Part shown: piece by piece, positions 1 to 64,000 of the stretch | How positions within the stretch are numbered: the first letter of the stretch is position 1 | Layout of the letters: each line of letters opens with the position of its first letter | NCBI GenBank assembly: GCA_016124805.1 | Contig: WGND01000003.1 | Location: 372,001-436,000, forward strand | Origin: Hyphomicrobiales bacterium | Lineage (GTDB): Bacteria > Pseudomonadota > Alphaproteobacteria > Parvibaculales > Parvibaculaceae | Direction of reading: 5' to 3' | Length of the DNA: 64,000 bases | Position numbers and translations under genes: made by a program | The notes under the pieces: model-generated | What the model was told of the DNA's origin: nothing | Database searches by the model: none | Seen by the model: the letters and a program-made list of their open reading frames with translations, nothing else

Positions 1-78
1 CAGGTCCTGCTCTATCTCATCGCGCTCTCGGGTCTGCTCTACTTTGCCAAGCGCAAGGTCTGGTCAGACGTTCACTGA
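1..78 (+). CDS. petC: Cytochrome c1 of the bc1 complex, C-terminal end (partial)
   Basis: Only the last 25 codons are in the window. They encode one hydrophobic helix followed by the basic end FAKRKVWSDVH, the usual C-terminal membrane anchor of cytochrome c1 in the bc1 complex (quinol to cytochrome c electron transfer, inner membrane). The heme-binding part lies upstream of the window. Alphaproteobacteria often carry mtnP and apt directly behind the petABC genes, as here, which supports the call. The reading frame is open from base 1 and closes at TGA 76-78. Confidence 0.8.
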   Translation, partial: QVLLYLIALSGLLYFAKRKVWSDVH

Positions 79-100
79 TCTGACATAAAAAACATCAAGG

Positions 101-129
101 AAAAGGGTCTCTTCGGAGGCCCTTTTTTT
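101..129 (+). terminator. Intrinsic terminator after petC
   Basis: The arms AAGGGTCTC (103-111) and GAGGCCCTT (116-124) enclose a TTCG tetraloop and run into seven T residues (123-129). One G-T pair lies in the stem. This is a textbook Rho-independent terminator separating petC from mtnP. Confidence 0.85.
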
Positions 130-198
130 GTTGTTTGGCCGCAAACTTTGTTAGTGTCCGCCAAATTCGGCAGGCGGATAGATGCAGTGGAGGCCATG

Positions 199-1089
199 AT
201 GGCAAAGACCATATTGGGTGTGATTGGTGGCAGCGGGGTCTATGAGTTCCCGGGGCTGAAGAATGAGCGCTGGGAAGCGGTTTCCACGCCCTGGGGCGCA
301 CCATCCGACGATCTGCATTTCGGTACGCTGCCGACCTCGCGTGGTGACGTGGACATGGTGTTCCTGCCGCGCCATGGCCGTGGCCATACGCAGTCGCCAA
401 GCAGCATCAATTACCGCGCCAATATCGATGCGCTCAAGCGCGTCGGCGTGACAGACATCATTTCCGTTTCGGCGGTTGGCTCGCTGCGTGAGGAATTGCC
501 GCCGGGCACCTTCGTGATTGTCGACCAGTTTATCGACCGCACATTCGCGCGCGAAAAATCATTCTTCGGGCCGGGCTGCGTTGCCCATGTTTCGATGGCG
601 CAACCGGTCTGCTCGCGGCTCGGCGACCACATGGAAGCGGCCTGCCGCCATAACAAAATTCCGTTCAAGCGCGGCGGCACCTATATGGTCATGGAGGGCC
701 CGCAATTTTCAACGCTGGCTGAGTCCAATCTTTATCGGTCCTGGGGCTGCTGCGTGATCGGCATGACCAACATGCCCGAAGCCAAGCTCGCGCGCGAAGC
801 CGAGATCTGCTACGCGACGGCGGCTATGGTGACGGATTTCGACTGCTGGCATCCCCATCATGATGCCGTCGATGTCTCGACTGTCGTGCGCATTCTTGGC
901 GACAATGCCGAGAAGTCGCGCGTCATGCTGCGCTCGGTTGTGGAAAGTTTCGGTCCTGAGCGCACGCCGTCACCGCAGGGCATTGAACATGTGCTCGATA
1001 CCGCATTGATTACGGCGACGGAAAAACGTGACCCGGCTGTTTTGAAAAAACTCGATGCGGTCGCAGGCCGTGTATTGGGCAAAGTCTGA
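199..1089 (+). CDS. mtnP: S-methyl-5'-thioadenosine phosphorylase
   Basis: Splits methylthioadenosine (MTA, by-product of polyamine and homoserine-lactone synthesis) with phosphate into adenine and 5-methylthioribose-1-phosphate in the cytosol. The N-terminus MAKTILGVIGGSGVY is the signature of the MTAP/PNP family, and 'GMTNMPEAKLAREAEICYA' near residues 190-208 is the conserved substrate-site segment. At 296 residues it has normal family length. Two adjacent ATGs (196 and 199) are possible; 199 was chosen because GGAGG at 189-193 then has 5-nt spacing. First gene of a four-gene salvage operon; apt, 11 bp downstream, uses the adenine released. Confidence 0.93.
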   Translation: MAKTILGVIGGSGVYEFPGLKNERWEAVSTPWGAPSDDLHFGTLPTSRGDVDMVFLPRHGRGHTQSPSSINYRANIDALKRVGVTDIISVSAVGSLREELPPGTFVIVDQFIDRTFAREKSFFGPGCVAHVSMAQPVCSRLGDHMEAACRHNKIPFKRGGTYMVMEGPQFSTLAESNLYRSWGCCVIGMTNMPEAKLAREAEICYATAAMVTDFDCWHPHHDAVDVSTVVRILGDNAEKSRVMLRSVVESFGPERTPSPQGIEHVLDTALITATEKRDPAVLKKLDAVAGRVLGKV

Positions 1090-1100
1090 GGACGACAAAA

Positions 1101-1628
1101 ATGGATATCAAAGAATTCATCCGCACCATTCCGGATTATCCCAAGCCCGGCATCATGTTTCGCGACATCACGACGCTGCTCGGCAGCGACAAGGGGTTTC
1201 GCGCCGCGATTGACGGTCTGGTGGCGCTGCATGAAGGTGCGCATTTCAACGCGGTGGCAGGGATTGAGGCACGCGGCTTCATTCTGGGCGGCGCGGTTGC
1301 CCATCAGCTTGGCCTCGGTTTTGTGCCGGTGCGCAAAAAGGGCAAGCTGCCCCATGAAGTGATTTCGGAAGAATATGCCCTAGAATATGGCACTGACTGC
1401 GTGGAAATCCACAAGGATGCCGTTCATGCCGGTGACAGGATTTTGCTGATTGACGATCTGATTGCGACGGGCGGCACGGCGGCAGCGGCCGTCAAACTCA
1501 TTGGCCGGGCCGGTGCCAATGTCACCGGCGCGAGTTTTGTGATTGAATTGCCTGAACTCGGTGGCCGTCAGGTGCTTGAGGCCATGGATATCGAGGTGCT
1601 GTCACTCTGTTCCTATGACGGACATTAG
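1101..1628 (+). CDS. apt: Adenine phosphoribosyltransferase
   Basis: Converts adenine plus PRPP to AMP and pyrophosphate. The PRPP-binding loop [16 protein letters not shown] is at residues 114-129 and the N-terminal [15 protein letters not shown] is typical of Apt. 175 residues, full length. It follows mtnP by 11 bp and precedes mtnA by 11 bp, so adenine liberated by MtnP is recaptured by the next gene product. The start ATG 1101 is preceded by GAGGACGAC. Confidence 0.95.
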
Positions 1629-1639
1629 GGGGCGCAGGT

Positions 1640-2737
1640 TTGAAAATCGACGGTGTTCATTACCGCACGATCTGGCTTTCCAAGGATGGCTGGTCGGTCG
1701 AGATCATCGACCAGACAAAGCTGCCGCATCACTTTGTCATTATCGGGTTGCGCTCTGCCGATGAGGCAGCGCGCGCGATCAAGGACATGCTGGTGCGGGG
1801 TGCGCCGCTGATCGGCGCCACGGCGGCCTATGGGCTCTGCATGGCGCTGCGCGATGACCCGTCTGATGTCTGTCTTGATGCCACCTATGCGATGCTCGCC
1901 AAGACACGGCCCACAGCGATCAATCTGAAATGGGCGCTTGATGCCATGGTGGCGGCGGTTCGCCCTCTGCCACTGGCCGAGCGCGTGAAAGCGGCCTATG
2001 CGCGTGCGGCGCAGCTTTGTGATGATGATGTCGAAATCTGCCGGCGCATCGGCGAGAATGGTCTGGCGATCATTCGCGAGCTGGCGGCGGCCAAGCCAGG
2101 CAAGACCGTCCATATCCTGACCCACTGCAATGCTGGCTGGCTCGCCTGCGTTGACTGGGGTACGGCGCTGGCGCCGATGTATATGGCCCATGATGAAGGC
2201 TTGCCCGTACATGTCTGGGTGGATGAGACAAGGCCGCGCAATCAGGGCGCCTCGCTGACCGCCTTTGAACTTGGCCGCCATGGCGTGGCGCACACGATCC
2301 TGCCCGACAATGCCGGGGGCCATGTGATGCAGCATGGGCTGGTCGATATGTGCATTGTCGGCACCGACCGCACCACGGCGAGCGGCGATGTCGCCAACAA
2401 GATCGGCACCTATCTCAAGGCGCTGGCCGCGCATGACAATGGCGTGCCCTTTTATGTGGCCCTGCCGCATACGACGATTGACTGGACGCTGTCGGATGGC
2501 GTGAAGGAAATTCCAATCGAGCAGCGCTCGCCGCAGGAGGTCACGCATATGACGGGGCTCACCGATGAGGGCGAGATCATGACGGTTCAGATATCGGCAC
2601 CGGGCAGTCAGGCCGCCAATTACGGGTTTGACGTGACGCCCGCCCGTCTGGTGACGGGGCTCATCACCGAGCGTGGCGTCTGTTCGGCCAGTCGTGAGGG
2701 GCTGCTGTCGCTCTATCCGGAGCGTGCGGATGGCTGA
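1640..2737 (+). CDS. mtnA: Methylthioribose-1-phosphate isomerase
   Basis: Isomerises 5-methylthioribose-1-phosphate to 5-methylthioribulose-1-phosphate; related to eIF2B-type proteins. RGAPLIG (53-59), the catalytic Cys in THCNAG (C163) and the Asp in GTDR (D243) are all present. 365 residues is the normal size. The start is TTG at 1640: no in-frame ATG gives a full N-terminus, and [13 protein letters not shown] begins where MtnA proteins begin, with GGGGGCGCAGG just upstream. The last 8 nt overlap the start of the aldolase gene, suggesting translational coupling. Confidence 0.92.
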
Positions 2738-3386
2738 CGCGCCTGCCGATGATGCCTGGCTGCGCCAGCGCGTCATTGATGCCGCGCTTGATATGTCAGC
2801 GAGGGGTCTTTCGCCGCAAATGTCTGGCAATGTCTCGGCACGCTGCGGTGATGGTTTTCTCATCACGCCTTCCGGCGTCGCCTATGACGATCTGCTGCCC
2901 GATGATATTGCCCATCTTGATCTTGACGGGCAGGTGATCTCGGGTGCCTGCAAGGCCTCAAGCGAATGGCCCATGCATGCCGCGATCTACAAGGCACGTC
3001 CCGAGGTGCAGGGCATTGTGCATGCTCATTCCGATTATGCCGTCAGTCTGGCCGTCATGCATCTCGACATACCAGCCTTTCACTACATGGTGGCGGTGCT
3101 GGGCGGGCGCGACATTCGCTGTGCACCCTATGCGACCTTTGGCTCAGTAGAGATTGCTGCATATGCCGTGGCAGCGCTGAAGGATCGCAAGGCCTGTCTG
3201 CTCGCCCATCACGGGCAGATTGCGATTGGCGCCAGCGTTGAAGAGGCGCTGCATCTTGCCCATGAGGTCGAGACGCTGAGCGGGCAATATTGGCGGGCGC
3301 TGCAGATCGGCGAGCCGCCTTTGCTGAGCGATGAAGAAATGGCAATCAATGTCGCCAAGTTTTCTGGCTATGGCTGGAACGCTTAA
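2730..3386 (+). CDS. Class II aldolase/adducin-type protein of the MTA operon (MtnB- or Ald2-like)
   Basis: Zinc aldolase fold of the fuculose-phosphate aldolase class: SSEW with catalytic-type Glu (E79), metal ligands in VHAHSD (H98, H100) and HHG (H161). 218 residues. The ATG at 2730 lies inside the end of mtnA. In this context the substrate is almost certainly methylthioribulose-1-phosphate. Two known family roles fit: dehydratase MtnB of the classical methionine salvage pathway, or the aldolase Ald2 that cleaves it to dihydroxyacetone phosphate and methylthioacetaldehyde (DHAP shunt). No mtnC, mtnD or mtnK follows, which slightly favours the shunt, but the choice is not settled by sequence alone. 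Its TAA overlaps the stop of the convergent peroxidase gene. Confidence 0.82.
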
Positions 3387-3877
3387 GGCTTCACCAGTTC
3401 CTTGACCGCTTTTTTGAAGGGCGTCGAGTCCGGTGTCGCGATGCTGGAAAACCAGGTCTTCAACTGGCCGTCGCGACCGATCAGATATTTGTAGAAGTTC
3501 CAGCGCGGGCGTGAGAGGAAGCCGCCCTGATCGCCCATCCATTGAAACAGGGGATGCGCCTCGCGGCCCTTCACATGAACCTTGTCGGTGAGCGGGAAAT
3601 CGACGCCGAAATTGATCTCGCAGAATTCGGCGATCTCATCGGCGCTGCCGGGTTCCTGATTGGCAAAATCATTGGAGGGCACGCCCAGCACGATGAGCCC
3701 ATCGGCCTTGTGCTGGTGCCAGATTTTTTCGAGGCCCGCATATTGCGGTGTGAAGCCGCATTTTGAGGCCGTGTTGACGATCAGCAGCGGTTGGCCCTTG
3801 AACTGCTTCAGCGGCAGGGGCTTGCCCGTCAGGCTCTTGAACGAGAAGTCATAGGCCGATTTTTCTTTTGTCGCCAT
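3383..3877 (-). CDS. Glutathione peroxidase family protein
   Basis: Thiol peroxidase reducing H2O2 and organic hydroperoxides in the cytosol. The peroxidatic Cys replaces selenocysteine in NTASKCGFT (C40), and the partner residues Gln (Q74, in FANQEPG) and Trp (W126, in RPRWNFYKYLI) complete the Gpx triad. 164 residues, full length, no signal peptide, so cytoplasmic. BtuE-like enzymes often take electrons from thioredoxin rather than glutathione. Last gene of a minus-strand run; convergent with the aldolase, sharing the palindrome TTAA for the two stops. Confidence 0.92.
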   Translation of the reverse strand: MATKEKSAYDFSFKSLTGKPLPLKQFKGQPLLIVNTASKCGFTPQYAGLEKIWHQHKADGLIVLGVPSNDFANQEPGSADEIAEFCEINFGVDFPLTDKVHVKGREAHPLFQWMGDQGGFLSRPRWNFYKYLIGRDGQLKTWFSSIATPDSTPFKKAVKELVKP

Positions 3878-3894
3878 GTCGTCTCCTGCGTGTT

Positions 3895-4569
3895 CTAGAC
3901 GCTGTCAAAAAGTTCGAGTGTGCGTTTGCGGGCAAGGTCGGCGGCGGCCTTGTCGTAATTGTTGCGGCGGTCGGAATTGAAGCCGTGATCAGCATCATAG
4001 ACATAGACCGGCACGTCCTTGTGGGCGGCCTCGATGGCACGCACCACATCCATCGGGATCGAGTGATCCTTTTCGCCGAAATGGCAGATGGTCGGGCATT
4101 TGGGGTTTTCGCTGATGAAGTCCTTGATCGCGCCGCCATAATAGCACGCGACGGCATCAAGACCCTTGGCGCGGCAGGCGGCAACCCAGGAAACAGAGCC
4201 GCCATAGCAATAGCCCGTCATGAAGACTTTCTGGCAGCCATCTGCGCGCAGATAGTTGATGCACATCTGCGTATCCAGCACGGCGTTTTCATAGCTGTTG
4301 GCAGCGCGATATTTCAGCGAGTCCTCAATATCCTGCTGGCTGTAGGTCGCCTGAAAATTCTGAACCTGACGGTCATAGAGCTGGGGCGAGATGACGTCAT
4401 AACCCAGCGCGGCATAGCCATCGCAGAGTTCCTTGATATGGGTGGTGACGCCGAAAATCTCCATGATCAGGACAAGGCCGCCTTTGCGCGGGCCTTCGGC
4501 CTTGGCGTGGTAGCAAAGAATTTCTGCGCCATCGCCACTTTTCAGGGGGATCATATCGCCTTTGAGCAT
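3895..4569 (-). CDS. Dienelactone hydrolase family protein
   Basis: Alpha/beta hydrolase with the Cys-Asp-His triad of dienelactone hydrolases: C121 in GYCYGG, D168 in FGEKDHSI, H195 in DADHGF. 224 residues, cytosolic. The family includes carboxymethylenebutenolidase of chloroaromatic breakdown, but no such pathway genes are nearby, so the substrate is unknown. The start ATG at 4569 has GAGGAG upstream. It lies between gpx and ychF on the same strand. A second member of this family is at 47913-48656. Confidence 0.88.
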   Translation of the reverse strand: MLKGDMIPLKSGDGAEILCYHAKAEGPRKGGLVLIMEIFGVTTHIKELCDGYAALGYDVISPQLYDRQVQNFQATYSQQDIEDSLKYRAANSYENAVLDTQMCINYLRADGCQKVFMTGYCYGGSVSWVAACRAKGLDAVACYYGGAIKDFISENPKCPTICHFGEKDHSIPMDVVRAIEAAHKDVPVYVYDADHGFNSDRRNNYDKAAADLARKRTLELFDSV

Positions 4570-4640
4570 CGTTGCTGTCTCCTCATCATGTGGCTGCCTT
4601 ATGCGTGGCAGCTTGTGAGGCGCATGCTGACAGGCTTGTG

Positions 4641-5750
4641 CTAGTTGGCAAACCGGAAATGCATGACATCACCGTCATGGACGACATATTCCTTGCCTTC
4701 AAGGCGCATCTTGCCTGCATCCTTGGCGCCGTTTTCGCCCTTGAGCGCGACATAGTCGTCATAGGCGATGGTTTCGGCGCGGATGAAACCCTTTTCGAAA
4801 TCGGTATGGATGACACCGGCTGCGGCCGGCGCACGCGTGCCCTTGGTGATGGTCCAGGCGCGGGTTTCCTTGGGGCCGACGGTGAAATAGGTAATGAGGT
4901 CGAGCAGCTTGTAACCGGCGCGGATGAGGCGGTTGAGGCCCGGCTCTTCAAGGCCCAGCGTTTCGAGATATTCGGCGCGCTCGGCATTGGGCAGCTGGGC
5001 GATCTCTTCTTCGATGCGGGCGGAAATGACAACGCATTCAGCGCCTTCCGCCTTGGCGCGGGCTTCGACCTGGGCGGAATATTCATTGCCGGTTGCCGCT
5101 GATTCTTCCTCGACATTGCAGACATAGAGAACCGGCTTGGAGGTCAGCAGGTTGAGGCCTTCCCAGGCGGCCATCTCGTCGGGGCTGATCTTGTCCTGCG
5201 CCGTCGCCATGCGGGCGGGCTGTCCCTCACGCAGATAGGGCAGGGCGATATTCATCAGCTCGACGAGCTGCTTGGCCTCCTTGTCACCGCCCTTGGCCTT
5301 TTTCTCCGCCGCCGTGACGCGCTTTTCAAGGCTCTCAAGATCGGCCAGCATCAATTCGGTTTCGACAATTTCGGCATCGCTCAGCGGGTTGATGCGGCCC
5401 TCGACATGGGTGATGTCGTCATCGACGAAGCAGCGCAGCACATAGGCGACGGCATCGACCTCGCGAATGGTGGCGAGAAACTGGTTGCCGAGGCCTTCGC
5501 CTTTGGAGGCGCCTTTGACGAGGCCGGCAATGTCCACAAAGGTCAGCCGCGTGGGAATGAGTTCCTTGCTGCCGGCAATGCCTGCCAGCGCTTCCATGCG
5601 CGGGTCGGGCACGGCGACGTCGCCGACATTGGGTTCAATGGTGCAGAAGGGATAGTTGGCCGCCTGTGCGGCTGCCGTCTGCGTCAGCGCATTGAAAAGG
5701 GTCGATTTGCCCACATTGGGGAGACCGACGATGCCGCATTTGAAACCCAT
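4641..5750 (-). CDS. ychF: Redox-regulated ATPase/GTPase YchF (Obg family)
   Basis: Ribosome-associated P-loop NTPase. G1 motif GLPNVGKST is at residues 8-16, the [17 protein letters not shown] switch region near 73-89, and the NKxD motif is replaced by NVEEE near 210, the hallmark of YchF and the reason it prefers ATP. The C-terminal TGS-type domain ends in [13 protein letters not shown]. 369 residues, full length. pth starts 4 bp upstream on the same strand; pth-ychF is a widely conserved pair tied to translation. Confidence 0.96.
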
Positions 5751-5753
5751 GAC

Positions 5754-6410
5754 CTAGCTCTCTTCACTATTTTCGTTTGGACCGGCTTTGGAAGCCTTCA
5801 TATTATCCTTGGGGGCTGACCCCGTAAATTTTCTGACCGGCGCCGGGTTGGTCAGCAGATGGACCTTGGTGGCAAAGCCCTCATCCTTGCCCTGTGCGAT
5901 GAGTGGTGCTGCCTCGGCCATCGCGTCCAGCAGCGGGACCAACCATGCCTGATCGGCCTTGCTGAAGTCGCCCAGCACGTGACCCGTGACCGCTTCCCTG
6001 TGGCCGGGATGGCCGATACCGATGCGCACCCGGCGATAGGCTTCGCCGATATGGGCGGTGATGGAGCGAATGCCATTATGGCCCGCCGCGCCGCCGCCTG
6101 TACGCACCCGGATTTTACCCGGTGCCAGATCCAGCTCGTCATAAAAGACGACGATGTCTTTCGGTTCCAGCTTGAAGAAGCGCATGGCCTCGCCCACGGC
6201 GCGACCGGACTCATTCATATAGGTGCCGGGAAAGAGGGCGAGCGCTTTTTCGCCCGCCAGTGTGCCCTCGCAGGCGACGCCCTGAAAACGGGCGCGCGGG
6301 GGCGAAAAGGAATGGCGGCGAACAATCGTGTCCACCGCCATAAAACCAACATTGTGCCGGTTGTGCGCGTATTTGGCACCCGGATTGCCGAGGCCAACGA
6401 TGAGGATCAT
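5754..6410 (-). CDS. pth: Peptidyl-tRNA hydrolase
   Basis: Releases tRNA from stalled peptidyl-tRNA. The N-terminus [22 protein letters not shown] contains the conserved Asn and the catalytic His (HNVGF); [13 protein letters not shown] and [13 protein letters not shown] are also family motifs. 218 residues, slightly longer than the E. coli enzyme because of a hydrophilic Ser/Glu-rich tail after about residue 190. Located between rplY and ychF, the usual alphaproteobacterial order. Confidence 0.96.
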
Positions 6411-6436
6411 TGCGCCAACTCCTCAGGCAAAAAGGA

Positions 6437-7093
6437 TCAATCCTCTTTGGCTTCTGTCTTCTCTTCAGCATCGCCTTCGGCGGCTTCGCCCTCGGCTTCC
6501 GCTTCTTCCGCACCGGCCGACACAACAGCCGCAGGCGTTGCGATGGTGGCAATGGTGAAGTCGCGATCCGTGATGGTCGGCTTCACATCATTGGTCAGCT
6601 TCACAGCCGAGATGTGGATGGAATCGCCGAGCTGGTAACCGGCCAGATCGACTTCGATCTGCTCGGGAATGTGGTCGGCAGGGCAGATGAGTTCCACCGA
6701 ATGGCGAACGATGTTGAGCACGCCGCCGGCCTTGATGCCCGGGGAGGCTTCCTGATTGTGGAAATGCACGGGCACTTCAACCGTCACGGTGGCGTTTTTG
6801 CCAAGGCGCAGGAAATCGACATGGATGATGAAGTCGCGCACAGGTTCAAACTGAATGTCGCGCGGGATCACATGTTCCTTCTTGCCGTCCACTTCGATGT
6901 CGAGTGTGTGGCTCATGAAGGTGCCCTTCATGTAGAGGGCGTGAACTTCTTTGTAGTTGATGCTGATCAGTTCAGGCGACTTCTTGTCACCATAAATGAC
7001 GGCAGGTACCCGGCCCGAAGTGCGGATCGAACGGACAGCCCCCTTGCTGCTCTTCGTACGCGCCTCGGCCTTGAGTGTGATGGACTCGGCCAT
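6437..7093 (-). CDS. rplY: 50S ribosomal protein L25/general stress protein Ctc
   Basis: Binds 5S rRNA. The L25 domain occupies residues 1-95 (SKGAVRSIRTSGRVPAVIYGDKK), followed by the beta-rich C-terminal TL5/Ctc domain and an acidic Ala/Glu-rich tail from about 185. 218 residues, the long form typical of alphaproteobacteria. The ATG at 7093 was chosen because the L25 domain begins there and GGAGA lies just upstream; longer readings run into the terminator-like hairpin at 7109-7139. Followed by pth and ychF. Confidence 0.94.
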   Translation of the reverse strand: MAESITLKAEARTKSSKGAVRSIRTSGRVPAVIYGDKKSPELISINYKEVHALYMKGTFMSHTLDIEVDGKKEHVIPRDIQFEPVRDFIIHVDFLRLGKNATVTVEVPVHFHNQEASPGIKAGGVLNIVRHSVELICPADHIPEQIEVDLAGYQLGDSIHISAVKLTNDVKPTITDRDFTIATIATPAAVVSAGAEEAEAEGEAAEGDAEEKTEAKED

Positions 7094-7108
7094 GGCAGTA
7101 TCTCCAAT

Positions 7109-7139
7109 AAAAAGGGCCCCGGGAATACCCCACGGGCCT
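7109..7139 (-). terminator. Terminator-like hairpin between prs and rplY
   Basis: Read on the minus strand, GGCCC and GGG arms pair with CCC and GGGCC across a GTATT loop, with a small bulge, and run into CTTTTTATT about 16 nt before the rplY start. It may terminate prs transcripts, or act as an attenuator in the rplY leader since it lies so close to the rplY ribosome-binding site. Confidence 0.5.
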
Positions 7140-7278
7140 GGCTCGCGCGTTTCCTCCAGGGGTGTGGACGCGCGATTGAGGCGGTTTATAGCGAAGCAGG
7201 GCGTAAAACTCAAGCCGCGAGAGGCTGGCGCGTCATTTCCGTCAAAATCTAGGGAAAAGTGGCTTTTTGAGCCGGAAA

Positions 7279-8211
7279 TCAGTCAAAAAGGCTCGAAACG
7301 GAGCGCTCTTCGGCGGTGCGGAGCATGGCCTCGCCGATCAGCGGGGCAATGGAGACCACGCGGATATTGCGGCTGACGCGGACGGCTTCGGTGGCCTGAA
7401 TGGAGTCCGTGATGACCAGCTCCTTGAGCTGGGAGGCCGAGACACGGGCAACCGCGCCGCCCGAGAGCACGCCATGGGTAACATAGGCTGAAACCTCGGT
7501 CGCACCCTGCTTGAGCAGGGCCTCTGCAGCATTGCAGAGCGTGCCGGCTGAATCGACGATATCATCGACCAGAATACAGGCGCGGCCCTTCACATCGCCA
7601 ATGATGTTCATGACCTCGGATTCGCCGGCGCGTTCGCGGCGCTTGTCGACGATGGCAAGGTCGGCGCCAATGCGCTTGGCGATGGCGCGGGCCCGCACCA
7701 CGCCGCCGACGTCGGGCGAAACAACCATCAGATTGTCACCCTTGTAATTATCCAGAATATCGCGGGTCAGGACGGGGGCGGCAAAGAGGTTGTCGGTCGG
7801 GATATCGAAGAAGCCCTGAATCTGACCGGCATGGAGGTCAACGGTGAGGACGCGGTCGGCACCCGCCGTGGTCACCAGATTGGCGACCAGCTTGGCGGAG
7901 ATGGGTGTGCGGGCCGACGGTTTGCGGTCCTGACGGGCATAGCCGAAATAGGGAATGACAGCGGTGATGCGGCGGGCAGAGGCACGGCGCAGCGCATCCA
8001 TGATGATCAGCAGTTCCATCAGGTGGTCATTGGCGGGATAGGAGGTGGACTGGATGACAAAAACATCCTCGCCACGCACATTTTCCTGAATTTCAACAAA
8101 GACTTCCATGTCGGCAAAGCGCCGGACAACGGATTTTGTCAGAGGTAAATTCAGATAGGCGGCAACCGCCTCAGCCAGTGCGCGGTTTGAATTACCTGCC
8201 ACCAATTTCAT
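7279..8211 (-). CDS. prs: Ribose-phosphate pyrophosphokinase (PRPP synthetase)
   Basis: Makes PRPP from ribose-5-phosphate and ATP for nucleotide, His and Trp synthesis, and supplies Apt. Class I Prs: N-terminal [19 protein letters not shown], flexible-loop [12 protein letters not shown], the metal/ATP segment [12 protein letters not shown], and the PRPP loop [12 protein letters not shown]. 310 residues. The ATG at 8211 starts at the conserved N-terminus, with GGGGGA upstream; upstream in-frame sequence is not family-like. Confidence 0.95.
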
Positions 8212-8347
8212 GCCGACGTCCCCCGATAGCCGCTTTCCTGCGGCGATGTCACTGTGCCGCTCTCTCCAGCAGATTGCCGGAAATGACGCTCTCGTGACGG
8301 CGCGAGGGCGTTGTAACAAGCACTCTGCGGCCTGTAAACACGCAAAC

Positions 8348-9433
8348 TCAGCTTCTGCTGGCCTCGGGTGACAACAAAGCCACAAGTCCATCGGCAGCGC
8401 TTTCTGCCGCGTCACGGGCCACTTCGCCCCAGCGTCCCGCGATGCGGCCCGGGCTCATGGCATTTGTCTGTGTCACGGTGCCCAGAAGCCGGCCATCCAG
8501 CGTGGTCACACGCCAGCGAATGGCCACATCCGTGCGACCGTCGGTGCGCGAGGCGGTGGTGACATCGCCGATGACGCGGAGCGGGGTCTGCAGGCTGTCG
8601 GGCTTGAGGCGCTTGGCAAGCGAGGCGGTCAGGGCCTCGGTCAGGGCCCGGTCGCCATCGCCCGGCGCGGGGCTGACATTGATTTCATAGGGCAGGATGT
8701 TGCGCGCAAGCCGGGGTTCCGCAAGGGCAGGCGCCGAGGTGGCGCGCAGCGGGGCCGGATCAATGCTGCCGGTGATGATGCTGTCGCCCATCAGCATGTC
8801 ATTGGAAGCGGAAATGCTGGCGGCCGCCTGGGCCACGGCGATGAGGCTTGCATCATGGCGCTCGCGGGCATCATACCAGCCGGCAAGCTTGCCCGCGGCG
8901 GCACTGGCGATTTTCTTCAGGTCGTCATGGCTGACGGCAGCCCATGGGTCGGTTGCCGACCAGGCGCTGGTTTCAGGCAGCACGGTTTCATTCATGAAGC
9001 GGTGGAGTCTTGTACCTTTGGGGTCGGTCACATCAATGATGGTGACGACATAGATGCCCATGGCATTGGGACCTGCGCCCACAGCGCCGTGGATGGCAAA
9101 GGCTGGACCTTGCGATGTGTTGAGCGGAACCTGGCGGGCGGCGGCTTCTTCGCTCAGTAGTTTGGTGAGCTCGCTGGCCTTGTCATCGGGCAACCCGTCG
9201 ATACGGGAGATGACAAAACCGCTGGCGCTATCGCTGCCGGTCAGAACGGCCTGGGCATTGCCATTGTCGTCCTTGCGGGCCGAGCCCGCATCATCGGCGC
9301 AAGCCGCCAGCGCGAAGATGCCGAGCGCCAGCACATTGCGCGCATGACGCGCGAAGACGCGGCGCTGGATGCGCTTATAGGCGGCGTCTTTATCGCTGGT
9401 TGGGGTCACTGGCCGCACGGCACATACCTGCAT
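8348..9433 (-). CDS. Putative lipoprotein of unknown function
   Basis: The N-terminus is a basic stretch followed by the hydrophobic segment [13 protein letters not shown], a lipobox ending in LAAC with Cys at residue 45, so the mature protein should be lipid-anchored. The signal region is longer than usual, and a start further in (GTG at codon 34) would remove the charged part, so the ATG at 9433 was kept. The mature 316 residues are Ala-, Asp- and Ser-rich with no domain I recognise. It sits between prs and pgeF on the same strand, separated from both by short gaps. Confidence 0.7.
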
Positions 9434-9478
9434 TTCAATTGAGAAACACAGTTTAAGGTGATTCGTGGCTTTTCAGCG

Positions 9479-10252
9479 CTAATCAATCGGCCGGAGCATG
9501 ATGGCCGATAGCTGGCGGCCATAATCGGGTTCCTTGCGATGGGTGGCGCGGCGATAGGAGAAGAAGCGCTTCTGATCGCCATAGGTGCATTGGCCCATGA
9601 CACTGACGGCACCCACGCCGGCTTCATGCAGGCGCGTTTCGACATAGCTTGGCAGATCGAACATGAAATGGCCCTCCCTGATGGAGGGCGCAAAGAATGT
9701 CTCATTTTGCGACGCATCGTCGATAAAGCGATCACGGAACTCCGGCCCGACCTCATAGGCGGTGCGCGAGATGCAGGGGCCGATCGCCGCGATGATGTTG
9801 TCATGATCGGCGCCGAGCGAGACCATGGCCTCCAGCGTGGCTTCCAGAATGCCCGTGAGCGCACCCTTCCAGCCCGCATGGGCCGCGCCAATGATGCGGG
9901 CCTGCTTGTCTGCGAAAATGACGGGCGCGCAATCTGCCGTCAGAATGCCCAGGGCAATGCCGGGCGTCGCGGTGACCATGGCATCGGCCTTGGGTGCCTC
10001 CTCTGGTGCCCAGGGCGCGTCCACAATGATGCCGTCTGCACTATGCGTCTGGTGCACGGTGACAAGCTTGTCGGGTTCCACGCTGAGCGCCTGCGCCACG
10101 CGGGCGCGGTTTTCCTTCACATGCTCATGGGTGTCATCGGACCCGTAGCCGCAATTCTTGGTGGCGTAGATGCCTTTGGAAACACCGCCTTCGCGCGTGA
10201 AGAAGCCGTGCCTGATGTGCGAGAGACCGCCCAGAGGTTTTGCACTCAGCAT
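9479..10252 (-). CDS. pgeF: Peptidoglycan editing factor PgeF (YfiH/DUF152)
   Basis: Purine nucleoside phosphorylase-like protein that in E. coli hydrolyses UDP-MurNAc carrying L-Ser in place of L-Ala, protecting wall composition. The metal-site residues are visible: His in VHQTHSADG, Cys in LTADCAPV and His in GAAHAGWKG. 257 residues, full length. Last gene of lgt-midA-pgeF, 15 bp after midA; this trio is conserved in alphaproteobacteria. Older annotations call the family laccase or polyphenol oxidase. Confidence 0.92.
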   Translation of the reverse strand: MLSAKPLGGLSHIRHGFFTREGGVSKGIYATKNCGYGSDDTHEHVKENRARVAQALSVEPDKLVTVHQTHSADGIIVDAPWAPEEAPKADAMVTATPGIALGILTADCAPVIFADKQARIIGAAHAGWKGALTGILEATLEAMVSLGADHDNIIAAIGPCISRTAYEVGPEFRDRFIDDASQNETFFAPSIREGHFMFDLPSYVETRLHEAGVGAVSVMGQCTYGDQKRFFSYRRATHRKEPDYGRQLSAIMLRPID

Positions 10253-10267
10253 GCGCTTTCCTTTCGG

Positions 10268-11359
10268 TTAGAAGCCGACCGGCAGACTGACGCCGCGTGG
10301 CGTGATGCCCAGCACCTTGAAGAGGCTGCCCATCTCATTGGCATCGGTCAACCGCGTCATTGCCGCATCAATTTCGGCGGCCTGTTCTGGCGTTGCTTTT
10401 GCCTTCAGCGTTTTGGCGCGCAAGTCGATGCCGAGTTCCTTGAGAAAATCACCCTGCTCGACGGGGCCATGCACCACGCCACCACCGGCCAAGGCGGCCT
10501 GTGAGAGGGCTTCGAAATCGACATGGGCTGTCAGGTCGGCCTCGCCGGGTTCGGCAAAGGGATCGACAAATTCATGTGCCTTGAGCGCCTGGAACGTATC
10601 GCCTGCCGCACTTTTTGGATGACCATAATCAATGATGAGGGCGGCCCCGCCGCGCTCAAGAATGTGATGGGCGATTTCCTCGGTGATGGCGCGCGAGGGT
10701 GGCGATATTTCGGCAATCGCACCAATCGGTGCGTTGCGCACATCCGGCGCAAGAATGTCATCATTGGGCAAGGCCATGGGCGCGAGCACGCGGATGAAGG
10801 CGGGCTCGTCCATGGTGGCTCCTTCGGCCAGCCCGACATGGACCTCACACCAGCCGCGATCGGTGCGCTGATATTGCGTGATCGGCAGGGCATCAAAAAA
10901 TTCATTGGCAACGAGAAAGAGCGGGCGGCGGGGCAGGCTTTCAATGCTCGGGTGCCAATGTGCCTGCGGCACGGCCTTGGCCTGTGCTTCGCGCAGGCTT
11001 GGACTGGTTTCCACAAAATGGACTTCAAGCGACTGATGCATGCCGGGGACGGACTGGGTGGCGCGCAGAATATCGCTCATCAGCGTGCCGCGACCGGGCC
11101 CGAGTTCGGCCAGCACGAAGGGGGCAGGGCGATCCTGCCGCAGCCACGTGTCGGCGAGCCACAGCCCGATCAATTCGCCAAACATCTGACTGATCTCGGG
11201 TGCTGTGGTGAAGTCACCGGCTGTGCCCAGCGGATCGCGCGTCATGTAATAGCCATAGCGCGGATGGCCGAGCGCCAGCGCCATGTAATGCGTCAGCGAG
11301 ATCGGGCCGGCCTCGGTGATGAGACCTGCAATCAGGCGGGCAAGTGGCGTCGCGCTCAT
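10268..11359 (-). CDS. MidA/NDUFAF7-family SAM-dependent methyltransferase
   Basis: Homologue of the mitochondrial protein arginine methyltransferase NDUFAF7, which modifies NDUFS2 during complex I assembly. LTHYMALALGHPRYGYYMTRDPLG and GDFTTAPEISQMFGELIG in the first 65 residues are family signatures, and VLAELGPGRGTLMSDILR is the SAM-binding motif I. 363 residues. Its start overlaps the lgt stop (ATGA, 11356-11359). A target in bacterial complex I is inferred by homology. Confidence 0.9.
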   Translation of the reverse strand: MSATPLARLIAGLITEAGPISLTHYMALALGHPRYGYYMTRDPLGTAGDFTTAPEISQMFGELIGLWLADTWLRQDRPAPFVLAELGPGRGTLMSDILRATQSVPGMHQSLEVHFVETSPSLREAQAKAVPQAHWHPSIESLPRRPLFLVANEFFDALPITQYQRTDRGWCEVHVGLAEGATMDEPAFIRVLAPMALPNDDILAPDVRNAPIGAIAEISPPSRAITEEIAHHILERGGAALIIDYGHPKSAAGDTFQALKAHEFVDPFAEPGEADLTAHVDFEALSQAALAGGGVVHGPVEQGDFLKELGIDLRAKTLKAKATPEQAAEIDAAMTRLTDANEMGSLFKVLGITPRGVSLPVGF

Positions 11360-12225
11360 TTTTTCTCCGCCGGTTTGGATGCCGCTTTGCCGATGCGCCT
11401 GTTGGTGAGCGTATTCAGCGCCGGGGCCTGCCAGATGATGAGCGCCCCTGCAATGATCATGGGCACGGAGAGCACCATGCCCATGGTCAGCCAGCCCCCA
11501 TAGAGATAGCCCAGCTGGCTGTCGGGTTCGCGGAAGAACTCCACAAAGGTCCGCGCCACACCATAGCCCGCAATGAAAGTGCCCATGATGGTGCCAGGCC
11601 GCTTCAAGGCATCGGTGTGATGCGTCAGCAGGCGCAGCACGATGAAAAGAACGAGGCCTTCAAGCAGCGCCTCATAGAGCTGGCTTGGATGGCGCGCCAT
11701 CGGTCCGCCATTGGGAAAAATTACGCCCCAGGGCACATCCGTCGGGCGACCCCATAATTCGGAATTGATGAAATTGGCAATGCGGCCAAAAAAGAGCCCG
11801 ATGGGCGCCGCCGCACTTGTCAGATCCATCAGCGACAGGGGTACGATGCCGCGCCGCATGGCAAAAATCATGAAAGCGACAAGCACACCAAAGGCGCCGC
11901 CATGGAAGCTCATGCCGCCATGCCAGACGGCAGGTATTTCCAGCGGGTGGGAGAGAAAACGCATGGGGTCGTAAACCAGCACATAACCCAGGCGACCGCC
12001 CAGAATGACGCCGCCCACCGCCCAGAGCAGGGCGTCATCAATTTCGGTGGCGCTGGCAGGTGGCGGGCCGCGCCAGAGTTTGGTTTGCGCGATCAGCCGC
12101 AGGATATAGCGCCAGCCCAGCACAAGGCCGGCAATGTAAGCCAGCGCATACCAGCGAATGGCGAAGGGGCCGATCTGGAAGATGACGGGATCGATGTCGG
12201 GAAAGGGTATTCCTGTCGAGGGCAT
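11356..12225 (-). CDS. lgt: Prolipoprotein diacylglyceryl transferase
   Basis: Inner-membrane enzyme that transfers diacylglycerol from phosphatidylglycerol to the lipobox Cys of lipoproteins. Multi-spanning; HGGMSFHGG and GRIANFINSELWGRPTD, the Lgt signature with the essential Arg and Asn, are present. 289 residues from the ATG at 12225, where IPFPDIDPVIFQIGPFAIRW matches family N-termini; the longer open frame upstream lacks similarity and overlaps the divergent gene. First gene of the lgt-midA-pgeF unit. Confidence 0.95.
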   Translation of the reverse strand: MPSTGIPFPDIDPVIFQIGPFAIRWYALAYIAGLVLGWRYILRLIAQTKLWRGPPPASATEIDDALLWAVGGVILGGRLGYVLVYDPMRFLSHPLEIPAVWHGGMSFHGGAFGVLVAFMIFAMRRGIVPLSLMDLTSAAAPIGLFFGRIANFINSELWGRPTDVPWGVIFPNGGPMARHPSQLYEALLEGLVLFIVLRLLTHHTDALKRPGTIMGTFIAGYGVARTFVEFFREPDSQLGYLYGGWLTMGMVLSVPMIIAGALIIWQAPALNTLTNRRIGKAASKPAEKK

Positions 12226-12401
12226 AGCAACTTTTCCGTCATGCTGGGGGGCTGATTTGCGCGCTAGTGTGCCTCTCGCCCTTCCCCTGTCAAGTGACGT
12301 GCCGGTGGCGGTAGAGAGGGCAGGCGCGAAATGCCGCGCAAGCCAGCGGTCGCCAAGCTGCCTCACAGGGGCTAGACTGGTCCCCTTATTCGGAGACAGG
12401 C

Positions 12402-12716
12402 ATGACACAGACCCAAAATCGATTTCTCGACGAACTGGCCAAGATGTTCACCAATGCGGCGGGTGCCGCGCAGGGCGTGCGCAGCGAGGTGGAAACCCTG
12501 ATGCGCTCGCAGGCTGAGCGCATGATTGGCGATCTTGATCTTGTGACGCGCGAGGAATTTGACGTGGTGCGCGACATGGCCCGTCTGGCACGCGAGGAAA
12601 ATGAAGAGTTGAAGGCGCGCATCGTGGCGTTGGAAGCTGCGGCCAAAGCCAAACCGGCCGCGAAAAAAGCTGCACCCAAAAAGAGTGCCGCCAAGCCGAA
12701 GAAAAGCGCTGAATAG
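12402..12716 (+). CDS. UbiK-like accessory factor (BMFP domain)
   Basis: Small membrane-associated coiled-coil protein. The BMFP domain spans residues 1-80, including the amphipathic N-terminal helix (FLDELAKMFTNAAGAAQG) and the heptad segment LVTREEFDVVRDMARLAREENEEL. A Lys/Ala-rich tail (from about 82) is common in alphaproteobacterial members. In E. coli UbiK supports the ubiquinone-biosynthesis complex. 104 residues; ATG preceded by GGAGACAGG. Divergent from lgt. Confidence 0.85.
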   Translation: MTQTQNRFLDELAKMFTNAAGAAQGVRSEVETLMRSQAERMIGDLDLVTREEFDVVRDMARLAREENEELKARIVALEAAAKAKPAAKKAAPKKSAAKPKKSAE

Positions 12717-12916
12717 CTTTCGCCCCATTTGACGTTTCCGCTCTTATTCGTCTGACGGCAGGTCTTTGCCAGACTGCTTTTGGGTTGCACCGACTCATGG
12801 GATCGGGCACGGTCAATTTGTGGGCGGGCGAAGCTTTGTCCACAAGATATAGTGTCCGGGGTCTGGCAATAGGGCGCTTGCCCGTGGCCAGGAATGAATT
12901 GAAGTCGGGGTGCTGA

Positions 12917-13420
12917 ATGACCGGGATTATGGTGGCTGCCGAAGAATTCGATGCCAATCCCCTTGATCTGCTTGAGCAGGTCGCCTCCATCCAGGACTGG
13001 GTTTACGAACGAAGCCATGAAGATGAGCTGATGATCTGTGTCGCGGGTGAATGGCGCGACCATCAGATTTCGCTCAACTGGCGCCATGACCTGTCGGGCC
13101 TGCATGTGGCCTGTGCGCTGGAAACCCGCGTTCCTTCCGAAAAACGCGCCGTGATGCGGCATCTGCTTTCTCTCATCAACGAACAATTATGGAGCGGCCA
13201 TTTCGACATGTGGTCGGAAGATGGCGTTCTCCTTTACCGCAACAGCCTTCTGCTCTGCGGTGGGGCGGCGGCAACGCCGGAGCAATGCGAGGCCCTGTTG
13301 CGCCTTGCGGTGGAAGCCTGCGAGCGCTATTTCCCGGCGATGCAGTTTGTGCTCTGGGCAGGCAAGACCGCCGAGGAAGCCATGGCTGCGGCCATGTTCG
13401 ACACGGAAGGCAGCGCCTGA
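12917..13420 (+). CDS. YbjN domain-containing protein
   Basis: 167 residues, acidic, no signal peptide or membrane segment. The pattern (N-terminal helix, central WRDHQISLNWRHDLSGLHVACALETRVP, then HFDMWSEDGVLLYRNSLLL and a final helix bearing YFPAMQFVLWAGKT) matches the YbjN family, whose fold resembles type III secretion chaperones and whose role is unclear. A 200-bp gap precedes it; proC follows after 56 bp and may be cotranscribed. A second in-frame ATG four codons later is also possible. Confidence 0.75.
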   Translation: MTGIMVAAEEFDANPLDLLEQVASIQDWVYERSHEDELMICVAGEWRDHQISLNWRHDLSGLHVACALETRVPSEKRAVMRHLLSLINEQLWSGHFDMWSEDGVLLYRNSLLLCGGAAATPEQCEALLRLAVEACERYFPAMQFVLWAGKTAEEAMAAAMFDTEGSA

Positions 13421-13476
13421 TAATCCTGCAGGGCTTGCCGCGCCGCTTGCGCGCATCGCGTTGACGGGGACATGAA

Positions 13477-14304
13477 ATGACAGTCACGATTGATCGGCCA
13501 TTGCTTCTGGTGGGCGCTGGCAAAATGGGCGGTGCGATGCTTTCGGGCTGGCTCGACAAGGGCCTGTCGCCATCTCTCGTGCATGTGCGTGATCCCGAGC
13601 CGGGCCCGGAGATGGCTCTGCTGATCGCCGAGCGCGGCATCGGCCTCAACATGGATGTGCGCGATCTGGCGCAGCTCCGGCCCGCTGTCGTGGTGCTGGC
13701 CGTCAAGCCGCAGCTGATGGATCAGGTCTTGCCGGGTCTTCAGATGCTGGTGGCGCCGGAAACGCTTTTCATTTCGATTGCAGCCGGCACGAGCCTTTTT
13801 CGGTTGAAGGAACTTCTGGCCCCGGAACTGCATGCCGTGCGCGCCATGCCCAATACGCCGGCTGCGGTAGGCCGTGGCATCACCGTGGCCTGCGCCAATG
13901 ATCATGTGACGACTGAACAGCGTGACATGGCCAGTCTGTTGCTGGCGGCTGTCGGCGAAGTGGACTGGGTCGAAAGCGAGCCTTTAATCGATGCGGTCAC
14001 GGCGATTTCAGGCAGTGGCCCGGCTTATGTTTTTTATCTGGTGGAATGCATGGCAGCAGCAGGTGAAGCGCTGGGGCTTGAGCCTGACATTGCGATGCGT
14101 CTGGCGCGTGCCACGGTGAGCGGGGCGGGCGAGATGCTCGCCCGTTTTCCCGATGAGGCCGCCACATTGCGCCAGAACGTCACCTCGCCCGGTGGCACGA
14201 CGGCTGCCGCCCTTGATGTGCTGATGGGTGAGGGCGGGCTCTCGCCCCTGATGCGCAAGGCAACCCATGCCGCCCGCGACCGCGCCCGCAAGCTCGGCCA
14301 GTAG
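13477..14304 (+). CDS. proC: Pyrroline-5-carboxylate reductase
   Basis: Last step of proline synthesis: NAD(P)H reduction of pyrroline-5-carboxylate. The Rossmann dinucleotide motif LLVGAGKMGGAM is at residues 9-20, VKPQ follows near 74, and the signature AISGSGPAYVFYLVE...NVTSPGGTTAAALDVL is in the C-terminal half. 275 residues. An out-of-frame ATG 5 bp upstream (ATGAAATGA) makes no protein and was ignored. Follows the YbjN gene, as in many alphaproteobacteria. Confidence 0.95.
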   Translation: MTVTIDRPLLLVGAGKMGGAMLSGWLDKGLSPSLVHVRDPEPGPEMALLIAERGIGLNMDVRDLAQLRPAVVVLAVKPQLMDQVLPGLQMLVAPETLFISIAAGTSLFRLKELLAPELHAVRAMPNTPAAVGRGITVACANDHVTTEQRDMASLLLAAVGEVDWVESEPLIDAVTAISGSGPAYVFYLVECMAAAGEALGLEPDIAMRLARATVSGAGEMLARFPDEAATLRQNVTSPGGTTAAALDVLMGEGGLSPLMRKATHAARDRARKLGQ

Positions 14305-14518
14305 CTTGGACGCGCTCTCCCTTTTTGGCCTTTTTGCTGTCAGCGCCATGCTGGTCTGCTATGCGCTGGAAGATCGTAGCCATTGGTATGTGCTCGGCTT
14401 TGCCGGTGCCTGTGCGCTGGGTTCAGCCTACGGGTTCTTGCAGGGGGCCTGGCCTTTTGGCCTCGTCGAAGCCATCTGGACGCTTGTCGCGCTGCGGCGC
14501 TGGCGCGCGCTTGCCTGA
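14267..14518 (+). CDS. Small membrane protein of unknown function
   Basis: The likely conserved part, from about codon 15 onward (DALSLFGLFAVSAMLVCYALEDRS, then FVLGFAGACALGSAYGFLQGAW-like segments), forms two to three short membrane helices and ends in basic RRWRALA. The start is uncertain: ATG 14267 (AAGG at good spacing) overlaps the end of proC by 38 bp, TTG 14306 would abut it, and ATG 14348 is also in frame. Small proteins of this pattern are widespread in alphaproteobacteria but I know no function for them. Confidence 0.6.
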   Translation: MPPATAPASSASSLDALSLFGLFAVSAMLVCYALEDRSHWYVLGFAGACALGSAYGFLQGAWPFGLVEAIWTLVALRRWRALA

Positions 14519-14574
14519 TCAAGCCTCGTCAAACCGGCTTCGCGACCCTATCTTCCCTTTAAAGGGAGATCATC

Positions 14575-15186
14575 ATGGCTGCCAAGCGAACCGTTGAAGA
14601 GAAAATTATCGCCGCCACCTTCAAGCTGGCCCTTGAAAAGGACTGGGCTGATGTGGCGCTCGCCGACATCGCCAAAAAGGCCAAATTGCCGCTCGGCGAT
14701 GTGACGGCGCTCTTCTCCTGCAAGACAGCCATTCTGATTGCGTATCTCCGCCTCGTCGATGCGCGCGTCATGAAAGAGGCTGAAGCTGAAGACATGGCGG
14801 GCGAAAGCGCGCGAGACCGGCTGTTTGATGTGTTGATGATGCGTTTTGATGCCTTGTCGGATGACAGGGAGGCGCTGAAACGGATCGCTTTGGCGTCACG
14901 GCGCGATCCTGTTGTTGCCGCCGCCCTCTATCGCCCCATGCTGCGCTCGCTGGGCTGGATGCTGGAAGCCGCGGGTATTGATTCATCAGGCCTGCGCGGC
15001 GCGCTGCGTGTGCGGGGGCTGGCCGCGATCTGGGCCAATGTTTTCAATGTCTGGCTTGATGACGGCCCGGACCAGTCACGCACCATGGCGATGCTGGATC
15101 GTCGCCTGCGGCAGGGCGAAGACCTGCTCTCGCGGGTGGCACGTTTCCGGCGCGGGGGCACCTCGCATGAGGAGGCCACAGCTTAA
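14575..15186 (+). CDS. TetR-family regulator (COQ9-like C-terminal part)
   Basis: The N-terminal 55 residues form a TetR DNA-binding domain (EEKIIAATFKLALEKDWADVALADIAKKAKL then a degenerate second helix, GDVTALFSCKTAIL). The C-terminal region (RDRLFDVLMMRFDALS, LRVRGLAAIWANVFNVWLDD) resembles the lipid-binding COQ9/TetR-fold group. 203 residues. The recognition helix lacks the usual pattern, so DNA binding is not certain; a role in ubiquinone metabolism is possible given the UbiK-like gene 2 kb away, but this is inference. Confidence 0.75.
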   Translation: MAAKRTVEEKIIAATFKLALEKDWADVALADIAKKAKLPLGDVTALFSCKTAILIAYLRLVDARVMKEAEAEDMAGESARDRLFDVLMMRFDALSDDREALKRIALASRRDPVVAAALYRPMLRSLGWMLEAAGIDSSGLRGALRVRGLAAIWANVFNVWLDDGPDQSRTMAMLDRRLRQGEDLLSRVARFRRGGTSHEEATA

Positions 15187-15198
15187 GTTACGTCGCGT

Positions 15199-15573
15199 CT
15201 AGAAATGAAAGACCCGGCAGCCGCTGATTTTGTCGCCGCGCCATTCGAGAATTTCCATCACGCGTGTGCGCTTGGCTTCATCCCCGTTGATGACGCGCCA
15301 ATATTCAACGCCCGCGCGCCTTTCTTCCAGCAGGACATCAATGACGTCGGCCTTGAAGCTTGTCAGGCGCTGGGCCGAGATGGTCGCATAGGCGCGGATT
15401 TCATCGACACCGCGCAATGTGCCATCGGCGCGCTGCATCCGTTCCACCACCACGGCACTCATATGCGTTGCATCGGGATGGTAGATGGCGGCGATGCGAT
15501 CAGGATCGAGGCTTTGCCAGGCCGCACGCCATTTCAGCACCATGGACGGAATTTGATCATCCGTAAGTGACAT
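15199..15573 (-). CDS. NTF2-like (SnoaL-type) protein
   Basis: 124 residues with the alpha+beta cone pattern of the nuclear transport factor 2-like superfamily: helical N-terminus, LDPDRIAAIYHPDATHMSAVV, central helix VDEIRAYATISAQRL, and strands ending EILEWRGDKISGCRVFHF. Members include isomerases and polyketide cyclases; the pocket residues do not point to one reaction. It lies 6 bp after the sensor kinase gene on the same strand and may be its cotranscribed last gene. Confidence 0.75.
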   Translation of the reverse strand: MSLTDDQIPSMVLKWRAAWQSLDPDRIAAIYHPDATHMSAVVVERMQRADGTLRGVDEIRAYATISAQRLTSFKADVIDVLLEERRAGVEYWRVINGDEAKRTRVMEILEWRGDKISGCRVFHF

Positions 15574-15578
15574 GATTT

Positions 15579-16967
15579 TCAGACCGGAATGTGAATGACG
15601 GCGCGAAGGCCGCCGACGGGGCTGCGCGAGAGCGTGATGTCGCCGCCATGGCCGCGTGCAATATCGAGCGCAATGGCAAGGCCGAGGCCGGAGCCGCCTT
15701 CATCAAGATTGCGGGCCGCATCAAGGCGATAGAAGGGACGAAAGACCTGCTGCAGCTGGTTTTCCGGAATGCCTTCGCCGTCATCATCCACCAGTATGTC
15801 GATGCCGTCGCCATCTCGGATGGCTGTGACCCAGACGTTCTGCGCATATTTGCAGGCATTGTCGATGACATTGGTGGCGCAGCGCTTGAAGGCATTTCGG
15901 CGCAGCTCGACGATCAGGTCGCCATGGGTTTCGAGTTTCAGTTCATGTCCCTTGCGGCGCTGGTCCTGCCGGATTTCTTCCAGCAGATCGGCAAGATCGA
16001 TTTCCTCCGAGGCTTCGCTGCCATGGCCGCGCACAAATTCGAGATAATCGTCGAGCATGCGCTCCATTTCGGCGACGTCATTTTTCAGGTCATCAATTTC
16101 CGGGCCGTTGCCGAGCATGGCGAGCTGGAGCTTGAAGCGCGTCAGGGGCGTGCGCAGGTCATGGCTGACGCCTGACAGCATGGCAGTGCGCTGATCGATA
16201 TGGCGCTCGATGCGTGCGCGCATTTTCTCAAAGGCAATGGCGGCGCGGCGCACTTCAGACGCACCATGAGGCCGGAAGGGTTCGACATCGCGCCCCATGC
16301 CGAAGCTTTCCGCCGCTTCGGCCAGTCGCTCAATGGGCCGGATCTGGTTTCGCAGAAAGAGAATGGCCACGATGATCAGCACGATCGAGGTGCCGGCCAT
16401 CCAGACAAGAAAAATATGCGAATTGGCGGCATAGACACGCGAGGCCGGCGTCAGCGTGCGCATGACGCCGCCATTATAGGCCACACGAATATCGACATAG
16501 TCGCGATATTTCGAGGTGTTGATCCAGAAGGGCCGGGCGACCTGCTGGCGCAACTGCTTGCTCAGCGACTGCTCGAGCAGCCCGCCACTGGAAGAGGGGG
16601 TGTCAGGCAGGTTCTCGCCGGTCAGAAAGGCAATCGAGATGTCGAGATTGTGATTGGCGCGGGCGGTGAGGGTGGCGGCCATGTCTTCGCTGGGGTCGCT
16701 CAGATATTCATCCAGCAGCAGCGAGATGTCGGCCACGGCGGTTGCGGAAAGCCGTTCTGTGACGAGCTGCCAGTGGCGTTCGAGAAAGACATAAGTAACG
16801 ACGATTTGCAGCAGCACCATGGGGGCGACAATGATGATGAGCGAACGGGCATAGAGGCCGCGCGGCATCAGGCGTTTCAGATAGACAAAGGGATTGAGGT
16901 CCAGCCTGCGCCTGCGTGTTTCACGCGGCGGAATGTCTCCGGCTCGAGAGTCGTGAAGGTTATCCAT
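15579..16967 (-). CDS. Membrane sensor histidine kinase (EnvZ-like)
   Basis: 462 residues. Transmembrane helices near 42-62 and 185-205 bracket a periplasmic domain of about 120 residues; HAMP follows (210-260), then the dimerisation box with phosphorylated His (H269 in SGVSHDLRTPLTRFKLQ), N box NVIDNACKYA, and G boxes DDDGEGIP and GSGLGLAIA. The start overlaps the regulator stop by one base (TGATG), indicating coupling. EnvZ-type kinases usually pair with OmpR-type regulators, as here; the signal is unknown. Confidence 0.93.
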   Translation of the reverse strand: MDNLHDSRAGDIPPRETRRRRLDLNPFVYLKRLMPRGLYARSLIIIVAPMVLLQIVVTYVFLERHWQLVTERLSATAVADISLLLDEYLSDPSEDMAATLTARANHNLDISIAFLTGENLPDTPSSSGGLLEQSLSKQLRQQVARPFWINTSKYRDYVDIRVAYNGGVMRTLTPASRVYAANSHIFLVWMAGTSIVLIIVAILFLRNQIRPIERLAEAAESFGMGRDVEPFRPHGASEVRRAAIAFEKMRARIERHIDQRTAMLSGVSHDLRTPLTRFKLQLAMLGNGPEIDDLKNDVAEMERMLDDYLEFVRGHGSEASEEIDLADLLEEIRQDQRRKGHELKLETHGDLIVELRRNAFKRCATNVIDNACKYAQNVWVTAIRDGDGIDILVDDDGEGIPENQLQQVFRPFYRLDAARNLDEGGSGLGLAIALDIARGHGGDITLSRSPVGGLRAVIHIPV

Positions 16968-17680
16968 CAGTCCGGCAAAAGCATGTAGCCTTCGCCGCGC
17001 ACGGTTTGAAGATAGACCGGATTGCGCGGGTCATCTTCAATCTTGCGGCGGAGGCGGTTGATCTGCACATCGATGGAGCGCTCGGCAGCTTCATTTTCGC
17101 AGAGATCAAGACGCGAGAGTGATTTGCCGGGATGGGCTGCAAAGATGCGCATGAGTTGAATTTCGCGCGTTGTAAGGCGGATGATTTCATCGCCCCGGCG
17201 CAGCTCGCCCCGCGCGACATTGAAGCGGCTTTCACCGAGTTCAATATCATCTTTGGGCGGTTCGCCGCTGCGCGTGCGCTTCAGAATGGTGCCGATGCGC
17301 AGCAGCAATTCGCGCGGCTCAAAGGGCTTGGCAAGATAGTCGTCCACACCGCGCTCCAGCCCGTTGATGCGATCGCCTGCATCGCCGCGCGCCGTGAGCA
17401 TGAGGATCGGCACATTGGAGGTGCGCCGCAGGGTCGTTGTCAGGTCAAAGCCGCTTTCGCCCGGCATCATCACATCAAGCACGAGCAGGTCGAAGGTGAG
17501 CCCGGCAAGCTGCGCGCGGGCCTCGGCGGCATTCTCGGCGATGGTGACGCGATAGCCATTGTCGGTGAGAAAGCGCTTGAGCAATTCGCGGATGCGCCGA
17601 TCATCATCGACGACAAGAATATGCGGCGTGTCTTCGCTGGGCGGGGGCAGGGTCTGGCCTGCCGTGGTGGCCTCACTCAT
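16967..17680 (-). CDS. OmpR-family response regulator
   Basis: 237 residues. Receiver domain 20-135: acidic cluster VVDDDRR, phosphorylated Asp D69 in LLVLDVMMPGESGF, Thr in MLTARGD, Lys in DYLAKPF. The C-terminal winged helix carries VNRLRRKIE-like INRLRRKIEDDPRNPVYLQTVRGEGYML, the OmpR/PhoB signature. It overlaps the marR gene by 8 bp upstream and the kinase by 1 bp downstream, so marR, regulator and kinase form one operon. Confidence 0.94.
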   Translation of the reverse strand: MSEATTAGQTLPPPSEDTPHILVVDDDRRIRELLKRFLTDNGYRVTIAENAAEARAQLAGLTFDLLVLDVMMPGESGFDLTTTLRRTSNVPILMLTARGDAGDRINGLERGVDDYLAKPFEPRELLLRIGTILKRTRSGEPPKDDIELGESRFNVARGELRRGDEIIRLTTREIQLMRIFAAHPGKSLSRLDLCENEAAERSIDVQINRLRRKIEDDPRNPVYLQTVRGEGYMLLPD

Positions 17681-18266
17681 GGCGGCCTCCCTTGTTCTTC
17701 AATCCGTTCTGCGTCATTGCCGCGGTGCGTTTTTCAACATCGGGTCGGCTCTCGTCATTGAGCAGCGCCAGCATGACATCGCGCCAGGCCTTTTGCGCGC
17801 CGGGGCCGGCGGCTTCCAGTGCCTGCTGCACGCGTGCGCGCTGCGGCGCGGCCAGGCGGTCCTGCAAGGCGCGACCGGCAGGGGTCAGATAGAGCAGGCG
17901 CTGGCGGCGATCCTGTCGGCCCGTGACCTGTTCGATATAGCCGCGCTCAATAAGCTGCTTGAGGACACGGGCGAGCGATTGCTTGGTAATGCGCAAGATA
18001 TTCAGCAGGTCGGCCACGGTGATGCCGGGATTGCGCCCGACAAAATGAATGACGCGGTGATGGGCCCGGCCAAAATCAAATTCGGCCAGAATGGCGTCCG
18101 GGTCGCTGATAAAGTCGCGATAGGTGAAAAACAGGAGTTCAATGGCCTCCGTCAGCGCTTCCTCATGGGGCGCGCTTTTGGCATTCGGCTCGCCCGATGC
18201 GGCCTCGCCCCTGTCCACAGGCAGGGGAGAAGTGGCGGTTTTGCTCGTATTTTTCACTGTTGCCAC
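17673..18266 (-). CDS. MarR-family transcriptional regulator
   Basis: 197 residues. A disordered N-terminus (1-35) precedes the winged-helix core: RVIHFVGRNPGITVADLLNILRITKQSLARVLKQLIERGYIEQ, with the wing at GRQDRRQRLLYLTPAG. The start is GTG 18266. First gene of the operon with the two-component pair; it reads away from ilvE. A perfect 7+7 palindrome begins 5 bp upstream of its start codon and is a good candidate for its own operator. Confidence 0.9.
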   Translation of the reverse strand: MATVKNTSKTATSPLPVDRGEAASGEPNAKSAPHEEALTEAIELLFFTYRDFISDPDAILAEFDFGRAHHRVIHFVGRNPGITVADLLNILRITKQSLARVLKQLIERGYIEQVTGRQDRRQRLLYLTPAGRALQDRLAAPQRARVQQALEAAGPGAQKAWRDVMLALLNDESRPDVEKRTAAMTQNGLKNKGGRHE

Positions 18267-18271
18267 GATTT

Positions 18272-18292
18272 TATGTCAGCCTTGTTGACATA
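18272..18292. promoter_or_regulatory. Palindromic operator candidate between marR and ilvE
   Basis: TATGTCA-N7-TGACATA, a perfect inverted repeat of 21 bp. It lies just ahead of the marR start codon and includes the TTGACA hexamer that could serve as -35 of ilvE. MarR dimers bind palindromes of about this size, so autorepression and control of ilvE are plausible; binding is inferred. Confidence 0.55.
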
Positions 18293-18313
18293 TTTTAGAC
18301 CCGATGCTAATTC
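18285..18313 (+). promoter_or_regulatory. Candidate ilvE promoter
   Basis: TTGACA (18285-18290), 17-bp spacer, then TAATTC (18308-18313). The -35 is perfect and the -10 poor. It points at ilvE with a leader of about 170 nt. Overlap with the palindrome at 18272-18292 would let a bound repressor occlude it. Confidence 0.4.
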
Positions 18314-18487
18314 TTGCGAGCTGCTTCAGACAGAATAGCGATAAAGCGCACAGTCGACTCATCCATTAGAACATTACAGGATGTTCGCCTGAATAGGCTG
18401 TCTCCAGCAAATCCCCCCGAAAGAGGGACCGCAGGGTAGGCATCGCGCAGGCGCTCGCATGAGAGCAGCGTAACAGGAACAGACAAA

Positions 18488-19384
18488 ATGGCAGACATTC
18501 CATTCGATCAGCGTGACGGTTTTATCTGGTATAATGGCGAGCTTGTGCCATGGGGTGATGCCAAGGTGCATGTGCTGACGCATGGCCTGCATTATGCCAG
18601 CTGTGTTTTTGAAGGTTGTCGCGCCTATGGCGGCGAGATTTTCAAGCTGCGCGAACATTCAGAGCGTCTGGTGAACTCGGCCCGCATTCTCGGCTTTGAG
18701 ATTCCCTACTCACTCGACGAAATTGATGACGCCTGCAAATCCGCCTTCAAGGCGCAGAAACTGGTCGATGGCTATCTTCGTCCCGTTGCCTGGCGGGGCA
18801 GCGAAATGATGGGCGTGAGCGCGCAAAAGAACCGCATCAATTTCGCGGTCGCTGCCTGGGCATGGCCGTCCTATTTCGATCCCGAACAGCGCAAGACGGG
18901 TATCCGTCTGGACATCGCAACATATAAGCGTCCTTCGCCCGAGACCGCGCCGTCCCATGCCAAGGCCGCCGGTCTCTACATGATCTGCACCATCTCCAAG
19001 CATGCCGCCGAGAACAAGGGCTATGCCGACGCGCTGATGTATGACTATCGCGGCTATGTGGCCGAAGCGACGGGCGCCAACATCTTCTTCGTGAAGGATG
19101 GCGTTATCCACACGCCGACGCCTGACTGTTTCCTCAATGGCATCACCCGTCAGACGGTGGTTGATCTGGCGCGCGCGCGCGGCATGGAAATCATCGAACG
19201 CCACATCATGCCTGATGAGCTTTCGACATTTTCCGAATGCTTCATCACGGGCACGGCGGCAGAAGTGACGCCGGTCGGCGAGATTGGTCCGCATCGTTTC
19301 ACACCGGGCCAGATCACGCATACGCTGTTTGAAGACTATATGGCAGCCGTCAATCCGTCAGTGAAGGTCGCCGCCAGCGCCTAA
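18488..19384 (+). CDS. ilvE: Branched-chain amino acid aminotransferase
   Basis: Fold-type IV PLP transaminase for the final step of Ile, Leu and Val synthesis. The Schiff-base Lys is K159 in SHAKAAGLY, with E193 in YVAEATGANIFFV and the motif NGITRQTVVDLARARG. 298 residues, full length. Divergent from the marR-regulator-kinase operon, an arrangement seen in other alphaproteobacteria. Monocistronic here; a palindromic repeat follows its stop. Confidence 0.94.
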   Translation: MADIPFDQRDGFIWYNGELVPWGDAKVHVLTHGLHYASCVFEGCRAYGGEIFKLREHSERLVNSARILGFEIPYSLDEIDDACKSAFKAQKLVDGYLRPVAWRGSEMMGVSAQKNRINFAVAAWAWPSYFDPEQRKTGIRLDIATYKRPSPETAPSHAKAAGLYMICTISKHAAENKGYADALMYDYRGYVAEATGANIFFVKDGVIHTPTPDCFLNGITRQTVVDLARARGMEIIERHIMPDELSTFSECFITGTAAEVTPVGEIGPHRFTPGQITHTLFEDYMAAVNPSVKVAASA

Positions 19385-19407
19385 GCGCTGCTGCTCTTCA
19401 CTCTTGT

Positions 19408-19483
19408 CGGGCCTTGCGGCCCGATCTTCCCTCTCCCCGGAGGGGAGAGGGCAAGCGAGCGAATGCGAGCGCGGGTGAGGGGG
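19408..19483 (+). repeat. Dispersed palindromic repeat, family B
   Basis: Hairpin CGGGCC-TTGC-GGCCCG, then a second hairpin CCTCTCCCC/GGGGAGAGG, a spacer and the terminal GGGTGAGGGGG. The same modules recur at 60395-60467 and around the DUF559 gene at 53407-53973. This copy fills the gap between the convergent ilvE and moaE genes. Confidence 0.75.
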
Positions 19484-19490
19484 CTGTCAC

Positions 19491-19940
19491 TTAATCATCC
19501 CAGCGTTTGGCGGCCAGATCATCGCTGTCGCGCGCATCGACCCATTTTTCTGTCGCGCCATCGCTCTCGCGTTTCCAGAAGGGTGCGCGGGTCTTGAGAT
19601 AATCCATCAGAAATTCAGCGGCCTTGAAAGCATCCTCCCGATGGGCGGATGCCGTGATGACCAGCACGATATTGTCGCCCGGTTCCAGCCTGCCAACGCG
19701 ATGGATGATGAGGCTTGCCCGCAAGGCCCAGCGGGCATGGGCTTCGGCCTCAATGCGGGTGAGCTCTTTCTCCGTCATGCCGGGATAATGTTCAAGCTCA
19801 AGCGTCGAGACCCTGTCGCCGTCATTGAGGTCGCGCACGAGGCCCGTAAAAGTGACGAGGGCGCCGATGTCCTTGCGCCCTGCCGTCAACGTCGCAATTT
19901 CAGACGAGATATCGAAATTGTCTGTCTGAACGCGGATCAT
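19491..19940 (-). CDS. moaE: Molybdopterin synthase catalytic subunit
   Basis: With MoaD converts precursor Z to molybdopterin. 149 residues from the ATG at 19940; the region upstream in the same frame is the moaD gene. Family motifs: GALVTFTGLVRD, LELEHYPGMTEKEL, IIHRVGRLEPGDNIVLV, and APFWKRE near the C-terminus with active-site Lys. Starts one base after the moaD stop, so the two subunits are co-translated. Confidence 0.94.
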   Translation of the reverse strand: MIRVQTDNFDISSEIATLTAGRKDIGALVTFTGLVRDLNDGDRVSTLELEHYPGMTEKELTRIEAEAHARWALRASLIIHRVGRLEPGDNIVLVITASAHREDAFKAAEFLMDYLKTRAPFWKRESDGATEKWVDARDSDDLAAKRWDD

Positions 19941-19941
19941 C

Positions 19942-20193
19942 TCAGCCACCCGTGACAGGCGGGAAGAAGGCAATTTCACGCGCACCGATGATCGAGGCCT
20001 CGAAGGGGGCATGTTCCTGATCAATGGCGGCGCGCAGGAAGACGAGAGATTCAAAAGCGGCGGCAAAATCATCATTGCGGCTGCGCATCCAGACAATCAG
20101 CGAATGGAGATCGCTCAGGCCCTCGGGCAGATCGATATCTTCCTCACTCACGCCGACCATGTCGCGCAGTGATCCGAAATAGAGGACTTTCAT
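19942..20193 (-). CDS. moaD: Molybdopterin synthase sulfur carrier subunit
   Basis: 83-residue beta-grasp protein ending in Gly-Gly (PPVTGG), the C-terminus that is thiocarboxylated before sulfur transfer. LYFGSLRDMVG at the N-terminus is typical. Its ATG overlaps the pgsA stop (ATGA at 20190-20193), giving the order pgsA-moaD-moaE common in alphaproteobacteria. Confidence 0.93.
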   Translation of the reverse strand: MKVLYFGSLRDMVGVSEEDIDLPEGLSDLHSLIVWMRSRNDDFAAAFESLVFLRAAIDQEHAPFEASIIGAREIAFFPPVTGG

Positions 20194-20765
20194 TTCAGCT
20201 TCTCGTCGGCCGCGTTGAGATGGCCGATGCCGGCGCGGAAATAGTCATAGCCCGTATAGAGCGTCAGAATGGCGGCTGCCCAGAGCAGGGTCAGGCCGAC
20301 TTCCGAAATGCCGGTAATGACTTTATCGCCCGCAGGTCCTGCCAGCATGAAGGAGAGGGCGACCATCTGGATGGCCGTCTTCCATTTGGCAAGCTGGGTC
20401 ACCGGCACGCTGACGCGCAGCTCGGCGAGAAATTCGCGAAGCCCGGAGACCAGAATTTCGCGGCAGAGAATGATCAGCGCGGCCCAGAGTGAAAAGCCGT
20501 AAATCTGACCTTCCTTGGTCAGGACCAGCAGCACGGCGGCAACCAGCAGCTTGTCGGCAATGGGGTCCAGCATGCGGCCCAATGTGGATTGCTGTTCCCA
20601 GGCGCGCGCCAGATAGCCGTCAAAGAAATCGGTGATGGCCGCCAGGATGAAGATGAAGAGGGCCGTCCAATGGCCCAGATCGCCGCGCAGATAAAAGGCG
20701 GCCACAACGGCGGGCACCATGGCTATGCGGAAATAGGTGAGGAGATTGGGCAGGTTGGTCGCCAT
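20190..20765 (-). CDS. pgsA: CDP-diacylglycerol-glycerol-3-phosphate 3-phosphatidyltransferase
   Basis: Inner-membrane enzyme making phosphatidylglycerophosphate, the first committed step to phosphatidylglycerol and cardiolipin, the lipid donor used by Lgt. The CDP-alcohol phosphatase/transferase signature (DGYLAR, then AWEQQSTLGRMLDPIADK) holds the conserved Asp residues. About five membrane helices; 191 residues. Sits 49 bp after uvrC. Confidence 0.94.
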   Translation of the reverse strand: MATNLPNLLTYFRIAMVPAVVAAFYLRGDLGHWTALFIFILAAITDFFDGYLARAWEQQSTLGRMLDPIADKLLVAAVLLVLTKEGQIYGFSLWAALIILCREILVSGLREFLAELRVSVPVTQLAKWKTAIQMVALSFMLAGPAGDKVITGISEVGLTLLWAAAILTLYTGYDYFRAGIGHLNAADEKLK

Positions 20766-20814
20766 GTCGGGAGTCCGCTTTCAGCTGCGTTTGGCCCAGC
20801 ATAGCATCCCCGTT

Positions 20815-22782
20815 TCATTTGTTGAGGGGCGAAGGCAAGGATTCTGCAATCCCGTGGAAATGATCATAGACGAGGCGGGCGATTTTCTCGCTGATGCCTT
20901 CAACAGCCATAAGGTCGGCAAGGCCGGCGCGGGCAACCGAGCGGGCAGAGCCGAAATGCTTCAAAAGGGCCCGTTTGCGGCCCGGCCCGATACCCGCAAT
21001 CTCGTCCAGCGGATTGGCCGTGATGGCCTTGGACCGGCGGGCCCTGTGCGTGCCGATGGCATAGCGATGAGCCTCGTCGCGCAGGCGCTGCAGGTAGTAG
21101 AGCACTGGATTGCGCGGTTCGAGCATGAAGGGTGCCTTGCCCGCCACAAAGAAGCGTTCGCGGCCTGCATCGCGCTCTGGCCCCTTGGCGACACCGACCA
21201 CCAGCACGCTGTCGATGCCCAGATCGGCTAGGACCTCCATGGCCACATTATACTGCCCCGCGCCGCCATCGATCAGGATGATGTCGGGCCAGTTGCTTTC
21301 GCGCTCGCTATTGGGCGTGGCCTCGTCATCTTCCTTGAGCAGGCGGGAGAAGCGGCGCGTCAGCACCTCGCGCATCATGGCAATGTCGTTGTTGTTCTTT
21401 GTCTCCGGGTCCGTGTCGCCCGCAATGCCAGCGGTCTTGATATTGAATTTCCGGTATTGAGACTTCATGAAGCCTTCGGGCCCCGACACGATCATGCCGC
21501 CGACAGGTTTTGAGCCCTGAATGTGACTGTTGTCATAGACTTCGATGCGTTCGGGCGCCGCGTCGAGACCGAAGATTTCAGCAACGCCTTCGAGCAGTTT
21601 GCGCTGGCTGGAGGATTCGGCCAGACGACGGCCCAGCGCTTCGCGGGCATTGGTCATGGCATGGGCGACAAGCTCTTTCTTCTCGCCACGTGCGGGCACG
21701 CCGATGGCGACCTTGCGCTCGGCGCGGATGCTCAGCGCTTCGGCCAGCAGCGCCTTGCCGGGTATTTCATGGCTCAGCACCACGAGGCGCGGCGGGAACC
21801 GGTCTTCATAAAACTGCGCCAGAAAGGCATCCAGCACGTCGCCAATATCCATGTCCTTGTCGTGGCGCGGGAAATAGGCGCGGTTGCCCCAGTTCTGCCC
21901 GGCGCGAAAGAAGAAGACCTGAATGCAGGTCTGTCCGCCTTCCTGAAAGGCCGCAAAGAGATCGGCTTCATGGATGGTGCGCGGATTTATGCCCTGATGC
22001 TGCTGGATCTGGGTGAGCGCGCGGATGCGGTCGCGGTAAATGGCGGCGCGCTCATAATCGAGATCATTGGCGGCCGTTTCCATCGCTTCCACCAGCGCGC
22101 GCTGTGTCTTGCGGCTCTTGCCGCGCAGGAAGGCACGCGCTTCCGACATCAGTTCGGCATAGCCTTCCTTGCCGATCTCGCCGGTGCAAGGCGCACTGCA
22201 TCTCTTGATCTGGAAGAGCAGGCAGGGGCGGGTGCGGCTTTCAAAGACGCTGTCGGTGCAGCTGCGCAGCAGGAACGCTTTCTGCAGCGCATTGAGCGTG
22301 GCGTTGACGGCACCGGCGCTGGCGAAGGGGCCAAAATAGTCGCCCTTGCGGCTGCGCGCGCCGCGATGCTTGAGCACCTGGGGAAAATCATGATCGCCGG
22401 TCAGCAGAATATGCGGGAAGGTCTTGTCGTCGCGCAGCAGCACATTGTAGCGCGGTTTGAGACGCTTGATGAGATTGGCTTCCAGAAGCAGGGCATCTGT
22501 CTCGGTGGCGGTGGTGATGAATTCCATTGAAGCCGTGGCCGAGATCATGCGGGCAATGCGATTGGTATGGCCGCCGATTTTTGCATAATTCGAGACGCGC
22601 TTCTTGAGGCTGCGGGCCTTGCCCACATAGAGAACGTCGCCATTCACGTCATACATGCGATAGACGCCGGGGCTGTCGGGCAGCAGCTTCACGCGCTCCG
22701 TGATCACGCTCACGCCCACCGGCACGCTGGCGGCGCGGGCCGTTGCAGGGGCGTTATTTTCCGTATCGTCCTGACTGCTCAT
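20815..22782 (-). CDS. uvrC: Excinuclease ABC subunit C
   Basis: Makes the dual incisions in nucleotide excision repair with UvrA and UvrB. The GIY-YIG nuclease domain is at about 35-115 ([18 protein letters not shown]), the UVR segment near 225, the RNase H-like nuclease with DSH-type residues around 435-600, and the tandem helix-hairpin-helix near the C-terminus ([18 protein letters not shown]). 655 residues. uvrB lies 6 kb away, so the two incision subunits are not in one operon. Confidence 0.95.
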
Positions 22783-23164
22783 GGATATTTCGGCTTTGGT
22801 GTCTCGGCGGGATGGAACGGGAATCAGAGTCTATTTGGTGTCCCTCCAACAGACGAACAACATAACTGTCAGCCTGTGGATAAGTTTGTTGAAACTTTGA
22901 GCGGCAAATCCGTCAAGTCTTTGTAACAATTAACTTTTATGACGTCTGGTTAATAGAGTCGAAAACATAACCCATTGATATCATTGGGAAAAATATCGTG
23001 TGTGACAGAATGTTATGGCGCGTTAATCATATTGACATCGAAATCAGGGTTTGGCAGAGGCCTCAATTCGGCTGTGTACAAATCTTCCGTACCCGTCGAA
23101 TGTCCGCCTCAAAGCCTTGATTTTGTTATGTCTTTACTCGCCGTAAGTGGAGACGCTGAACGCC
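22783..23164. other. AT-rich intergenic region between uvrC and folB
   Basis: A 382-bp gap with no convincing gene. It holds one perfect DnaA-box nonamer (TGTGGATAA, 22875-22883) and a looser one (TGTGTACAA, 23073-23081), and is visibly AT-richer than the flanks. It should contain the uvrC promoter. Nothing else supports an origin here. Confidence 0.6.
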
Positions 23165-23572
23165 TTATTTTTGAGGCCGGACTCGCTCGATTTCAACACC
23201 CACGCTGGCGGCCTCCGGAATCACCGCCAATTTCTCGACTCGGACGAGTGCCACGGCGACGCGTTCATCTTCAAGACAGGCGGCCGCAATGCGTTCGGCC
23301 AGCGTCTCGACCAGTTTGAGATGGCCTTCATTGACAATATCGCGGATGCGGTTCACGACGATTTCATAGGAGACGACATTGGCGATGAGGTCGCCATGTG
23401 CGGCTTCGTTGACTGTCAGATCGACATTCACGCGAATGGGCTGCGTGCGGCCATGCTCATGCTGATAGACGCCGATATGAGCGTCGAGCATGAGATCGCG
23501 CACGAAAACATGGCGGATGGCGCGGGCGGCATCGGCTATTTTCAGGGGGGTAACGTTTTCTGGCGTGCTCAT
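23165..23572 (-). CDS. folB: Dihydroneopterin aldolase
   Basis: Folate pathway: cleaves dihydroneopterin to 6-hydroxymethyl-dihydropterin. RHVFVRDLMLDAHIGVYQHEHGRTQPIRVNVDL contains the conserved Glu near 39, and LVETLAERIA is the second family motif with the catalytic Lys/Glu region. 135 residues. The SDR gene upstream on the same strand ends 32 bp before it, consistent with a pterin operon. Confidence 0.92.
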   Translation of the reverse strand: MSTPENVTPLKIADAARAIRHVFVRDLMLDAHIGVYQHEHGRTQPIRVNVDLTVNEAAHGDLIANVVSYEIVVNRIRDIVNEGHLKLVETLAERIAAACLEDERVAVALVRVEKLAVIPEAASVGVEIERVRPQK

Positions 23573-23604
23573 AGGCTGTCTTTACCCCTTTTGGGCGGTT
23601 TCGG

Positions 23605-24357
23605 CTACTCGGGAATGCCGAGAATATCGGGCGTCTCCCATGCCAGATGCTGGCCGCCATCCAGCGCGATCATCTGCCCTGTCATGGCGGGTGCCGCCAG
23701 AATAAACCGCACAGCCGTGGCGATTTCATCGGGGCTTGTGCCATGGCCCAGAATGGTTGCCCTGGTCTGGCGCTCAAAATCTTCCTGTGACTGGCGGGCA
23801 TTGGCAAGCGTCGGGCCGGGGCCGATGCCGTTGACGCGGATATCGGGCGCCAGCGACATGGCGAGCACCTGCGTCAGATCCCACAAGCCCATCTTGCTGA
23901 TCGTATAGGACAGGAAGCGCGGCGTCGGGCGCCAGACGCGCTGGTCGATGATGTTGATGATATTGCCCTTGCTCTCTGCCGGCAGCTGGGCGGCAAAGGC
24001 CTGCGCCAGAAAGGCGGGCGCACGCAGATTGGCCTGGGCGTGATCATCCCAGCTTTCCACGCTCATGGTCTCGGCCTCATCGCTTTCAAAGAGCGAGGCA
24101 TTGTTGATGAGCAGGGTGATCGCCCCAAGCGTGCGAGAAGCCTCGGCCATCATCTCGGCAGGCGCTGCCGCGTTGCGCAGATCGGCCTGCAGTGTGGTTG
24201 CCCGGCCGCCCATGGCTTCAATCTCGGCCTTCAGGCTTTCAGCCTCGGGCTCGGAATTGTTGTGATGGATGGCGATGGACCAGCCGTCTTTGGCCAGTTC
24301 CAGTGCGAGGGTACGACCGATGCGCTTGGCCGCGCCGGTGATGAGGGCATTTTTCAT
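23605..24357 (-). CDS. SDR-family oxidoreductase, pteridine reductase/FolM-like
   Basis: 250-residue short-chain dehydrogenase. The cofactor loop reads TGAAKRIG, the Arg-containing TGxxxRxG form typical of pteridine reductases (PTR1, FolM) rather than TGxxxGxG. NNAS follows near 86, then the catalytic Tyr-Lys in SYTISKMGLW. Its position directly ahead of folB, with a one-base gap from the antiporter gene, fits dihydropterin reduction. Substrate specificity is inferred. Confidence 0.8.
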   Translation of the reverse strand: MKNALITGAAKRIGRTLALELAKDGWSIAIHHNNSEPEAESLKAEIEAMGGRATTLQADLRNAAAPAEMMAEASRTLGAITLLINNASLFESDEAETMSVESWDDHAQANLRAPAFLAQAFAAQLPAESKGNIINIIDQRVWRPTPRFLSYTISKMGLWDLTQVLAMSLAPDIRVNGIGPGPTLANARQSQEDFERQTRATILGHGTSPDEIATAVRFILAAPAMTGQMIALDGGQHLAWETPDILGIPE

Positions 24358-24358
24358 G

Positions 24359-25387
24359 TCAGACGCTCACGCGTTGCAGAATGGCATAGAGATAGGCGAC
24401 ATAAGCTAGAACGAATATCGCTCCGTTCAACCGGGTGATGCTGCCCTTTGACATGATGATCGGCAGGATGGCAAGCGATGTGATGAGCATGACCCAGAGG
24501 TCAACATGCAGGAACTCGGGTGCGACAGTGATGGGGGCAACAAAAGAGGCCACACCCAGTATCGCCAGAATGTTGAGGATGTTGCTGCCGATGACATTGC
24601 CGATGGCCACGCCTTCTTCGCGCCGCCAGGCTGCGACAAGCGATGTTGAAATTTCCGGCAGCGATGTGCCCACCGCAATGAGTGAAAGGGCGATCACGGA
24701 TTCAGGCACGGCAAAGGCGCGCGCAATATCGGTGCCGCCGATGACAACCAGATGCGCCCCGATCGGCAAGCCGATGCAGCCGATCAGGATATAGCCGCCA
24801 ATCACCAGCCACGAAACGGATGTGGAGGGGATATCCTTATGCAGAACATCCTCGGCTCTTTCTTCCAGACGGGTTTCATCTTTTGTGACTTCCAGCGCCA
24901 TGGCGCGGGCCTCGGCGGCGCGGGTGCGCGCTTCCAGTTTGTTTTTCTGCACATCCTCGCGTGACCAGATGAAATAGATCGCGGTTAGCACCAGCAGCAG
25001 AAACCCTTCGCCGCGCGTGATGGGCCCGATAAAGGCAAGCACGATGAGGATGACACTGGCACCGATCATCATGAGGGCATTGCCACGCAGCGAGGGCTGG
25101 TTGCAGGCGAGCGGATATATAAGCGCGGGCAGGCCCAGCACCAGCAGGATATTGGCGATGTTGCTGCCCACCACATTGCCAATGGCGATGTCGGGCGAAC
25201 CGATGAGGGCGGCGTCGGTCGCTATCATGAGTTCGGGCATGGAGGTGCCCAGCGCCACGATTGTCAGCGAAATGACCAGTGATGACACGCCGAGGCGGGC
25301 AGCCAGCGACACCGCGCCGCGCACAAGCAGATCGCCGCAAAATACCAGCAGCACGAAACCACTGATCAGCCAGACATACATCAACAT
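24359..25387 (-). CDS. Calcium/sodium antiporter (CaCA superfamily)
   Basis: Inner-membrane cation exchanger of about ten helices in two inverted halves, each with its alpha-repeat: VALGTSMPEL (first half) and AVGTSLPEIS (second). GNVVGSNIANILLVLG and GNVIGSNILNILAILG are the paired second motifs. A cytoplasmic charged linker of about 45 residues joins the halves. 342 residues, close to E. coli YrbG. One base ahead of the SDR gene. Confidence 0.9.
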   Translation of the reverse strand: MLMYVWLISGFVLLVFCGDLLVRGAVSLAARLGVSSLVISLTIVALGTSMPELMIATDAALIGSPDIAIGNVVGSNIANILLVLGLPALIYPLACNQPSLRGNALMMIGASVILIVLAFIGPITRGEGFLLLVLTAIYFIWSREDVQKNKLEARTRAAEARAMALEVTKDETRLEERAEDVLHKDIPSTSVSWLVIGGYILIGCIGLPIGAHLVVIGGTDIARAFAVPESVIALSLIAVGTSLPEISTSLVAAWRREEGVAIGNVIGSNILNILAILGVASFVAPITVAPEFLHVDLWVMLITSLAILPIIMSKGSITRLNGAIFVLAYVAYLYAILQRVSV

Positions 25388-25420
25388 GGAGTCTTCTTTC
25401 GTCGCATCGGGTCAAAGCTG

Positions 25421-25786
25421 TCAGACAGCATAGATGACATATTGCTTGCGCGTGCGTGTGACCACATGCCAGGTGCCTTCAAATCCCCTGGGGATTACAA
25501 AGGCATCGCCGGCGCGCACGGTGAAGCTTTCACCATTCTTGTCCGTGATGATGCTCTCGCCCTCAAGGATGTGGCAGAACTCGTCCTCGTCATAGATGAT
25601 CTTCCAGCAGCCCGGTTCGGATTCCCATATGCCTGAAAAGAAGCGGTTGTCGGCGGAGGTATAGAGGTTCCAGCTGTTGTTGGTCGGCGTGCCGCTGACA
25701 ATGCGTTCGGGCGCGGGCGCGCCGGCTTCCGGCTTGAGCCCCGTAATATCAAACAGGACGAAACCGCTTTTTTCTGTCGCGCTCAT
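25421..25786 (-). CDS. Cupin domain protein (DUF861/Cupin_3 type)
   Basis: 121 residues, a single small beta-barrel: FFSGIWESEPGCWKIIYDEDEFCHILEGESIITDKNG, then AGDAFVIPRGFEGTWHV. The metal-site pattern of classic cupins is altered (Glu/Cys/His rather than three His), as in the DUF861 group related to ureidoglycolate-type proteins. The ATG at 25786 was chosen; upstream in the same frame lies the divergent acyltransferase gene. Role unknown. Confidence 0.8.
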   Translation of the reverse strand: MSATEKSGFVLFDITGLKPEAGAPAPERIVSGTPTNNSWNLYTSADNRFFSGIWESEPGCWKIIYDEDEFCHILEGESIITDKNGESFTVRAGDAFVIPRGFEGTWHVVTRTRKQYVIYAV

Positions 25787-25921
25787 ATGGCTCTCCCTAT
25801 CAGGTCCGACATCGTTAACAGGGCAACTAGATGGAGGTTTCATCTTTTTGGCAAGACTCTTGCTCTTTTTCACCCATGGGACGGGCGCGATGTGCCGCAA
25901 TAAGACACCGGGGTTAAGGAT

Positions 25922-27160
25922 ATGAGGCAGAATAGCGAGAGACATATCGTCGAAGCGGGGGCACTGGCACCGATCAGTGATGCGCTGCACAGGACTGTTT
26001 TGCGCAGCGAACCGCCCCGTTCCCGTCTCGCGCTGGCAAGCGGCATCCAGATTTATGGAAGTTTCGAGGAAGCCGAACCTGTCTGGCGCGAATTTGAGGG
26101 CACGGCGCAGGGCACGGCCTTTCAGCGTTTTGACTGGCTCTCGAACTGGCACAAATATGTCGGCGAGGCCGAAGGCATCGAGCCAGCCATCGTGACCGTG
26201 ACCCGCGGTGGCCATGTCATCATGCTCGCGGCGCTGGGCATTGAATGGCATATGGGCCTGCGCCGTCTGATCTGGCTCGGTGGCCGCATGGCCGACTACA
26301 AGGCCCCGCTTCTTGCCGCCGATTTTGCGACCTATGTTTCGCCGGATGGCTTTCCGACGCTGTGGCGCCAGATCTGCCGGGCGCTGCCGCCGCATGATTT
26401 CGTGCAGCTGGAAGACCAGCCCGAATTTGTCGCGGGTGCGCTCAATCCTTTTGCCACGCTGGACAGCCAGCCCTCCGCCGACAAGGCCTATGTCTTTTCG
26501 CTACCCGATACGTTTGAAGAATTGACCATGCGCTATCGCCCCGAGACGCGCCGCATTGACCGCGCCAAGGCGCGCAAGCTTAGTGCGCTGGGCAAGGTTG
26601 CCTTCAGGACCATCCGGCCCGGCGTTGAAGCCGCCCTCAAGCTTGATGAAATTCTTGACCACAAGGCGGCCCAGCTGCGTGCGCAGGGCGTTCATTCGAT
26701 CTTCGAGGATGAGGCCTATCGCGCCGCCTTCCGCAGTCTGGCGCTGCTGAGTGGCGATTATGCGATTGTTGAGGTGGCGGAACTGACGCTGGATGGCAAG
26801 TTCCTGTCGGGCAGTGTATCGCTGCAAATGCAGGGACATTCCACCCTGATCGTGCACACCTATGTGCAGGGGCTGCATGACAGGCTCTCGCCCGGCCGCC
26901 TGCATCTGCTTGAGCATCTGAATGCGAGTATCGAGGCCGGCTACCGGACCTATGATCTGTCGGTGGGCCATGCGCCCTACAAGACCAGCTTCTGTGATGC
27001 GCCCATGTCGATGTTCAGCCACATCTCGGCGCGCAATGCGGTGGCCTATCCGCTTGTCGGCGCCGTGCAGGCCCGGGTGGCGTTGAAACGCTCGATCAAG
27101 GCCAATCCGAAACTGATGGGCGTCTATCGCCGCCTTCGGGAGAAATTTGCCGGCGCCTGA
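25922..27160 (+). CDS. GNAT-type acyltransferase, FemAB/CelD-like
   Basis: 412 residues, cytosolic. The N-terminal half resembles the CelD/BcsL family (FQRFDWLSNWHKYVGE) and the C-terminal half is the Acetyltransf_6 GNAT domain, with FEDEAYRAAFRSLA and SPGRLHLLEHLNASIEAGYRTYDLSVGHAPYKTSF. Related proteins occur in exopolysaccharide and cellulose loci; none is nearby, so the substrate is unknown. Divergent from the cupin gene; convergent with the next gene across a 3-bp gap. Confidence 0.8.
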   Translation: MRQNSERHIVEAGALAPISDALHRTVLRSEPPRSRLALASGIQIYGSFEEAEPVWREFEGTAQGTAFQRFDWLSNWHKYVGEAEGIEPAIVTVTRGGHVIMLAALGIEWHMGLRRLIWLGGRMADYKAPLLAADFATYVSPDGFPTLWRQICRALPPHDFVQLEDQPEFVAGALNPFATLDSQPSADKAYVFSLPDTFEELTMRYRPETRRIDRAKARKLSALGKVAFRTIRPGVEAALKLDEILDHKAAQLRAQGVHSIFEDEAYRAAFRSLALLSGDYAIVEVAELTLDGKFLSGSVSLQMQGHSTLIVHTYVQGLHDRLSPGRLHLLEHLNASIEAGYRTYDLSVGHAPYKTSFCDAPMSMFSHISARNAVAYPLVGAVQARVALKRSIKANPKLMGVYRRLREKFAGA

Positions 27161-27163
27161 CGC

Positions 27164-27724
27164 CTAGCTCTGCGGACGCTTGTCCCAGGGTTCGAGTGTG
27201 CCGGCAATCAGGCGCGGAACGGGATTGTCCATCTGGGTGATGGCGGCGCTTGAAATCTCGTCATGGGTCAGCCAGCGCGTGCTGCCATCCTCACCGATCA
27301 CAAATCCCAAGATCACCTGTGCATAGCGCAGCGAGGGTTGCAGGCTCAGCGCCTGGGCCCGGCGCTCGGCAATGGAGGCTTCGCCGTCCTTGCCCATGAG
27401 GATCGAGCGGCTACCCATCACCTCGATCAACCGGCCATCCGGCGCGATCATGCCATCAAGTGCGGCACGCAACAGATCGGCGGGCGGGCGGATCCAGCTC
27501 AGCACCAGATCATAGGGCGCATGGACGGCGACGGCGTCGAGAAAGCGGGCGACATTCTCATAGCTCTCATTGAGGCGGGCCAGCTTCACGTCGAGCACAT
27601 CATTGTCAAAACTGAAATCATCGGCATGGCGTGAGACAAGATACGCCTTTTTTGAGCGTGCCGCGGCATGTGCCGCTGCCGCTTTCAGCATGCCGGTGGT
27701 GCCGATCAGGAGGGTTTTGGTCAT
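27164..27724 (-). CDS. Hypothetical Rossmann-fold protein
   Basis: 186 residues. The N-terminus TKTLLIGTTGMLKAAAAHAAARSKKAYLVSRHADD has the shape of an NAD(P)-binding start (GTTGMLK), and the rest is an alternating alpha/beta pattern resembling a truncated short-chain dehydrogenase without a Tyr-x-x-x-Lys active site. It may be a binding protein or an unusual reductase. No partner is evident; it is divergent from a small membrane protein. Confidence 0.65.
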   Translation of the reverse strand: MTKTLLIGTTGMLKAAAAHAAARSKKAYLVSRHADDFSFDNDVLDVKLARLNESYENVARFLDAVAVHAPYDLVLSWIRPPADLLRAALDGMIAPDGRLIEVMGSRSILMGKDGEASIAERRAQALSLQPSLRYAQVILGFVIGEDGSTRWLTHDEISSAAITQMDNPVPRLIAGTLEPWDKRPQS

Positions 27725-27807
27725 CTTGGCATCCGATAACGCAGAGTTGAATTGCGCCGCGCCGCGTCTGCGGCTCTGATGACCTCCATAACAGGGGAGG
27801 GGACGTC

Positions 27808-28215
27808 ATGGAACAGTTTATGGAGTCACTGCAGGCCGCCATGGCCGCGCAGAATGTCTATGTCGCGGCGCTGCCGCAATGGGTGCAGCTCTGGATGAAC
27901 TGGATGGCAGTCTGCCTGTTTCTCGGCAGTCTGGTTTTTGCCATTTTCAAGGTGGAAGCGCGCTGGCTGCTGCTGGCCAATCTCATCCTGATCGTGGCGA
28001 CCATGGCGCTGGGCATGAGCATCGGCTGGAACGGGCTCTGGGGCTCGACCCATCTCGTCATCTGGACGCCGGTGGTGATCTATTTCATCCGCCGCTGGCC
28101 TCTGATCGAGAAGCGCAGCGTCTATGGCGTCTGGTTCGTGCTGGCGCTGGCCACCATGATCATTTCGCTCATCTTTGATGCCAAGGATGTCGCGCAATAT
28201 CTGCTGGCGGCCTAG
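27808..28215 (+). CDS. Small integral membrane protein
   Basis: 135 residues with four predicted helices: LWMNWMAVCLFLGSLVFAIF, LLLANLILIVATMALGMSIG, a shorter one at HLVIWTPVVIYFIRR, and GVWFVLALATMIISLIFDA. No family recognised. It has a strong ribosome-binding site (AGGGGAGGGG) at good spacing. It is convergent with another small membrane protein of similar size, but the two are not clearly related. Confidence 0.7.
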   Translation: MEQFMESLQAAMAAQNVYVAALPQWVQLWMNWMAVCLFLGSLVFAIFKVEARWLLLANLILIVATMALGMSIGWNGLWGSTHLVIWTPVVIYFIRRWPLIEKRSVYGVWFVLALATMIISLIFDAKDVAQYLLAA

Positions 28216-28236
28216 TCGGTTGCGGCGGAGGGCCTT

Positions 28237-28617
28237 TCAAGCGGGCTTGTCGCGGGGCGTTTTTGCATAGGCGATGGCAAACATCACCATGATCAGGCCG
28301 TCAATCAGGCTGCCCAGAAAGACATTGCTCCATACCATGCGTCCATCGAGCCAGAGCAGCAGGCAGGTGGCAAAGAAGGTGAATTTGGCAAAGATGGCGA
28401 ATGGCATCAGCGGGCGGTAGCGGATGGGGTCGCGCGAGATCGTGAAATAGAAGAACTGGGCGGCAAAGGCGGTGCCAAAGAAGCCGTAGTAGAATTCCGG
28501 ATGGGTGATGGCGGGGGGCGTCATGGCATTGAACTGGGCTTCCATGAAGAAGCCGGGGAGAAGCACAATGATGCCGTAAATCGACGCGATCAGAAAAACA
28601 CGACGTGCAAAGAGCAT
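28237..28617 (-). CDS. Small integral membrane protein
   Basis: 126 residues, four helices (FLIASIYGIIVLLPGFFME; YYGFFGTAFAAQFFYFTI; FAIFAKFTFFATCLLLWL; LIDGLIMVMFAIAYAK) connected by short loops, ending in a basic tail. The pattern recalls small hypothetical membrane proteins of marine bacteria; no function is known to me. Convergent with the gene at 27808, 21 bp apart. Confidence 0.7.
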   Translation of the reverse strand: MLFARRVFLIASIYGIIVLLPGFFMEAQFNAMTPPAITHPEFYYGFFGTAFAAQFFYFTISRDPIRYRPLMPFAIFAKFTFFATCLLLWLDGRMVWSNVFLGSLIDGLIMVMFAIAYAKTPRDKPA

Positions 28618-28746
28618 GATGGTTTCACTCCCGTGAGGCCAGCCGTGATCGGCATGTTCGGCCTGTTGGAGCAGATTTTGGCGCAGCTGGTGGCCGGGTC
28701 AAGTGCGGCAATGAAAATTCAGCGCACTGGTGATGCTCTGTTCGGC

Positions 28747-28819
28747 TGTCATCCCGGCCTTGTGCCGGGATCCAGAGGGGCGCCGCCGGAATGGACCCCG
28801 GAATAAATCCGGGGTGACG
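28747..28819 (+). repeat. Dispersed palindromic repeat, family A
   Basis: TGTCATCCCGGC...GCCGGGATCCA, a spacer, then a second hairpin CCCCGGA...TCCGGGG ending in TGACG. The same module (GTCAT-CCCGG...CCGGG-ATGAC) recurs at 43289-43416, 47814-47888 and 56025-56104. Here it lies in the gap downstream of uvrB. Confidence 0.75.
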
Positions 28820-28832
28820 CATCAGGATGCCG

Positions 28833-31181
28833 TCACCGCTTCTTGCCGCGTGTCTTGTAGCCGCGCGTGCCGGGCTTACCTGTTGTCGAGCGGCCCTTGA
28901 CGGCCTTATAGGCATCGGCGACGGCGTCTTCGACCGCTGACTGGCGGGCGAAGGGATCGTCAGCCACGGCAAGCTCGGTCTGTTCCAGCCGCTTGATTTC
29001 ATCGCGCAGGCGGGCGGCCGTTTCAAATTCGAGATCGGCGGCCGCGTCTTTCATCTGGCGCTCAAGGTCCTCGATATGGGCACGCAGATTGTGGCCCACC
29101 AGCGCGCCGTCGCCCTCGATTTCGACGCGCACATGATCGCGCTCATAGATGCTTTCCATGATGTCGCCGATATTGGAGCGGATCGATTCCGGCGTGATGC
29201 CATGGGCCTCGTTATAGGCCTTCTGCTTGTCGCGGCGGCGATTGGTCTCGGCAATGGCGCGTTCCATGGAGCCGGTGATCTTGTCGGCATAAAGGATGAC
29301 GCGGCCATCGACGTTACGCGCGGCGCGACCAATGGTCTGCACCAGCGAGGTTTCGGAGCGCAGGAAGCCTTCCTTGTCGGCATCGAGAATGGCGACCAGC
29401 GCGCATTCGGGAATGTCGAGGCCTTCGCGCAGCAGGTTGATGCCGATCAACACATCGAAAGCGCCGAGCCGCAGATCGCGGATGATCTCGATGCGTTCCA
29501 GCGTGTCGATGTCGGAATGCATGTAGCGCACGCGGATGCCCTGCTCATGCATGTATTCGGTGAGGTCTTCGGCCATGCGCTTGGTCAGCGTCGTCACGAG
29601 CACGCGCTCGCCCTTGGCCGCGCAGAGCTTGCATTCGGCGATCAGGTCATCGACCTGCGTGGAAACCGGGCGGATGATGGTTGGCGGATCGATGAGGCCA
29701 GTCGGGCGAATGACCTGTTCGACGAAGACGCCGCCGGTCTGTTCCATTTCCCAGGGGCCGGGCGTCGCCGAGACGAAGACCGTCTGCGGCCGCATGGCGT
29801 TCCATTCCTCAAAGCGCATGGGGCGGTTGTCGACACAGGCGGGCAGGCGGAAGCCATATTCGGCCAGCGTTGATTTGCGCCGGTAGTCGCCGCGAAACAT
29901 GCCGCCGATCTGGGGCACGGTGACATGGCTTTCATCGGCGAATACGAGCGCATTGTCGGGCAGATATTCAAACAGCGTCGGCGGCGGTTCGCCGGGCTTG
30001 CGGCCCGTCAGATAGCGTGAATAGTTTTCAATGCCCGCGCAGCTGCCGGTTGCTTCCATCATCTCGATGTCGAATTGCGTGCGCTGTTCCAGCCGCTGGG
30101 CTTCGAGCAGCTTGCCGAGGCCTTTCAGTTCCTGCAGGCGTACCTGCAGGTCGCGCTTGATGTCTTCCATCGCCTGATTGAGCGTCGGGCGCGGCGTTAC
30201 GTGATGGCTGTTGGCATAGAGCTTGATCTCGTTGAGCTTGGTCGTCTTCTGGCCTGTCAGCGGGTCGAACTCGGCGATATCTTCAATTTCGTCTCCAAAA
30301 AGGGTGACGCGCCAGGCGCGGTCTTCATAATGCGCCGGGAAGATTTCGACCGTGTCGCCGCGCACGCGGAAGGCCCCGCGCGTGAAGGCGGCGTCATTGC
30401 GTTTGTATTGCAGGGCCACGAGATCGGCGATGAGTTGCTTGCGGTCCAGTCGCTCGCCGGTTTTTACCGTGAAGGTCATGGCAGTATAGGTTTCAACCGA
30501 GCCGATGCCATAGATGCAGGAGACCGATGCCACGATGATCACGTCATCGCGTTCGAGCACGGCGCGCGTGGCGGCGTGACGCATGCGGTCGATCTGCTCG
30601 TTGATCGAACTTTCCTTCTCGATATAGGTGTCGGTGCGCGGCACATAGGCTTCGGGCTGGTAATAGTCGTAATAGGAAACGAAATATTCCACCGCATTGT
30701 CGGGGAAGAAGTTCTTGAATTCGCCATAGAGCTGGGCGGCCAGCGTCTTGTTGGGCGCAAGGATGATCGCCGGGCGGCCGGTGCGCGCGATGACCTGCGC
30801 CATGGTGTAGGTCTTGCCCGAACCCGTGACACCGAGCAGCACCTGATCATTGTCGCCACGGTCAATGCCTTCCACCAGTTCGCGGATGGCCTCGGGCTGG
30901 TCGCCAGCGGGTTCATAGTCGGAGACCAGCTTGAACTTGCGCCCGCCTTCGGATTTTTCCGGCCGGTCCGGGCGATGGGGCGCAAAAAGCGGCCATGAGG
31001 CGGGGTCGCCATTCAGCGCGCCGGCCCAGGTGTCGCGGTCGGGCAGGGCGTTGGCGGGCACGAAATTGGCGCCTGGCGCCTCGGCAAAACCCTGCTCGCC
31101 GTTGCCCTCGGCATCGGGATAGGCGGGGGCCAGTGGCTTTTCAGAGCCACGGCCGAATGATTTGAAAGACTTGCGAGCCAT
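28833..31181 (-). CDS. uvrB: Excinuclease ABC subunit B
   Basis: Damage-verifying helicase of nucleotide excision repair. The helicase core begins at about residue 82 ([20 protein letters not shown]); Walker A is GVTGSGKT, the DEAD-like box DESH, and the C-terminal UVR domain is [24 protein letters not shown]. 782 residues, about 100 more than E. coli UvrB, because of an 81-residue N-terminal extension and a basic C-terminal tail, both common in alphaproteobacteria. No SOS box was seen upstream. Confidence 0.96.
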
Positions 31182-31237
31182 GTCAGCAATATGGCGCGCT
31201 TGGGGACCGATTAAAAGGTGCGCGCGCTGTTTTGCGG

Positions 31238-32149
31238 TCAGCTTTTGGCGGTGGGCTGGAAGGCGGGGATCTGGACGATGAGAATTGCAACCAGAATGAG
31301 GGCGGCTCCCGCCCAGCCGATGAGACCCATGGTTTCGCCAAGCAGGAGCGCTCCGAAAAGGGCGGCAAAAAGGGCTTCGGAGGAGAGCAGCACGGCGGCT
31401 TCGCTGGCATGGGTCACGCGCTGGGCCATGACCTGGAGGGTGAAGGCAAGGCCGCCTGAAATCGCCCCCACATAAAAGAGCTCGAATGCAGCATCGGTGA
31501 CGGCCTTGAGGCTCAGCGTTTCAAACATGAGGCCGAACAGGGTGCCAGCCAGTCCGGTGATCAGGAACTGGAAAAAGGCGACCGCCATGGGGCGGCCCGT
31601 GGAAGCAGCCAGCCGTCCCAGCAGCAGGACCTGCGCGGCCCAGAAGAAAGCCCCGCCCAGCGCCAGCATGTCGCCCCAGCTGCCCAGTCCGAGGCCCGCC
31701 GAGGGCGCCAGGGCGCTTTTGGCGCCTGCCGTGCTCAGCGCCCATGTGCCGCCCAGCGCCAGCAGGATGGCGATGCCGACAATCTGCGGGGGCCGTTCGC
31801 GGAAAAATATCCATCCCAGCAGCGGCACGATGAGGACATAGAGGCCCGTCAGAAAGCCGGCATTGGTGATGCTCGTGGCGGTCAGGGCGATCTGCTGCAG
31901 CACGCAGCCGATAAAAAAGACGGTGCCGATCAGCAGCATGGGCCGGATCATGCTTTTCTGGAGCGGCGTTGTCGCGTGGCGGCTTTCGATCCAGACAAAG
32001 GGCGCCACACAGGCCGCCGCGATCAGGAAACGCAGGCCGACAAACCAGATCGGCCCGAGGCTGTTCATGGCCGTGGTCTGGGCCACAAAGGCCGAGCCCC
32101 AGATGATGGCGGCGACAAGCAGGAGAAGATTGGCGGTGGGGCGCGTCAT
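31238..32149 (-). CDS. DMT-superfamily transporter (EamA domain)
   Basis: 303 residues, ten predicted helices as two EamA repeats; the first starts [24 protein letters not shown] and the second near [41 protein letters not shown]. Inner-membrane metabolite or drug exporter of unknown substrate. The ATG at 32149 fits the start of the first helix. Monocistronic; divergent from the next gene. Confidence 0.88.
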
Positions 32150-32262
32150 GGCGGCGCAGACTAGCAGTTTAACCGCCTTTGCCAAGCTGCATCCCGCAGG
32201 GCTTTGCAAGCCGTGTCGCTTCTGCAAACATGCCGCCTGAATGGATGAGGGAAGCCGAACAG

Positions 32263-32721
32263 ATGTCAGTTGGGGAAGATAAGGCGCGCGCAACGAGTGC
32301 TCTGGTGGCGCGGGCGCATTGGAGCATCTATCTGCCCAGTCTCGCCGTCGCGCTTCTCTGGGGCCTGTTTTATCTCAAGGCCGCTTATGGCACGCCTCAT
32401 ATGCCCGCTATCGCAACGCTTTGTCTTGCGGTTGAAGCGGCTGGTGTGCCGCTGCTGCTGTTTCTTGCTTGGGGCCGCTCACGCAATCTCATGGCGCTCT
32501 GGTCTGCAGGCGATCTGGTGCTGCAGGGCGGTTTCCCGTTGCGCCGCGAATGGCGTCTGACACGCGACAGTCTGGCGGATTTGCATGTCAGTCGCGGTCC
32601 GTTGCAGCGGCTTGTCGGGGGCGGGGCGCTGCGTGCGACGCTCAAAAGCGGCAAGAAAATCACGCTCGCCGATCTCGACCGGGCAAAAGAAATCGCGGCG
32701 GTCTTTAATCAGGCGCCATAG
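32263..32721 (+). CDS. Membrane protein with PH-like domain
   Basis: 152 residues: two membrane helices (IYLPSLAVALLWGLFYLK; ATLCLAVEAAGVPLLLFLAWG) followed by a soluble segment GDLVLQGGFPLRREWRLTRDSLADLHVSRG...ATLKSGKKITLADLDRAKEI that resembles bacterial PH (bPH2) domains. The start 32263 was chosen over upstream ATGs because AGGGAAG lies at suitable distance. Its 3' end overlaps the convergent TetR gene by 13 bp. Function unknown. Confidence 0.65.
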   Translation: MSVGEDKARATSALVARAHWSIYLPSLAVALLWGLFYLKAAYGTPHMPAIATLCLAVEAAGVPLLLFLAWGRSRNLMALWSAGDLVLQGGFPLRREWRLTRDSLADLHVSRGPLQRLVGGGALRATLKSGKKITLADLDRAKEIAAVFNQAP

Positions 32722-33323
32722 GCTTTCAGGAAAACCTGGATCACCGCGTTGATTTTGTCGTCTACGTCGTCGGGCAATTTGAAGGATTGGTCAAACATGG
32801 CTGGCCAGACATAAAGCTCCTTGAGCATGCCACCCACAAAGCGCGCTGACAGATAGGTGTCATGCGGTATGAGCTGATCTCTCTTTATCAGTTCCTCAAG
32901 CACCCTTTCCAGTCGTGTGTAACGCTGATCGACACATTGCTTGAACATCTCTCGTGCCAGTTCCGGCTCACCGGGCACTTCGGCAATAACCATGCGCAGC
33001 AGGGAGTTCACATCGCCGTTGAACTGCGCATCCAGATAGCTATGGGCAAGCTCAAGCAAGGCTTCCGCCGTTGTCTTGCGGGACAGCTCCACAACAAGTT
33101 CGTCCCCCAACGGATTAAATGAATCCTGGACGACGCATTTGAAGAGCTCTTCCTTGGACTCAAAATGCTTGTAGAGCGTGGCCGTGGAAACATCCGCATC
33201 ATGTGCGATTTCGGCCATGGCAGCGTGGCTGAGACCATGAACTAAAAAATTCTTTCGTGCTGCTGCCAGAATTGACGCGCGCTTGGCCTCACTTACTGTG
33301 CGGCGATAAACTTCAAGACCCAA
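32709..33323 (-). CDS. TetR-family transcriptional regulator
   Basis: 204 residues. The helix-turn-helix is clear: SILAAARKNFLVHGLSHAAMAEIAHDADVSTATLYKHFESKEELF. The C-terminal part matches TetR_C-type ligand domains (VQDSFNPLGDELVVELS onward). The start is TTG 33323 with GGGAAG seven bases upstream; no in-frame ATG or GTG would preserve the first helix. Upstream repeats at 33358-33393 are likely its own operator. The sortase genes on the same strand are a possible target, but nothing proves it. Confidence 0.87.
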   Translation of the reverse strand: MGLEVYRRTVSEAKRASILAAARKNFLVHGLSHAAMAEIAHDADVSTATLYKHFESKEELFKCVVQDSFNPLGDELVVELSRKTTAEALLELAHSYLDAQFNGDVNSLLRMVIAEVPGEPELAREMFKQCVDQRYTRLERVLEELIKRDQLIPHDTYLSARFVGGMLKELYVWPAMFDQSFKLPDDVDDKINAVIQVFLKAYGA

Positions 33324-33357
33324 CTTTTTCTTCCCTAGCCGTTTGTATTCGAAATAG

Positions 33358-33393
33358 CCGTATTAGCTTACCCTTATACGAATGGTTATACGG
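33358..33393. promoter_or_regulatory. Operator-like repeats upstream of the TetR gene
   Basis: CGTAT (33359-33363) and ATACG (33376-33380) form an inverted repeat; TTATACG recurs directly at 33374-33380 and 33386-33392. On the minus strand a TTGACC hexamer lies at 33398-33403 with TATAAG-like sequence across the repeats, so a repressor bound here would block the TetR promoter. Autoregulation is inferred. Confidence 0.45.
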
Positions 33394-33430
33394 TTCGGGT
33401 CAAGTTGTTTTACAAATAAGAGACAAAGTA

Positions 33431-33462
33431 AAACTGACAGTTTATTCAACAACTTAAGTTGT
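33431..33462. other. Two short palindromes at the 3' end of the sortase gene
   Basis: AAACTG-A-CAGTTT (33431-33443) and the 14-bp perfect palindrome ACAACTTAAGTTGT (33449-33462), which contains the sortase stop. The first, followed by T's on the minus strand, could be a weak terminator for the sortase operon. Confidence 0.35.
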
Positions 33463-34101
33463 ATTCGGTTGTTTTTTGTACACCGATTCTGCTGTTGTAT
33501 TGAGTGAGTTAATTCTATGCCCCTCAACGATAAATCGCAGGGGGCCTCGGCTGATTTCGTCGAAGGGATAGCAGGTCACCAGCGCGATCCGATTGCCGGA
33601 AGTTGGGTCAATGCGGGATTGGTCGAAGCGCGAAATGCGCGTTTCGCTTACCTGATAGGTGTAAGTCTGCCTGTCAGATGTTGTGATGATAATTACATCG
33701 CCGATGGCGATATCTCTCAAGAATGAAAAATGCGTATCACGATGGGCGGCGATGACGGATGTGCCGCTCTCGCCGGGCAGGGGCGAACCCAAAACATGCC
33801 CCGGTGCGAAGGCCAGGGCCTCGCCGCTGGCATTTGAAAGCACAATTTCTGTGGCCCTGAGTCGCGGCACTTCAATTTTGGCCACCGGCCAGGCATCGGC
33901 CCAGGCCCATGCCTTGTGAGGTTTGCCGTCGATCAGGGTTTCGCTCCAGGCCCTGTCGAGCAGGTGAAAGGCGAGATGGGCTTTTGCTTCCATATAGAGG
34001 CCATGGCCAAGTTGCCACAGGCCGAAGCCGATCAGGCAGGCGATAACGACGGCCCCGCCACGGGCCGCCGTCTTTGCTGTTTTGCTGTGTGTTGCCGCCA
34101 T
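33454..34101 (-). CDS. Class GN sortase
   Basis: 215-residue membrane-anchored transpeptidase: N-terminal helix GGAVVIACLIGFGLWQL, then the sortase barrel with catalytic His (H120 in AAHRDTHFSF), Cys (C177 in VTCYPF) and Arg (R189 in GPLRFIVEGHR). It belongs to the Gram-negative group encoded next to a dedicated target protein. The ATG at 34101, 5 bp after the target gene's stop, was chosen over a start overlapping it. Expected substrate: the LPQTA protein just upstream. Confidence 0.9.
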   Translation of the reverse strand: MAATHSKTAKTAARGGAVVIACLIGFGLWQLGHGLYMEAKAHLAFHLLDRAWSETLIDGKPHKAWAWADAWPVAKIEVPRLRATEIVLSNASGEALAFAPGHVLGSPLPGESGTSVIAAHRDTHFSFLRDIAIGDVIIITTSDRQTYTYQVSETRISRFDQSRIDPTSGNRIALVTCYPFDEISRGPLRFIVEGHRINSLNTTAESVYKKQPNTT

Positions 34102-34106
34102 CTTGA

Positions 34107-36392
34107 TCAGGCCTGCGACTTGTCGATGCGGGCCATGCGGCAGAAACCGATCCACCAGAGCAGGTAAAGACCAAGTGCTGCGATCAAGGCCAGCAGGCCT
34201 TGCAGTATCAGCAGGGGCGCGTCGCTGGCCGTCTGGGGCAGCGGCATATTGGCTGCAGAGGCATCGGCCATAATTGGCGCGGCCACCATGGCCAGCATTG
34301 GGGCAGGAGCGCCCTGCATGGCACGCTTGGCCTGCGTCGGCATCACATTCTGTTCGCCGAAGACTTTTTCAAAATCCCAGCCCTCAGGCAGATTGACCGG
34401 CATGTCCTTGCTGACCAGTGGTGAGCCATCGGGGCGCGTGGGGGTGACATCGACGGCGACGAGACTTGTCAGACGGCTGACGAGATGATGATCAAGCGCC
34501 GTCTTCAAAATGGCCTGATCAATGCTGGTCTGGTTGCCACCAAGCAGGGCATCGGCTTCCAGCGACTGAATTTTCCGGCGCGCCCAGAGCTTGCCGATAC
34601 CGGGGCGCACGTCGCCTGCATCAAGGGTCATATGTACTTCCCAGGGTTTGCCTGCCTGCTCGCCTTTCAGGACGAGCGTCCCGGCGGCCTTCGGCATGCG
34701 GGCCGACACGATGATCGGTTCACCGGCATAGAGATCGGGAATGGGGTTGGGCCAGCTTTCGCTCTCCATGCCGTCGGGCCAGTTCGCCGTGATATTGGTC
34801 ATCACCGGGTGCCGCAGCTTGGCAAGCAATTCTTTCATGCGGCCGACAACCTGTTCGCTCTCACCAATATGGGTGAAGGTGCCGCGTCCGGCTTCGGCCG
34901 CCCGGCTCATGAAATAGGTGTTGGGCGCGGCACCGATGCCGACCGTGAAGAGGCGCGAGCGGCCAAGATGCTGCGTGATTTCGGCAAAGAGTTCTCGTTC
35001 ATTCGCGATCGCCCCGTCGGTAAGGAAAATGACCTGACGCACATGGCTGTCGTCATTGGGCCGCCGGTCAACTAGCGAGGCTTTGAGGGCGGGCAACATT
35101 TCCGTGCCGCCATCAGCGCTCAGCGACGACACGAAATGGCGCGCCGTGGCGATGTTCTCCTGATCTGCCCGCACCGCTTGCGGGAAAAGTACCGTCAGAC
35201 TGTCATCGAAACGGATGACGTTGAAGGTGTCGCCGGGCGTCAGGTCATCCAGTGCATAGAGCAGGCTTTCCTTGGCCTGATCCATCGACGTGCCGGCCAT
35301 GGAGCCTGAATTGTCGATGACGAAAACAGCTTCGCGCGGTTTGGCAGGCCCGAGATCCGCGACTTCGGGCGGGGTCAGCATGACGAGCACATAATCTTCA
35401 TTGCCGACATGTTCCCGGAAGAGGGCGGCGGACGGTGCCGTTGTTTTGGCAGTCTTCCAGACAAGCTCAAAATCCTTGTCGGCGGGCACTACTTCATCCG
35501 CCAGTGTCAGATGGGCCTTGTCCTTGCCATCGCGTGTCAGCTTGATCTTGTGATGGGGGCTTTCAATATCGCCGAGTGGAAATCCGGCATTGAGCGTGAC
35601 CTTGAGGGCGACGGGATTGACCTTGCCCATGTCGGGATGCAGGACCGGCGGCTGATCAAGCGTGTTGTCATCGGCGGGGGTCTCTTCGGGGGCGCGCAGC
35701 TCGCCCCAGCCGGAACCGGGTGCAAAATCGACCATCTGTGGCACGGCGCTTTGTGGTGTATAGCGCGGCGCGACGACCATCGGGAAGCGAAGCGAGAAGG
35801 TGTTCTTATCCTGCTTCACGGTCTGCTGATATTCGATCTGGATGACGATATTTTCGTTGGGCCCGATATTGGCAACGGAATTTGTGAAGACATTGGGGCG
35901 CTGCTGTTCGACGAGGCTCGCCTTCTTGCCGCTTGCCTTGGCTTCCTCATAGATCTGGCGCGCTTCCTTCTTCTCCTTGATCTGACCTTCAATGACACGG
36001 TCACCGATCATCATCTTCAGCGTATCGACGGCGGAATTGTCGGGCAGGGGAAAGACATATTTGCCTTCCACCCAGCCATCGCCGGGATTGATGAAGCGCT
36101 GCGTCACGCGGGTGCGCGCCATCGGGCCGGTGACATCGATCTCGACATCGGTGGCAAGCAGCGGGGCTGGCACATATTTGCCGGGCTCTTTTGATTTGAG
36201 CAGGAGGGCACCGCTTTCCACGTCGTTCAATCGCACAAGACCTGCGGGCGCGTCGCCTCGCGTGTCGGCCCGGGCAGGCGTTGAAAAATCAAAGGCGGTC
36301 AAAGCAAGCGTGGCATAGGCAACAAAAGATACAAAAAAACCTGCCAGCCGGTGCGGCGTGGCAGGTCGGGTCTGAGAAATGATCATTGTCAT
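34107..36392 (-). CDS. Marine proteobacterial sortase target protein (VIT and vWA domains)
   Basis: 761 residues. A signal-like hydrophobic segment is near 17-35; the VIT domain spans roughly 75-200 (ATDVEIDVTGPMARTRVTQRF); the von Willebrand A domain has MIDAS DNSGSMAG near 360 and GGTEMLPAL. The C-terminus is a sorting signal: LPQTA (718-722), a 23-residue hydrophobic helix and a basic tail. This architecture is the known target of the class GN sortase encoded 5 bp downstream. It resembles inter-alpha-trypsin inhibitor heavy chains. Anchored to the envelope; function unknown. Confidence 0.92.
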   Translation of the reverse strand: MTMIISQTRPATPHRLAGFFVSFVAYATLALTAFDFSTPARADTRGDAPAGLVRLNDVESGALLLKSKEPGKYVPAPLLATDVEIDVTGPMARTRVTQRFINPGDGWVEGKYVFPLPDNSAVDTLKMMIGDRVIEGQIKEKKEARQIYEEAKASGKKASLVEQQRPNVFTNSVANIGPNENIVIQIEYQQTVKQDKNTFSLRFPMVVAPRYTPQSAVPQMVDFAPGSGWGELRAPEETPADDNTLDQPPVLHPDMGKVNPVALKVTLNAGFPLGDIESPHHKIKLTRDGKDKAHLTLADEVVPADKDFELVWKTAKTTAPSAALFREHVGNEDYVLVMLTPPEVADLGPAKPREAVFVIDNSGSMAGTSMDQAKESLLYALDDLTPGDTFNVIRFDDSLTVLFPQAVRADQENIATARHFVSSLSADGGTEMLPALKASLVDRRPNDDSHVRQVIFLTDGAIANERELFAEITQHLGRSRLFTVGIGAAPNTYFMSRAAEAGRGTFTHIGESEQVVGRMKELLAKLRHPVMTNITANWPDGMESESWPNPIPDLYAGEPIIVSARMPKAAGTLVLKGEQAGKPWEVHMTLDAGDVRPGIGKLWARRKIQSLEADALLGGNQTSIDQAILKTALDHHLVSRLTSLVAVDVTPTRPDGSPLVSKDMPVNLPEGWDFEKVFGEQNVMPTQAKRAMQGAPAPMLAMVAAPIMADASAANMPLPQTASDAPLLILQGLLALIAALGLYLLWWIGFCRMARIDKSQA

Positions 36393-36521
36393 GGGAATTC
36401 CCCGGCTGGATGCGTCATGTCAAGCGATGACACAGTGTCGCGGGGAAATGGGGCGACAACCTTTTCAAAAAGGGTCAGAAGCAAAGCCATATCAAGGCCA
36501 TTTTGTGATCGTCCGGACGCC

Positions 36522-38024
36522 TCATATCCATTTCGGGATTTTCAGCGCCTCTGAGATGGTGGCGAGCTTCCTGGCAGCGCGTTTCATCTGGGGCTCGGCA
36601 ATGCCTGCATAGCCCATATGGAGGCCGGTCTGTGTCGGCGTGCCGATGAAATAGGTTGAAAGCGGTGTCACATGAATATTGGCAGCCTTGGCGGCGGCTG
36701 AGAGCGCACGGTCATCGGCGCCTTGCGCCATCACTGCCGCAAGCTGCAGGCCGCCTTCGCCCGGTGCGATCCGCAGCCAGGGTGCCAGATCGGCCTCAAT
36801 GGCGTTGCTCAGGCAGTCGCGGCGCTCGGCATAGCGTGTCCGCATCCGCCGGATATGGGCTGCAAAATGGCCCTCGGTGATGAAATCGGCGAGCGCTGCC
36901 TGCATCACGGCAGGCGGGGTCATGCCCGTGATCCGCAGCGCGTCGCTGAAAGCCTCGACCATGGCTTCCGGCACGATGAGATAGCCCACGCGCAAGGCCG
37001 GAAAGAGCGTTTTGGCGAAAGTGCCCATGTAAATGACACTGCCGCTGCGGTCGAGCCCTTGCATCGACGCGATGGGGCGGCCGGCAAAGCGGTATTCGGC
37101 ATCATAGTCGTCCTCAATAATGAGGCTGCCCTGCTGGCCGGCATAGTCCAGCAGGGCGAGACGCCGGGCAAGCGACAGCGTGCAGCCCATGGGGAACTGA
37201 TGGGATGGCGTTACATAGATGAGGCGCGGCGGCGGTGAGCGACCGATTACTGTTTCGAGCGTCAGGCCTTCAGCATCGACCGGCACCGGCAGAATGTCGG
37301 CGCCGGCCCCCAGAAGGGCTCCCCGGGCGCCGAGATAGCCGGGTTCTTCCAGCCAGACCCGGTCGCCGGGATCAATCAGCATACGGGCAGCCAGATCAAG
37401 CGCGGCCTGTGCGCCGCTTGTCACGATCACCTGTTCGGGTTTGCAGATCGTTCCGCGTGCTGCGCCCGTATAGTCGGCAATGGCCTCACGCAGGGCGGGC
37501 AGGCCCTGACCCAGCTCATAGCCCATCGTGCCGGGCCCGGGTGTGCGGGCATGACGGGCAAGAAGGCGGCTCCAGAGCAGGCTTGGAAATTCGTCGATGG
37601 CCGCCAGCCCGTGCTGGAAGGGTCGGGCCTGCGCACCCTGATAGCCGGGTGTGCCGCGTTTGAGCGAAGAAAGCGCCAGACCGCGTCGGGACAGCGTTTT
37701 GGCGGGCAGGCGCTGCCCGGTCGCGCCGCGTGGCTTGCCCACCTCCAGCAGATATTCGGGCAGGATTCTGGCCACATGGGTGCCCGCGCCGCGCGTCGTT
37801 TCCAGATAGCCTTCGGCGGTCAGCTGTTCATAGGCGGCGATCACCGTGTTGCGGGCAACCGACCATTCCGCCGCGAGATGGCGCGAGGAGGGCAGTTGCA
37901 GGCCGGGCCGCAGCCGTCCCTCGAGGATGGCCATGCGCAGCCCGTCATAAAGCTGGCGATAAAGCGGCTGGGGATCGGCATCATCCAGCGTGATGGTTCC
38001 AAGGGGCAGCGTGGCGCGGGGCAT
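36522..38024 (-). CDS. MocR/PdxR-type GntR regulator with aminotransferase domain
   Basis: 500 residues: N-terminal winged helix (LYRQLYDGLRMAILEGRLRPGLQLPSSRHLAAEW, 21-54) fused to a fold-type I aminotransferase domain. The PLP Lys is K338 in GTFAKTLFPALRVGY, with the PLP motifs IIEDDYDAEY and SGAQAALDLAARML. MocR proteins sense PLP or amino acids and often control divergent neighbours; a paiB-like gene is divergent here. Direct repeats in the 106-bp gap are a candidate binding site. Confidence 0.93.
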   Translation of the reverse strand: MPRATLPLGTITLDDADPQPLYRQLYDGLRMAILEGRLRPGLQLPSSRHLAAEWSVARNTVIAAYEQLTAEGYLETTRGAGTHVARILPEYLLEVGKPRGATGQRLPAKTLSRRGLALSSLKRGTPGYQGAQARPFQHGLAAIDEFPSLLWSRLLARHARTPGPGTMGYELGQGLPALREAIADYTGAARGTICKPEQVIVTSGAQAALDLAARMLIDPGDRVWLEEPGYLGARGALLGAGADILPVPVDAEGLTLETVIGRSPPPRLIYVTPSHQFPMGCTLSLARRLALLDYAGQQGSLIIEDDYDAEYRFAGRPIASMQGLDRSGSVIYMGTFAKTLFPALRVGYLIVPEAMVEAFSDALRITGMTPPAVMQAALADFITEGHFAAHIRRMRTRYAERRDCLSNAIEADLAPWLRIAPGEGGLQLAAVMAQGADDRALSAAAKAANIHVTPLSTYFIGTPTQTGLHMGYAGIAEPQMKRAARKLATISEALKIPKWI

Positions 38025-38026
38025 AA

Positions 38027-38060
38027 TTGGCTCTATTGTTTCCCGTATTTTGGTTCTTTT
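38027..38060. promoter_or_regulatory. Direct repeat, candidate MocR operator
   Basis: TTGG-CTCTATT at 38027 and TTGG-TTCTTTT at 38050, the same core repeated with a 23-bp period in the gap between the MocR gene and paiB. MocR/PdxR regulators typically bind direct repeats about two helix turns apart. Binding is inferred. Confidence 0.4.
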
Positions 38061-38130
38061 TCTGGGGCCATTCTAGGCGCAGTCTGTCAGCCTTGTCTCT
38101 GATGGATTTTTCAATTGAAGTTGCGCGCCC

Positions 38131-38733
38131 ATGTATGTTCCACCCCGCTTTGAAAACAGCGATGAAGCTGCCTGCCTTGCCTTCATGCAGGCCAACAGCT
38201 TCGCCATGCTGGTGAGCCAGATGGCAGGCCATCCCTTTGCAAGCCATTTGCCGCTGCTTGTTGAAAAGACGGCGGCGGGGCTTTGGCTCACCGGTCACGT
38301 GGCGCGCGCCAATCCGCATTGGCAGTCATTTGACGGGCAGCAGGACGCGCTTGCGATCTTCCATGGCGCGCATGGCTATATTTCGCCGCGCTGGTATGTG
38401 AGCCCCGAAAAGGTGCCGACCTGGAATTATGTCGCTGTGCATGCCTATGGCGCGCCTGTTGCCGTTACGGACAAGGCGCGCGGCGAGGCCATGATTGCGC
38501 GGCTGGTGGCGGCTTTTGAGACGGGCCCCGAAGCCTGGGACATGGCGCGGCTCAGTGCCACCACCAGAGCAAAGCTTCTCACCGCGCTCGTGCCCTTTGA
38601 AATGCCGATCACACGCTTGGAGGGTAAATGGAAGCTCGGGCAGCATATGGATGAGGCTGACCGTCTCTCGGCAGCGCGTGCTGTTGGCGAAGAGGGGCAA
38701 ACCCCCCCGCTGGCCGCCCTGATGGGCGGATAA
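38131..38733 (+). CDS. PaiB-like FMN-binding negative transcriptional regulator
   Basis: 200 residues, split-barrel flavin-binding fold of the PaiB family: MYVPPRFENSDEAACLAFMQANSFAML, GHPFASHLPLLVE, SPRWYVSPEKVPTWNYVAVHAYGAP, and the late motif KWKLGQH. PaiB was first described as a repressor of sporulation and protease genes in Bacillus, but most members may be flavin enzymes. Divergent from the MocR regulator, which probably controls it. Confidence 0.9.
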   Translation: MYVPPRFENSDEAACLAFMQANSFAMLVSQMAGHPFASHLPLLVEKTAAGLWLTGHVARANPHWQSFDGQQDALAIFHGAHGYISPRWYVSPEKVPTWNYVAVHAYGAPVAVTDKARGEAMIARLVAAFETGPEAWDMARLSATTRAKLLTALVPFEMPITRLEGKWKLGQHMDEADRLSAARAVGEEGQTPPLAALMGG

Positions 38734-38823
38734 TTCACGCAACACGGTTGCACTGCAGCGGCAGCAGGCATAGGTTTGCGCCGCTTTGTCCTGCGCATCG
38801 GGGCCCTTTCCGGCTTTCAGTGA

Positions 38824-40071
<1,248 letters not shown>

Positions 40072-40103
40072 GGAAATCTGGCGATCTGGGTTGAAACCTC
40101 CTG

Positions 40104-40120
40104 TTTAGAACCTATCTAAT
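40104..40120. promoter_or_regulatory. Irr iron-control-element-like site upstream of dps
   Basis: TTTAGAA-CCT-ATCTAAT resembles the alphaproteobacterial ICE (TTTAGAA-N3-TTCTAAA): the left arm matches 7 of 7 and the right 5 of 7. It overlaps the likely -10 of a promoter whose -35 would be TTGAAA at 40091-40096, 33 bp ahead of the dps start. Irr represses iron-storage genes in related bacteria; binding here is inferred. Confidence 0.5.
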
Positions 40121-40152
40121 CTACATGGTTCAATAACGAAGGAGGCAATCAC

Positions 40153-40620
40153 ATGCAGATTGATATTGGCATCCGGGAAAAGGACCGCGCCCAGATCGCA
40201 GATGGCCTGTCGCGCCTGCTCGCAGACACCTACACGCTCTATCACAAGACCCATTACTACCACTGGAACGTGACGGGTCCGATGTTCAACACGCTGCATC
40301 TCATGTTCGAGACGCAGTATAATGAGCTGTGGCTTGCGATTGACGAGATTGCCGAGCGTATCCGTGCGCTGGGTTATCCCGCGCCGGGCGGCTACAAGAC
40401 TTATGCCAAGCTGACCCAGATTGACGAGGATGATGGTGTGCCCACAGCCGAGGACATGATCAGGAATCTCGTCAAGGGTCATGAAACAGTGACGCGCACG
40501 GCGCGCAGCATTTTTGAAGCAGCGGACAATGCGCATGACGAGCCGACCGCCGACCTGCTGACGCAGCGCATGGAGGCCAGTGAAAAGACCGCCTGGATGC
40601 TGCGCTCAATGCTTGGCTAA
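40153..40620 (+). CDS. dps: Dps family DNA-protecting ferritin-like protein
   Basis: 155 residues forming a 12-mer mini-ferritin that oxidises and stores iron and protects DNA. The ferroxidase site is seen in [45 protein letters not shown] (about 30-74): His in HWNVTG, then Asp and Glu in AIDEIAER. No N- or C-terminal DNA-binding tail of note. Preceded by GAAGGAGG. Its leader carries an Irr-type box, consistent with iron control. Confidence 0.94.
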
Positions 40621-40695
40621 GGCCCTGCATCATCTGACAGAACGCGTTACGAAAAGTGAATTGCGGATGAGGCCATGTTGACCGATAAGGTCGGC

Positions 40696-41367
40696 ATGGC
40701 CTTTCCCTTGTCTCAGCCTCCCTCACTGGTGATCTTTGATTGCGACGGCGTGCTCGTCGATACCGAGCAATTGTCCAATCGTCTTTTGGCGCGCGTCCTT
40801 GCCGAGGATGGCTTCGATGTCGGCTATGAGGAAGTGCGCCGTTTGTTTGTTGGCAAGACGATGGAAGCGGTGGTGACCCATGTGGAGGCCGCCATCGGGC
40901 GTCCGCTTGGCGATCACTGGCCTGTCTATATTCGCGCTGAAACGCTGAAAGCCTTTGCCGGTGGCATTGATGCCGTGCCCGGCGTGCGCGAGGTGCTGGA
41001 GACTTTGCAGGCGCGCGGCGTGCCCTATTGTGTGGCCTCCTCAGGCAAGTTTGAAAAGATGCGCTTCACGCTGGGCAGTTCGCAATTGCTGCCGCTGGTC
41101 GAGCCTGTCCTTTTCAGCGCCGAGCAGGTCGCGCATGGCAAGCCGGCGCCCGATCTCTTTCTGCACGCGGCGCGCGCGATGGGCCACCCACCGGCCCAAT
41201 GTGTTGTCATCGAGGACAGCCTGCCCGGTGTGCAGGCGGCGGTCGCTGCGGGCATGCCGGTGCTGGGCTATGCCGGTGATCCGCATACCGATGCTGAGGG
41301 CCTCAAAAAGGAAGGCGCCCATGTCTTTGACAACATGAGCGCCCTGACGGGACTGTTGGGTCTTTAA
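40696..41367 (+). CDS. HAD-superfamily hydrolase, beta-phosphoglucomutase/Gph-like (subfamily IA)
   Basis: 223 residues. Motif I VIFDCDGVLVDTE with nucleophile Asp, motif II in CVASSGK, motif III Lys in GKPAPDLF, motif IV VIEDSLPGV. The cap is small and alpha-helical. Typical substrates are small sugar phosphates such as phosphoglycolate. ATG 40696 (AAGG at good spacing) is preferred over 40675, whose GAGG is too close. Convergent with trxB. Confidence 0.85.
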   Translation: MAFPLSQPPSLVIFDCDGVLVDTEQLSNRLLARVLAEDGFDVGYEEVRRLFVGKTMEAVVTHVEAAIGRPLGDHWPVYIRAETLKAFAGGIDAVPGVREVLETLQARGVPYCVASSGKFEKMRFTLGSSQLLPLVEPVLFSAEQVAHGKPAPDLFLHAARAMGHPPAQCVVIEDSLPGVQAAVAAGMPVLGYAGDPHTDAEGLKKEGAHVFDNMSALTGLLGL

Positions 41368-41371
41368 GCGC

Positions 41372-42337
41372 TTACTCCGCCGCTTCCGCGAGGCTTTCCT
41401 GTGCGGCCAGCCAGCGTTCTGTTTCGAGCGCGGCCATGCAGCCCATGCCCGCCGCCGTGACGGCCTGACGATAGATGTCGTCGGTCACATCGCCCGCGGC
41501 AAAGACGCCGGGAATATTGGTGACGGTCGACCCGGCAACCGTTTTCAGATAGCCGCCGGCTTTCATGTCGAGCTGGCCCTCAAAAAGTTCGGTGGCTGGC
41601 TTGTGACCGATGGCGACAAAAATGCCGTGCGCCGGCAGCACGCGCGTCTCACCGGTTTTGACATTGGTGATCCTGGCGCCCGTCACACCCATCGGGTCTT
41701 CATCGCCGAGCACTTCATCGACAACGCTGTCCCAGATCACTTCGATCTTGGGATTCTTGAACAGGCGGTCCTGCATGATCTTTTCGGCGCGGAAGCTGTC
41801 GCGGCGATGGATCACGGTGACCTTGGAGGCAAAATTGGTGAGGAAGAGGGCTTCTTCCACAGCCGTATTGCCGCCGCCGACCAGCAGCACTTCCTTGCCG
41901 CGATAGAAAAATCCGTCGCAGGTGGCGCAGGCCGAAACGCCGAAGCCCTGAAAATGCTGCTCAGAGGGCAGGCCCAGCCACTTGGCCTGGGCACCTGTTG
42001 CAATGATCACAGCGTCGGCTGTGAAAATCGTGCCACTGTCGCCGACCATGCGGAAGGGGCGCTTGGAGAAATCCACATTGACGATGGTGTCGCTGACGAG
42101 ATTCGTGCCCATGTTGCGGGCTTGGCCTTCCATCTGCTCCATCAGCCAGGGGCCCTGAATGGCCTCGGCAAAGCCGGGGTAATTTTCCACATCGGTCGTG
42201 ATGGTGAGCTGGCCACCGGGCTGAATGCCCTGAATGAGCGTCGGCTCCAGCATGGCGCGTGCGGCATAGATCGCGGCGGTATAGCCGGCCGCGCCCGCAC
42301 CAATAATCACAACTTTGGAATGTTTTGTTTCAGACAT
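41372..42337 (-). CDS. trxB: Thioredoxin reductase
   Basis: NADPH-dependent flavoenzyme reducing thioredoxin. FAD motif VVIIGAGAAGYTAAIYAARA at 9-28; redox pair C137-A-T-C140 (CATCDGFF); NADPH motif VGGGNTAVEEALFLTNFA; C-terminal FAD motif GVFAAGDVTDDIYRQAVTAAG. 321 residues from the ATG at 42337. It lies 91 bp after the peroxiredoxin gene on the same strand; together they could form a peroxide-reducing pathway. Confidence 0.95.
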   Translation of the reverse strand: MSETKHSKVVIIGAGAAGYTAAIYAARAMLEPTLIQGIQPGGQLTITTDVENYPGFAEAIQGPWLMEQMEGQARNMGTNLVSDTIVNVDFSKRPFRMVGDSGTIFTADAVIIATGAQAKWLGLPSEQHFQGFGVSACATCDGFFYRGKEVLLVGGGNTAVEEALFLTNFASKVTVIHRRDSFRAEKIMQDRLFKNPKIEVIWDSVVDEVLGDEDPMGVTGARITNVKTGETRVLPAHGIFVAIGHKPATELFEGQLDMKAGGYLKTVAGSTVTNIPGVFAAGDVTDDIYRQAVTAAGMGCMAALETERWLAAQESLAEAAE

Positions 42338-42380
42338 ATCTCTCACCATCCATCAGGACCGGCAGACGCCGGGGGCAGGG

Positions 42381-42411
42381 GCCCACCCCCTTATATAGGC
42401 AGGGGGTGGGC
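42381..42411. other. Perfect 11-bp hairpin between peroxiredoxin and trxB
   Basis: GCCCACCCCCT (42381-42391), 9-nt loop, AGGGGGTGGGC (42401-42411). It lacks a T-run on either strand, so it is not a classic terminator; it may stabilise or partially terminate the peroxiredoxin transcript before trxB. Confidence 0.5.
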
Positions 42412-42428
42412 TTGCCAAAAGGTCAGGC

Positions 42429-43034
42429 TTAAAGCGCTTCGGCGTGGGAGCCGAGATAGTCGGCCACGCCCTTGGCGTCGGCCTTCATGCCTTCATCGCC
42501 CTTGTTCCAGCCGGCAGGGCAGACTTCGCCATGCTCTTCATGGAACTGCAGGGCATCGACCATGCGCAGCGCCTCGTCGGCATTGCGGCCGAGGGGCAGG
42601 TCATTGACGAGCTGATGGCGCACAATACCGTCCTTGTCGATCAGGAAGGTGCCGCGCAGCGCGACGCCATCGGCCTCGATCAGCACGTCATAATCACGCG
42701 CGATCTGCTTGGTCATGTCCGCGACCATCGGGAATTTGACCGGGCCGAGGCCGCCATCATTGGGCGCGGTGTTGCGCCAGGCGCTGTGGGTGAACTGGCT
42801 GTCGACGCTGACGGCTACAACCTTCACATTGAGCGCCTCGAATTTCGGCACGCGGTTGGAATAGGCCAGGATTTCGGACGGGCAGACGAAGGTGAAATCG
42901 AGCGGATAGAAGAAAACGAGGCCATAGCTGCCGTCGAGATAGGTCTTGAGATTGAAATCATCGACGATTTCGCCATCGGCGAGCACGGCGGGGGCGGTAA
43001 AATCGGGGGTTTGTTTGCCAACCAGAACGGCCAT
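42429..43034 (-). CDS. 2-Cys peroxiredoxin (AhpC/TSA family)
   Basis: 201-residue thiol peroxidase. The peroxidatic Cys is C51 in DFTFVCPSEI, and the resolving Cys is C172 in GEVCPAGW. It belongs to the typical 2-Cys class (Prx1/AhpC); the partner reductase is unclear, but trxB lies directly downstream. Cytosolic. Upstream is an AT-rich leader with an Irr-like palindrome, suggesting iron or peroxide regulation. Confidence 0.93.
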   Translation of the reverse strand: MAVLVGKQTPDFTAPAVLADGEIVDDFNLKTYLDGSYGLVFFYPLDFTFVCPSEILAYSNRVPKFEALNVKVVAVSVDSQFTHSAWRNTAPNDGGLGPVKFPMVADMTKQIARDYDVLIEADGVALRGTFLIDKDGIVRHQLVNDLPLGRNADEALRMVDALQFHEEHGEVCPAGWNKGDEGMKADAKGVADYLGSHAEAL

Positions 43035-43097
43035 TTTAATACTCCTGAAAACATGAATGACGCTGGGTCGAGGGGGAGAATCGACCCTTACTTGCTA

Positions 43098-43114
43098 ATT
43101 AGAGTTATTCTAAT
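43098..43114. promoter_or_regulatory. Irr-like palindrome upstream of the peroxiredoxin gene
   Basis: ATTAGAG-TTA-TTCTAAT: the core TTAGA-N5-TCTAA is a perfect inverted repeat and 11 of the 14 arm bases match the ICE consensus. It lies 64 bp upstream of the peroxiredoxin start in AT-rich DNA. A Fur-family repressor is a reasonable guess. Confidence 0.4.
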
Positions 43115-43288
43115 AATATTACAAGGGGCTTTATGCCGCAGTTGCGAGAAAGAGGTGATTTTTGGCTTCTGGCTTCGATTTTGGCGTTGGTCATGTCTGT
43201 CCATCTTGATGGTTCGGAAGGCCCTGAATGAAGTTTGACCCATCAAATATGGGGATGGTTTGGTAGGGGAGGATAAGTTTTTTCTCAT

Positions 43289-43416
43289 GTCATGCCCGGT
43301 CAAGCCCGGCAATGACAGGGAAGTATGGATCCCGGCACAAGGCCGGGATGACAATTGTTGTTTGGGCCTGTCAAAAACAAAAGCCGTCATCCCCGATTTA
43401 GTCGGGGATCCACGAC
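43289..43416. repeat. Cluster of family A palindromic repeats
   Basis: Three hairpins in a row: GTCAT-GCCCGG...CCGGC-AATGAC (43289-43316), GGATCCCGG...CCGGGATGAC (43327-43352) and GTCATCCCCGA...TCGGGGATCC (43386-43410). They occupy most of the 448-bp gap between the peroxiredoxin gene and the next gene; I see no other gene in it, and the short open frames here only translate the repeats. Confidence 0.75.
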
Positions 43417-43482
43417 TTGGCTGTCCAAACAAAATGGCCCGCGCGAGGCGAGCCATAATGCAGTGATCGAAACGACTTGGCC

Positions 43483-45462
43483 TCAGAAGCCGAACATGTG
43501 ATCGAGGCAGAAGCTCTTGTCGCCATTGACCATGCCGTGGAAGCCGAAGAGGCGGCAGGTCGTGTCGCGGATGATGACATAGCCGACACCGCCCATGCGT
43601 TCACGTTCTTCGCGCGTGAACATCTCCGAGAGGCGCCAATGGATGGAACCGCCACAGGCGATCTGCACTTCCTTTTCGGCAACGGGCTTGCCTTCGGCGT
43701 CATGCAGGATGAGCAGCGTTGAACTTTTCTCATGCCAAGGCGTGGAGGCCGGATAGATGAGGTGGCACATCGTATCAAGCGCGCCCTCTTCAAGCGCTGC
43801 CGAGCCCAGGCGCAGGAAGAGGCGCGTGGTCAGGCCCGGCGGCTTGTTGGTGTAGGACTGAGGCTCGTCCTTGTAGATCAGCGCGGTGTTGTAGATATGG
43901 GCGCCGAAAATCGTCTCCGCGCGATGGCCGCTTTTCGTCTGTTCAAACCGGCCGAGCGCATGGACCCAGCCATCGGCTTCGCCGCCTTCGCGGAAGTCAT
44001 AGAGAAACTCGACATGGCCATAGCCCGAGGGGAGCGCCAGCGAAGCCTCCCTGATCCAGGCTTCGATGTCGACTTCCACTGAATCACGGCGCGGAATGCG
44101 GCCGAGATATTTCGACGCCACGAGCGTGCCATTGGCATCGATCATTTCCGCGCGCAGCGGCAGTTCCTGATGCGTCGTCGCCATCGGCATCGGGATCATT
44201 GATGTTGAAAATTCCGATCGCGGCAGAATGGGCAGCGGCATGATGTAGCCCTTGCCCATATGCTTTTCGAGCTTTGCAATCTCGGGATTGGGTTTGAGAT
44301 CGGTGCGCTCGACATTGGCGTGCGCCATGCGGCGCTGACCGGCCTTGCGCACAACTTCATAGCGTGGCCGCACGAAATAGCGCCCGGCGACAATTTCGAC
44401 CTGATCGGGCCAGCTTGCCTGGGGCAGCAATTTGTTGACGGACAATTCGCGCGTGGCGAAGGGCGGAATGTCCTCGCCATGCCAGCTGATGTCCTGCGCG
44501 CCCATGATGTTGAGGCCGATGGTGCCGGACGGAATGGGCATGGGATGGGAATTCTGGATGAAGAGTGTGACCTCCTCATCCTCATCGCCCGCCGGCATGC
44601 CGGCGTAATAATCGGCAGGCCAGGCATTGGCGTCATGGCTGCAGGAAAGGGCCAGACCATTTTCGCCATACATGTCGAGCGCATATTTGACCACGTCATG
44701 GCCCTTGATGCGGATGGCATGGATGTAGAGCGAGCCGGTGAAATCATCGAGCGCGAAGCGTTCGCGGATTTCGGCACTGTCGATCACGAAGGGCGCGCCC
44801 GGTGCGGGCAACGGTTCGCGCCACTCGGCAAGCTGTTCGCCGTCTTCGCCAAAGAGGCAAAGCCAGAGCTCCGGGTCTGCGGCGCCATGCAGCGCCCAGT
44901 AATTGGCGCTTGCCACGCGTGTGTGGATGCCGTCCGACCCGTCGGTGCCCTTGATGTCGCGCATCAGGGCGAAGTTGGTGGCGAAGTTCATGGGGTCGAG
45001 ATAGTTGCCCTTGTTCGTCAGCATGTCGTCGGGCAGGCGCATGTCATCCAGCGTGACAATGCGCGCGCCCTTGGGGAAGACATGCTGGATGGAGCTGAGC
45101 ACGCGGGCGGCATCATAAAGCAGCACCAGCACGGCCTTGGCGCCGGAGCCTGCCATGGCATTGACGGGCTCGGCCTCATGGCCGAGGAAGGAGCCCTCCA
45201 GGTCTTCGACGCGCTGCACGTAATAGCCGGCGACATCGAGACGGGAGAGATCGTAATAGGCGTGGAAATTGGCAAGCGTGCCTGTCGGGTCATAGATGGC
45301 GATGGGACCGGCCTTGGTGAGGTCCTCGATCAGCGCGTGGCCCATGGGAGCTGTCAGCGGATGGCCGAGCGCCTTGAACAGGGTCGCCCCGCCGGCATTG
45401 TTGCCCGGGCGCCAGCCATGTGACAGGTCAGCATTCTTGAATGTTTCAATCTGCAGGGTCAT
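43483..45462 (-). CDS. Large protein of unknown function coupled to a 2OG oxygenase gene
   Basis: 659 residues, no signal peptide or membrane segment, acidic. I do not recognise the family. Visible features: an N-terminal half with many Trp/His/Asp blocks (HDANAWPADYYAG, then the low-complexity DEDEE), a segment of Pro-Met repeats (STSMIPMPMA), and a C-terminal beta-rich part (GVGYVIIRDTTCRLFGFHGM ending DHMFGF). Base composition matches the neighbours, so it is not an obvious recent arrival. It lies 18 bp after the oxygenase gene on the same strand, implying joint function. Confidence 0.75.
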   Translation of the reverse strand: MTLQIETFKNADLSHGWRPGNNAGGATLFKALGHPLTAPMGHALIEDLTKAGPIAIYDPTGTLANFHAYYDLSRLDVAGYYVQRVEDLEGSFLGHEAEPVNAMAGSGAKAVLVLLYDAARVLSSIQHVFPKGARIVTLDDMRLPDDMLTNKGNYLDPMNFATNFALMRDIKGTDGSDGIHTRVASANYWALHGAADPELWLCLFGEDGEQLAEWREPLPAPGAPFVIDSAEIRERFALDDFTGSLYIHAIRIKGHDVVKYALDMYGENGLALSCSHDANAWPADYYAGMPAGDEDEEVTLFIQNSHPMPIPSGTIGLNIMGAQDISWHGEDIPPFATRELSVNKLLPQASWPDQVEIVAGRYFVRPRYEVVRKAGQRRMAHANVERTDLKPNPEIAKLEKHMGKGYIMPLPILPRSEFSTSMIPMPMATTHQELPLRAEMIDANGTLVASKYLGRIPRRDSVEVDIEAWIREASLALPSGYGHVEFLYDFREGGEADGWVHALGRFEQTKSGHRAETIFGAHIYNTALIYKDEPQSYTNKPPGLTTRLFLRLGSAALEEGALDTMCHLIYPASTPWHEKSSTLLILHDAEGKPVAEKEVQIACGGSIHWRLSEMFTREERERMGGVGYVIIRDTTCRLFGFHGMVNGDKSFCLDHMFGF

Positions 45463-45480
45463 CAGAAAATCCTTCCGCGC

Positions 45481-46128
45481 TCAATAGGCGTCTTGCGCGG
45501 CGCGGCTGCCGAATGGATTGAGGCTTTTAAGAAAAGCCGTGACACGATGGCGACGCTGCTCATGGGCAACGACGGCATCATCGCGAACCCAGTTCATCTG
45601 GATGGCGCGGCGCTGGCCTTCGAAAGGTTCATGGCCATGCCATGAATTATCCGAGCGCTTGAAGATGAGGAGGGTGCCGCCATTGGGCGAGACTTCATCG
45701 GCGACGTCTTCGAGGTCTGTGCCCGAGCGCAGAATGCGCAGGCGACCGCCTTCGGCCTCCCAGGCTTCGTTGAGATAGAGCAGGACCGTGATGATCTTGG
45801 ATTCCGTGTCGGTGTGGATCTTGCCATTCGAGCGGCTGCAATGGCCGCGAATGGTGAACATGGTCGGGCGCGCGGTGAGGTCGACATCGAATTTTTCTTC
45901 GATGGCTTCACGGAAGGCGTCGCTGTTCATCTCCTTGAGGAGCTGGTCAAAGGAGCCATGTATATTGAGTTCGCTCGGCGGGATCGAGCCTGTTGAGTCA
46001 ATCTCGGGAAAATCCCTGATGACGCTGCTCAGCGCCTCACCTGTCACGAAGGCAGGCACCACCACATAATTATAGGGGTCTGTCTTCAGGGGCGTGGCGC
46101 GCAGGGCGTCGATATCGATCAATGTCAT
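45481..46128 (-). CDS. 2-oxoglutarate/Fe(II)-dependent oxygenase
   Basis: 215-residue double-stranded beta-helix enzyme. Iron ligands appear to be H105 and D107 (KIHTDTES) and H164 (WHGHEPF), and R173 or R174 (GQRRAIQMNW) would bind 2-oxoglutarate. Such oxygenases hydroxylate proteins or small molecules. It is the first gene of a pair with the unknown 659-residue protein; the substrate is likely connected to it. Cytosolic; its ATG at 46128 follows a 116-bp gap from the ELM1-family gene. Confidence 0.83.
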   Translation of the reverse strand: MTLIDIDALRATPLKTDPYNYVVVPAFVTGEALSSVIRDFPEIDSTGSIPPSELNIHGSFDQLLKEMNSDAFREAIEEKFDVDLTARPTMFTIRGHCSRSNGKIHTDTESKIITVLLYLNEAWEAEGGRLRILRSGTDLEDVADEVSPNGGTLLIFKRSDNSWHGHEPFEGQRRAIQMNWVRDDAVVAHEQRRHRVTAFLKSLNPFGSRAAQDAY

Positions 46129-46244
46129 GTTCAGCTTCCGCTTGTCTCAATGCGAATCCCAGCACGAGGTTAGGGCCCCACTGTGCCGAAAGATAATGAC
46201 GAAGGACATAACCGCAATGTCGCGGCGTTGTTTTGTCGCTCCGG

Positions 46245-47207
46245 TTAACCCTTTTTCAGCCTGGCCCTGTGTTGGCTGAGGGACTCCCTGACGCGTTTTG
46301 CAATCTCCTGAGTCGCATCTAAGGGCGTATAGCGCCAGCTTTCAAGCTGGCCCACAAAGGGCCGCGCGGCGCCATTTTTGTAGATGGCGCTCAGGAAGCG
46401 GCGAAATTTGGACGATCCGCCCTCCAGTTCGATGACATAGACAGGTTTGCCGGTGAAGGTGGCCTCTCCCACCATATTGACGGAATCGCAGGTGACGACG
46501 ATGGCATCCGCACTGCCGAGATAGGCGAAATAGGGATTGGGGTCCGTGCCGTCCCAGATGACCGCAGATTTGCCGGCGAGCTTTTCGGCGATGATGGCGG
46601 TCTGCTTTTCGCCGGTGCGGCGCGAGGGCGTGACCATCAGCCCCGCGCCGAAATGGTCGATGAGACCGGCAAGCTGCGCGGCGACGCGGGTGGCGGCTTC
46701 CTCGCTGAATTCATAGACCTTGTTGGTGCCGCCGAGCAGCACGGCGACGCGGGGATGGGGCAGATGCGCGATTTCTGGCGCGATGCGCGTTGCTTCTGCC
46801 GCGAGCTTTTCCTGCGTCAGGCGATGGGGCGAGACAAGCGTCGTCATCACGTTTTCGCCGCTCAGCTGGTCGTGCTTTGGCGCCCAGACAAAATCGAATT
46901 TTGCCGGATTGATCTTCGGGTCCTGCAGGATGACGACAAAGGTTCGGCCGGCGGATTTGCGCGCGATCATGCGGGCATATGGGATCGACTGGCGGCCCGA
47001 GGCAATCAGCACATCAGGCCAGGGCGCCTGAATGGCGGGGTCGGGCGCGGCCGGTCCCCATGGCGCCAGCAGCGACCAGGGCTTGCCGGGTTTGACGCGT
47101 TTGATCTGAGGCGTCAGGCCCAGCGCCTCGCAAATGCCAAGGGCCTGCGTCTCAAAGCCGGCCATGCCATTGGTCAAAATCCAGCTTGTGAGCGCCGTTT
47201 CGGTCAT
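46245..47207 (-). CDS. Mitochondrial fission ELM1-family protein (DUF1022)
   Basis: 320 residues with a glycosyltransferase-like (GT-B) shape: SWILTNGMAGFETQALGICEALGL at the N-terminus and the nucleotide-site-like DAIVVTCDSVNMVGEATFTGKPVYVIELEGGSSKFRRF near 235-270. The plant homologue ELM1 is needed for mitochondrial fission; bacterial members are common in alphaproteobacteria and have no assigned role. Divergent from the Lrp gene; 116 bp before the oxygenase pair on the same strand. Confidence 0.85.
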   Translation of the reverse strand: MTETALTSWILTNGMAGFETQALGICEALGLTPQIKRVKPGKPWSLLAPWGPAAPDPAIQAPWPDVLIASGRQSIPYARMIARKSAGRTFVVILQDPKINPAKFDFVWAPKHDQLSGENVMTTLVSPHRLTQEKLAAEATRIAPEIAHLPHPRVAVLLGGTNKVYEFSEEAATRVAAQLAGLIDHFGAGLMVTPSRRTGEKQTAIIAEKLAGKSAVIWDGTDPNPYFAYLGSADAIVVTCDSVNMVGEATFTGKPVYVIELEGGSSKFRRFLSAIYKNGAARPFVGQLESWRYTPLDATQEIAKRVRESLSQHRARLKKG

Positions 47208-47300
47208 ATTCGTGCGTTACCGGGTAATTTTATTGCTGAAATTCGAACGTGTTGAGAGTAAGTAAAGCCTCACCCCCTGCAAGTCACCCGGAAATCTGCG

Positions 47301-47783
47301 ATGAAACGCGCGAAAATCGACGAACTCGATCTCCACATCCTCAAGGAGCTGCAGGCGGATGGTCGAATCACCAATGTTGACCTGGCCGCCCGGGTCGGTA
47401 TTTCAGCGCCACCCTGCTTGCGTCGGGTGCGGGCGCTGGAAAAGGCGGGCTATATTCTGGGTTATCACGCCGATCTCGATGGCCGCGCGCTGGGCTTTGA
47501 AGTGACGGTCTTTGCCATGGTCGGTCTTCACAGCCAGGCCGAAGCCGATCTCAAGGCCTTCGAGAAAATGGTCGGGACATGGCCGCTCGTGCGCGAATGC
47601 CACATGCTCAATGGCGAGATCGATTTCATCCTGAAATGCGTCGCGCCCGACCTTTCGACCTTTCAGTCTTTCCTGACCGAGCATCTGACCTCGGCGCCCA
47701 ATGTGGCGAGCGTGCGGACCTCGCTCACGATCCGCCGCTCCAAGCATCAGCCTGGTGTGCCGCTTGAGGCGCTGGAAGACTGA
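47301..47783 (+). CDS. Lrp/AsnC-family transcriptional regulator
   Basis: 160 residues. N-terminal helix-turn-helix (LDLHILKELQADGRITNVDLAARVGISAPPCLRRVRALEKAGYI) and a C-terminal ligand-binding RAM domain (VTVFAMVGLHSQAEADLKAFEKMV). It is likely a feast/famine-type regulator responding to an amino acid. Divergent from the ELM1-family gene with a 93-bp gap where its site would lie; targets unknown. Confidence 0.9.
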   Translation: MKRAKIDELDLHILKELQADGRITNVDLAARVGISAPPCLRRVRALEKAGYILGYHADLDGRALGFEVTVFAMVGLHSQAEADLKAFEKMVGTWPLVRECHMLNGEIDFILKCVAPDLSTFQSFLTEHLTSAPNVASVRTSLTIRRSKHQPGVPLEALED

Positions 47784-47813
47784 GCGGGTTTTGCATCTCC
47801 CAGACCTGATGAT

Positions 47814-47888
47814 GTCATCTCCGATTTAGTCGGGGATCCATGTCTTCAGCTTCAAGTCGTGGATGGCCCGGACAAGCCGGGCCATGAC
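47814..47888 (+). repeat. Dispersed palindromic repeat, family A
   Basis: GTCATCTCCGA...TCGGGGATCCA, a 20-bp spacer, then GGCCCGG...CCGGGCC-ATGAC. It separates the convergent Lrp and dienelactone hydrolase genes. The TTTAGTCGGGGATCCA segment is nearly identical to the copy at 43386. Confidence 0.75.
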
Positions 47889-47912
47889 GGGAAGCAAGGA
47901 CGGCTTTCTGTC

Positions 47913-48656
47913 TCAGGCCTTTGGCGTCAGCCTCTTTGCGTAAAGCTCAAATGTCGCGACCCAGGTTTTTTCAGCCTGCGTTTCCACATAGCTGGCGCGC
48001 GAGGGGAAGCAGAAGCCATGTTCCGTACCCGGACAGATATCCAGCCGATAGGTGACGCCGTTGTCATCGAGCGCCGATTTGAGCGTCGGGATCACCTCAT
48101 CGGGGACGAATTTGTCCGTCTCGGCAAAACCGAAATAGAGCGCGCCCTTGATCTTCGGCGCCAGCAGATGCGGTGAGTCAGCTTTGTCAGTGACAATGCC
48201 CACGCCATAAAGTGAGGCCCCGGCGGCAAAATCATCGGGGAAGTGGCCCATGGCCGAAACAACATATTGGCCGCTCATGCAATAGCCGATGCAGCCGCGC
48301 GGGCCGGGCAGGGCGGCGGGGCTTGTCTTGAGAAAGGCGAGCATGGCGCCCGTATCTTCCATGACGAGGGCATTGTTGAGCGAGTTCATGGAAGCGGCCA
48401 TGCGCGTCAGCATCTCCTCGCCACAGGGCCATTCATAGCGTTCATGGCCGCGCCGGTAATACATGTCGGGCAGCAGCACATAATAACCTTCCGCTGCAAT
48501 GCGACGGGCAAAGTCATGGAGCTCTTCGCGAATGCCGATGGCATCCATGTAGATGATGACAGGCGGATAGGCGCCGTCGGCGGGACGGACCGTGAAGGTT
48601 TCCATCGCGCCGGCCGGTGTCGGGATCGTCACTGTCTCTTCAATCAAACCAGGCAC
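47913..48656 (-). CDS. Dienelactone hydrolase family protein
   Basis: 247 residues, alpha/beta hydrolase. Nucleophile Cys in GYCMSGQ near 124, Asp in AETDKFV, His in GTEHGF, the DLH triad. VLLPDMYYRRG near 60-70 is a family motif. It starts with GTG 48656; no better-placed ATG is in frame. It is not close to the other family member at 3895-4569 in sequence, so they are paralogues of separate roles. Substrate unknown. Confidence 0.85.
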   Translation of the reverse strand: MPGLIEETVTIPTPAGAMETFTVRPADGAYPPVIIYMDAIGIREELHDFARRIAAEGYYVLLPDMYYRRGHERYEWPCGEEMLTRMAASMNSLNNALVMEDTGAMLAFLKTSPAALPGPRGCIGYCMSGQYVVSAMGHFPDDFAAGASLYGVGIVTDKADSPHLLAPKIKGALYFGFAETDKFVPDEVIPTLKSALDDNGVTYRLDICPGTEHGFCFPSRASYVETQAEKTWVATFELYAKRLTPKA

Positions 48657-48680
48657 TCCAGACTGAAGATCATCAGGCGA

Positions 48681-49154
48681 TCAGATGAATTCGATTTTGA
48701 GGATCTCGTAGCTCTTGCCGCCGCCGGGGGTGTTGACCTCGACGCTGTCCTCGACAGATTTGCCAATGAGCGCGCGCGCGATGGGCGAAGTGACCGAGAC
48801 ACGACCCTTCTTCACATCGGCTTCGAGCTCGCCAACGATCTGATATTTGACTTCCTCGTCGGTGTCTTCGTCGGCGAGCGTCACGGTCGCGCCGAATTTC
48901 ACGGTCGAGCCCGACAGCTTGGATACGTCGATCACCTCGGCGCGTGAAATCTTGTCTTCCAGTTCCATAACACGGCTCTCATTGAGGCCCTGCTGTTCCT
49001 TGGCGGCATGATATTCAGCATTTTCAGACAGATCGCCATGCGCACGAGCTTCGGCAATCGCCTTGATGATGCGCGGCCGCTCGACGGACTTCAGAAACCT
49101 GATTTCCTCTTCCAGGGCCTTGTGGCCCGCGGAAGTCATGGGAACCCTCTCCAT
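48681..49154 (-). CDS. greA: Transcription elongation factor GreA
   Basis: Rescues backtracked RNA polymerase by stimulating transcript cleavage. N-terminal coiled coil (1-75) with the acidic tip residues in [16 protein letters not shown], then the C-terminal FKBP-like domain ([43 protein letters not shown]). 157 residues, exactly the usual size. The ATG at 49154 gives the standard [10 protein letters not shown] start; an ATG five codons later has the better ribosome-binding site (GAGAGGG). Confidence 0.95.
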
Positions 49155-49334
49155 TTTATTGCCGATCTTTCTCGTTTGTGCTGCCGCTGCGGGGGCAAGC
49201 GGCTCTATGCAAAGACTTTCCCGCCGGGCGTTTTTGACGCTGCCGGCGGGTTCAGACATCGATTGTGGGTGAGGGAGAGGGTCAAGGTCAATTCGGAAAT
49301 TGCCCCTTTTCCAATCCCGTCGAGGCTTTTTGGC

Positions 49335-52300
49335 CTATTCCGCCGCTTTTGGCGGCTGATTATAGGACTGGAGCGATTTCACATCGAGCTGGCCGGTGCG
49401 GACAGCCTCGATCCCTTCCACCGCGGCGCGCGATCCGGCAACCGTTGTGTAATAGGGCACCTTCATCATCAGCGTGGCGCGACGCAGCGACATGGAGTCG
49501 GTGAGCGCCTGCGCCCCTTCTGTTGTGTTGAAGACGAGCTGCACTTCGCCATTCTTGATGGCATCCACAATATGCGGGCGGCCTTCCAGCACCTTGTTGA
49601 TGGCGGTGACCTCGAGCCCCTCATCCTTGAGGTAGCGGGCGGTGCCGCCTGTGGCGATGAGGGTGAAGCCCATGCCGACGAGCTTTTTGGCGGCAGGCAG
49701 AATCTTCGGCTTGTCGGCGTCCTTCACCGAAATGAAGACGCCGCCTTTTGTTGGCACCTTGGCGCCGCCACCGAGCTGGCTCTTGGCAAAAGCAACGGCA
49801 AAGCTCTTGTCGAGCCCCATGACCTCGCCAGTCGAGCGCATCTCGGGCCCGAGAATCGTGTCCACGCCGGGGAAGCGGGCGAAGGGGAATACGGCTTCCT
49901 TCACCGCAACATGGTCGAGCGTCTTGTTGGAAAGATGGAAGCTCTCAAGTGTTTTGCCGCTCATGATCTTGGCGGCGATCTTGGCAATCGGTTCGCCGAT
50001 CACCTTGGCGACGAAGGGCACGGTGCGCGAGGCGCGCGGATTGACTTCCAGCACATAGATCGTGCCGTCCTGCACGGCATATTGCACATTCATCAGGCCG
50101 CCGACATTGAGCGCCAGCGCCATCTTGCGGGTCTGTTCTTCAATCTCGCGAATGGTTTCGGGCGGCAGTGAATAGGGCGGCAGCGAACAGGCGCTGTCAC
50201 CGGAATGGACGCCGGCTTCCTCAATATGTTCCATGATGCCGCAGACAAAGACATCCTTGCCGTCGCAAAGCGCATCCACATCGACTTCAATGGCGTCGCG
50301 CAGATATAGGTCGATGAGCACCGGGCTCTTGCCCGACACGACCACGGCTTCCTTGATGTAGCGCTGGAGATGGGCCGTATCGCGCACGATTTCCATGGCG
50401 CGTCCGCCCAGCACATAAGAGGGACGGATCACGACGGGATAGCCGATGCGTTCGGCAATGGCGACAGCTTCGGCATCGGTCCGCGCGATGCCGTTTGGCG
50501 GCTGGCGCAGGTCGAGGCGTTCGAGCAGCGCCTTGAAGCGGTCGCGGTCTTCGGCAAGGTCGATCATGTCGGGCGAGGTGCCGAGGATCGGAATGCCGGC
50601 CTTTTCCAGATCATTGGCGAGCTTGAGCGGCGTCTGCCCGCCAAACTGCACGATGACACCGGCCAGTGTGCCTTTGGACTGTTCCAGATCGATCAGTTCC
50701 AGCACGTCTTCGGCTGTCAGCGGTTCGAAATAGAGGCGGTCGGAAGTGTCATAGTCGGTTGAAACCGTTTCCGGGTTGCAATTGACCATGATGCTTTCAA
50801 TGCCGATCTCGTCGAGCGCGAAGGCCGCATGGCAGCAGCAATAGTCAAACTCGATGCCCTGACCGATGCGGTTGGGCCCGCCACCCAGAATGATGGCCTT
50901 CTTGCGGTCACTGGGGTCGGATTCGCAATCGGCCTTGCCGTCGAAATCGGCTTCATAGGTCGAATACATATAGGGGGTGAGGCTGGCAAATTCCGCCGCG
51001 CAGGTATCGATGCGCTTATAGACCGGGCGCACACCGAGCGCGCGGCGATCCGCGCGGACCTTGTCTTCGTCCTCGCCGGCGAGTTCTGCCAGCCGGGCAT
51101 CGGAGAAGCCCATGGATTTCAGGCGGCGCATGGCGCCTTTCTCCGTAGGCAGACCTTTTTCGCGGACCATGGCTTCGGCATCGACAATGCCCTGAAGCTG
51201 CTCCAGCACCCACGGATCATAGGCGCAGGCCGCCTGAATCTGGTCATGCGGCATGCCTTCGCGCAGGGCCTGGCCGATCACCAGCAGGCGATCAGGTGTT
51301 GGGCGGCCGAGGGCGGCGCGGATGGCGTTTTTGTCATCACCTTCGCCCATGCCGGGCACGGTGATTTCATTGAGGCCGGTCAGCCCCGTTTCCATGGAAC
51401 GCAGCGCCTTCTGCAGGCTTTCCTGGAAGGTGCGGCCTATGGCCATGGCTTCGCCGACCGATTTCATGGCCGTGCCAAGCAGCGGTTCGGAGCCGGGGAA
51501 TTTCTCAAAGGCAAAGCGCGGGATCTTCGTCACGACGTAATCGATGGTCGGCTCGAAGCTTGCAGGCGTCACCTTGGTGATGTCGTTCTGCAATTCGTCC
51601 AGCGTGTAGCCGACAGCCAGACGCGCGGCGACCTTGGCGATGGGGAAGCCCGTGGCCTTGGAAGCCAGTGCCGAGGAGCGAGAGACGCGCGGGTTCATTT
51701 CGATGACGACGAGGCGGCCATCTTTCGGGTTGACCGCGAACTGCACATTGGAGCCGCCGGTTTCAACGCCGATTTCGCGCAGCACCGCAATCGAGGCGTT
51801 GCGCATCATCTGATATTCTTTGTCGGTGAGCGTGAGGGCAGGGGCAACAGTGATCGAGTCGCCGGTATGCACGCCCATCGGGTCGATATTTTCAATCGAG
51901 CAGATGATGATGCAGTTATCCGCCTTGTCGCGGACAACCTCCATCTCATATTCCTTCCAGCCGAGAACTGACTCTTCGATCAGCACTTCGGTGGTGGGCG
52001 AAGCGTCGAGACCGCGTTCCACGATCTCGGCAAATTCCTGCTTGTTATAGGCAATGCCGCCGCCCGTGCCGCCCATGGTGAAGGAGGGGCGGATGATGGC
52101 GGGCAGGCCGACCATTTCGAGGCCGTTCATGGCCTCTTCCATATTGTGGGCGGCAAGCGAGCGCGGGCTTTCCAGACCGATCTTGTCCATCGCGTCGCGG
52201 AAGAGCTGGCGGTCTTCGGCCTTCTCGATGGCGTCGCGATTGGCGCCGATCATTTCGACGTTGAATTTCTTGAGCACGCCCATGTCGTCGAGCGCGAGCG

Positions 52301-52595
52301 CTGTGTTCAGCGCTGTCTGGCCGCCCATGGTGGGGAGCAGCGCGTCGGGGCGCTCCTTCTCGATGATCTTGGCAACGATATCCGGCGTGATCGGCTCGAT
52401 GTAAGTCGCGTCCGCCAGATCGGGGTCCGTCATGATCGTGGCGGGGTTTGAATTCACCAGGATGATGCGATAGCCCTCGGCCTTCAGCGCCTTGCAGGCT
52501 TGCGTGCCGGAGTAATCGAACTCGCAGGCCTGCCCGATGATGATGGGGCCGGCGCCGATGATGAGGATACTTTTGATGTCTGTACGTTTGGGCAT
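49335..52595 (-). CDS. carB: Carbamoyl-phosphate synthase large subunit
   Basis: Makes carbamoyl phosphate from bicarbonate, ATP and ammonia delivered by CarA, feeding pyrimidine and arginine synthesis. Two ATP-grasp halves are present ([17 protein letters not shown]...; [17 protein letters not shown]...), plus the allosteric domain near the C-terminus ([33 protein letters not shown]). 1086 residues, full length. It is separated from carA by 1.4 kb that holds a DUF559 gene and an AT-rich unknown gene. Confidence 0.97.
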
Positions 52596-52598
52596 GGG

Positions 52599-53330
52599 TC
52601 AGCCGCCTAACAATTTCTTTTTTTGCCATGCAGCGAAAAGCTCGCGCGCCGTAGTTACGATTAGGCCGACGGCACTCGGACCAAATCGCCTCGCTGCTTG
52701 GCTCAGAGGTTCCAAAATCCAAGTTCTCGTCTTCAGAATAATGATTGCCCTTTCACTGCGAAGCCAATCGACGGCCAGGCCTAAATTCTGGACTACATAG
52801 TCACGCTCTTCAGGGAAATTCTCGGAATACCCATTGTCCTGTCGGATAGCTATCAAAGCCTCTTCAATCCTCTCGATTGTCTCGGCGGTTTCAGGATCAG
52901 CTCTATCGACTGGTAAGGGTTGCCAAACATCGGCTTTATCATCATCTATTTTTTTCTCTGAATCATCAGAGTCGCCATCAAGAATTGCGTAACCAAGAGA
53001 TTTCCCTACATGATCATAGTATTGGTCGGTCCATTCATTATCGTAGTCCACCCCGGAGCTTGTTAGTGCGTATTCCGTCAAATTCAGAAACCGATGATTG
53101 ACCTGATACAGCAAGGGGGCGGCGATAGAGTGTCCATTGCTTTCTATCAAGCCTTTCCCTTTTAAATTATTTATCGCAAGTGCAATTGCGTTGTGCGGGA
53201 ACTTTTGCTTCGCCTCTATGTCGCCCAGACCCATAAATCTATAATTTCGAGCGGTGAACTGATCATGTAAAACATACAAAATTGAATCTTGGACTGTTTG
53301 CCAATCGAACTTAATACGACGCTTTGCCAT
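52599..53330 (-). CDS. Unknown AT-rich gene inserted between carA and carB
   Basis: 243 residues, visibly AT-richer than its neighbours, which suggests transfer. Residues 12-65 look like a winged helix-turn-helix (VQDSILYVLHDQFTARNYRF, NAIALAINNLKGKGLIESNG). An acidic linker (DGDSDDSEKKIDDDK) precedes a helical C-terminal part with ERDYVVQNLGLAVDWL and IIILKTRTWILEPLSQAARRFG. Its ATG overlaps the stop of a second, truncated copy of the carA end (TGATG), and it stops 3 bp before carB. It might be a regulator; no family was recognised. Confidence 0.7.
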   Translation of the reverse strand: MAKRRIKFDWQTVQDSILYVLHDQFTARNYRFMGLGDIEAKQKFPHNAIALAINNLKGKGLIESNGHSIAAPLLYQVNHRFLNLTEYALTSSGVDYDNEWTDQYYDHVGKSLGYAILDGDSDDSEKKIDDDKADVWQPLPVDRADPETAETIERIEEALIAIRQDNGYSENFPEERDYVVQNLGLAVDWLRSERAIIILKTRTWILEPLSQAARRFGPSAVGLIVTTARELFAAWQKKKLLGG

Positions 53331-53387
53331 CAGCGTTTCACCTCCTCAATCAGCTTCACGAAGCGGGTGTAGGGATCATGTGAGGCT
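53330..53387 (-). pseudogene. Second copy of the carA 3' end
   Basis: Read on the minus strand it encodes SHDPYTRFVKLIEEVKR and a stop, matching the CarA C-terminus SHYLFDRFVKLIEEAKG. Twenty-six bases (53341-53366) are identical to 54015-54040 in carA. It is a displaced or duplicated end of carA, as produced by an insertion at the 3' end of a gene. Confidence 0.7.
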
Positions 53388-53406
53388 AGTGTCAGGTGCG
53401 AGGCTG

Positions 53407-53470
53407 CGCCCCTCACCCTCCCACTGTCTGACGACAGCGGGTCCCTCCCTCTCCCCAAAGGGTAGAGGGG
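53407..53470 (-). repeat. Family B palindromic repeat next to the DUF559 unit
   Basis: CCCCTCACCCTCC, then hairpin CTGTC-TGAC-GACAG, then CCTCTCCCCAAAGGG. The copy at 53911-53973, at the other side of the DUF559 gene, is almost identical over its whole length. Confidence 0.75.
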
Positions 53471-53535
53471 TGCTATTGCCGCGAGCGGTTCAGTCCGGGT
53501 GCTGAAAATGTTATGATGAAGGTTGAGCAATTTAG

Positions 53536-53973
53536 CCCTCTCCCCTCGGGGGAGAGGGTTGGGTGAGGGGGGCCGCATTTGAAGCGTTTGAATGTTTCGC
53601 GTGCAAGGCATCCGCGCCGCCATCAGACCGAAGCGGAAACGCGCCTGTGGCTGCGCCTGCGCAATCGCGGGCTGCAGGGTTTCAAGTTTCGCCGACAGGT
53701 CCCTGTCGGCCCTTACATCGCGGATTTTCTTTGTGCCGACTGTCTGCTTATTGTTGAGGCCGATGGCGGGCAGCATGCGGACAGCGCGAAGGACGCGGTG
53801 CGCACTGCGTTTCTTGAAAGTCAGGGCTACAGAGTCCTGCGCTTCTGGAACAACGACATTCTCAGCAACACGGATGGCGTGCTCGAAGCAATCAGGCTGG
53901 CGCTTGAAGCGCCCCCTCACCCTCCTACTGTCTGACGACAGCGGGTCCCTCCCTCTCCCCAAAGGGGCGAGGG
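53536..53973 (+). mobile_element. DUF559 endonuclease gene framed by inverted repeats
   Basis: GGGTGAGGGGG (53561-53571) stands 7 bp before the DUF559 start, and its inverted copy CCCCCTCACCC (53912-53922) forms the last codons of the gene. Larger family B hairpins lie outside on both sides (53536-53572 and 53911-53973). No transposase is present. It resembles a small non-autonomous or endonuclease-driven unit; mobility is inferred from the repeat frame and the duplicated carA end. Confidence 0.5.
53579..53935 (+). CDS. DUF559 domain protein (Vsr-like endonuclease fold)
   Basis: 118 residues. RHQTEAETRLWLRLRNRGLQGFKFRRQVPVGPYIADF then LIVEADGGQH is the DUF559 core; D49, E60, D62 and H66 suit a PD-(D/E)XK-type nuclease related to very-short-patch repair endonuclease. 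The start is TTG 53579; no ATG lies in frame near it. The final PPHPPTV and the stop codon are encoded by the flanking palindromic repeat. It runs opposite to carA and carB. Function of this widespread family is unproven. Confidence 0.8.
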   Translation: MKRLNVSRARHPRRHQTEAETRLWLRLRNRGLQGFKFRRQVPVGPYIADFLCADCLLIVEADGGQHADSAKDAVRTAFLESQGYRVLRFWNNDILSNTDGVLEAIRLALEAPPHPPTV

Positions 53974-54003
53974 TAAAAGGTGCGGAGCTGGCGGCGCGAT
54001 GGC

Positions 54004-55167
54004 TCAACCCTTCGCCTCCTCAATCAGCTTCACGAAGCGGTCGAAGAGGTAATGCGAGTCCTGCGGGCCCGGTGAGGCTTCGGGGTGGTACTGCACCGAG
54101 AAGACCGGTTTGCCGGTGAGGCGGAGGCCGGCATTGGTGCCGTCGAAAAGCGAGACATGGGTTTCTTCCACGCTGTCGGGCAGGCTGTTGCGCGACACGG
54201 TGAAGCCGTGGTTCATCGAGGTGATCTCGACCTTGTTGGTCGTGTAGTCCTTCACGGGATGATTGGCGCCGTGATGGCCCTGATGCATTTTTTCCGTGGT
54301 CGCGCCGAGCGCGATGGCGAGCATCTGATGGCCAAGGCAAATGCCGAAGACGGGTTTGCCGCTGGCGACGAGCTTTCTGATTTCCGGCACGGCGTAAACG
54401 CCCGTCGCAGCCGGGTCGCCGGGGCCATTGGACAGGAAAATGCCATCCGGGTTCATCGCCAGAATGTCTTCCGCTTTTGTGGTGGCGGGCACGATGGTGA
54501 CCTTGCAGCCGGTCGAAGCAAGGCAGCGCAGGATGTTGCGCTTCACGCCATAATCGACGGCGACCACATGATGACGGGGGCTCGTCTGGTGGCCATAGCC
54601 TTCGTTCCAGACCCAGCGGGTTTCATCCCATGTATATGTCTGGCCGCAGGTGACTTCTTTGGCGAGGTCGAGCCCTTCCAGACCGCCCCAGGCTTTCGCC
54701 TTTTCCACCAGCGCGGGAATGTCGAATTCGCCTGACGGGTTATGCGCGATGATGCCGTCGGGCATGCCGTGCTCGCGGATGCGGCGGGTGAGCGCGCGGG
54801 TGTCGAGCCCCGAGAGGCCGATAATGTTGCGTGCTTTCAGCCAGGCATCGAGATGCTGGGCGGCGCGGTAATTGGAGGGATGGGTAATGTCGGCCTTGAT
54901 GACCATCCCGCGCACGCCGGAGCTGGCGGCGAGATTGGAGGTTTCGATGTCCTCGTTATTCGTGCCGACATTGCCGATATGGGGAAAGGTGAAAGTGATG
55001 ATCTGACCGACATAGGAGGGGTCGGTGAGGATTTCCTGATAGCCGGTGATCGAGGTGTTGAAGCATACCTCGCCGACAGCTTCGCCCGTGGCGCCGATGC
55101 CGCGTCCGCGGAGCACGGTGCCATCTTTCAGAACGAGAAGGGCGGTTGGTTTTTCGCTGTCAGTCAT
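54004..55167 (-). CDS. carA: Carbamoyl-phosphate synthase small subunit (glutaminase)
   Basis: Hydrolyses glutamine and channels ammonia to CarB. Class I glutamine amidotransferase triad: C277 in FGICLGHQ, H361 and E363 in YHPEASPGP. The N-terminal CPSase domain carries DGTVLRGRGIGA and CFNTSITGYQEILTDPSY. 387 residues, complete. ATG 55167 chosen; the 34-codon leader ORF ends inside its first codons. Its 3' end occurs again at 53330-53387. Confidence 0.96.
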   Translation of the reverse strand: MTDSEKPTALLVLKDGTVLRGRGIGATGEAVGEVCFNTSITGYQEILTDPSYVGQIITFTFPHIGNVGTNNEDIETSNLAASSGVRGMVIKADITHPSNYRAAQHLDAWLKARNIIGLSGLDTRALTRRIREHGMPDGIIAHNPSGEFDIPALVEKAKAWGGLEGLDLAKEVTCGQTYTWDETRWVWNEGYGHQTSPRHHVVAVDYGVKRNILRCLASTGCKVTIVPATTKAEDILAMNPDGIFLSNGPGDPAATGVYAVPEIRKLVASGKPVFGICLGHQMLAIALGATTEKMHQGHHGANHPVKDYTTNKVEITSMNHGFTVSRNSLPDSVEETHVSLFDGTNAGLRLTGKPVFSVQYHPEASPGPQDSHYLFDRFVKLIEEAKG

Positions 55168-55264
55168 GGCTCTTCTCATAATTACGGGCGTGCCGATTCC
55201 TCCCCGGAACAACTGGCGGCTTGGCGCGCGTTTGTTCCGTGGCGGCTTGCGTCGACACTCTCAT
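55160..55264 (-). CDS. Leader ORF overlapping the carA start
   Basis: 34 codons beginning MRVSTQAATEQTRAKPPVV and ending NYEKSHD. AGGAG lies seven bases ahead of its ATG (55264), better than the site of carA itself, and its TGA overlaps the carA start by eight bases. It could be a regulatory leader peptide with translation coupled to carA. Six Arg codons occur in it, which may or may not matter, since carA feeds arginine synthesis. Not recognised as a known family. Confidence 0.45.
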   Translation of the reverse strand: MRVSTQAATEQTRAKPPVVPGRNRHARNYEKSHD

Positions 55265-55287
55265 CTCGGATCTCCTGGGGAGGAAGG

Positions 55288-55319
55288 GTCTGTCGGGGCA
55301 CGGTGCCCACGCGACAGAC
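55288..55319 (-). other. Hairpin in the carA leader
   Basis: Outer arms GTCTGTCG (55288-55295) and CGACAGAC (55312-55319), with a nested GGGCAC/GTGCCC pairing. It lies between the promoter and the leader ORF. No U-run follows, so it is not itself a terminator. Confidence 0.5.
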
Positions 55320-55343
55320 TCAAGGTCCCTTTGAATTTCGCGG

Positions 55344-55372
55344 AGACTAAGGGAAAGCCTAATTTGCGTCAA
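55344..55372 (-). promoter_or_regulatory. Candidate carA promoter
   Basis: On the minus strand TTGACG (55372-55367), a 17-bp spacer and TAGTCT (55349-55344). Transcription would start near 55337, ahead of the hairpin and the leader ORF. The 369-bp gap between carA and the YqeY gene holds this, the hairpin and the leader ORF; nothing else was seen in it. Confidence 0.45.
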
Positions 55373-55536
55373 GCCAAGCGCGATTCAAATTTTATCTTCG
55401 TTTTCAATGGCTTAGGAATATGTCGCCGCAGCTTGTGACAATTGCAGTGTGGCTGCTTCTGGTTTAGCTTGTGCCCCTTCTGAGGTCCCGCCCTGCGCAT
55501 GACGCTGTGCGGTGCCTGAAATTTCTGGAGGTGGCC

Positions 55537-56001
55537 ATGGCCCAATCCCTAAGGGTCGAGATCGGCGAGGCGTTGAAAGAAGCGCTTAAAAGCCAGAACA
55601 AGAACCGTCTTTCCACGCTGCGCCTCATACAGGCGGCCATCAAGGATCGCGACATTGCCGCGCGGACCGAAGGCCCTGACAGCGGCGTCAGCGATGACGC
55701 CATCCTCGAAGTGCTCTCCAAGATGATCAAGCAGCGCCGCGATTCGGTGACGCTTTACGAGCAGGGCGGGCGCATGGAGCTTGCCGAGAAGGAAAATGAG
55801 GAAATCGCCGTTATTGAAGGCTTCATGCCCAAGCAGATGAGCGATGACGAGATCAGGGCGGTTGTTGATGCCGTGATCGGCGAGCTGGGCGCGACCGGCC
55901 TCAAAGACATGGGCAAGGTGATGGCGGAACTGAAAAAGCGCCATGCCGGTGAAATGGATTTTGCCAAGGCCGGTGGCGCGGTGAAGGCCAAGCTGGCTTA
56001 G
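55537..56001 (+). CDS. GatB/YqeY domain protein
   Basis: 154 residues, all-helical, similar to the C-terminal tRNA-binding YqeY domain of GatB. SLRVEIGEALKEALKSQNKNRLSTLRLIQAAIKDRDI, then EEIAVIEGFMPKQMSDDEIRAVVDAVIGELGA and DMGKVMAELKKRHAGEMDFAKAG are family motifs. Probably binds tRNA; cellular role unclear. ATG 55537 preceded by TGGAGG. It sits between carA (divergent) and dnaG, a conserved alphaproteobacterial order. Confidence 0.92.
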   Translation: MAQSLRVEIGEALKEALKSQNKNRLSTLRLIQAAIKDRDIAARTEGPDSGVSDDAILEVLSKMIKQRRDSVTLYEQGGRMELAEKENEEIAVIEGFMPKQMSDDEIRAVVDAVIGELGATGLKDMGKVMAELKKRHAGEMDFAKAGGAVKAKLA

Positions 56002-56024
56002 GGGTTTCCGGCGACTTCAACGCC

Positions 56025-56104
56025 GTCATGACCCGGTGTAGCCGGGCCATCCACCTCTCCGGGATGTTAAAGTCGTGGATGCGCCGACCAAGTCGGCGCA
56101 TGAC
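56025..56104 (+). repeat. Dispersed palindromic repeat, family A
   Basis: GTCATGACCCGG...CCGGGCCATCCA, a spacer containing AAGTCGTGGAT, then GCGCCGACC...AGTCGGCGC-ATGAC. It lies in the 210-bp gap between the YqeY gene and dnaG. Confidence 0.75.
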
Positions 56105-56211
56105 GATGATTTTGTGCCATATTCTCAGCTTGCCCAATCTCCGGTTGCTCTCGCCTTGGGCGGCGTGAAGTGCGACAATAATCTTTCAACCGCAATTAGT
56201 GGCCGATACAA

Positions 56212-58134
56212 ATGAGCTTCCCGAAGTCCTTTCTCGACGAGTTGAAGGCGCGTATCCGCGTCTCCGATGTTGTTGGGCGACGGGTAAAGCTGGTCCGCCG
56301 GGGGCGGGAATTTGTCGGCCTCTCGCCTTTTGCCAACGAGAAGTCACCGTCCTTCACGGTGAATGACGACAAGCAGTTTTATCACTGCTTCTCGACCGGC
56401 GAGCATGGCGACGTGATCAAGTTTCTCGAGAAGGTTGAAAATCTCTCCTTCCTCGAAGCGGTTGAACGGCTCGCGGGTGAAGCCGGGCTCGACATGCCCG
56501 AGCGCGACCCGCACAGCATCGAGCGCGAAAAGCAGTCCGCCACGCTGATCGACGTGATGGAGCTTGCGGCCGGTTTTTTCCGCCGCAAACTGTCGGAAGG
56601 CGTAGGCGCTGAAGCGCGCGCCTATCTGGAACGGCGCGGCATGAAGGCCTCGACACTCGAGAATTTCAATATCGGCTATGCGCCGGAAGACCGCCACGCG
56701 TTGATGGGCTTTCTGAAAACGAAGAATGTTTCCATCGACCAGATGGCCGAGGCCGGGCTCATCATTTCGGGGCCTGACATTGCCGAGCCCTATGACCGTT
56801 TCCGCAACCGCATCATCTATCCGATTGCCGATGCACGCGGGCGCTGCATTGCCTTTGGCGGTCGCGCGCTCGACCCCAACGCCAAGGCGAAATATCTGAA
56901 CTCGCCCGACACGCCGCTCTTTCACAAGGGGCGCGGTCTCTACAATCTGCACCGTGCGCGCAAGCCTTCCTATGATGCAGGCTATGTGATTGCCGTTGAA
57001 GGCTATATGGATGTGATCGGGCTGGCGCAGGGTGGCATTGATAATGCCGTGGCCCCGCTCGGCACGGCGTTGACCGAAGACCAGATCGCGCTGATGTGGC
57101 GCATGGCGCCGGAGCCGATCCTCTGTTTTGACGGCGACAAGGCGGGCCTTCGCGCCGCCTTCCGCGCGGTGGAGCGTGTGTTGCCGCTCTTGAAGCCCGG
57201 CCACAGCCTGCGCTTTGCCCTGCTGCCGGAGGGCAAGGACCCCGATGATCTGATCCGCGAGGAAGGGCCCGAGGCCATGCGCGAAATCCTCGCCAATGCC
57301 CGCCCGCTGTCTGAGATGGTCTGGGAGAAGGAGTTTACCTCGGGCACTTGGGACACGCCGGAGCGCCGCGCGGCGCTGGAATCGCGTATCGAGGAAGTGC
57401 TGGGCACCATTGGCGATCCGAAAGTCCGCGGCCATTACCAGCAGGCCCTGCGCGAGCGCATTTCAAAGCTGTTCGGCGGTGGCAAGGCCCCGCAGGCCGC
57501 CTATCGGCGGTCGGGCGGCGGCTATCGCGCCCCGGGTGGCGCGCGCTGGGGCAAGGGCGGGGGCCGCTTCCCCGATTTTATCCCGCCTGTTTCGCCGGAG
57601 CTTCGCCGCTCCTCGCTGGCAACGGACAATGCCGGGGCGGAGCGGTCCCGCGAGGGGCTGATGGTACTGATTATGCTGAATCACCCGGAGCTTCTGGACT
57701 TCTATAGCGAGGAATTTGCCGCTGTTGAAATCCGGAATGCCGCGCTTGACAGATTGCGTAATGAAATCATAGATATAGCGGCCCTAAATGCGCCCCTTGA
57801 CAGGGAGGCACTTCGGGGCCACTTGACTGACAGGGATTTGGCGGAAATAGCGCGTCGTCTTGAGGGCACACCGGCCTTTAAAAACGAGCGATTTGCATGG
57901 CCTGATGCTTCGCCTGAAAAGGCGCGGTCGGGATTTTTGCATGTTCTGGCGCGGCATCGCCGCCAGGTGATTCTGGAAGTGGAGCTGAAGGCTGCGGAAC
58001 GCGCCCTGGCGGAAGACATGACGGAAGAGAATTTGGCGCGACTTCGGGATATTCATGCCCAGCTTGAGCATCCTGATGTGATCGACGAGACGGGGTATGA
58101 TCAGGCCGGCAACGGTCAGGCAGCGCGACCATAG
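56212..58134 (+). CDS. dnaG: DNA primase
   Basis: Synthesises RNA primers at the replication fork. The TOPRIM core holds EGYMDVIGLAQGG with the catalytic Glu and CFDGDKAG with the Asp pair near 305. The N-terminal zinc ribbon is degenerate: the four CHC2 positions read S38, A41, C59 and T62 (LSPFANEK, HCFSTGEHGD), so it probably binds no zinc. 640 residues. A basic Gly/Arg-rich linker (about 425-460) precedes the DnaB-binding domain. rpoD follows after 202 bp. Confidence 0.95.
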   Translation: MSFPKSFLDELKARIRVSDVVGRRVKLVRRGREFVGLSPFANEKSPSFTVNDDKQFYHCFSTGEHGDVIKFLEKVENLSFLEAVERLAGEAGLDMPERDPHSIEREKQSATLIDVMELAAGFFRRKLSEGVGAEARAYLERRGMKASTLENFNIGYAPEDRHALMGFLKTKNVSIDQMAEAGLIISGPDIAEPYDRFRNRIIYPIADARGRCIAFGGRALDPNAKAKYLNSPDTPLFHKGRGLYNLHRARKPSYDAGYVIAVEGYMDVIGLAQGGIDNAVAPLGTALTEDQIALMWRMAPEPILCFDGDKAGLRAAFRAVERVLPLLKPGHSLRFALLPEGKDPDDLIREEGPEAMREILANARPLSEMVWEKEFTSGTWDTPERRAALESRIEEVLGTIGDPKVRGHYQQALRERISKLFGGGKAPQAAYRRSGGGYRAPGGARWGKGGGRFPDFIPPVSPELRRSSLATDNAGAERSREGLMVLIMLNHPELLDFYSEEFAAVEIRNAALDRLRNEIIDIAALNAPLDREALRGHLTDRDLAEIARRLEGTPAFKNERFAWPDASPEKARSGFLHVLARHRRQVILEVELKAAERALAEDMTEENLARLRDIHAQLEHPDVIDETGYDQAGNGQAARP

Positions 58135-58250
58135 GGGATTTGAGACTTTCTTGAGACCTTGAGCCTAAAGCATGACGCTGGCAGCCCGGGGCCCAAAAAA
58201 ATCAGGGCCGTGCATTCGTTCAGGCGATTTGCGCGCCATATTTAATTCAT

Positions 58251-58267
58251 GGACCCCTTGGGGGTCC
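58251..58267 (+). other. Hairpin in the dnaG-rpoD gap
   Basis: GGACCCC-TTG-GGGGTCC, a perfect 7-bp stem 70 bp ahead of rpoD, just after the TATTTA sequence that could be a -10 element. It has no T-run. It may be part of the rpoD leader. Confidence 0.35.
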
Positions 58268-58336
58268 GCAGAGCTGACGGTGCAGGCCGTCAACGCGCCC
58301 GGCGCGGCAGGCTCTTAGCAGTTGGAGACAGTCTGA

Positions 58337-60316
58337 ATGGCGAGCAAGACGGCGGAACAGACAGAAGCACCAGAAGCCGCGCCCGATGTATCGCAGGATG
58401 GCCCGCTGCTCGACATGTCGGATGCCGCCGTCAAGAAGATGATCAAGGCGGCCAAGGCGCGCGGCTTTGTGACCTATGACGAGCTGAACAAGGTTCTGCC
58501 GTCCGAAGAATTCTCCTCCGAACAGATCGAAGACACGCTCTCCATGCTGTCCGAACTCGGCATCACCGTCGTCGAGAATGATGAAGCTGACAGCGATAGT
58601 GACGGCGAAGGCGACGACAGCAATAGCGACGGTGAAGGCGATGGCGATGAGCCCGCCACCGGCAAGGCGCTGGCCACCACCACCACCACCTCGACCGCGC
58701 TTGACCGCACCGATGACCCGGTGCGCATGTATCTGCGCGAAATGGGCTCGGTCGAGCTGCTCTCGCGCGAGGGCGAAATCGCCATTGCCAAGCGTATTGA
58801 GGCAGGCCGCGAAACCATGATCGCGGGTCTCTGCGAAAGCCCGCTGACCTTTCAGGCCATCATCATCTGGCGTGATGAATTGAATGAGGGGAAAATTCTC
58901 CTCCGCGACATTATCGATCTGGATGCGACCTTTGCGGGTCCTGATGCCAAGAAGGTTGATCACAGCCAGGCCGCGCTCAATGGTGAGGCCCCGCCGCGTG
59001 TCGAGCCCGAGGAAGAAGAGCTTGATGATGACGACGAGAATGACAGCTCCATGTCGCTTGCCGCCATGGAAGCGGAGCTGAAGCCCAAGGTTCTCGAAAT
59101 TTTCGACAGCATTGCCGGCGACTACAAGAAGCTTCGCAAGCTGCAGGACCAGAAGATGGAACTCGCGCTCAAGGGCGAGGATTTTGCCAATGCGTCCGAC
59201 AAGAAATATCAGAAGCTGACGGGCGACCTCATTGAAGAGGTCAAGAGCCTGGCGCTGAACAACAACCGTATCGAAAGCCTTGTCGAGCAGCTTTATGCGA
59301 TCAACAAGCGCCTGATGGGTCTTGAAGGGCGCCTGCTGCGTCTGGCTGAGAGCCATGGCATTCCGCGCGATGAATTCCTCAAGCAGTATTACGGCAATGA
59401 ACTCGACCCCAACTGGGTGCGCCGCGTCAGCCGCCTCAAGGGCAAGGGCTGGACGGGCTTTACCAAGGACGAGCGCGATCAGGTGAAGAACCTGCGCATC
59501 GACATTCAGACGCTGGCGTCTGAAACCGGTCTCGACATTGGCGAATATCGTCGCATCGTGCAGATGGTGCAGAAGGGCGAGCGCGAAGCGCGTATTGCCA
59601 AGAAGGAAATGGTCGAGGCCAATCTCCGTCTCGTGATTTCCATCGCCAAGAAATATACCAACCGTGGCTTGCAGTTCCTCGATCTCATTCAGGAAGGCAA
59701 TATCGGCCTGATGAAAGCGGTCGATAAGTTTGAATATCGTCGTGGCTACAAGTTCTCGACCTATGCGACATGGTGGATCCGTCAGGCGATCACGCGGTCG
59801 ATTGCCGACCAGGCGCGCACCATCCGTATCCCGGTGCATATGATCGAAACGATCAACAAGCTGGTGCGCACCTCGCGCCAGATGCTGCATGAGATCGGGC
59901 GCGAGCCGACACCGGAAGAACTCGCCGAGAAGCTCGGCATGCCGCTTGAGAAAGTGCGCAAGGTTCTCAAAATCGCCAAGGAGCCGATCTCGCTCGAAAC
60001 GCCGATCGGCGACGAGGAAGACAGCCATCTGGGCGATTTCATCGAAGACAAGAATGCGATCCTGCCGATTGATGCGGCAATCCAGTCCAATCTGCGTGAA
60101 ACAACGACGCGGGTGCTCGCCTCGCTCACGCCGCGCGAAGAGCGCGTGCTGCGCATGCGCTTCGGCATCGGCATGAATACGGACCACACGCTGGAAGAAG
60201 TCGGCCAGCAGTTCTCGGTGACACGCGAACGTATTCGCCAGATCGAAGCCAAGGCGCTGCGCAAGCTCAAGCATCCGAGCCGCTCACGCAAGCTGCGCTC
60301 GTTCCTCGACAACTGA
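58337..60316 (+). CDS. rpoD: RNA polymerase primary sigma factor (sigma-70)
   Basis: 659 residues. Region 1.1 is at 20-95, an acidic spacer ([18 protein letters not shown]) follows, then region 1.2 ([11 protein letters not shown]), the large non-conserved region with another acidic run, region 2 ([58 protein letters not shown]), region 3 and region 4 ([27 protein letters not shown]). Complete housekeeping sigma factor. ATG 58337 is preceded by GGAGACAG. Confidence 0.97.
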
Positions 60317-60338
60317 GCACTTCATCAGTCCACGAAAC

Positions 60339-60370
60339 AAAAGGCCCGGATCATTGATCCGGGCCTTTTT
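60339..60370 (+). terminator. Intrinsic terminator of rpoD
   Basis: AAGGCCCGGATCA (60341-60353) and TGATCCGGGCCTT (60355-60367) form a nearly perfect stem followed by T's to 60370. It terminates rpoD and, read backwards, could also stop minus-strand transcripts. Confidence 0.9.
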
Positions 60371-60394
60371 GTTGCGGCTTTCCACTCACCTCGC

Positions 60395-60467
60395 CGGACC
60401 TTGCGGTCCGTCTCTCCCTCTCCCCTCAGGGGAGAGGGCAAGTGCATTTGGCGCGCGGGTGAGGGGG
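60395..60467 (+). repeat. Dispersed palindromic repeat, family B
   Basis: CGGACC-TTGC-GGTCCG, then CCTCTCCCC/GGGGAGAGGG, then GGGTGAGGGGG, the same module order as at 19408-19483. It ends one base before the stop codon of the next gene. Confidence 0.75.
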
Positions 60468-60770
60468 TCAGGCCTCTTCGCTCTCGTTTTCTGTTTCATC
60501 CGTGTCCGGTTCTTCGGCAACGGCTTCCACTTCCACAGCCTTCTTTTTGCGCGTCTTCTTGACGACGGCGGGCTGGGCGGCCTTTTCGGCCGCCAGCTGG
60601 GCGTCGCGTTCCAGGCGCAATTCGCGCAGGCGGGTGGTTTTGGCGGTGCTGCGTTTGGCTTCGTCGGCAATGATGGCGCGGACCGTCTCGGTGATCTGGT
60701 CGGCCTTGGTCGCGCGCGTCGGCGTCGGATCGGGCTGCTTGAAGACATTGTTTTTGCGATTGGCAGCCAT
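60468..60770 (-). CDS. Small charged protein of unknown function
   Basis: 100 residues: a basic N-terminus (MAANRKNNVFKQPDPTPTRA), a helical middle (ADQITETVRAIIADEAKRSTAKTTRLRELRLERDAQLAAE) and a Lys-rich then strongly acidic tail (VVKKTRKKK to ESEEA). No family recognised. The ATG at 60770 has AAAGGA seven bases upstream. Directly upstream lies a structured RNA ending in a terminator, an arrangement seen in attenuation-controlled genes. Confidence 0.7.
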   Translation of the reverse strand: MAANRKNNVFKQPDPTPTRATKADQITETVRAIIADEAKRSTAKTTRLRELRLERDAQLAAEKAAQPAVVKKTRKKKAVEVEAVAEEPDTDETENESEEA

Positions 60771-60794
60771 GAGATGATCCTTTCGGTGTCTGAA

Positions 60795-60960
60795 AACAAA
60801 AAAGGCCGGGACAGCCCGGCCTTTCCCCCTCATCCCGGTCTGGCGCCATTACATCCGTGGTCGCCGCCTGAGATGAGGCATCAGGCCAGTCCCCGTTTCC
60901 AGGGACCGGCCAAGTGCCACAAGTCGGCGCTAGGGGGGGGAGCGCTCATCAGTGGCACAT
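60795..60960 (-). ncRNA. Structured RNA leader of unknown class upstream of the small charged protein
   Basis: On the minus strand: stem 1 GTGCCAC/GTGGCAC (60958-60952 with 60920-60914) encloses hairpin GCGCT-CCCCCCCC-T-AGCGC with a run of eight C's in the loop; stem 2 GGCCGGTCCC/GGGACTGGCC (60911-60902 with 60893-60884) has a G-U pair only in this orientation; stem 3 GCCTGA/TCAGGC (60886-60881, 60871-60866) overlaps stem 2, so the two exclude each other. A terminator follows. It does not match tRNA, tmRNA, RNase P, SRP RNA or a riboswitch I know. Could be a cis-acting leader or a free small RNA. Confidence 0.5.
60798..60824 (-). terminator. Intrinsic terminator ending the structured RNA
   Basis: Minus strand: AAAGGCCGGG (60824-60815), loop CTGT, CCCGGCCTTT (60810-60801), then continued T's. 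It lies 28 bp before the start codon of the small charged protein. Confidence 0.85.
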
Positions 60961-61049
60961 GATGTGTCTCTGTCATAAGTGGGGTCTTTGGCCCTGATTA
61001 CAAGGGGCAAATGGGCGCAAGGCGCAGAAGGGCAGGATTGCGCCCTTTC

Positions 61050-62261
61050 TCAGGCCGCTTCCGTCTCGCGTGCGGTGGCGGCGCGCGCAATGGCGAGCGA
61101 TGTGAAGCCTGCCACGCTGACAAAGGCGATGGTGGCGGCCATGGGCAGTGCCGTGCCGTCATTCAGGGCGCCGACAATGCCACCGGCGAGCGCGGCGATG
61201 ACAAATTGCAGGATACCGTTGAGGGCGGAGGCCGCGCCGACCCGGGCCCCGGCGCGCGACATGGCCGCGGCGACCGCATTGGCCCCGACAAAGCCGTAGC
61301 ACATGACGACCAGAAAGACCGGCACCGCGAGCAGCCAGAAGGCAGAGGGCAGGAAGATCGTCGCGAGGATGAGCACGGTGGAGGCGATCAGATGCGCGGT
61401 GATGGCGACGCGCAGGATGAAGCGGCCCGAGAGATGGGGCGGCAGGCGGCGCAGCAGCCAGGCATTGACCTGCGAGGCACCGATGATGCCGCAGGCATTG
61501 ATGCCGAAAAGAATCGCAAATTCGCTGGGCGTGAAGCCATGCAGCTCGATGAAGACGAAGGGCGAGCCGGTGATATAGGCAAACATGGAGGCCGAGATGC
61601 AGGCATTGGCGAGCGAGAAGGCCATGAAGGGCACATCGCGGAAGAGGGCGAGATAGGCCCGGATGATGGGCGCGAGGCCATCCTTCACATGCTTGTGCGC
61701 GGGCAGGGTTTCGCCAAGGCCCCAGGCGACGGCGACAAAGCAGAGCGCGCCATAAATGGCGAGGATGACGAAGATCAGATGCCAGTCGGAATGGGCCACG
61801 ATAAAGCCGCCGGCCATGGGCGCGAGAATGGGCGCAACCCCCATCACCAGCATGAGCATGGAATAGACCTGCGCGGAGTCGCGCTCGTTGAAGAGGTCGC
61901 GCACCATGGCCCGCGAGACGACAATGCCCGCACAGCCGCCGAGCGCCTGCAGGAAGCGGGCAAGCGCAAGCGTTTCGATATTCGGCGCGAGGGCTGCCAT
62001 GAGCGAGGCCGCAATGAAAAGCGCGATGCCGCCCAGCAGCGGGATGCGACGGCCCATGCGGTCAGAGAGCGGTCCGAGAAAGGCCTGACCGATGGCGAGC
62101 CCGGCGAAGTAAACCGCCAGCGTCGCCTGCACTGCGCCGTCATTGGTGTTGTAGAATTTGGCAACCGCCGGGAAGGCGGGCAGATACATGTCGATGGCGA
62201 GCGGCCCGAAGGCAGCAAGCGCACCGAGAATGATCACAAATTTCAGATGGGTTTTCGACAT
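61050..62261 (-). CDS. Bcr/CflA-family multidrug efflux MFS transporter
   Basis: 403 residues, twelve predicted helices. LAAFGPLAIDMYLPAFPAVAKFY at the N-terminus and GPLSDRMGRRIPLL after helix 2 are Bcr/CflA signatures. Exports drugs such as bicyclomycin or sulfonamides in relatives; substrate here unknown. ATG 62261 begins just before helix 1; a GTG 11 codons upstream is possible. It lies 111 bp after the arsM-type gene on the same strand. Confidence 0.9.
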   Translation of the reverse strand: MSKTHLKFVIILGALAAFGPLAIDMYLPAFPAVAKFYNTNDGAVQATLAVYFAGLAIGQAFLGPLSDRMGRRIPLLGGIALFIAASLMAALAPNIETLALARFLQALGGCAGIVVSRAMVRDLFNERDSAQVYSMLMLVMGVAPILAPMAGGFIVAHSDWHLIFVILAIYGALCFVAVAWGLGETLPAHKHVKDGLAPIIRAYLALFRDVPFMAFSLANACISASMFAYITGSPFVFIELHGFTPSEFAILFGINACGIIGASQVNAWLLRRLPPHLSGRFILRVAITAHLIASTVLILATIFLPSAFWLLAVPVFLVVMCYGFVGANAVAAAMSRAGARVGAASALNGILQFVIAALAGGIVGALNDGTALPMAATIAFVSVAGFTSLAIARAATARETEAA

Positions 62262-62372
62262 GACGACTTTCGCGGGGCGGCGGCTTTGATGCACGCCGTT
62301 CCTATACCCGGTCCGTCATAGAGGCAACCAGCACCGCCAGAAAGGGCTCAGAACGCCCATTCTCCGGACGGC

Positions 62373-63422
62373 TCAGCAGCAGGGCGCGCCGTCTGTGGCG
62401 GGGCCTGCCTCGCTGAAGGGGATATTGGTGCCGCAGCCCTTGAAGATGCCGTAATGCTGGCTGAAATCGCCGATGAAGGTGAAATGGGGCGCAAAGCGCG
62501 TTGCCTTGAGCATGTGCCATGTGTTGCCGCAGACGGGAAAGACCCGGCCCTTCTCAATGGCATGGTGGCTGTCGAGGTGAAACACATCTTCAGCATGTTC
62601 AATTCCGCCCTTGTAAATGACGGCCTGACCGTAATCCTCGCAAGCCGGTTCCAGCATATCGAGCTTGAAGAGGCGATAGGTGGCCGAGAAAAATTGCGCC
62701 GTGCCAAGTGCGGACCGGATGGCGGGTTCGCCGATCTCGATGGGGCGGTCGCTCATCAGGCGGGGATCGGCAAAACCGGCCCCCTTGGCGAGGCTCAGGA
62801 AATCGTTCCAGTAAAGTGCGCCACCCAGACATTCGCCGAGCAGCACCGGGTCTTCCCTGGCATGGCCCGGCAGGCGACGGTCGGCGTAGACATCGGCGAA
62901 ATAAAGTTCGCCGCCGGGCTTGAGCAGATCATAGGCGCCTTTCAGTACAGCAGGCTTGTCGGGCGAAAGATTGATGACGCAGTTTGAGACGATGACATCG
63001 AAGCTGCCGGGCGCAAGGCCGAGCGCGCCGAGATCCTCGATATAGCCTTCCAGAAAAGAGATATTCGGTTTGGCATAGCCATAGGCCTCGGTGTGGAAAT
63101 CAACATGGCGGCGGGCCACCTCAAGCTGCTCGGCGGTCATGTCGACGCCGACGACCGAACCCTTCTCCCCGACGAGGCGGCTGAGCACATAGGCGTCGCG
63201 GCCCGAGCCGCAACCGAGGTCAAGCACACGGGCCCCTTCAATGGCGTGGGGCACGACAAGGCCGCAGCCATAGTAGCGGTCGAGAACTTCGGGGTGAATG
63301 GCGCCCAGCGCTGAACGGATATGCAGGGGCATATCATTGATGTCGCAGCAGGCATTTGTCTTGAGGTCAGCCGAGCCGGTGAGCGTCTTGCCGTAATATT
63401 CCTTGACCGATGAGATCGACAT
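62373..63422 (-). CDS. arsM: Arsenite S-adenosylmethionine methyltransferase
   Basis: Methylates As(III) to volatile or less toxic organoarsenicals. The class I SAM motif is DLGCGSGRD (68-76). Cys residues of the As(III) site are visible: C25-C26 (NACCDIND), C148 (VSNCVINL) and C198 (GECLGG). A C-terminal domain holds HLDSHHAIEKGRVFPVCGNTWHMLKATRFAPHF, as in ArsM proteins linked to arsenosugar synthesis, and ends in Cys-Cys. 349 residues. ATG 63422 chosen because AAGGGA lies 8 bp upstream, inside a hairpin arm. Confidence 0.85.
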   Translation of the reverse strand: MSISSVKEYYGKTLTGSADLKTNACCDINDMPLHIRSALGAIHPEVLDRYYGCGLVVPHAIEGARVLDLGCGSGRDAYVLSRLVGEKGSVVGVDMTAEQLEVARRHVDFHTEAYGYAKPNISFLEGYIEDLGALGLAPGSFDVIVSNCVINLSPDKPAVLKGAYDLLKPGGELYFADVYADRRLPGHAREDPVLLGECLGGALYWNDFLSLAKGAGFADPRLMSDRPIEIGEPAIRSALGTAQFFSATYRLFKLDMLEPACEDYGQAVIYKGGIEHAEDVFHLDSHHAIEKGRVFPVCGNTWHMLKATRFAPHFTFIGDFSQHYGIFKGCGTNIPFSEAGPATDGAPCC

Positions 63423-63430
63423 ATCCGGTT

Positions 63431-63458
63431 CCCTTGAAGCCTGTGACGGCTTCAAGGG
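63431..63458 (-). promoter_or_regulatory. Perfect 11-bp hairpin holding the arsM ribosome-binding site
   Basis: CCCTTGAAGCC and GGCTTCAAGGG with a 6-nt loop. On the minus-strand mRNA the second arm contains AAGGG, the ribosome-binding site, 8 nt from the arsM start. The stem could hide it (a translational switch or RNA thermometer) or, as DNA, be a dyad operator for an ArsR-type repressor. No T-run, so not a terminator. Confidence 0.55.
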
Positions 63459-63513
63459 TGCATGGTGACGCCCGGCTGTCCAGTCACAAAGTCGCGAGTT
63501 GCCGGGGTGCGAT

Positions 63514-64000
63514 CTACTGGATGGCGATGGTCAGCGTGACGCTGGTGGAGATGGTCTGTTCGCCCGCCGCCATGGGCACGTCGGCGGCTTCCGAGCGCAT
63601 CATGGATTTCATATACATGGGCTGGGGCATGCCGCCGCCATTCTCATTGATGGTGACGATTTCACCCAGCGCCACACCGGCTGCGCCGGCATAGATCTTG
63701 GCCTTGTGCAAGGCATCGACCACGGCATCGGCGCGGGCCTCGTCGAGATATTTTTCGGGCTTGTCGACGCTGAAGCTGATGCCGCCGATCTGGTTGGAGC
63801 CGAGCGTGACGAGCTTGTCGAGCACGCCGCCCAGGCTGTCGAGATCACGGATGACGACGCTGAGCTGGTTGGAAACGCGATAGCCCTGAATAGTGGGCAC
63901 GGTGCGCTCACTGCCATTGACGGGTGCGTTGTCGTAAACCGGATAGACGGAGAAGTTGGATGTCTGCATGTCCTTCTTTTCGATCTTGAGATCGGCAAGG
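63514..64000 (-). CDS. SIMPL domain (DUF541) protein, partial
   Basis: The gene continues beyond the right edge; 161 C-terminal codons are visible. LADLKIEKKDMQTSNFSVYPVYD, then YRVSNQLSVVIRDLDSLGGVLDKLVTLGSNQIGGISFSVDKPEKYLDEARADAVVDALHKA and the late segment SVTLTIAIQ match the SIMPL/DUF541 family of periplasmic or outer-membrane beta-alpha-repeat proteins, known from E. coli YggE and mammalian SIMPL. YggE-type members relate to oxidative stress. The signal peptide lies outside the window. Confidence 0.85.
   Translation of the reverse strand, partial: LADLKIEKKDMQTSNFSVYPVYDNAPVNGSERTVPTIQGYRVSNQLSVVIRDLDSLGGVLDKLVTLGSNQIGGISFSVDKPEKYLDEARADAVVDALHKAKIYAGAAGVALGEIVTINENGGGMPQPMYMKSMMRSEAADVPMAAGEQTISTSVTLTIAIQ

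Follow-up and report, generated by a model that had tools for sequence, protein, structure and literature searches.

Why should a small nuclease gene stand between inverted copies of a palindromic repeat, when further copies of the same repeat lie elsewhere without it? The question is raised by a DUF559 (YcjD family) gene in a 64,000-nt stretch of Hyphomicrobiales DNA, hereafter the window, for which the initial annotation had proposed that gene and repeats form one unit, comparable to REP elements and their RAYT transposase. The gene occupies 53579..53935 on the plus strand and encodes 118 aa from a TTG start (open reading frame listing and Pfam PF04480). Upstream on the same strand, a repeat of the triplex-motif kind (53536..53572) comprises a hairpin, H1 (CCCTCTCCCC/GGGGAGAGGG, 53536-53558, read from the window sequence), and a putative third-strand tail directed toward the gene (GGGTGAGGGGGG, 53561-53572), followed by six bases and then the start codon at 53579. 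The downstream repeat is inverted, on the minus strand (53912..53973); its tail (CCCCCTCACCC, 53912-53922) contains C-terminal codons of the gene, the stop codon TGA (53933-53935) falls within a second small hairpin, H2, and the main outer hairpin H1 lies at 53951-53973. The two copies face inward, and the placement first described, with one repeat just before the start, the other in the C-terminal codons and the stop codon in a hairpin, is borne out at these positions. So are the dispersed copies without a nuclease, at 19429..19483 and 60416..60467, both on the plus strand (read off the sequence by pattern match). Three points had gone unmentioned: that the repeat is of the known BoxC/triplex kind, that copies can be numerous in genomes lacking the gene, and that a third, inverted copy lies upstream on the minus strand (53409..53469; tail 53409-53418, H1 53447-53469), by sequence comparison a near-identical direct copy of the downstream repeat. 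The host genome (3.21 Mb, 20 contigs) contains nine exact occurrences of GGGTGAGGGGG against none for the reversed control, and 18 occurrences of the longer pattern GGGAGAGGGN1-31GGGTGAGGG, three of them at the window DUF559 gene, against 0 for its reversed control. Because both patterns so exceed their controls, the repeat is not a product of chance.

The DUF559 gene lies between carA and carB. Among the 20 genomes of the genus in which both ends of this junction could be placed, 10 have a gap of 1-6 bp. Five genomes (G001, G006, G011, G019 and G023) carry 600-830 bp there, with open reading frames that appear unrelated by eye (untranslated); one, G004, carries a DUF559 gene, and the host genome carries the DUF559 gene together with another open reading frame. 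The latter (243 aa, 52599..53330, minus strand), placed in the slot by the reading frame listing, a Pfam scan and junction comparison, gave no Pfam match at E ≤ 0.01 and is probably not part of the DUF559-repeat unit. The junction is a general accessory slot, and the idea that it is a specific target of the element is weakened by the short gaps and by the apparently unrelated reading frames. On the far side of the unit, a 48-bp partial duplicate of the carA 3′ end (53337..53384, minus strand) matches the true end, at about 54011-54058, at 83%. A degenerate DUF559 gene in a different genus of the family is likewise framed by a 59-bp duplicate that we read as the end of carA (3′).

The family assignment of the protein is secure: the PF04480 match has an E-value of 4.4e-40 and covers profile positions 5-108 of 109, which together with the inward-facing copies on both sides upholds the description of a DUF559-like gene between inverted repeats. 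In the protein, the only Pfam domain above the cut-off is the nuclease domain, about 105 residues long (a match to MTES_1575 fell below this cut-off). An AlphaFold (AF2) model of the part encoded by 53597-53905 reached a pLDDT of 89.4, and its best structural match was 3hrl, the crystal structure of a Neisseria DUF559 protein (E = 3.8e-9), followed by the homing endonuclease I-Bth0305I (5e-5); Vsr came sixth (6e-3), after two Toxoplasma mitoribosomal chains. A sequence profile search agreed with this ranking (3hrl, 7e-37; 3r3p, 6e-4). By the model, the window protein would have a PD-(D/E)XK/Vsr-like fold. E14, D43, E54, D56, H60 and D66 are among the residues invariant in an alignment of 22 sequences, and these acidic and histidine residues may form a putative EDxHD-type active site. 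In nine of ten DUF559 gene pairs dN/dS was 0.03-0.19 (the tenth was not computable); judged by these ratios, the gene is under purifying selection. YcjD was already predicted to be a PD-(D/E)XK member in a 2005 paper, in which its profile finds Vsr (PMC1189080).

The relationship to Vsr suggests one explanation: DUF559 proteins could be Vsr-type nucleases of very-short-patch mismatch repair that serve a cytosine methyltransferase, the repeats travelling along or providing a ribosome-binding site or terminator. Published work lends this some weight. VsrA of Caulobacter is a DUF559 protein and was proposed to be a mismatch-repair enzyme; there is genetic evidence that it damages DNA when the methyltransferase is lost, and the SOS induction that follows loss of the cytosine methyltransferase is due to VsrA, which is functionally linked to ScmA methylation (PMC12907096). 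The Deinococcus DUF559 gene DR_0221 is listed as up-regulated without cytosine methylation (PMC6712171). However, the closest characterised fold is that of a homing endonuclease, ahead of Vsr. VsrA carries the DUF559 domain and Vsr is a weaker fold match, yet no repeat partner is described for either in the text examined. The I-Bth0305I enzymes are the second-best solved structure by both fold and sequence profile, but the window gene, as read from the gene map, is free-standing and bounded by repeats in the intergenic space between carA and carB, and does not lie inside an intron.

Flanking repeats proved to be a feature of DUF559 genes well beyond the window. The first sample had two parts: 61 genomes (the host genome and 60 relatives), 32 of which gave a DUF559 match, with further copies added; and the best 80 of 579 confirmed relatives from named species genomes, by their titles alpha-, beta-, gamma- and deltaproteobacteria, Chloroflexi and others. 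Since these 80 are the closest relatives of the DUF559 protein alignment, distant DUF559 proteins are under-sampled. One full-length match in the genus (in G005) stayed outside the locus set, and partial or large-protein matches (L035-L038) were excluded before inverted-repeat scoring. When the upstream flank was compared with the reverse complement of the downstream flank, 92 of 126 loci scored at least 15, or 91 of 125 once L101 was removed, as its score is an artefact of N runs; the same score was reached by 0.3% of 8209 same-locus control windows and 13.8% of 1251 crossed pairs. Hairpins with a pyrimidine 5′ arm within 250 bp of the DUF559 gene were found on both sides in 95 of 125 loci and on any side in 121, compared with 4 and 79 of 811 controls. 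Two loci, L059 and L081, entered the inverted-repeat and hairpin counts of this sample and the protein tree, and were left out of the pairing, mirror, orientation, dN/dS, intergenic-gap and 3′-end-copy counts. Their contigs are titled Phycisphaeraceae and Parvibaculum; their DUF559 proteins are almost identical to those of L050 and L039 from the window's genus, so that both are probably mis-binned.

A second sample gave a similar picture. From 249 evenly drawn genomes of the phylum, 98 with a DUF559 match, we took 109 loci in 63 proteobacterial genomes, comprising 29 new ones and 80 more by score; 12 matches were passed over (five in G047 and seven others) and weaker ones omitted, with no choice by flanks, and at 95% over 500 bp the two samples have no locus in common. 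On any side, 108 of the 109 had a pyrimidine-arm hairpin within 250 bp, 78 had one on both sides, and 77 reached the inverted-repeat score of at least 15; the corresponding control counts were 119, 6 and 7 of 1085. Judged from these flanks, repeats beside DUF559 genes are near-universal in the sampled loci. The initial annotation had named the opposite outcome, DUF559 genes usually lacking such repeats, as a reason to abandon its proposal; tested in both samples, this did not occur.

Such figures bear on a further alternative, namely that intergenic repeats gather by coincidence around a small accessory gene. The intergenic position of the known E. coli copies (PMC4666352) and the nature of the carA-carB junction as an accessory slot are in its favour. 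When only intergenic gaps were compared, however, a hairpin was present in 195 of 218 DUF559 gaps and 10 of 88 other gaps, and on both sides in 80 of 99 and 0 of 12, respectively. The orientation bias and the within-genome pairing described below argue in the same direction, and we regard coincidence as scarcely credible. Chance and intergenic bias were ruled out by the hairpin controls, the intergenic gaps, the clade pairing and the second sample.

Certain host genes are preceded by a DUF559 unit in more than one genome (L010 and L048; L032, L049, L056 and L057), and by eye these host genes read as ruvA and asd. In Klebsiella pneumoniae (L172), a broken DUF559 gene lies between cysP and a Dyp-type peroxidase gene, and triplex-motif repeats persist downstream of it.

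Each repeat copy combines H1, whose 5′ arm is pyrimidine, with a G-rich tail; some copies also have H2, which varies in sequence. Pairing in H2, with stems of at least 6, was seen in 54% of 50 distinct loops of type A and 95% of 43 of type B, compared with about 2% of shuffles. A block matching the mirror image of the arm at 0.88 or better stood beside 204 of 230 hairpins and a direct copy beside 149 of 230, both counted without a shuffled control. Among the 175 asymmetric hairpins, again without a shuffled control, the tail fitted the mirror of the purine arm better in 96 and the direct order better in 11, with 68 ties. A G-quadruplex and plain direct repetition were both weighed as rules for the tail; on this comparison mirror order fits better than direct order. 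The tail therefore appears to be mostly a mirror of the H1 purine arm, a layout that would suit an intrastrand triplex in which the tail supplies the third strand.

The tails have a preferred direction. The nearest upstream tail pointed in toward the gene at 74 loci and out at 13, with 8 ties and 15 loci where no tail was found; downstream, 60 pointed in and 11 out, with 7 ties and 9 without a tail. Where both sides had tails, both pointed in at 47 loci and both out at 5. Two repeat types of the genus break this inward rule: ACCCTCC (upstream 4 out and 9 without a tail; downstream 2 in, 2 out and 5 without) and, upstream,.CCTCCC (1 in, 5 out). The first in-frame start codon came within 20 nt of an inward upstream tail at 49 of 61 loci, and the stop codon lay in or beyond an inward downstream tail at 50 of 60, both counts being without a control. 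The short distance between tail and start codon at most inward-tail loci is what a ribosome-binding role of the repeat, as in the mismatch-repair explanation, would lead one to expect.

The three-block, G/C-rich layout is shared with the BoxC/PIT/TM repeats, which have been known in E. coli since the 1990s and likewise occur in inverted pairs (PMC4666352). According to that survey, MG1655 has 23 such triplex motifs, all intergenic there, and the motif occurs in >260 genomes; the repeats block polymerase in vitro and are tied to genome instability and unstable loci, and mobility activity was "never" found near them. Triplex formation was reported in vitro for the E. coli motif, and footprinting in E. 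coli cells gave no support for it (PMC4666352). The terms "DUF559", "ycjD" and "nuclease" were not found in the main text of the survey. What sets the loci studied here apart is a nuclease as candidate partner, together with several repeat types that are each specific to a clade. In the open-access literature searched we found no paper linking DUF559 or YcjD to these repeats; a report may exist elsewhere, among the subscription papers and supplements outside it.

Sequence comparison shows that the H1 arms differ between DUF559 clades. On a tree of 125 proteins, with 64 of its 122 inner branches open, the arm type changed 39 times among 120 labelled loci, compared with at least 61 times in 200 shuffles. 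Within the window's genus, 34 loci with five types required 5 changes, compared with at least 6 in all 500 within-genome shuffles (mean 14.4). Labels were assigned automatically except for L016 and L018, which were set by eye; the label of L042 is probably wrong, and with it corrected the observed 5 changes would probably fall. By this sequence comparison, DUF559 genes from separate clades retain distinct repeat types even when they share a genome, a pattern that would not arise from a general surplus of intergenic repeats. Nor do clade-specific repeat types in one genome follow from a mismatch-repair role.

In E. coli the DUF559 gene, ycjD, lies between sapF and fabI beside repeats of BoxC layout (the layouts were compared, not the sequence table of PMC4666352). 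In 3364 of 5426 E. coli genomes a match spanned at least 80% of ycjD plus repeat; for the sapF-fabI stretch the number was 3362. In three strains without ycjD, one of them O157:H7, an efflux locus follows sapF; the fabI side was seen in one. Copy number was compared in 60 genomes listed at even steps. The 37 with ycjD had 11-26 other matching places (median 18), whereas the 23 without it had 1-19 (median 5, a single genome reaching 19), and in these 23 the best place always fell in the repeat end of the query. The association between ycjD and the number of repeat places has p=4e-9 among the 60 genomes, by a statistic that ignores phylogroup. Mismatch repair predicts neither the genome-wide dispersal of the repeats nor the higher copy numbers in E. 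coli genomes that carry ycjD, and taking the fold, the literature and the pairing together we consider that explanation unlikely.

The E. coli numbers could also mean that DUF559 is a resolvase of repeat triplexes or cruciforms that serves the host and is hence kept in repeat-rich genomes. The greater abundance of repeats where the gene is present fits this, as do the polymerase blocks in vitro and the marking of unstable loci (PMC4666352). It leaves unexplained, however, why repeats stand on both sides of the gene, mostly facing inward, and why the unit is found at unrelated sites. A host-serving resolvase therefore seems to us rather improbable.

K-12 carries a second version of 27 bp from the ycjD 3′ end, matching at 26 of 27 bases and lying downstream between the repeats. 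Capture of gene ends between repeats has been reported for RAYT genes and BIMEs (PMC2817692). When copied gene 3′ ends were scored at 125 loci (123 and two E. coli strains), K-12 reached 24, the next locus (L053) 16 and shuffled flanks at most 14. As a general feature of DUF559 loci the copied end was rejected, since K-12 alone is clear and the second E. coli strain is not outstanding.

Dispersal was followed more closely in the window's genus. Per-genome counts of the type B repeat range from 0 to 137; the reversed control gave 0 in all 27 genomes. In G014, where the places were listed, many type B copies form inverted pairs with starts about 92 bp apart. These doublets of about 180 bp have complementary outer ends, and some of G024, G013 and G011 have nothing, or no more than a remnant of them, at the corresponding site; the sites are too diverged for target-site duplications to be called. 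Each of the 11 genomes that carry a type B gene has at least 16 copies; among the 16 without it, eight have none and the rest 1-41 (p=1.4e-4, by a statistic that ignores phylogeny, with G009, the genome of L042, counted as type B by eye). For type A the association of gene and copy number is weak (p=0.053, likewise ignoring phylogeny). Some genomes have many copies and no DUF559 gene that we could find, namely G003 with 40 of type A and G021 and G012 with 41 and 32 of type B, some of these assemblies being incomplete; repeats may outlast loss of the gene for a while. At some related-genome sites of triplex doublets or the DUF559 unit (L227, L233 and L269), another palindromic repeat with GCCGGGG-type arms was seen, and in L022 (2350-3250) lies yet another short repeat, dispersed and matched many times in G018, G026, G013, G022 and G001.

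Occupied and unoccupied sites allow the boundaries of the unit to be examined. The best pair is a site where G011 has a doublet-gene-doublet arrangement and G014 has 143 bp of unrelated DNA, with flanks 88-93% identical; no target-site duplication or sharp insertion boundary was evident there, and by eye G013 and G026 retain a lone hairpin. A further site was located by its downstream gene alone; among 16 genomes the DUF559 gene was present there in three, repeats without the gene in four and, with the patterns used, neither in nine, some of which are on short contigs. The initial annotation had asked whether the repeats define insertion boundaries. They do so in part: no target-site duplication was evident at the best pair, and the carA-carB junction is an accessory slot.

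The same sites are relevant to the possibility of a true transposable element, in which DUF559, alone or with host enzymes, would excise and insert the repeat-bounded unit and the doublets would be MITEs. Inverted ends that mostly face inward, and doublets with complementary ends that one species carries and others lack at the corresponding site, are what such an element would leave. A lone nuclease domain of about 105 residues is little equipment for it, though, no target-site duplication was evident at the G011/G014 site, and the recurrent positions (carA-carB, and asd by eye) fit vertical inheritance as well. We consider a transposable element of this kind quite improbable.

A hidden RAYT partner was also considered and rejected for the genus, as the Y1 transposase (PF01797) is absent from 26 of its 27 genomes, the host genome included. 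The sole genome with a Y1 transposase, G019, has 0 copies of repeat pattern A or B.

The parallel with RAYT/REP systems (features taken from PMC2817692, PMC3116915 and PMC8266576) nevertheless holds for much of the arrangement. As there, the gene lies between two inverted palindromic repeats (on both sides in the window, and at most loci elsewhere, mostly oriented inward), gene and repeat co-vary by clade, and inverted doublets are dispersed. Repeats also tend to be more numerous where the gene is present, among E. coli genomes and for type B, with only a weak trend for type A, and the gene 3′ end is copied between repeats, clearly only in E. coli K-12. The two systems differ in the enzyme, here a predicted PD-(D/E)XK/Vsr-like nuclease with no match to PF01797 and not an HUH Y1 transposase; in the repeat, here with a third block in mostly mirror order; and in the lack of a GTAG/CGTC tag beside the hairpins (by eye, in the window copies). 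We therefore class the unit as REPtron-like, and not as a REPtron, because most RAYT/REP features match while the enzyme is not HUH and Y1 is absent from 26 of the 27 genus genomes.

The reading we favour is that the gene and its flanking repeats constitute one unit of selfish type, a counterpart of the RAYT/REP REPtron that uses a different enzyme, with the nuclease matched to its own repeat type and the repeats spread by break-induced copying; we give it an even chance of being correct. DUF559 would in this case be a nuclease similar to Vsr and I-Bth0305I whose cognate repeat is a hairpin with a mirror-image third strand. The protein may nick or cut that repeat where it is folded in single-stranded or supercoiled DNA, and repair or replication restart could then use sequence elsewhere in the genome as the source for a new copy of a repeat, of a doublet or, at times, of the complete repeat-gene-repeat unit. 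The copying would be homing-like and break-induced, and would involve no transposase. We prefer this nick- or cut-and-copy scheme because the modelled fold resembles that of a homing endonuclease and because of the arrangement read from the sequence. A broader claim, which we put forward tentatively and hold to have somewhat less than an even chance, is that DUF559 nucleases drive a widespread, transposase-free class of mobile DNA, in which each clade recognises its own triplex-forming repeat, cutting leads to copying of repeats, doublets and gene, and BoxC and related repeats are its non-autonomous copies.

These results give an old and unexplained class of bacterial repeats, BoxC/PIT/TM, a candidate protein partner, the main survey having found none in the text seen (PMC4666352), and they give the predicted nuclease YcjD/DUF559 a candidate repeat substrate, none having been proposed in the text examined. 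Joining YcjD and the BoxC repeats makes both questions directly testable in E. coli K-12. If the link is functional, a superfamily unrelated to HUH transposases would have converged on the selfish arrangement of RAYT and REP, and the target of DUF559 may be a triplex-capable DNA fold. Should the broader claim be true, the instability reported at BoxC-type loci would be the footprint of DUF559-driven mobile DNA.
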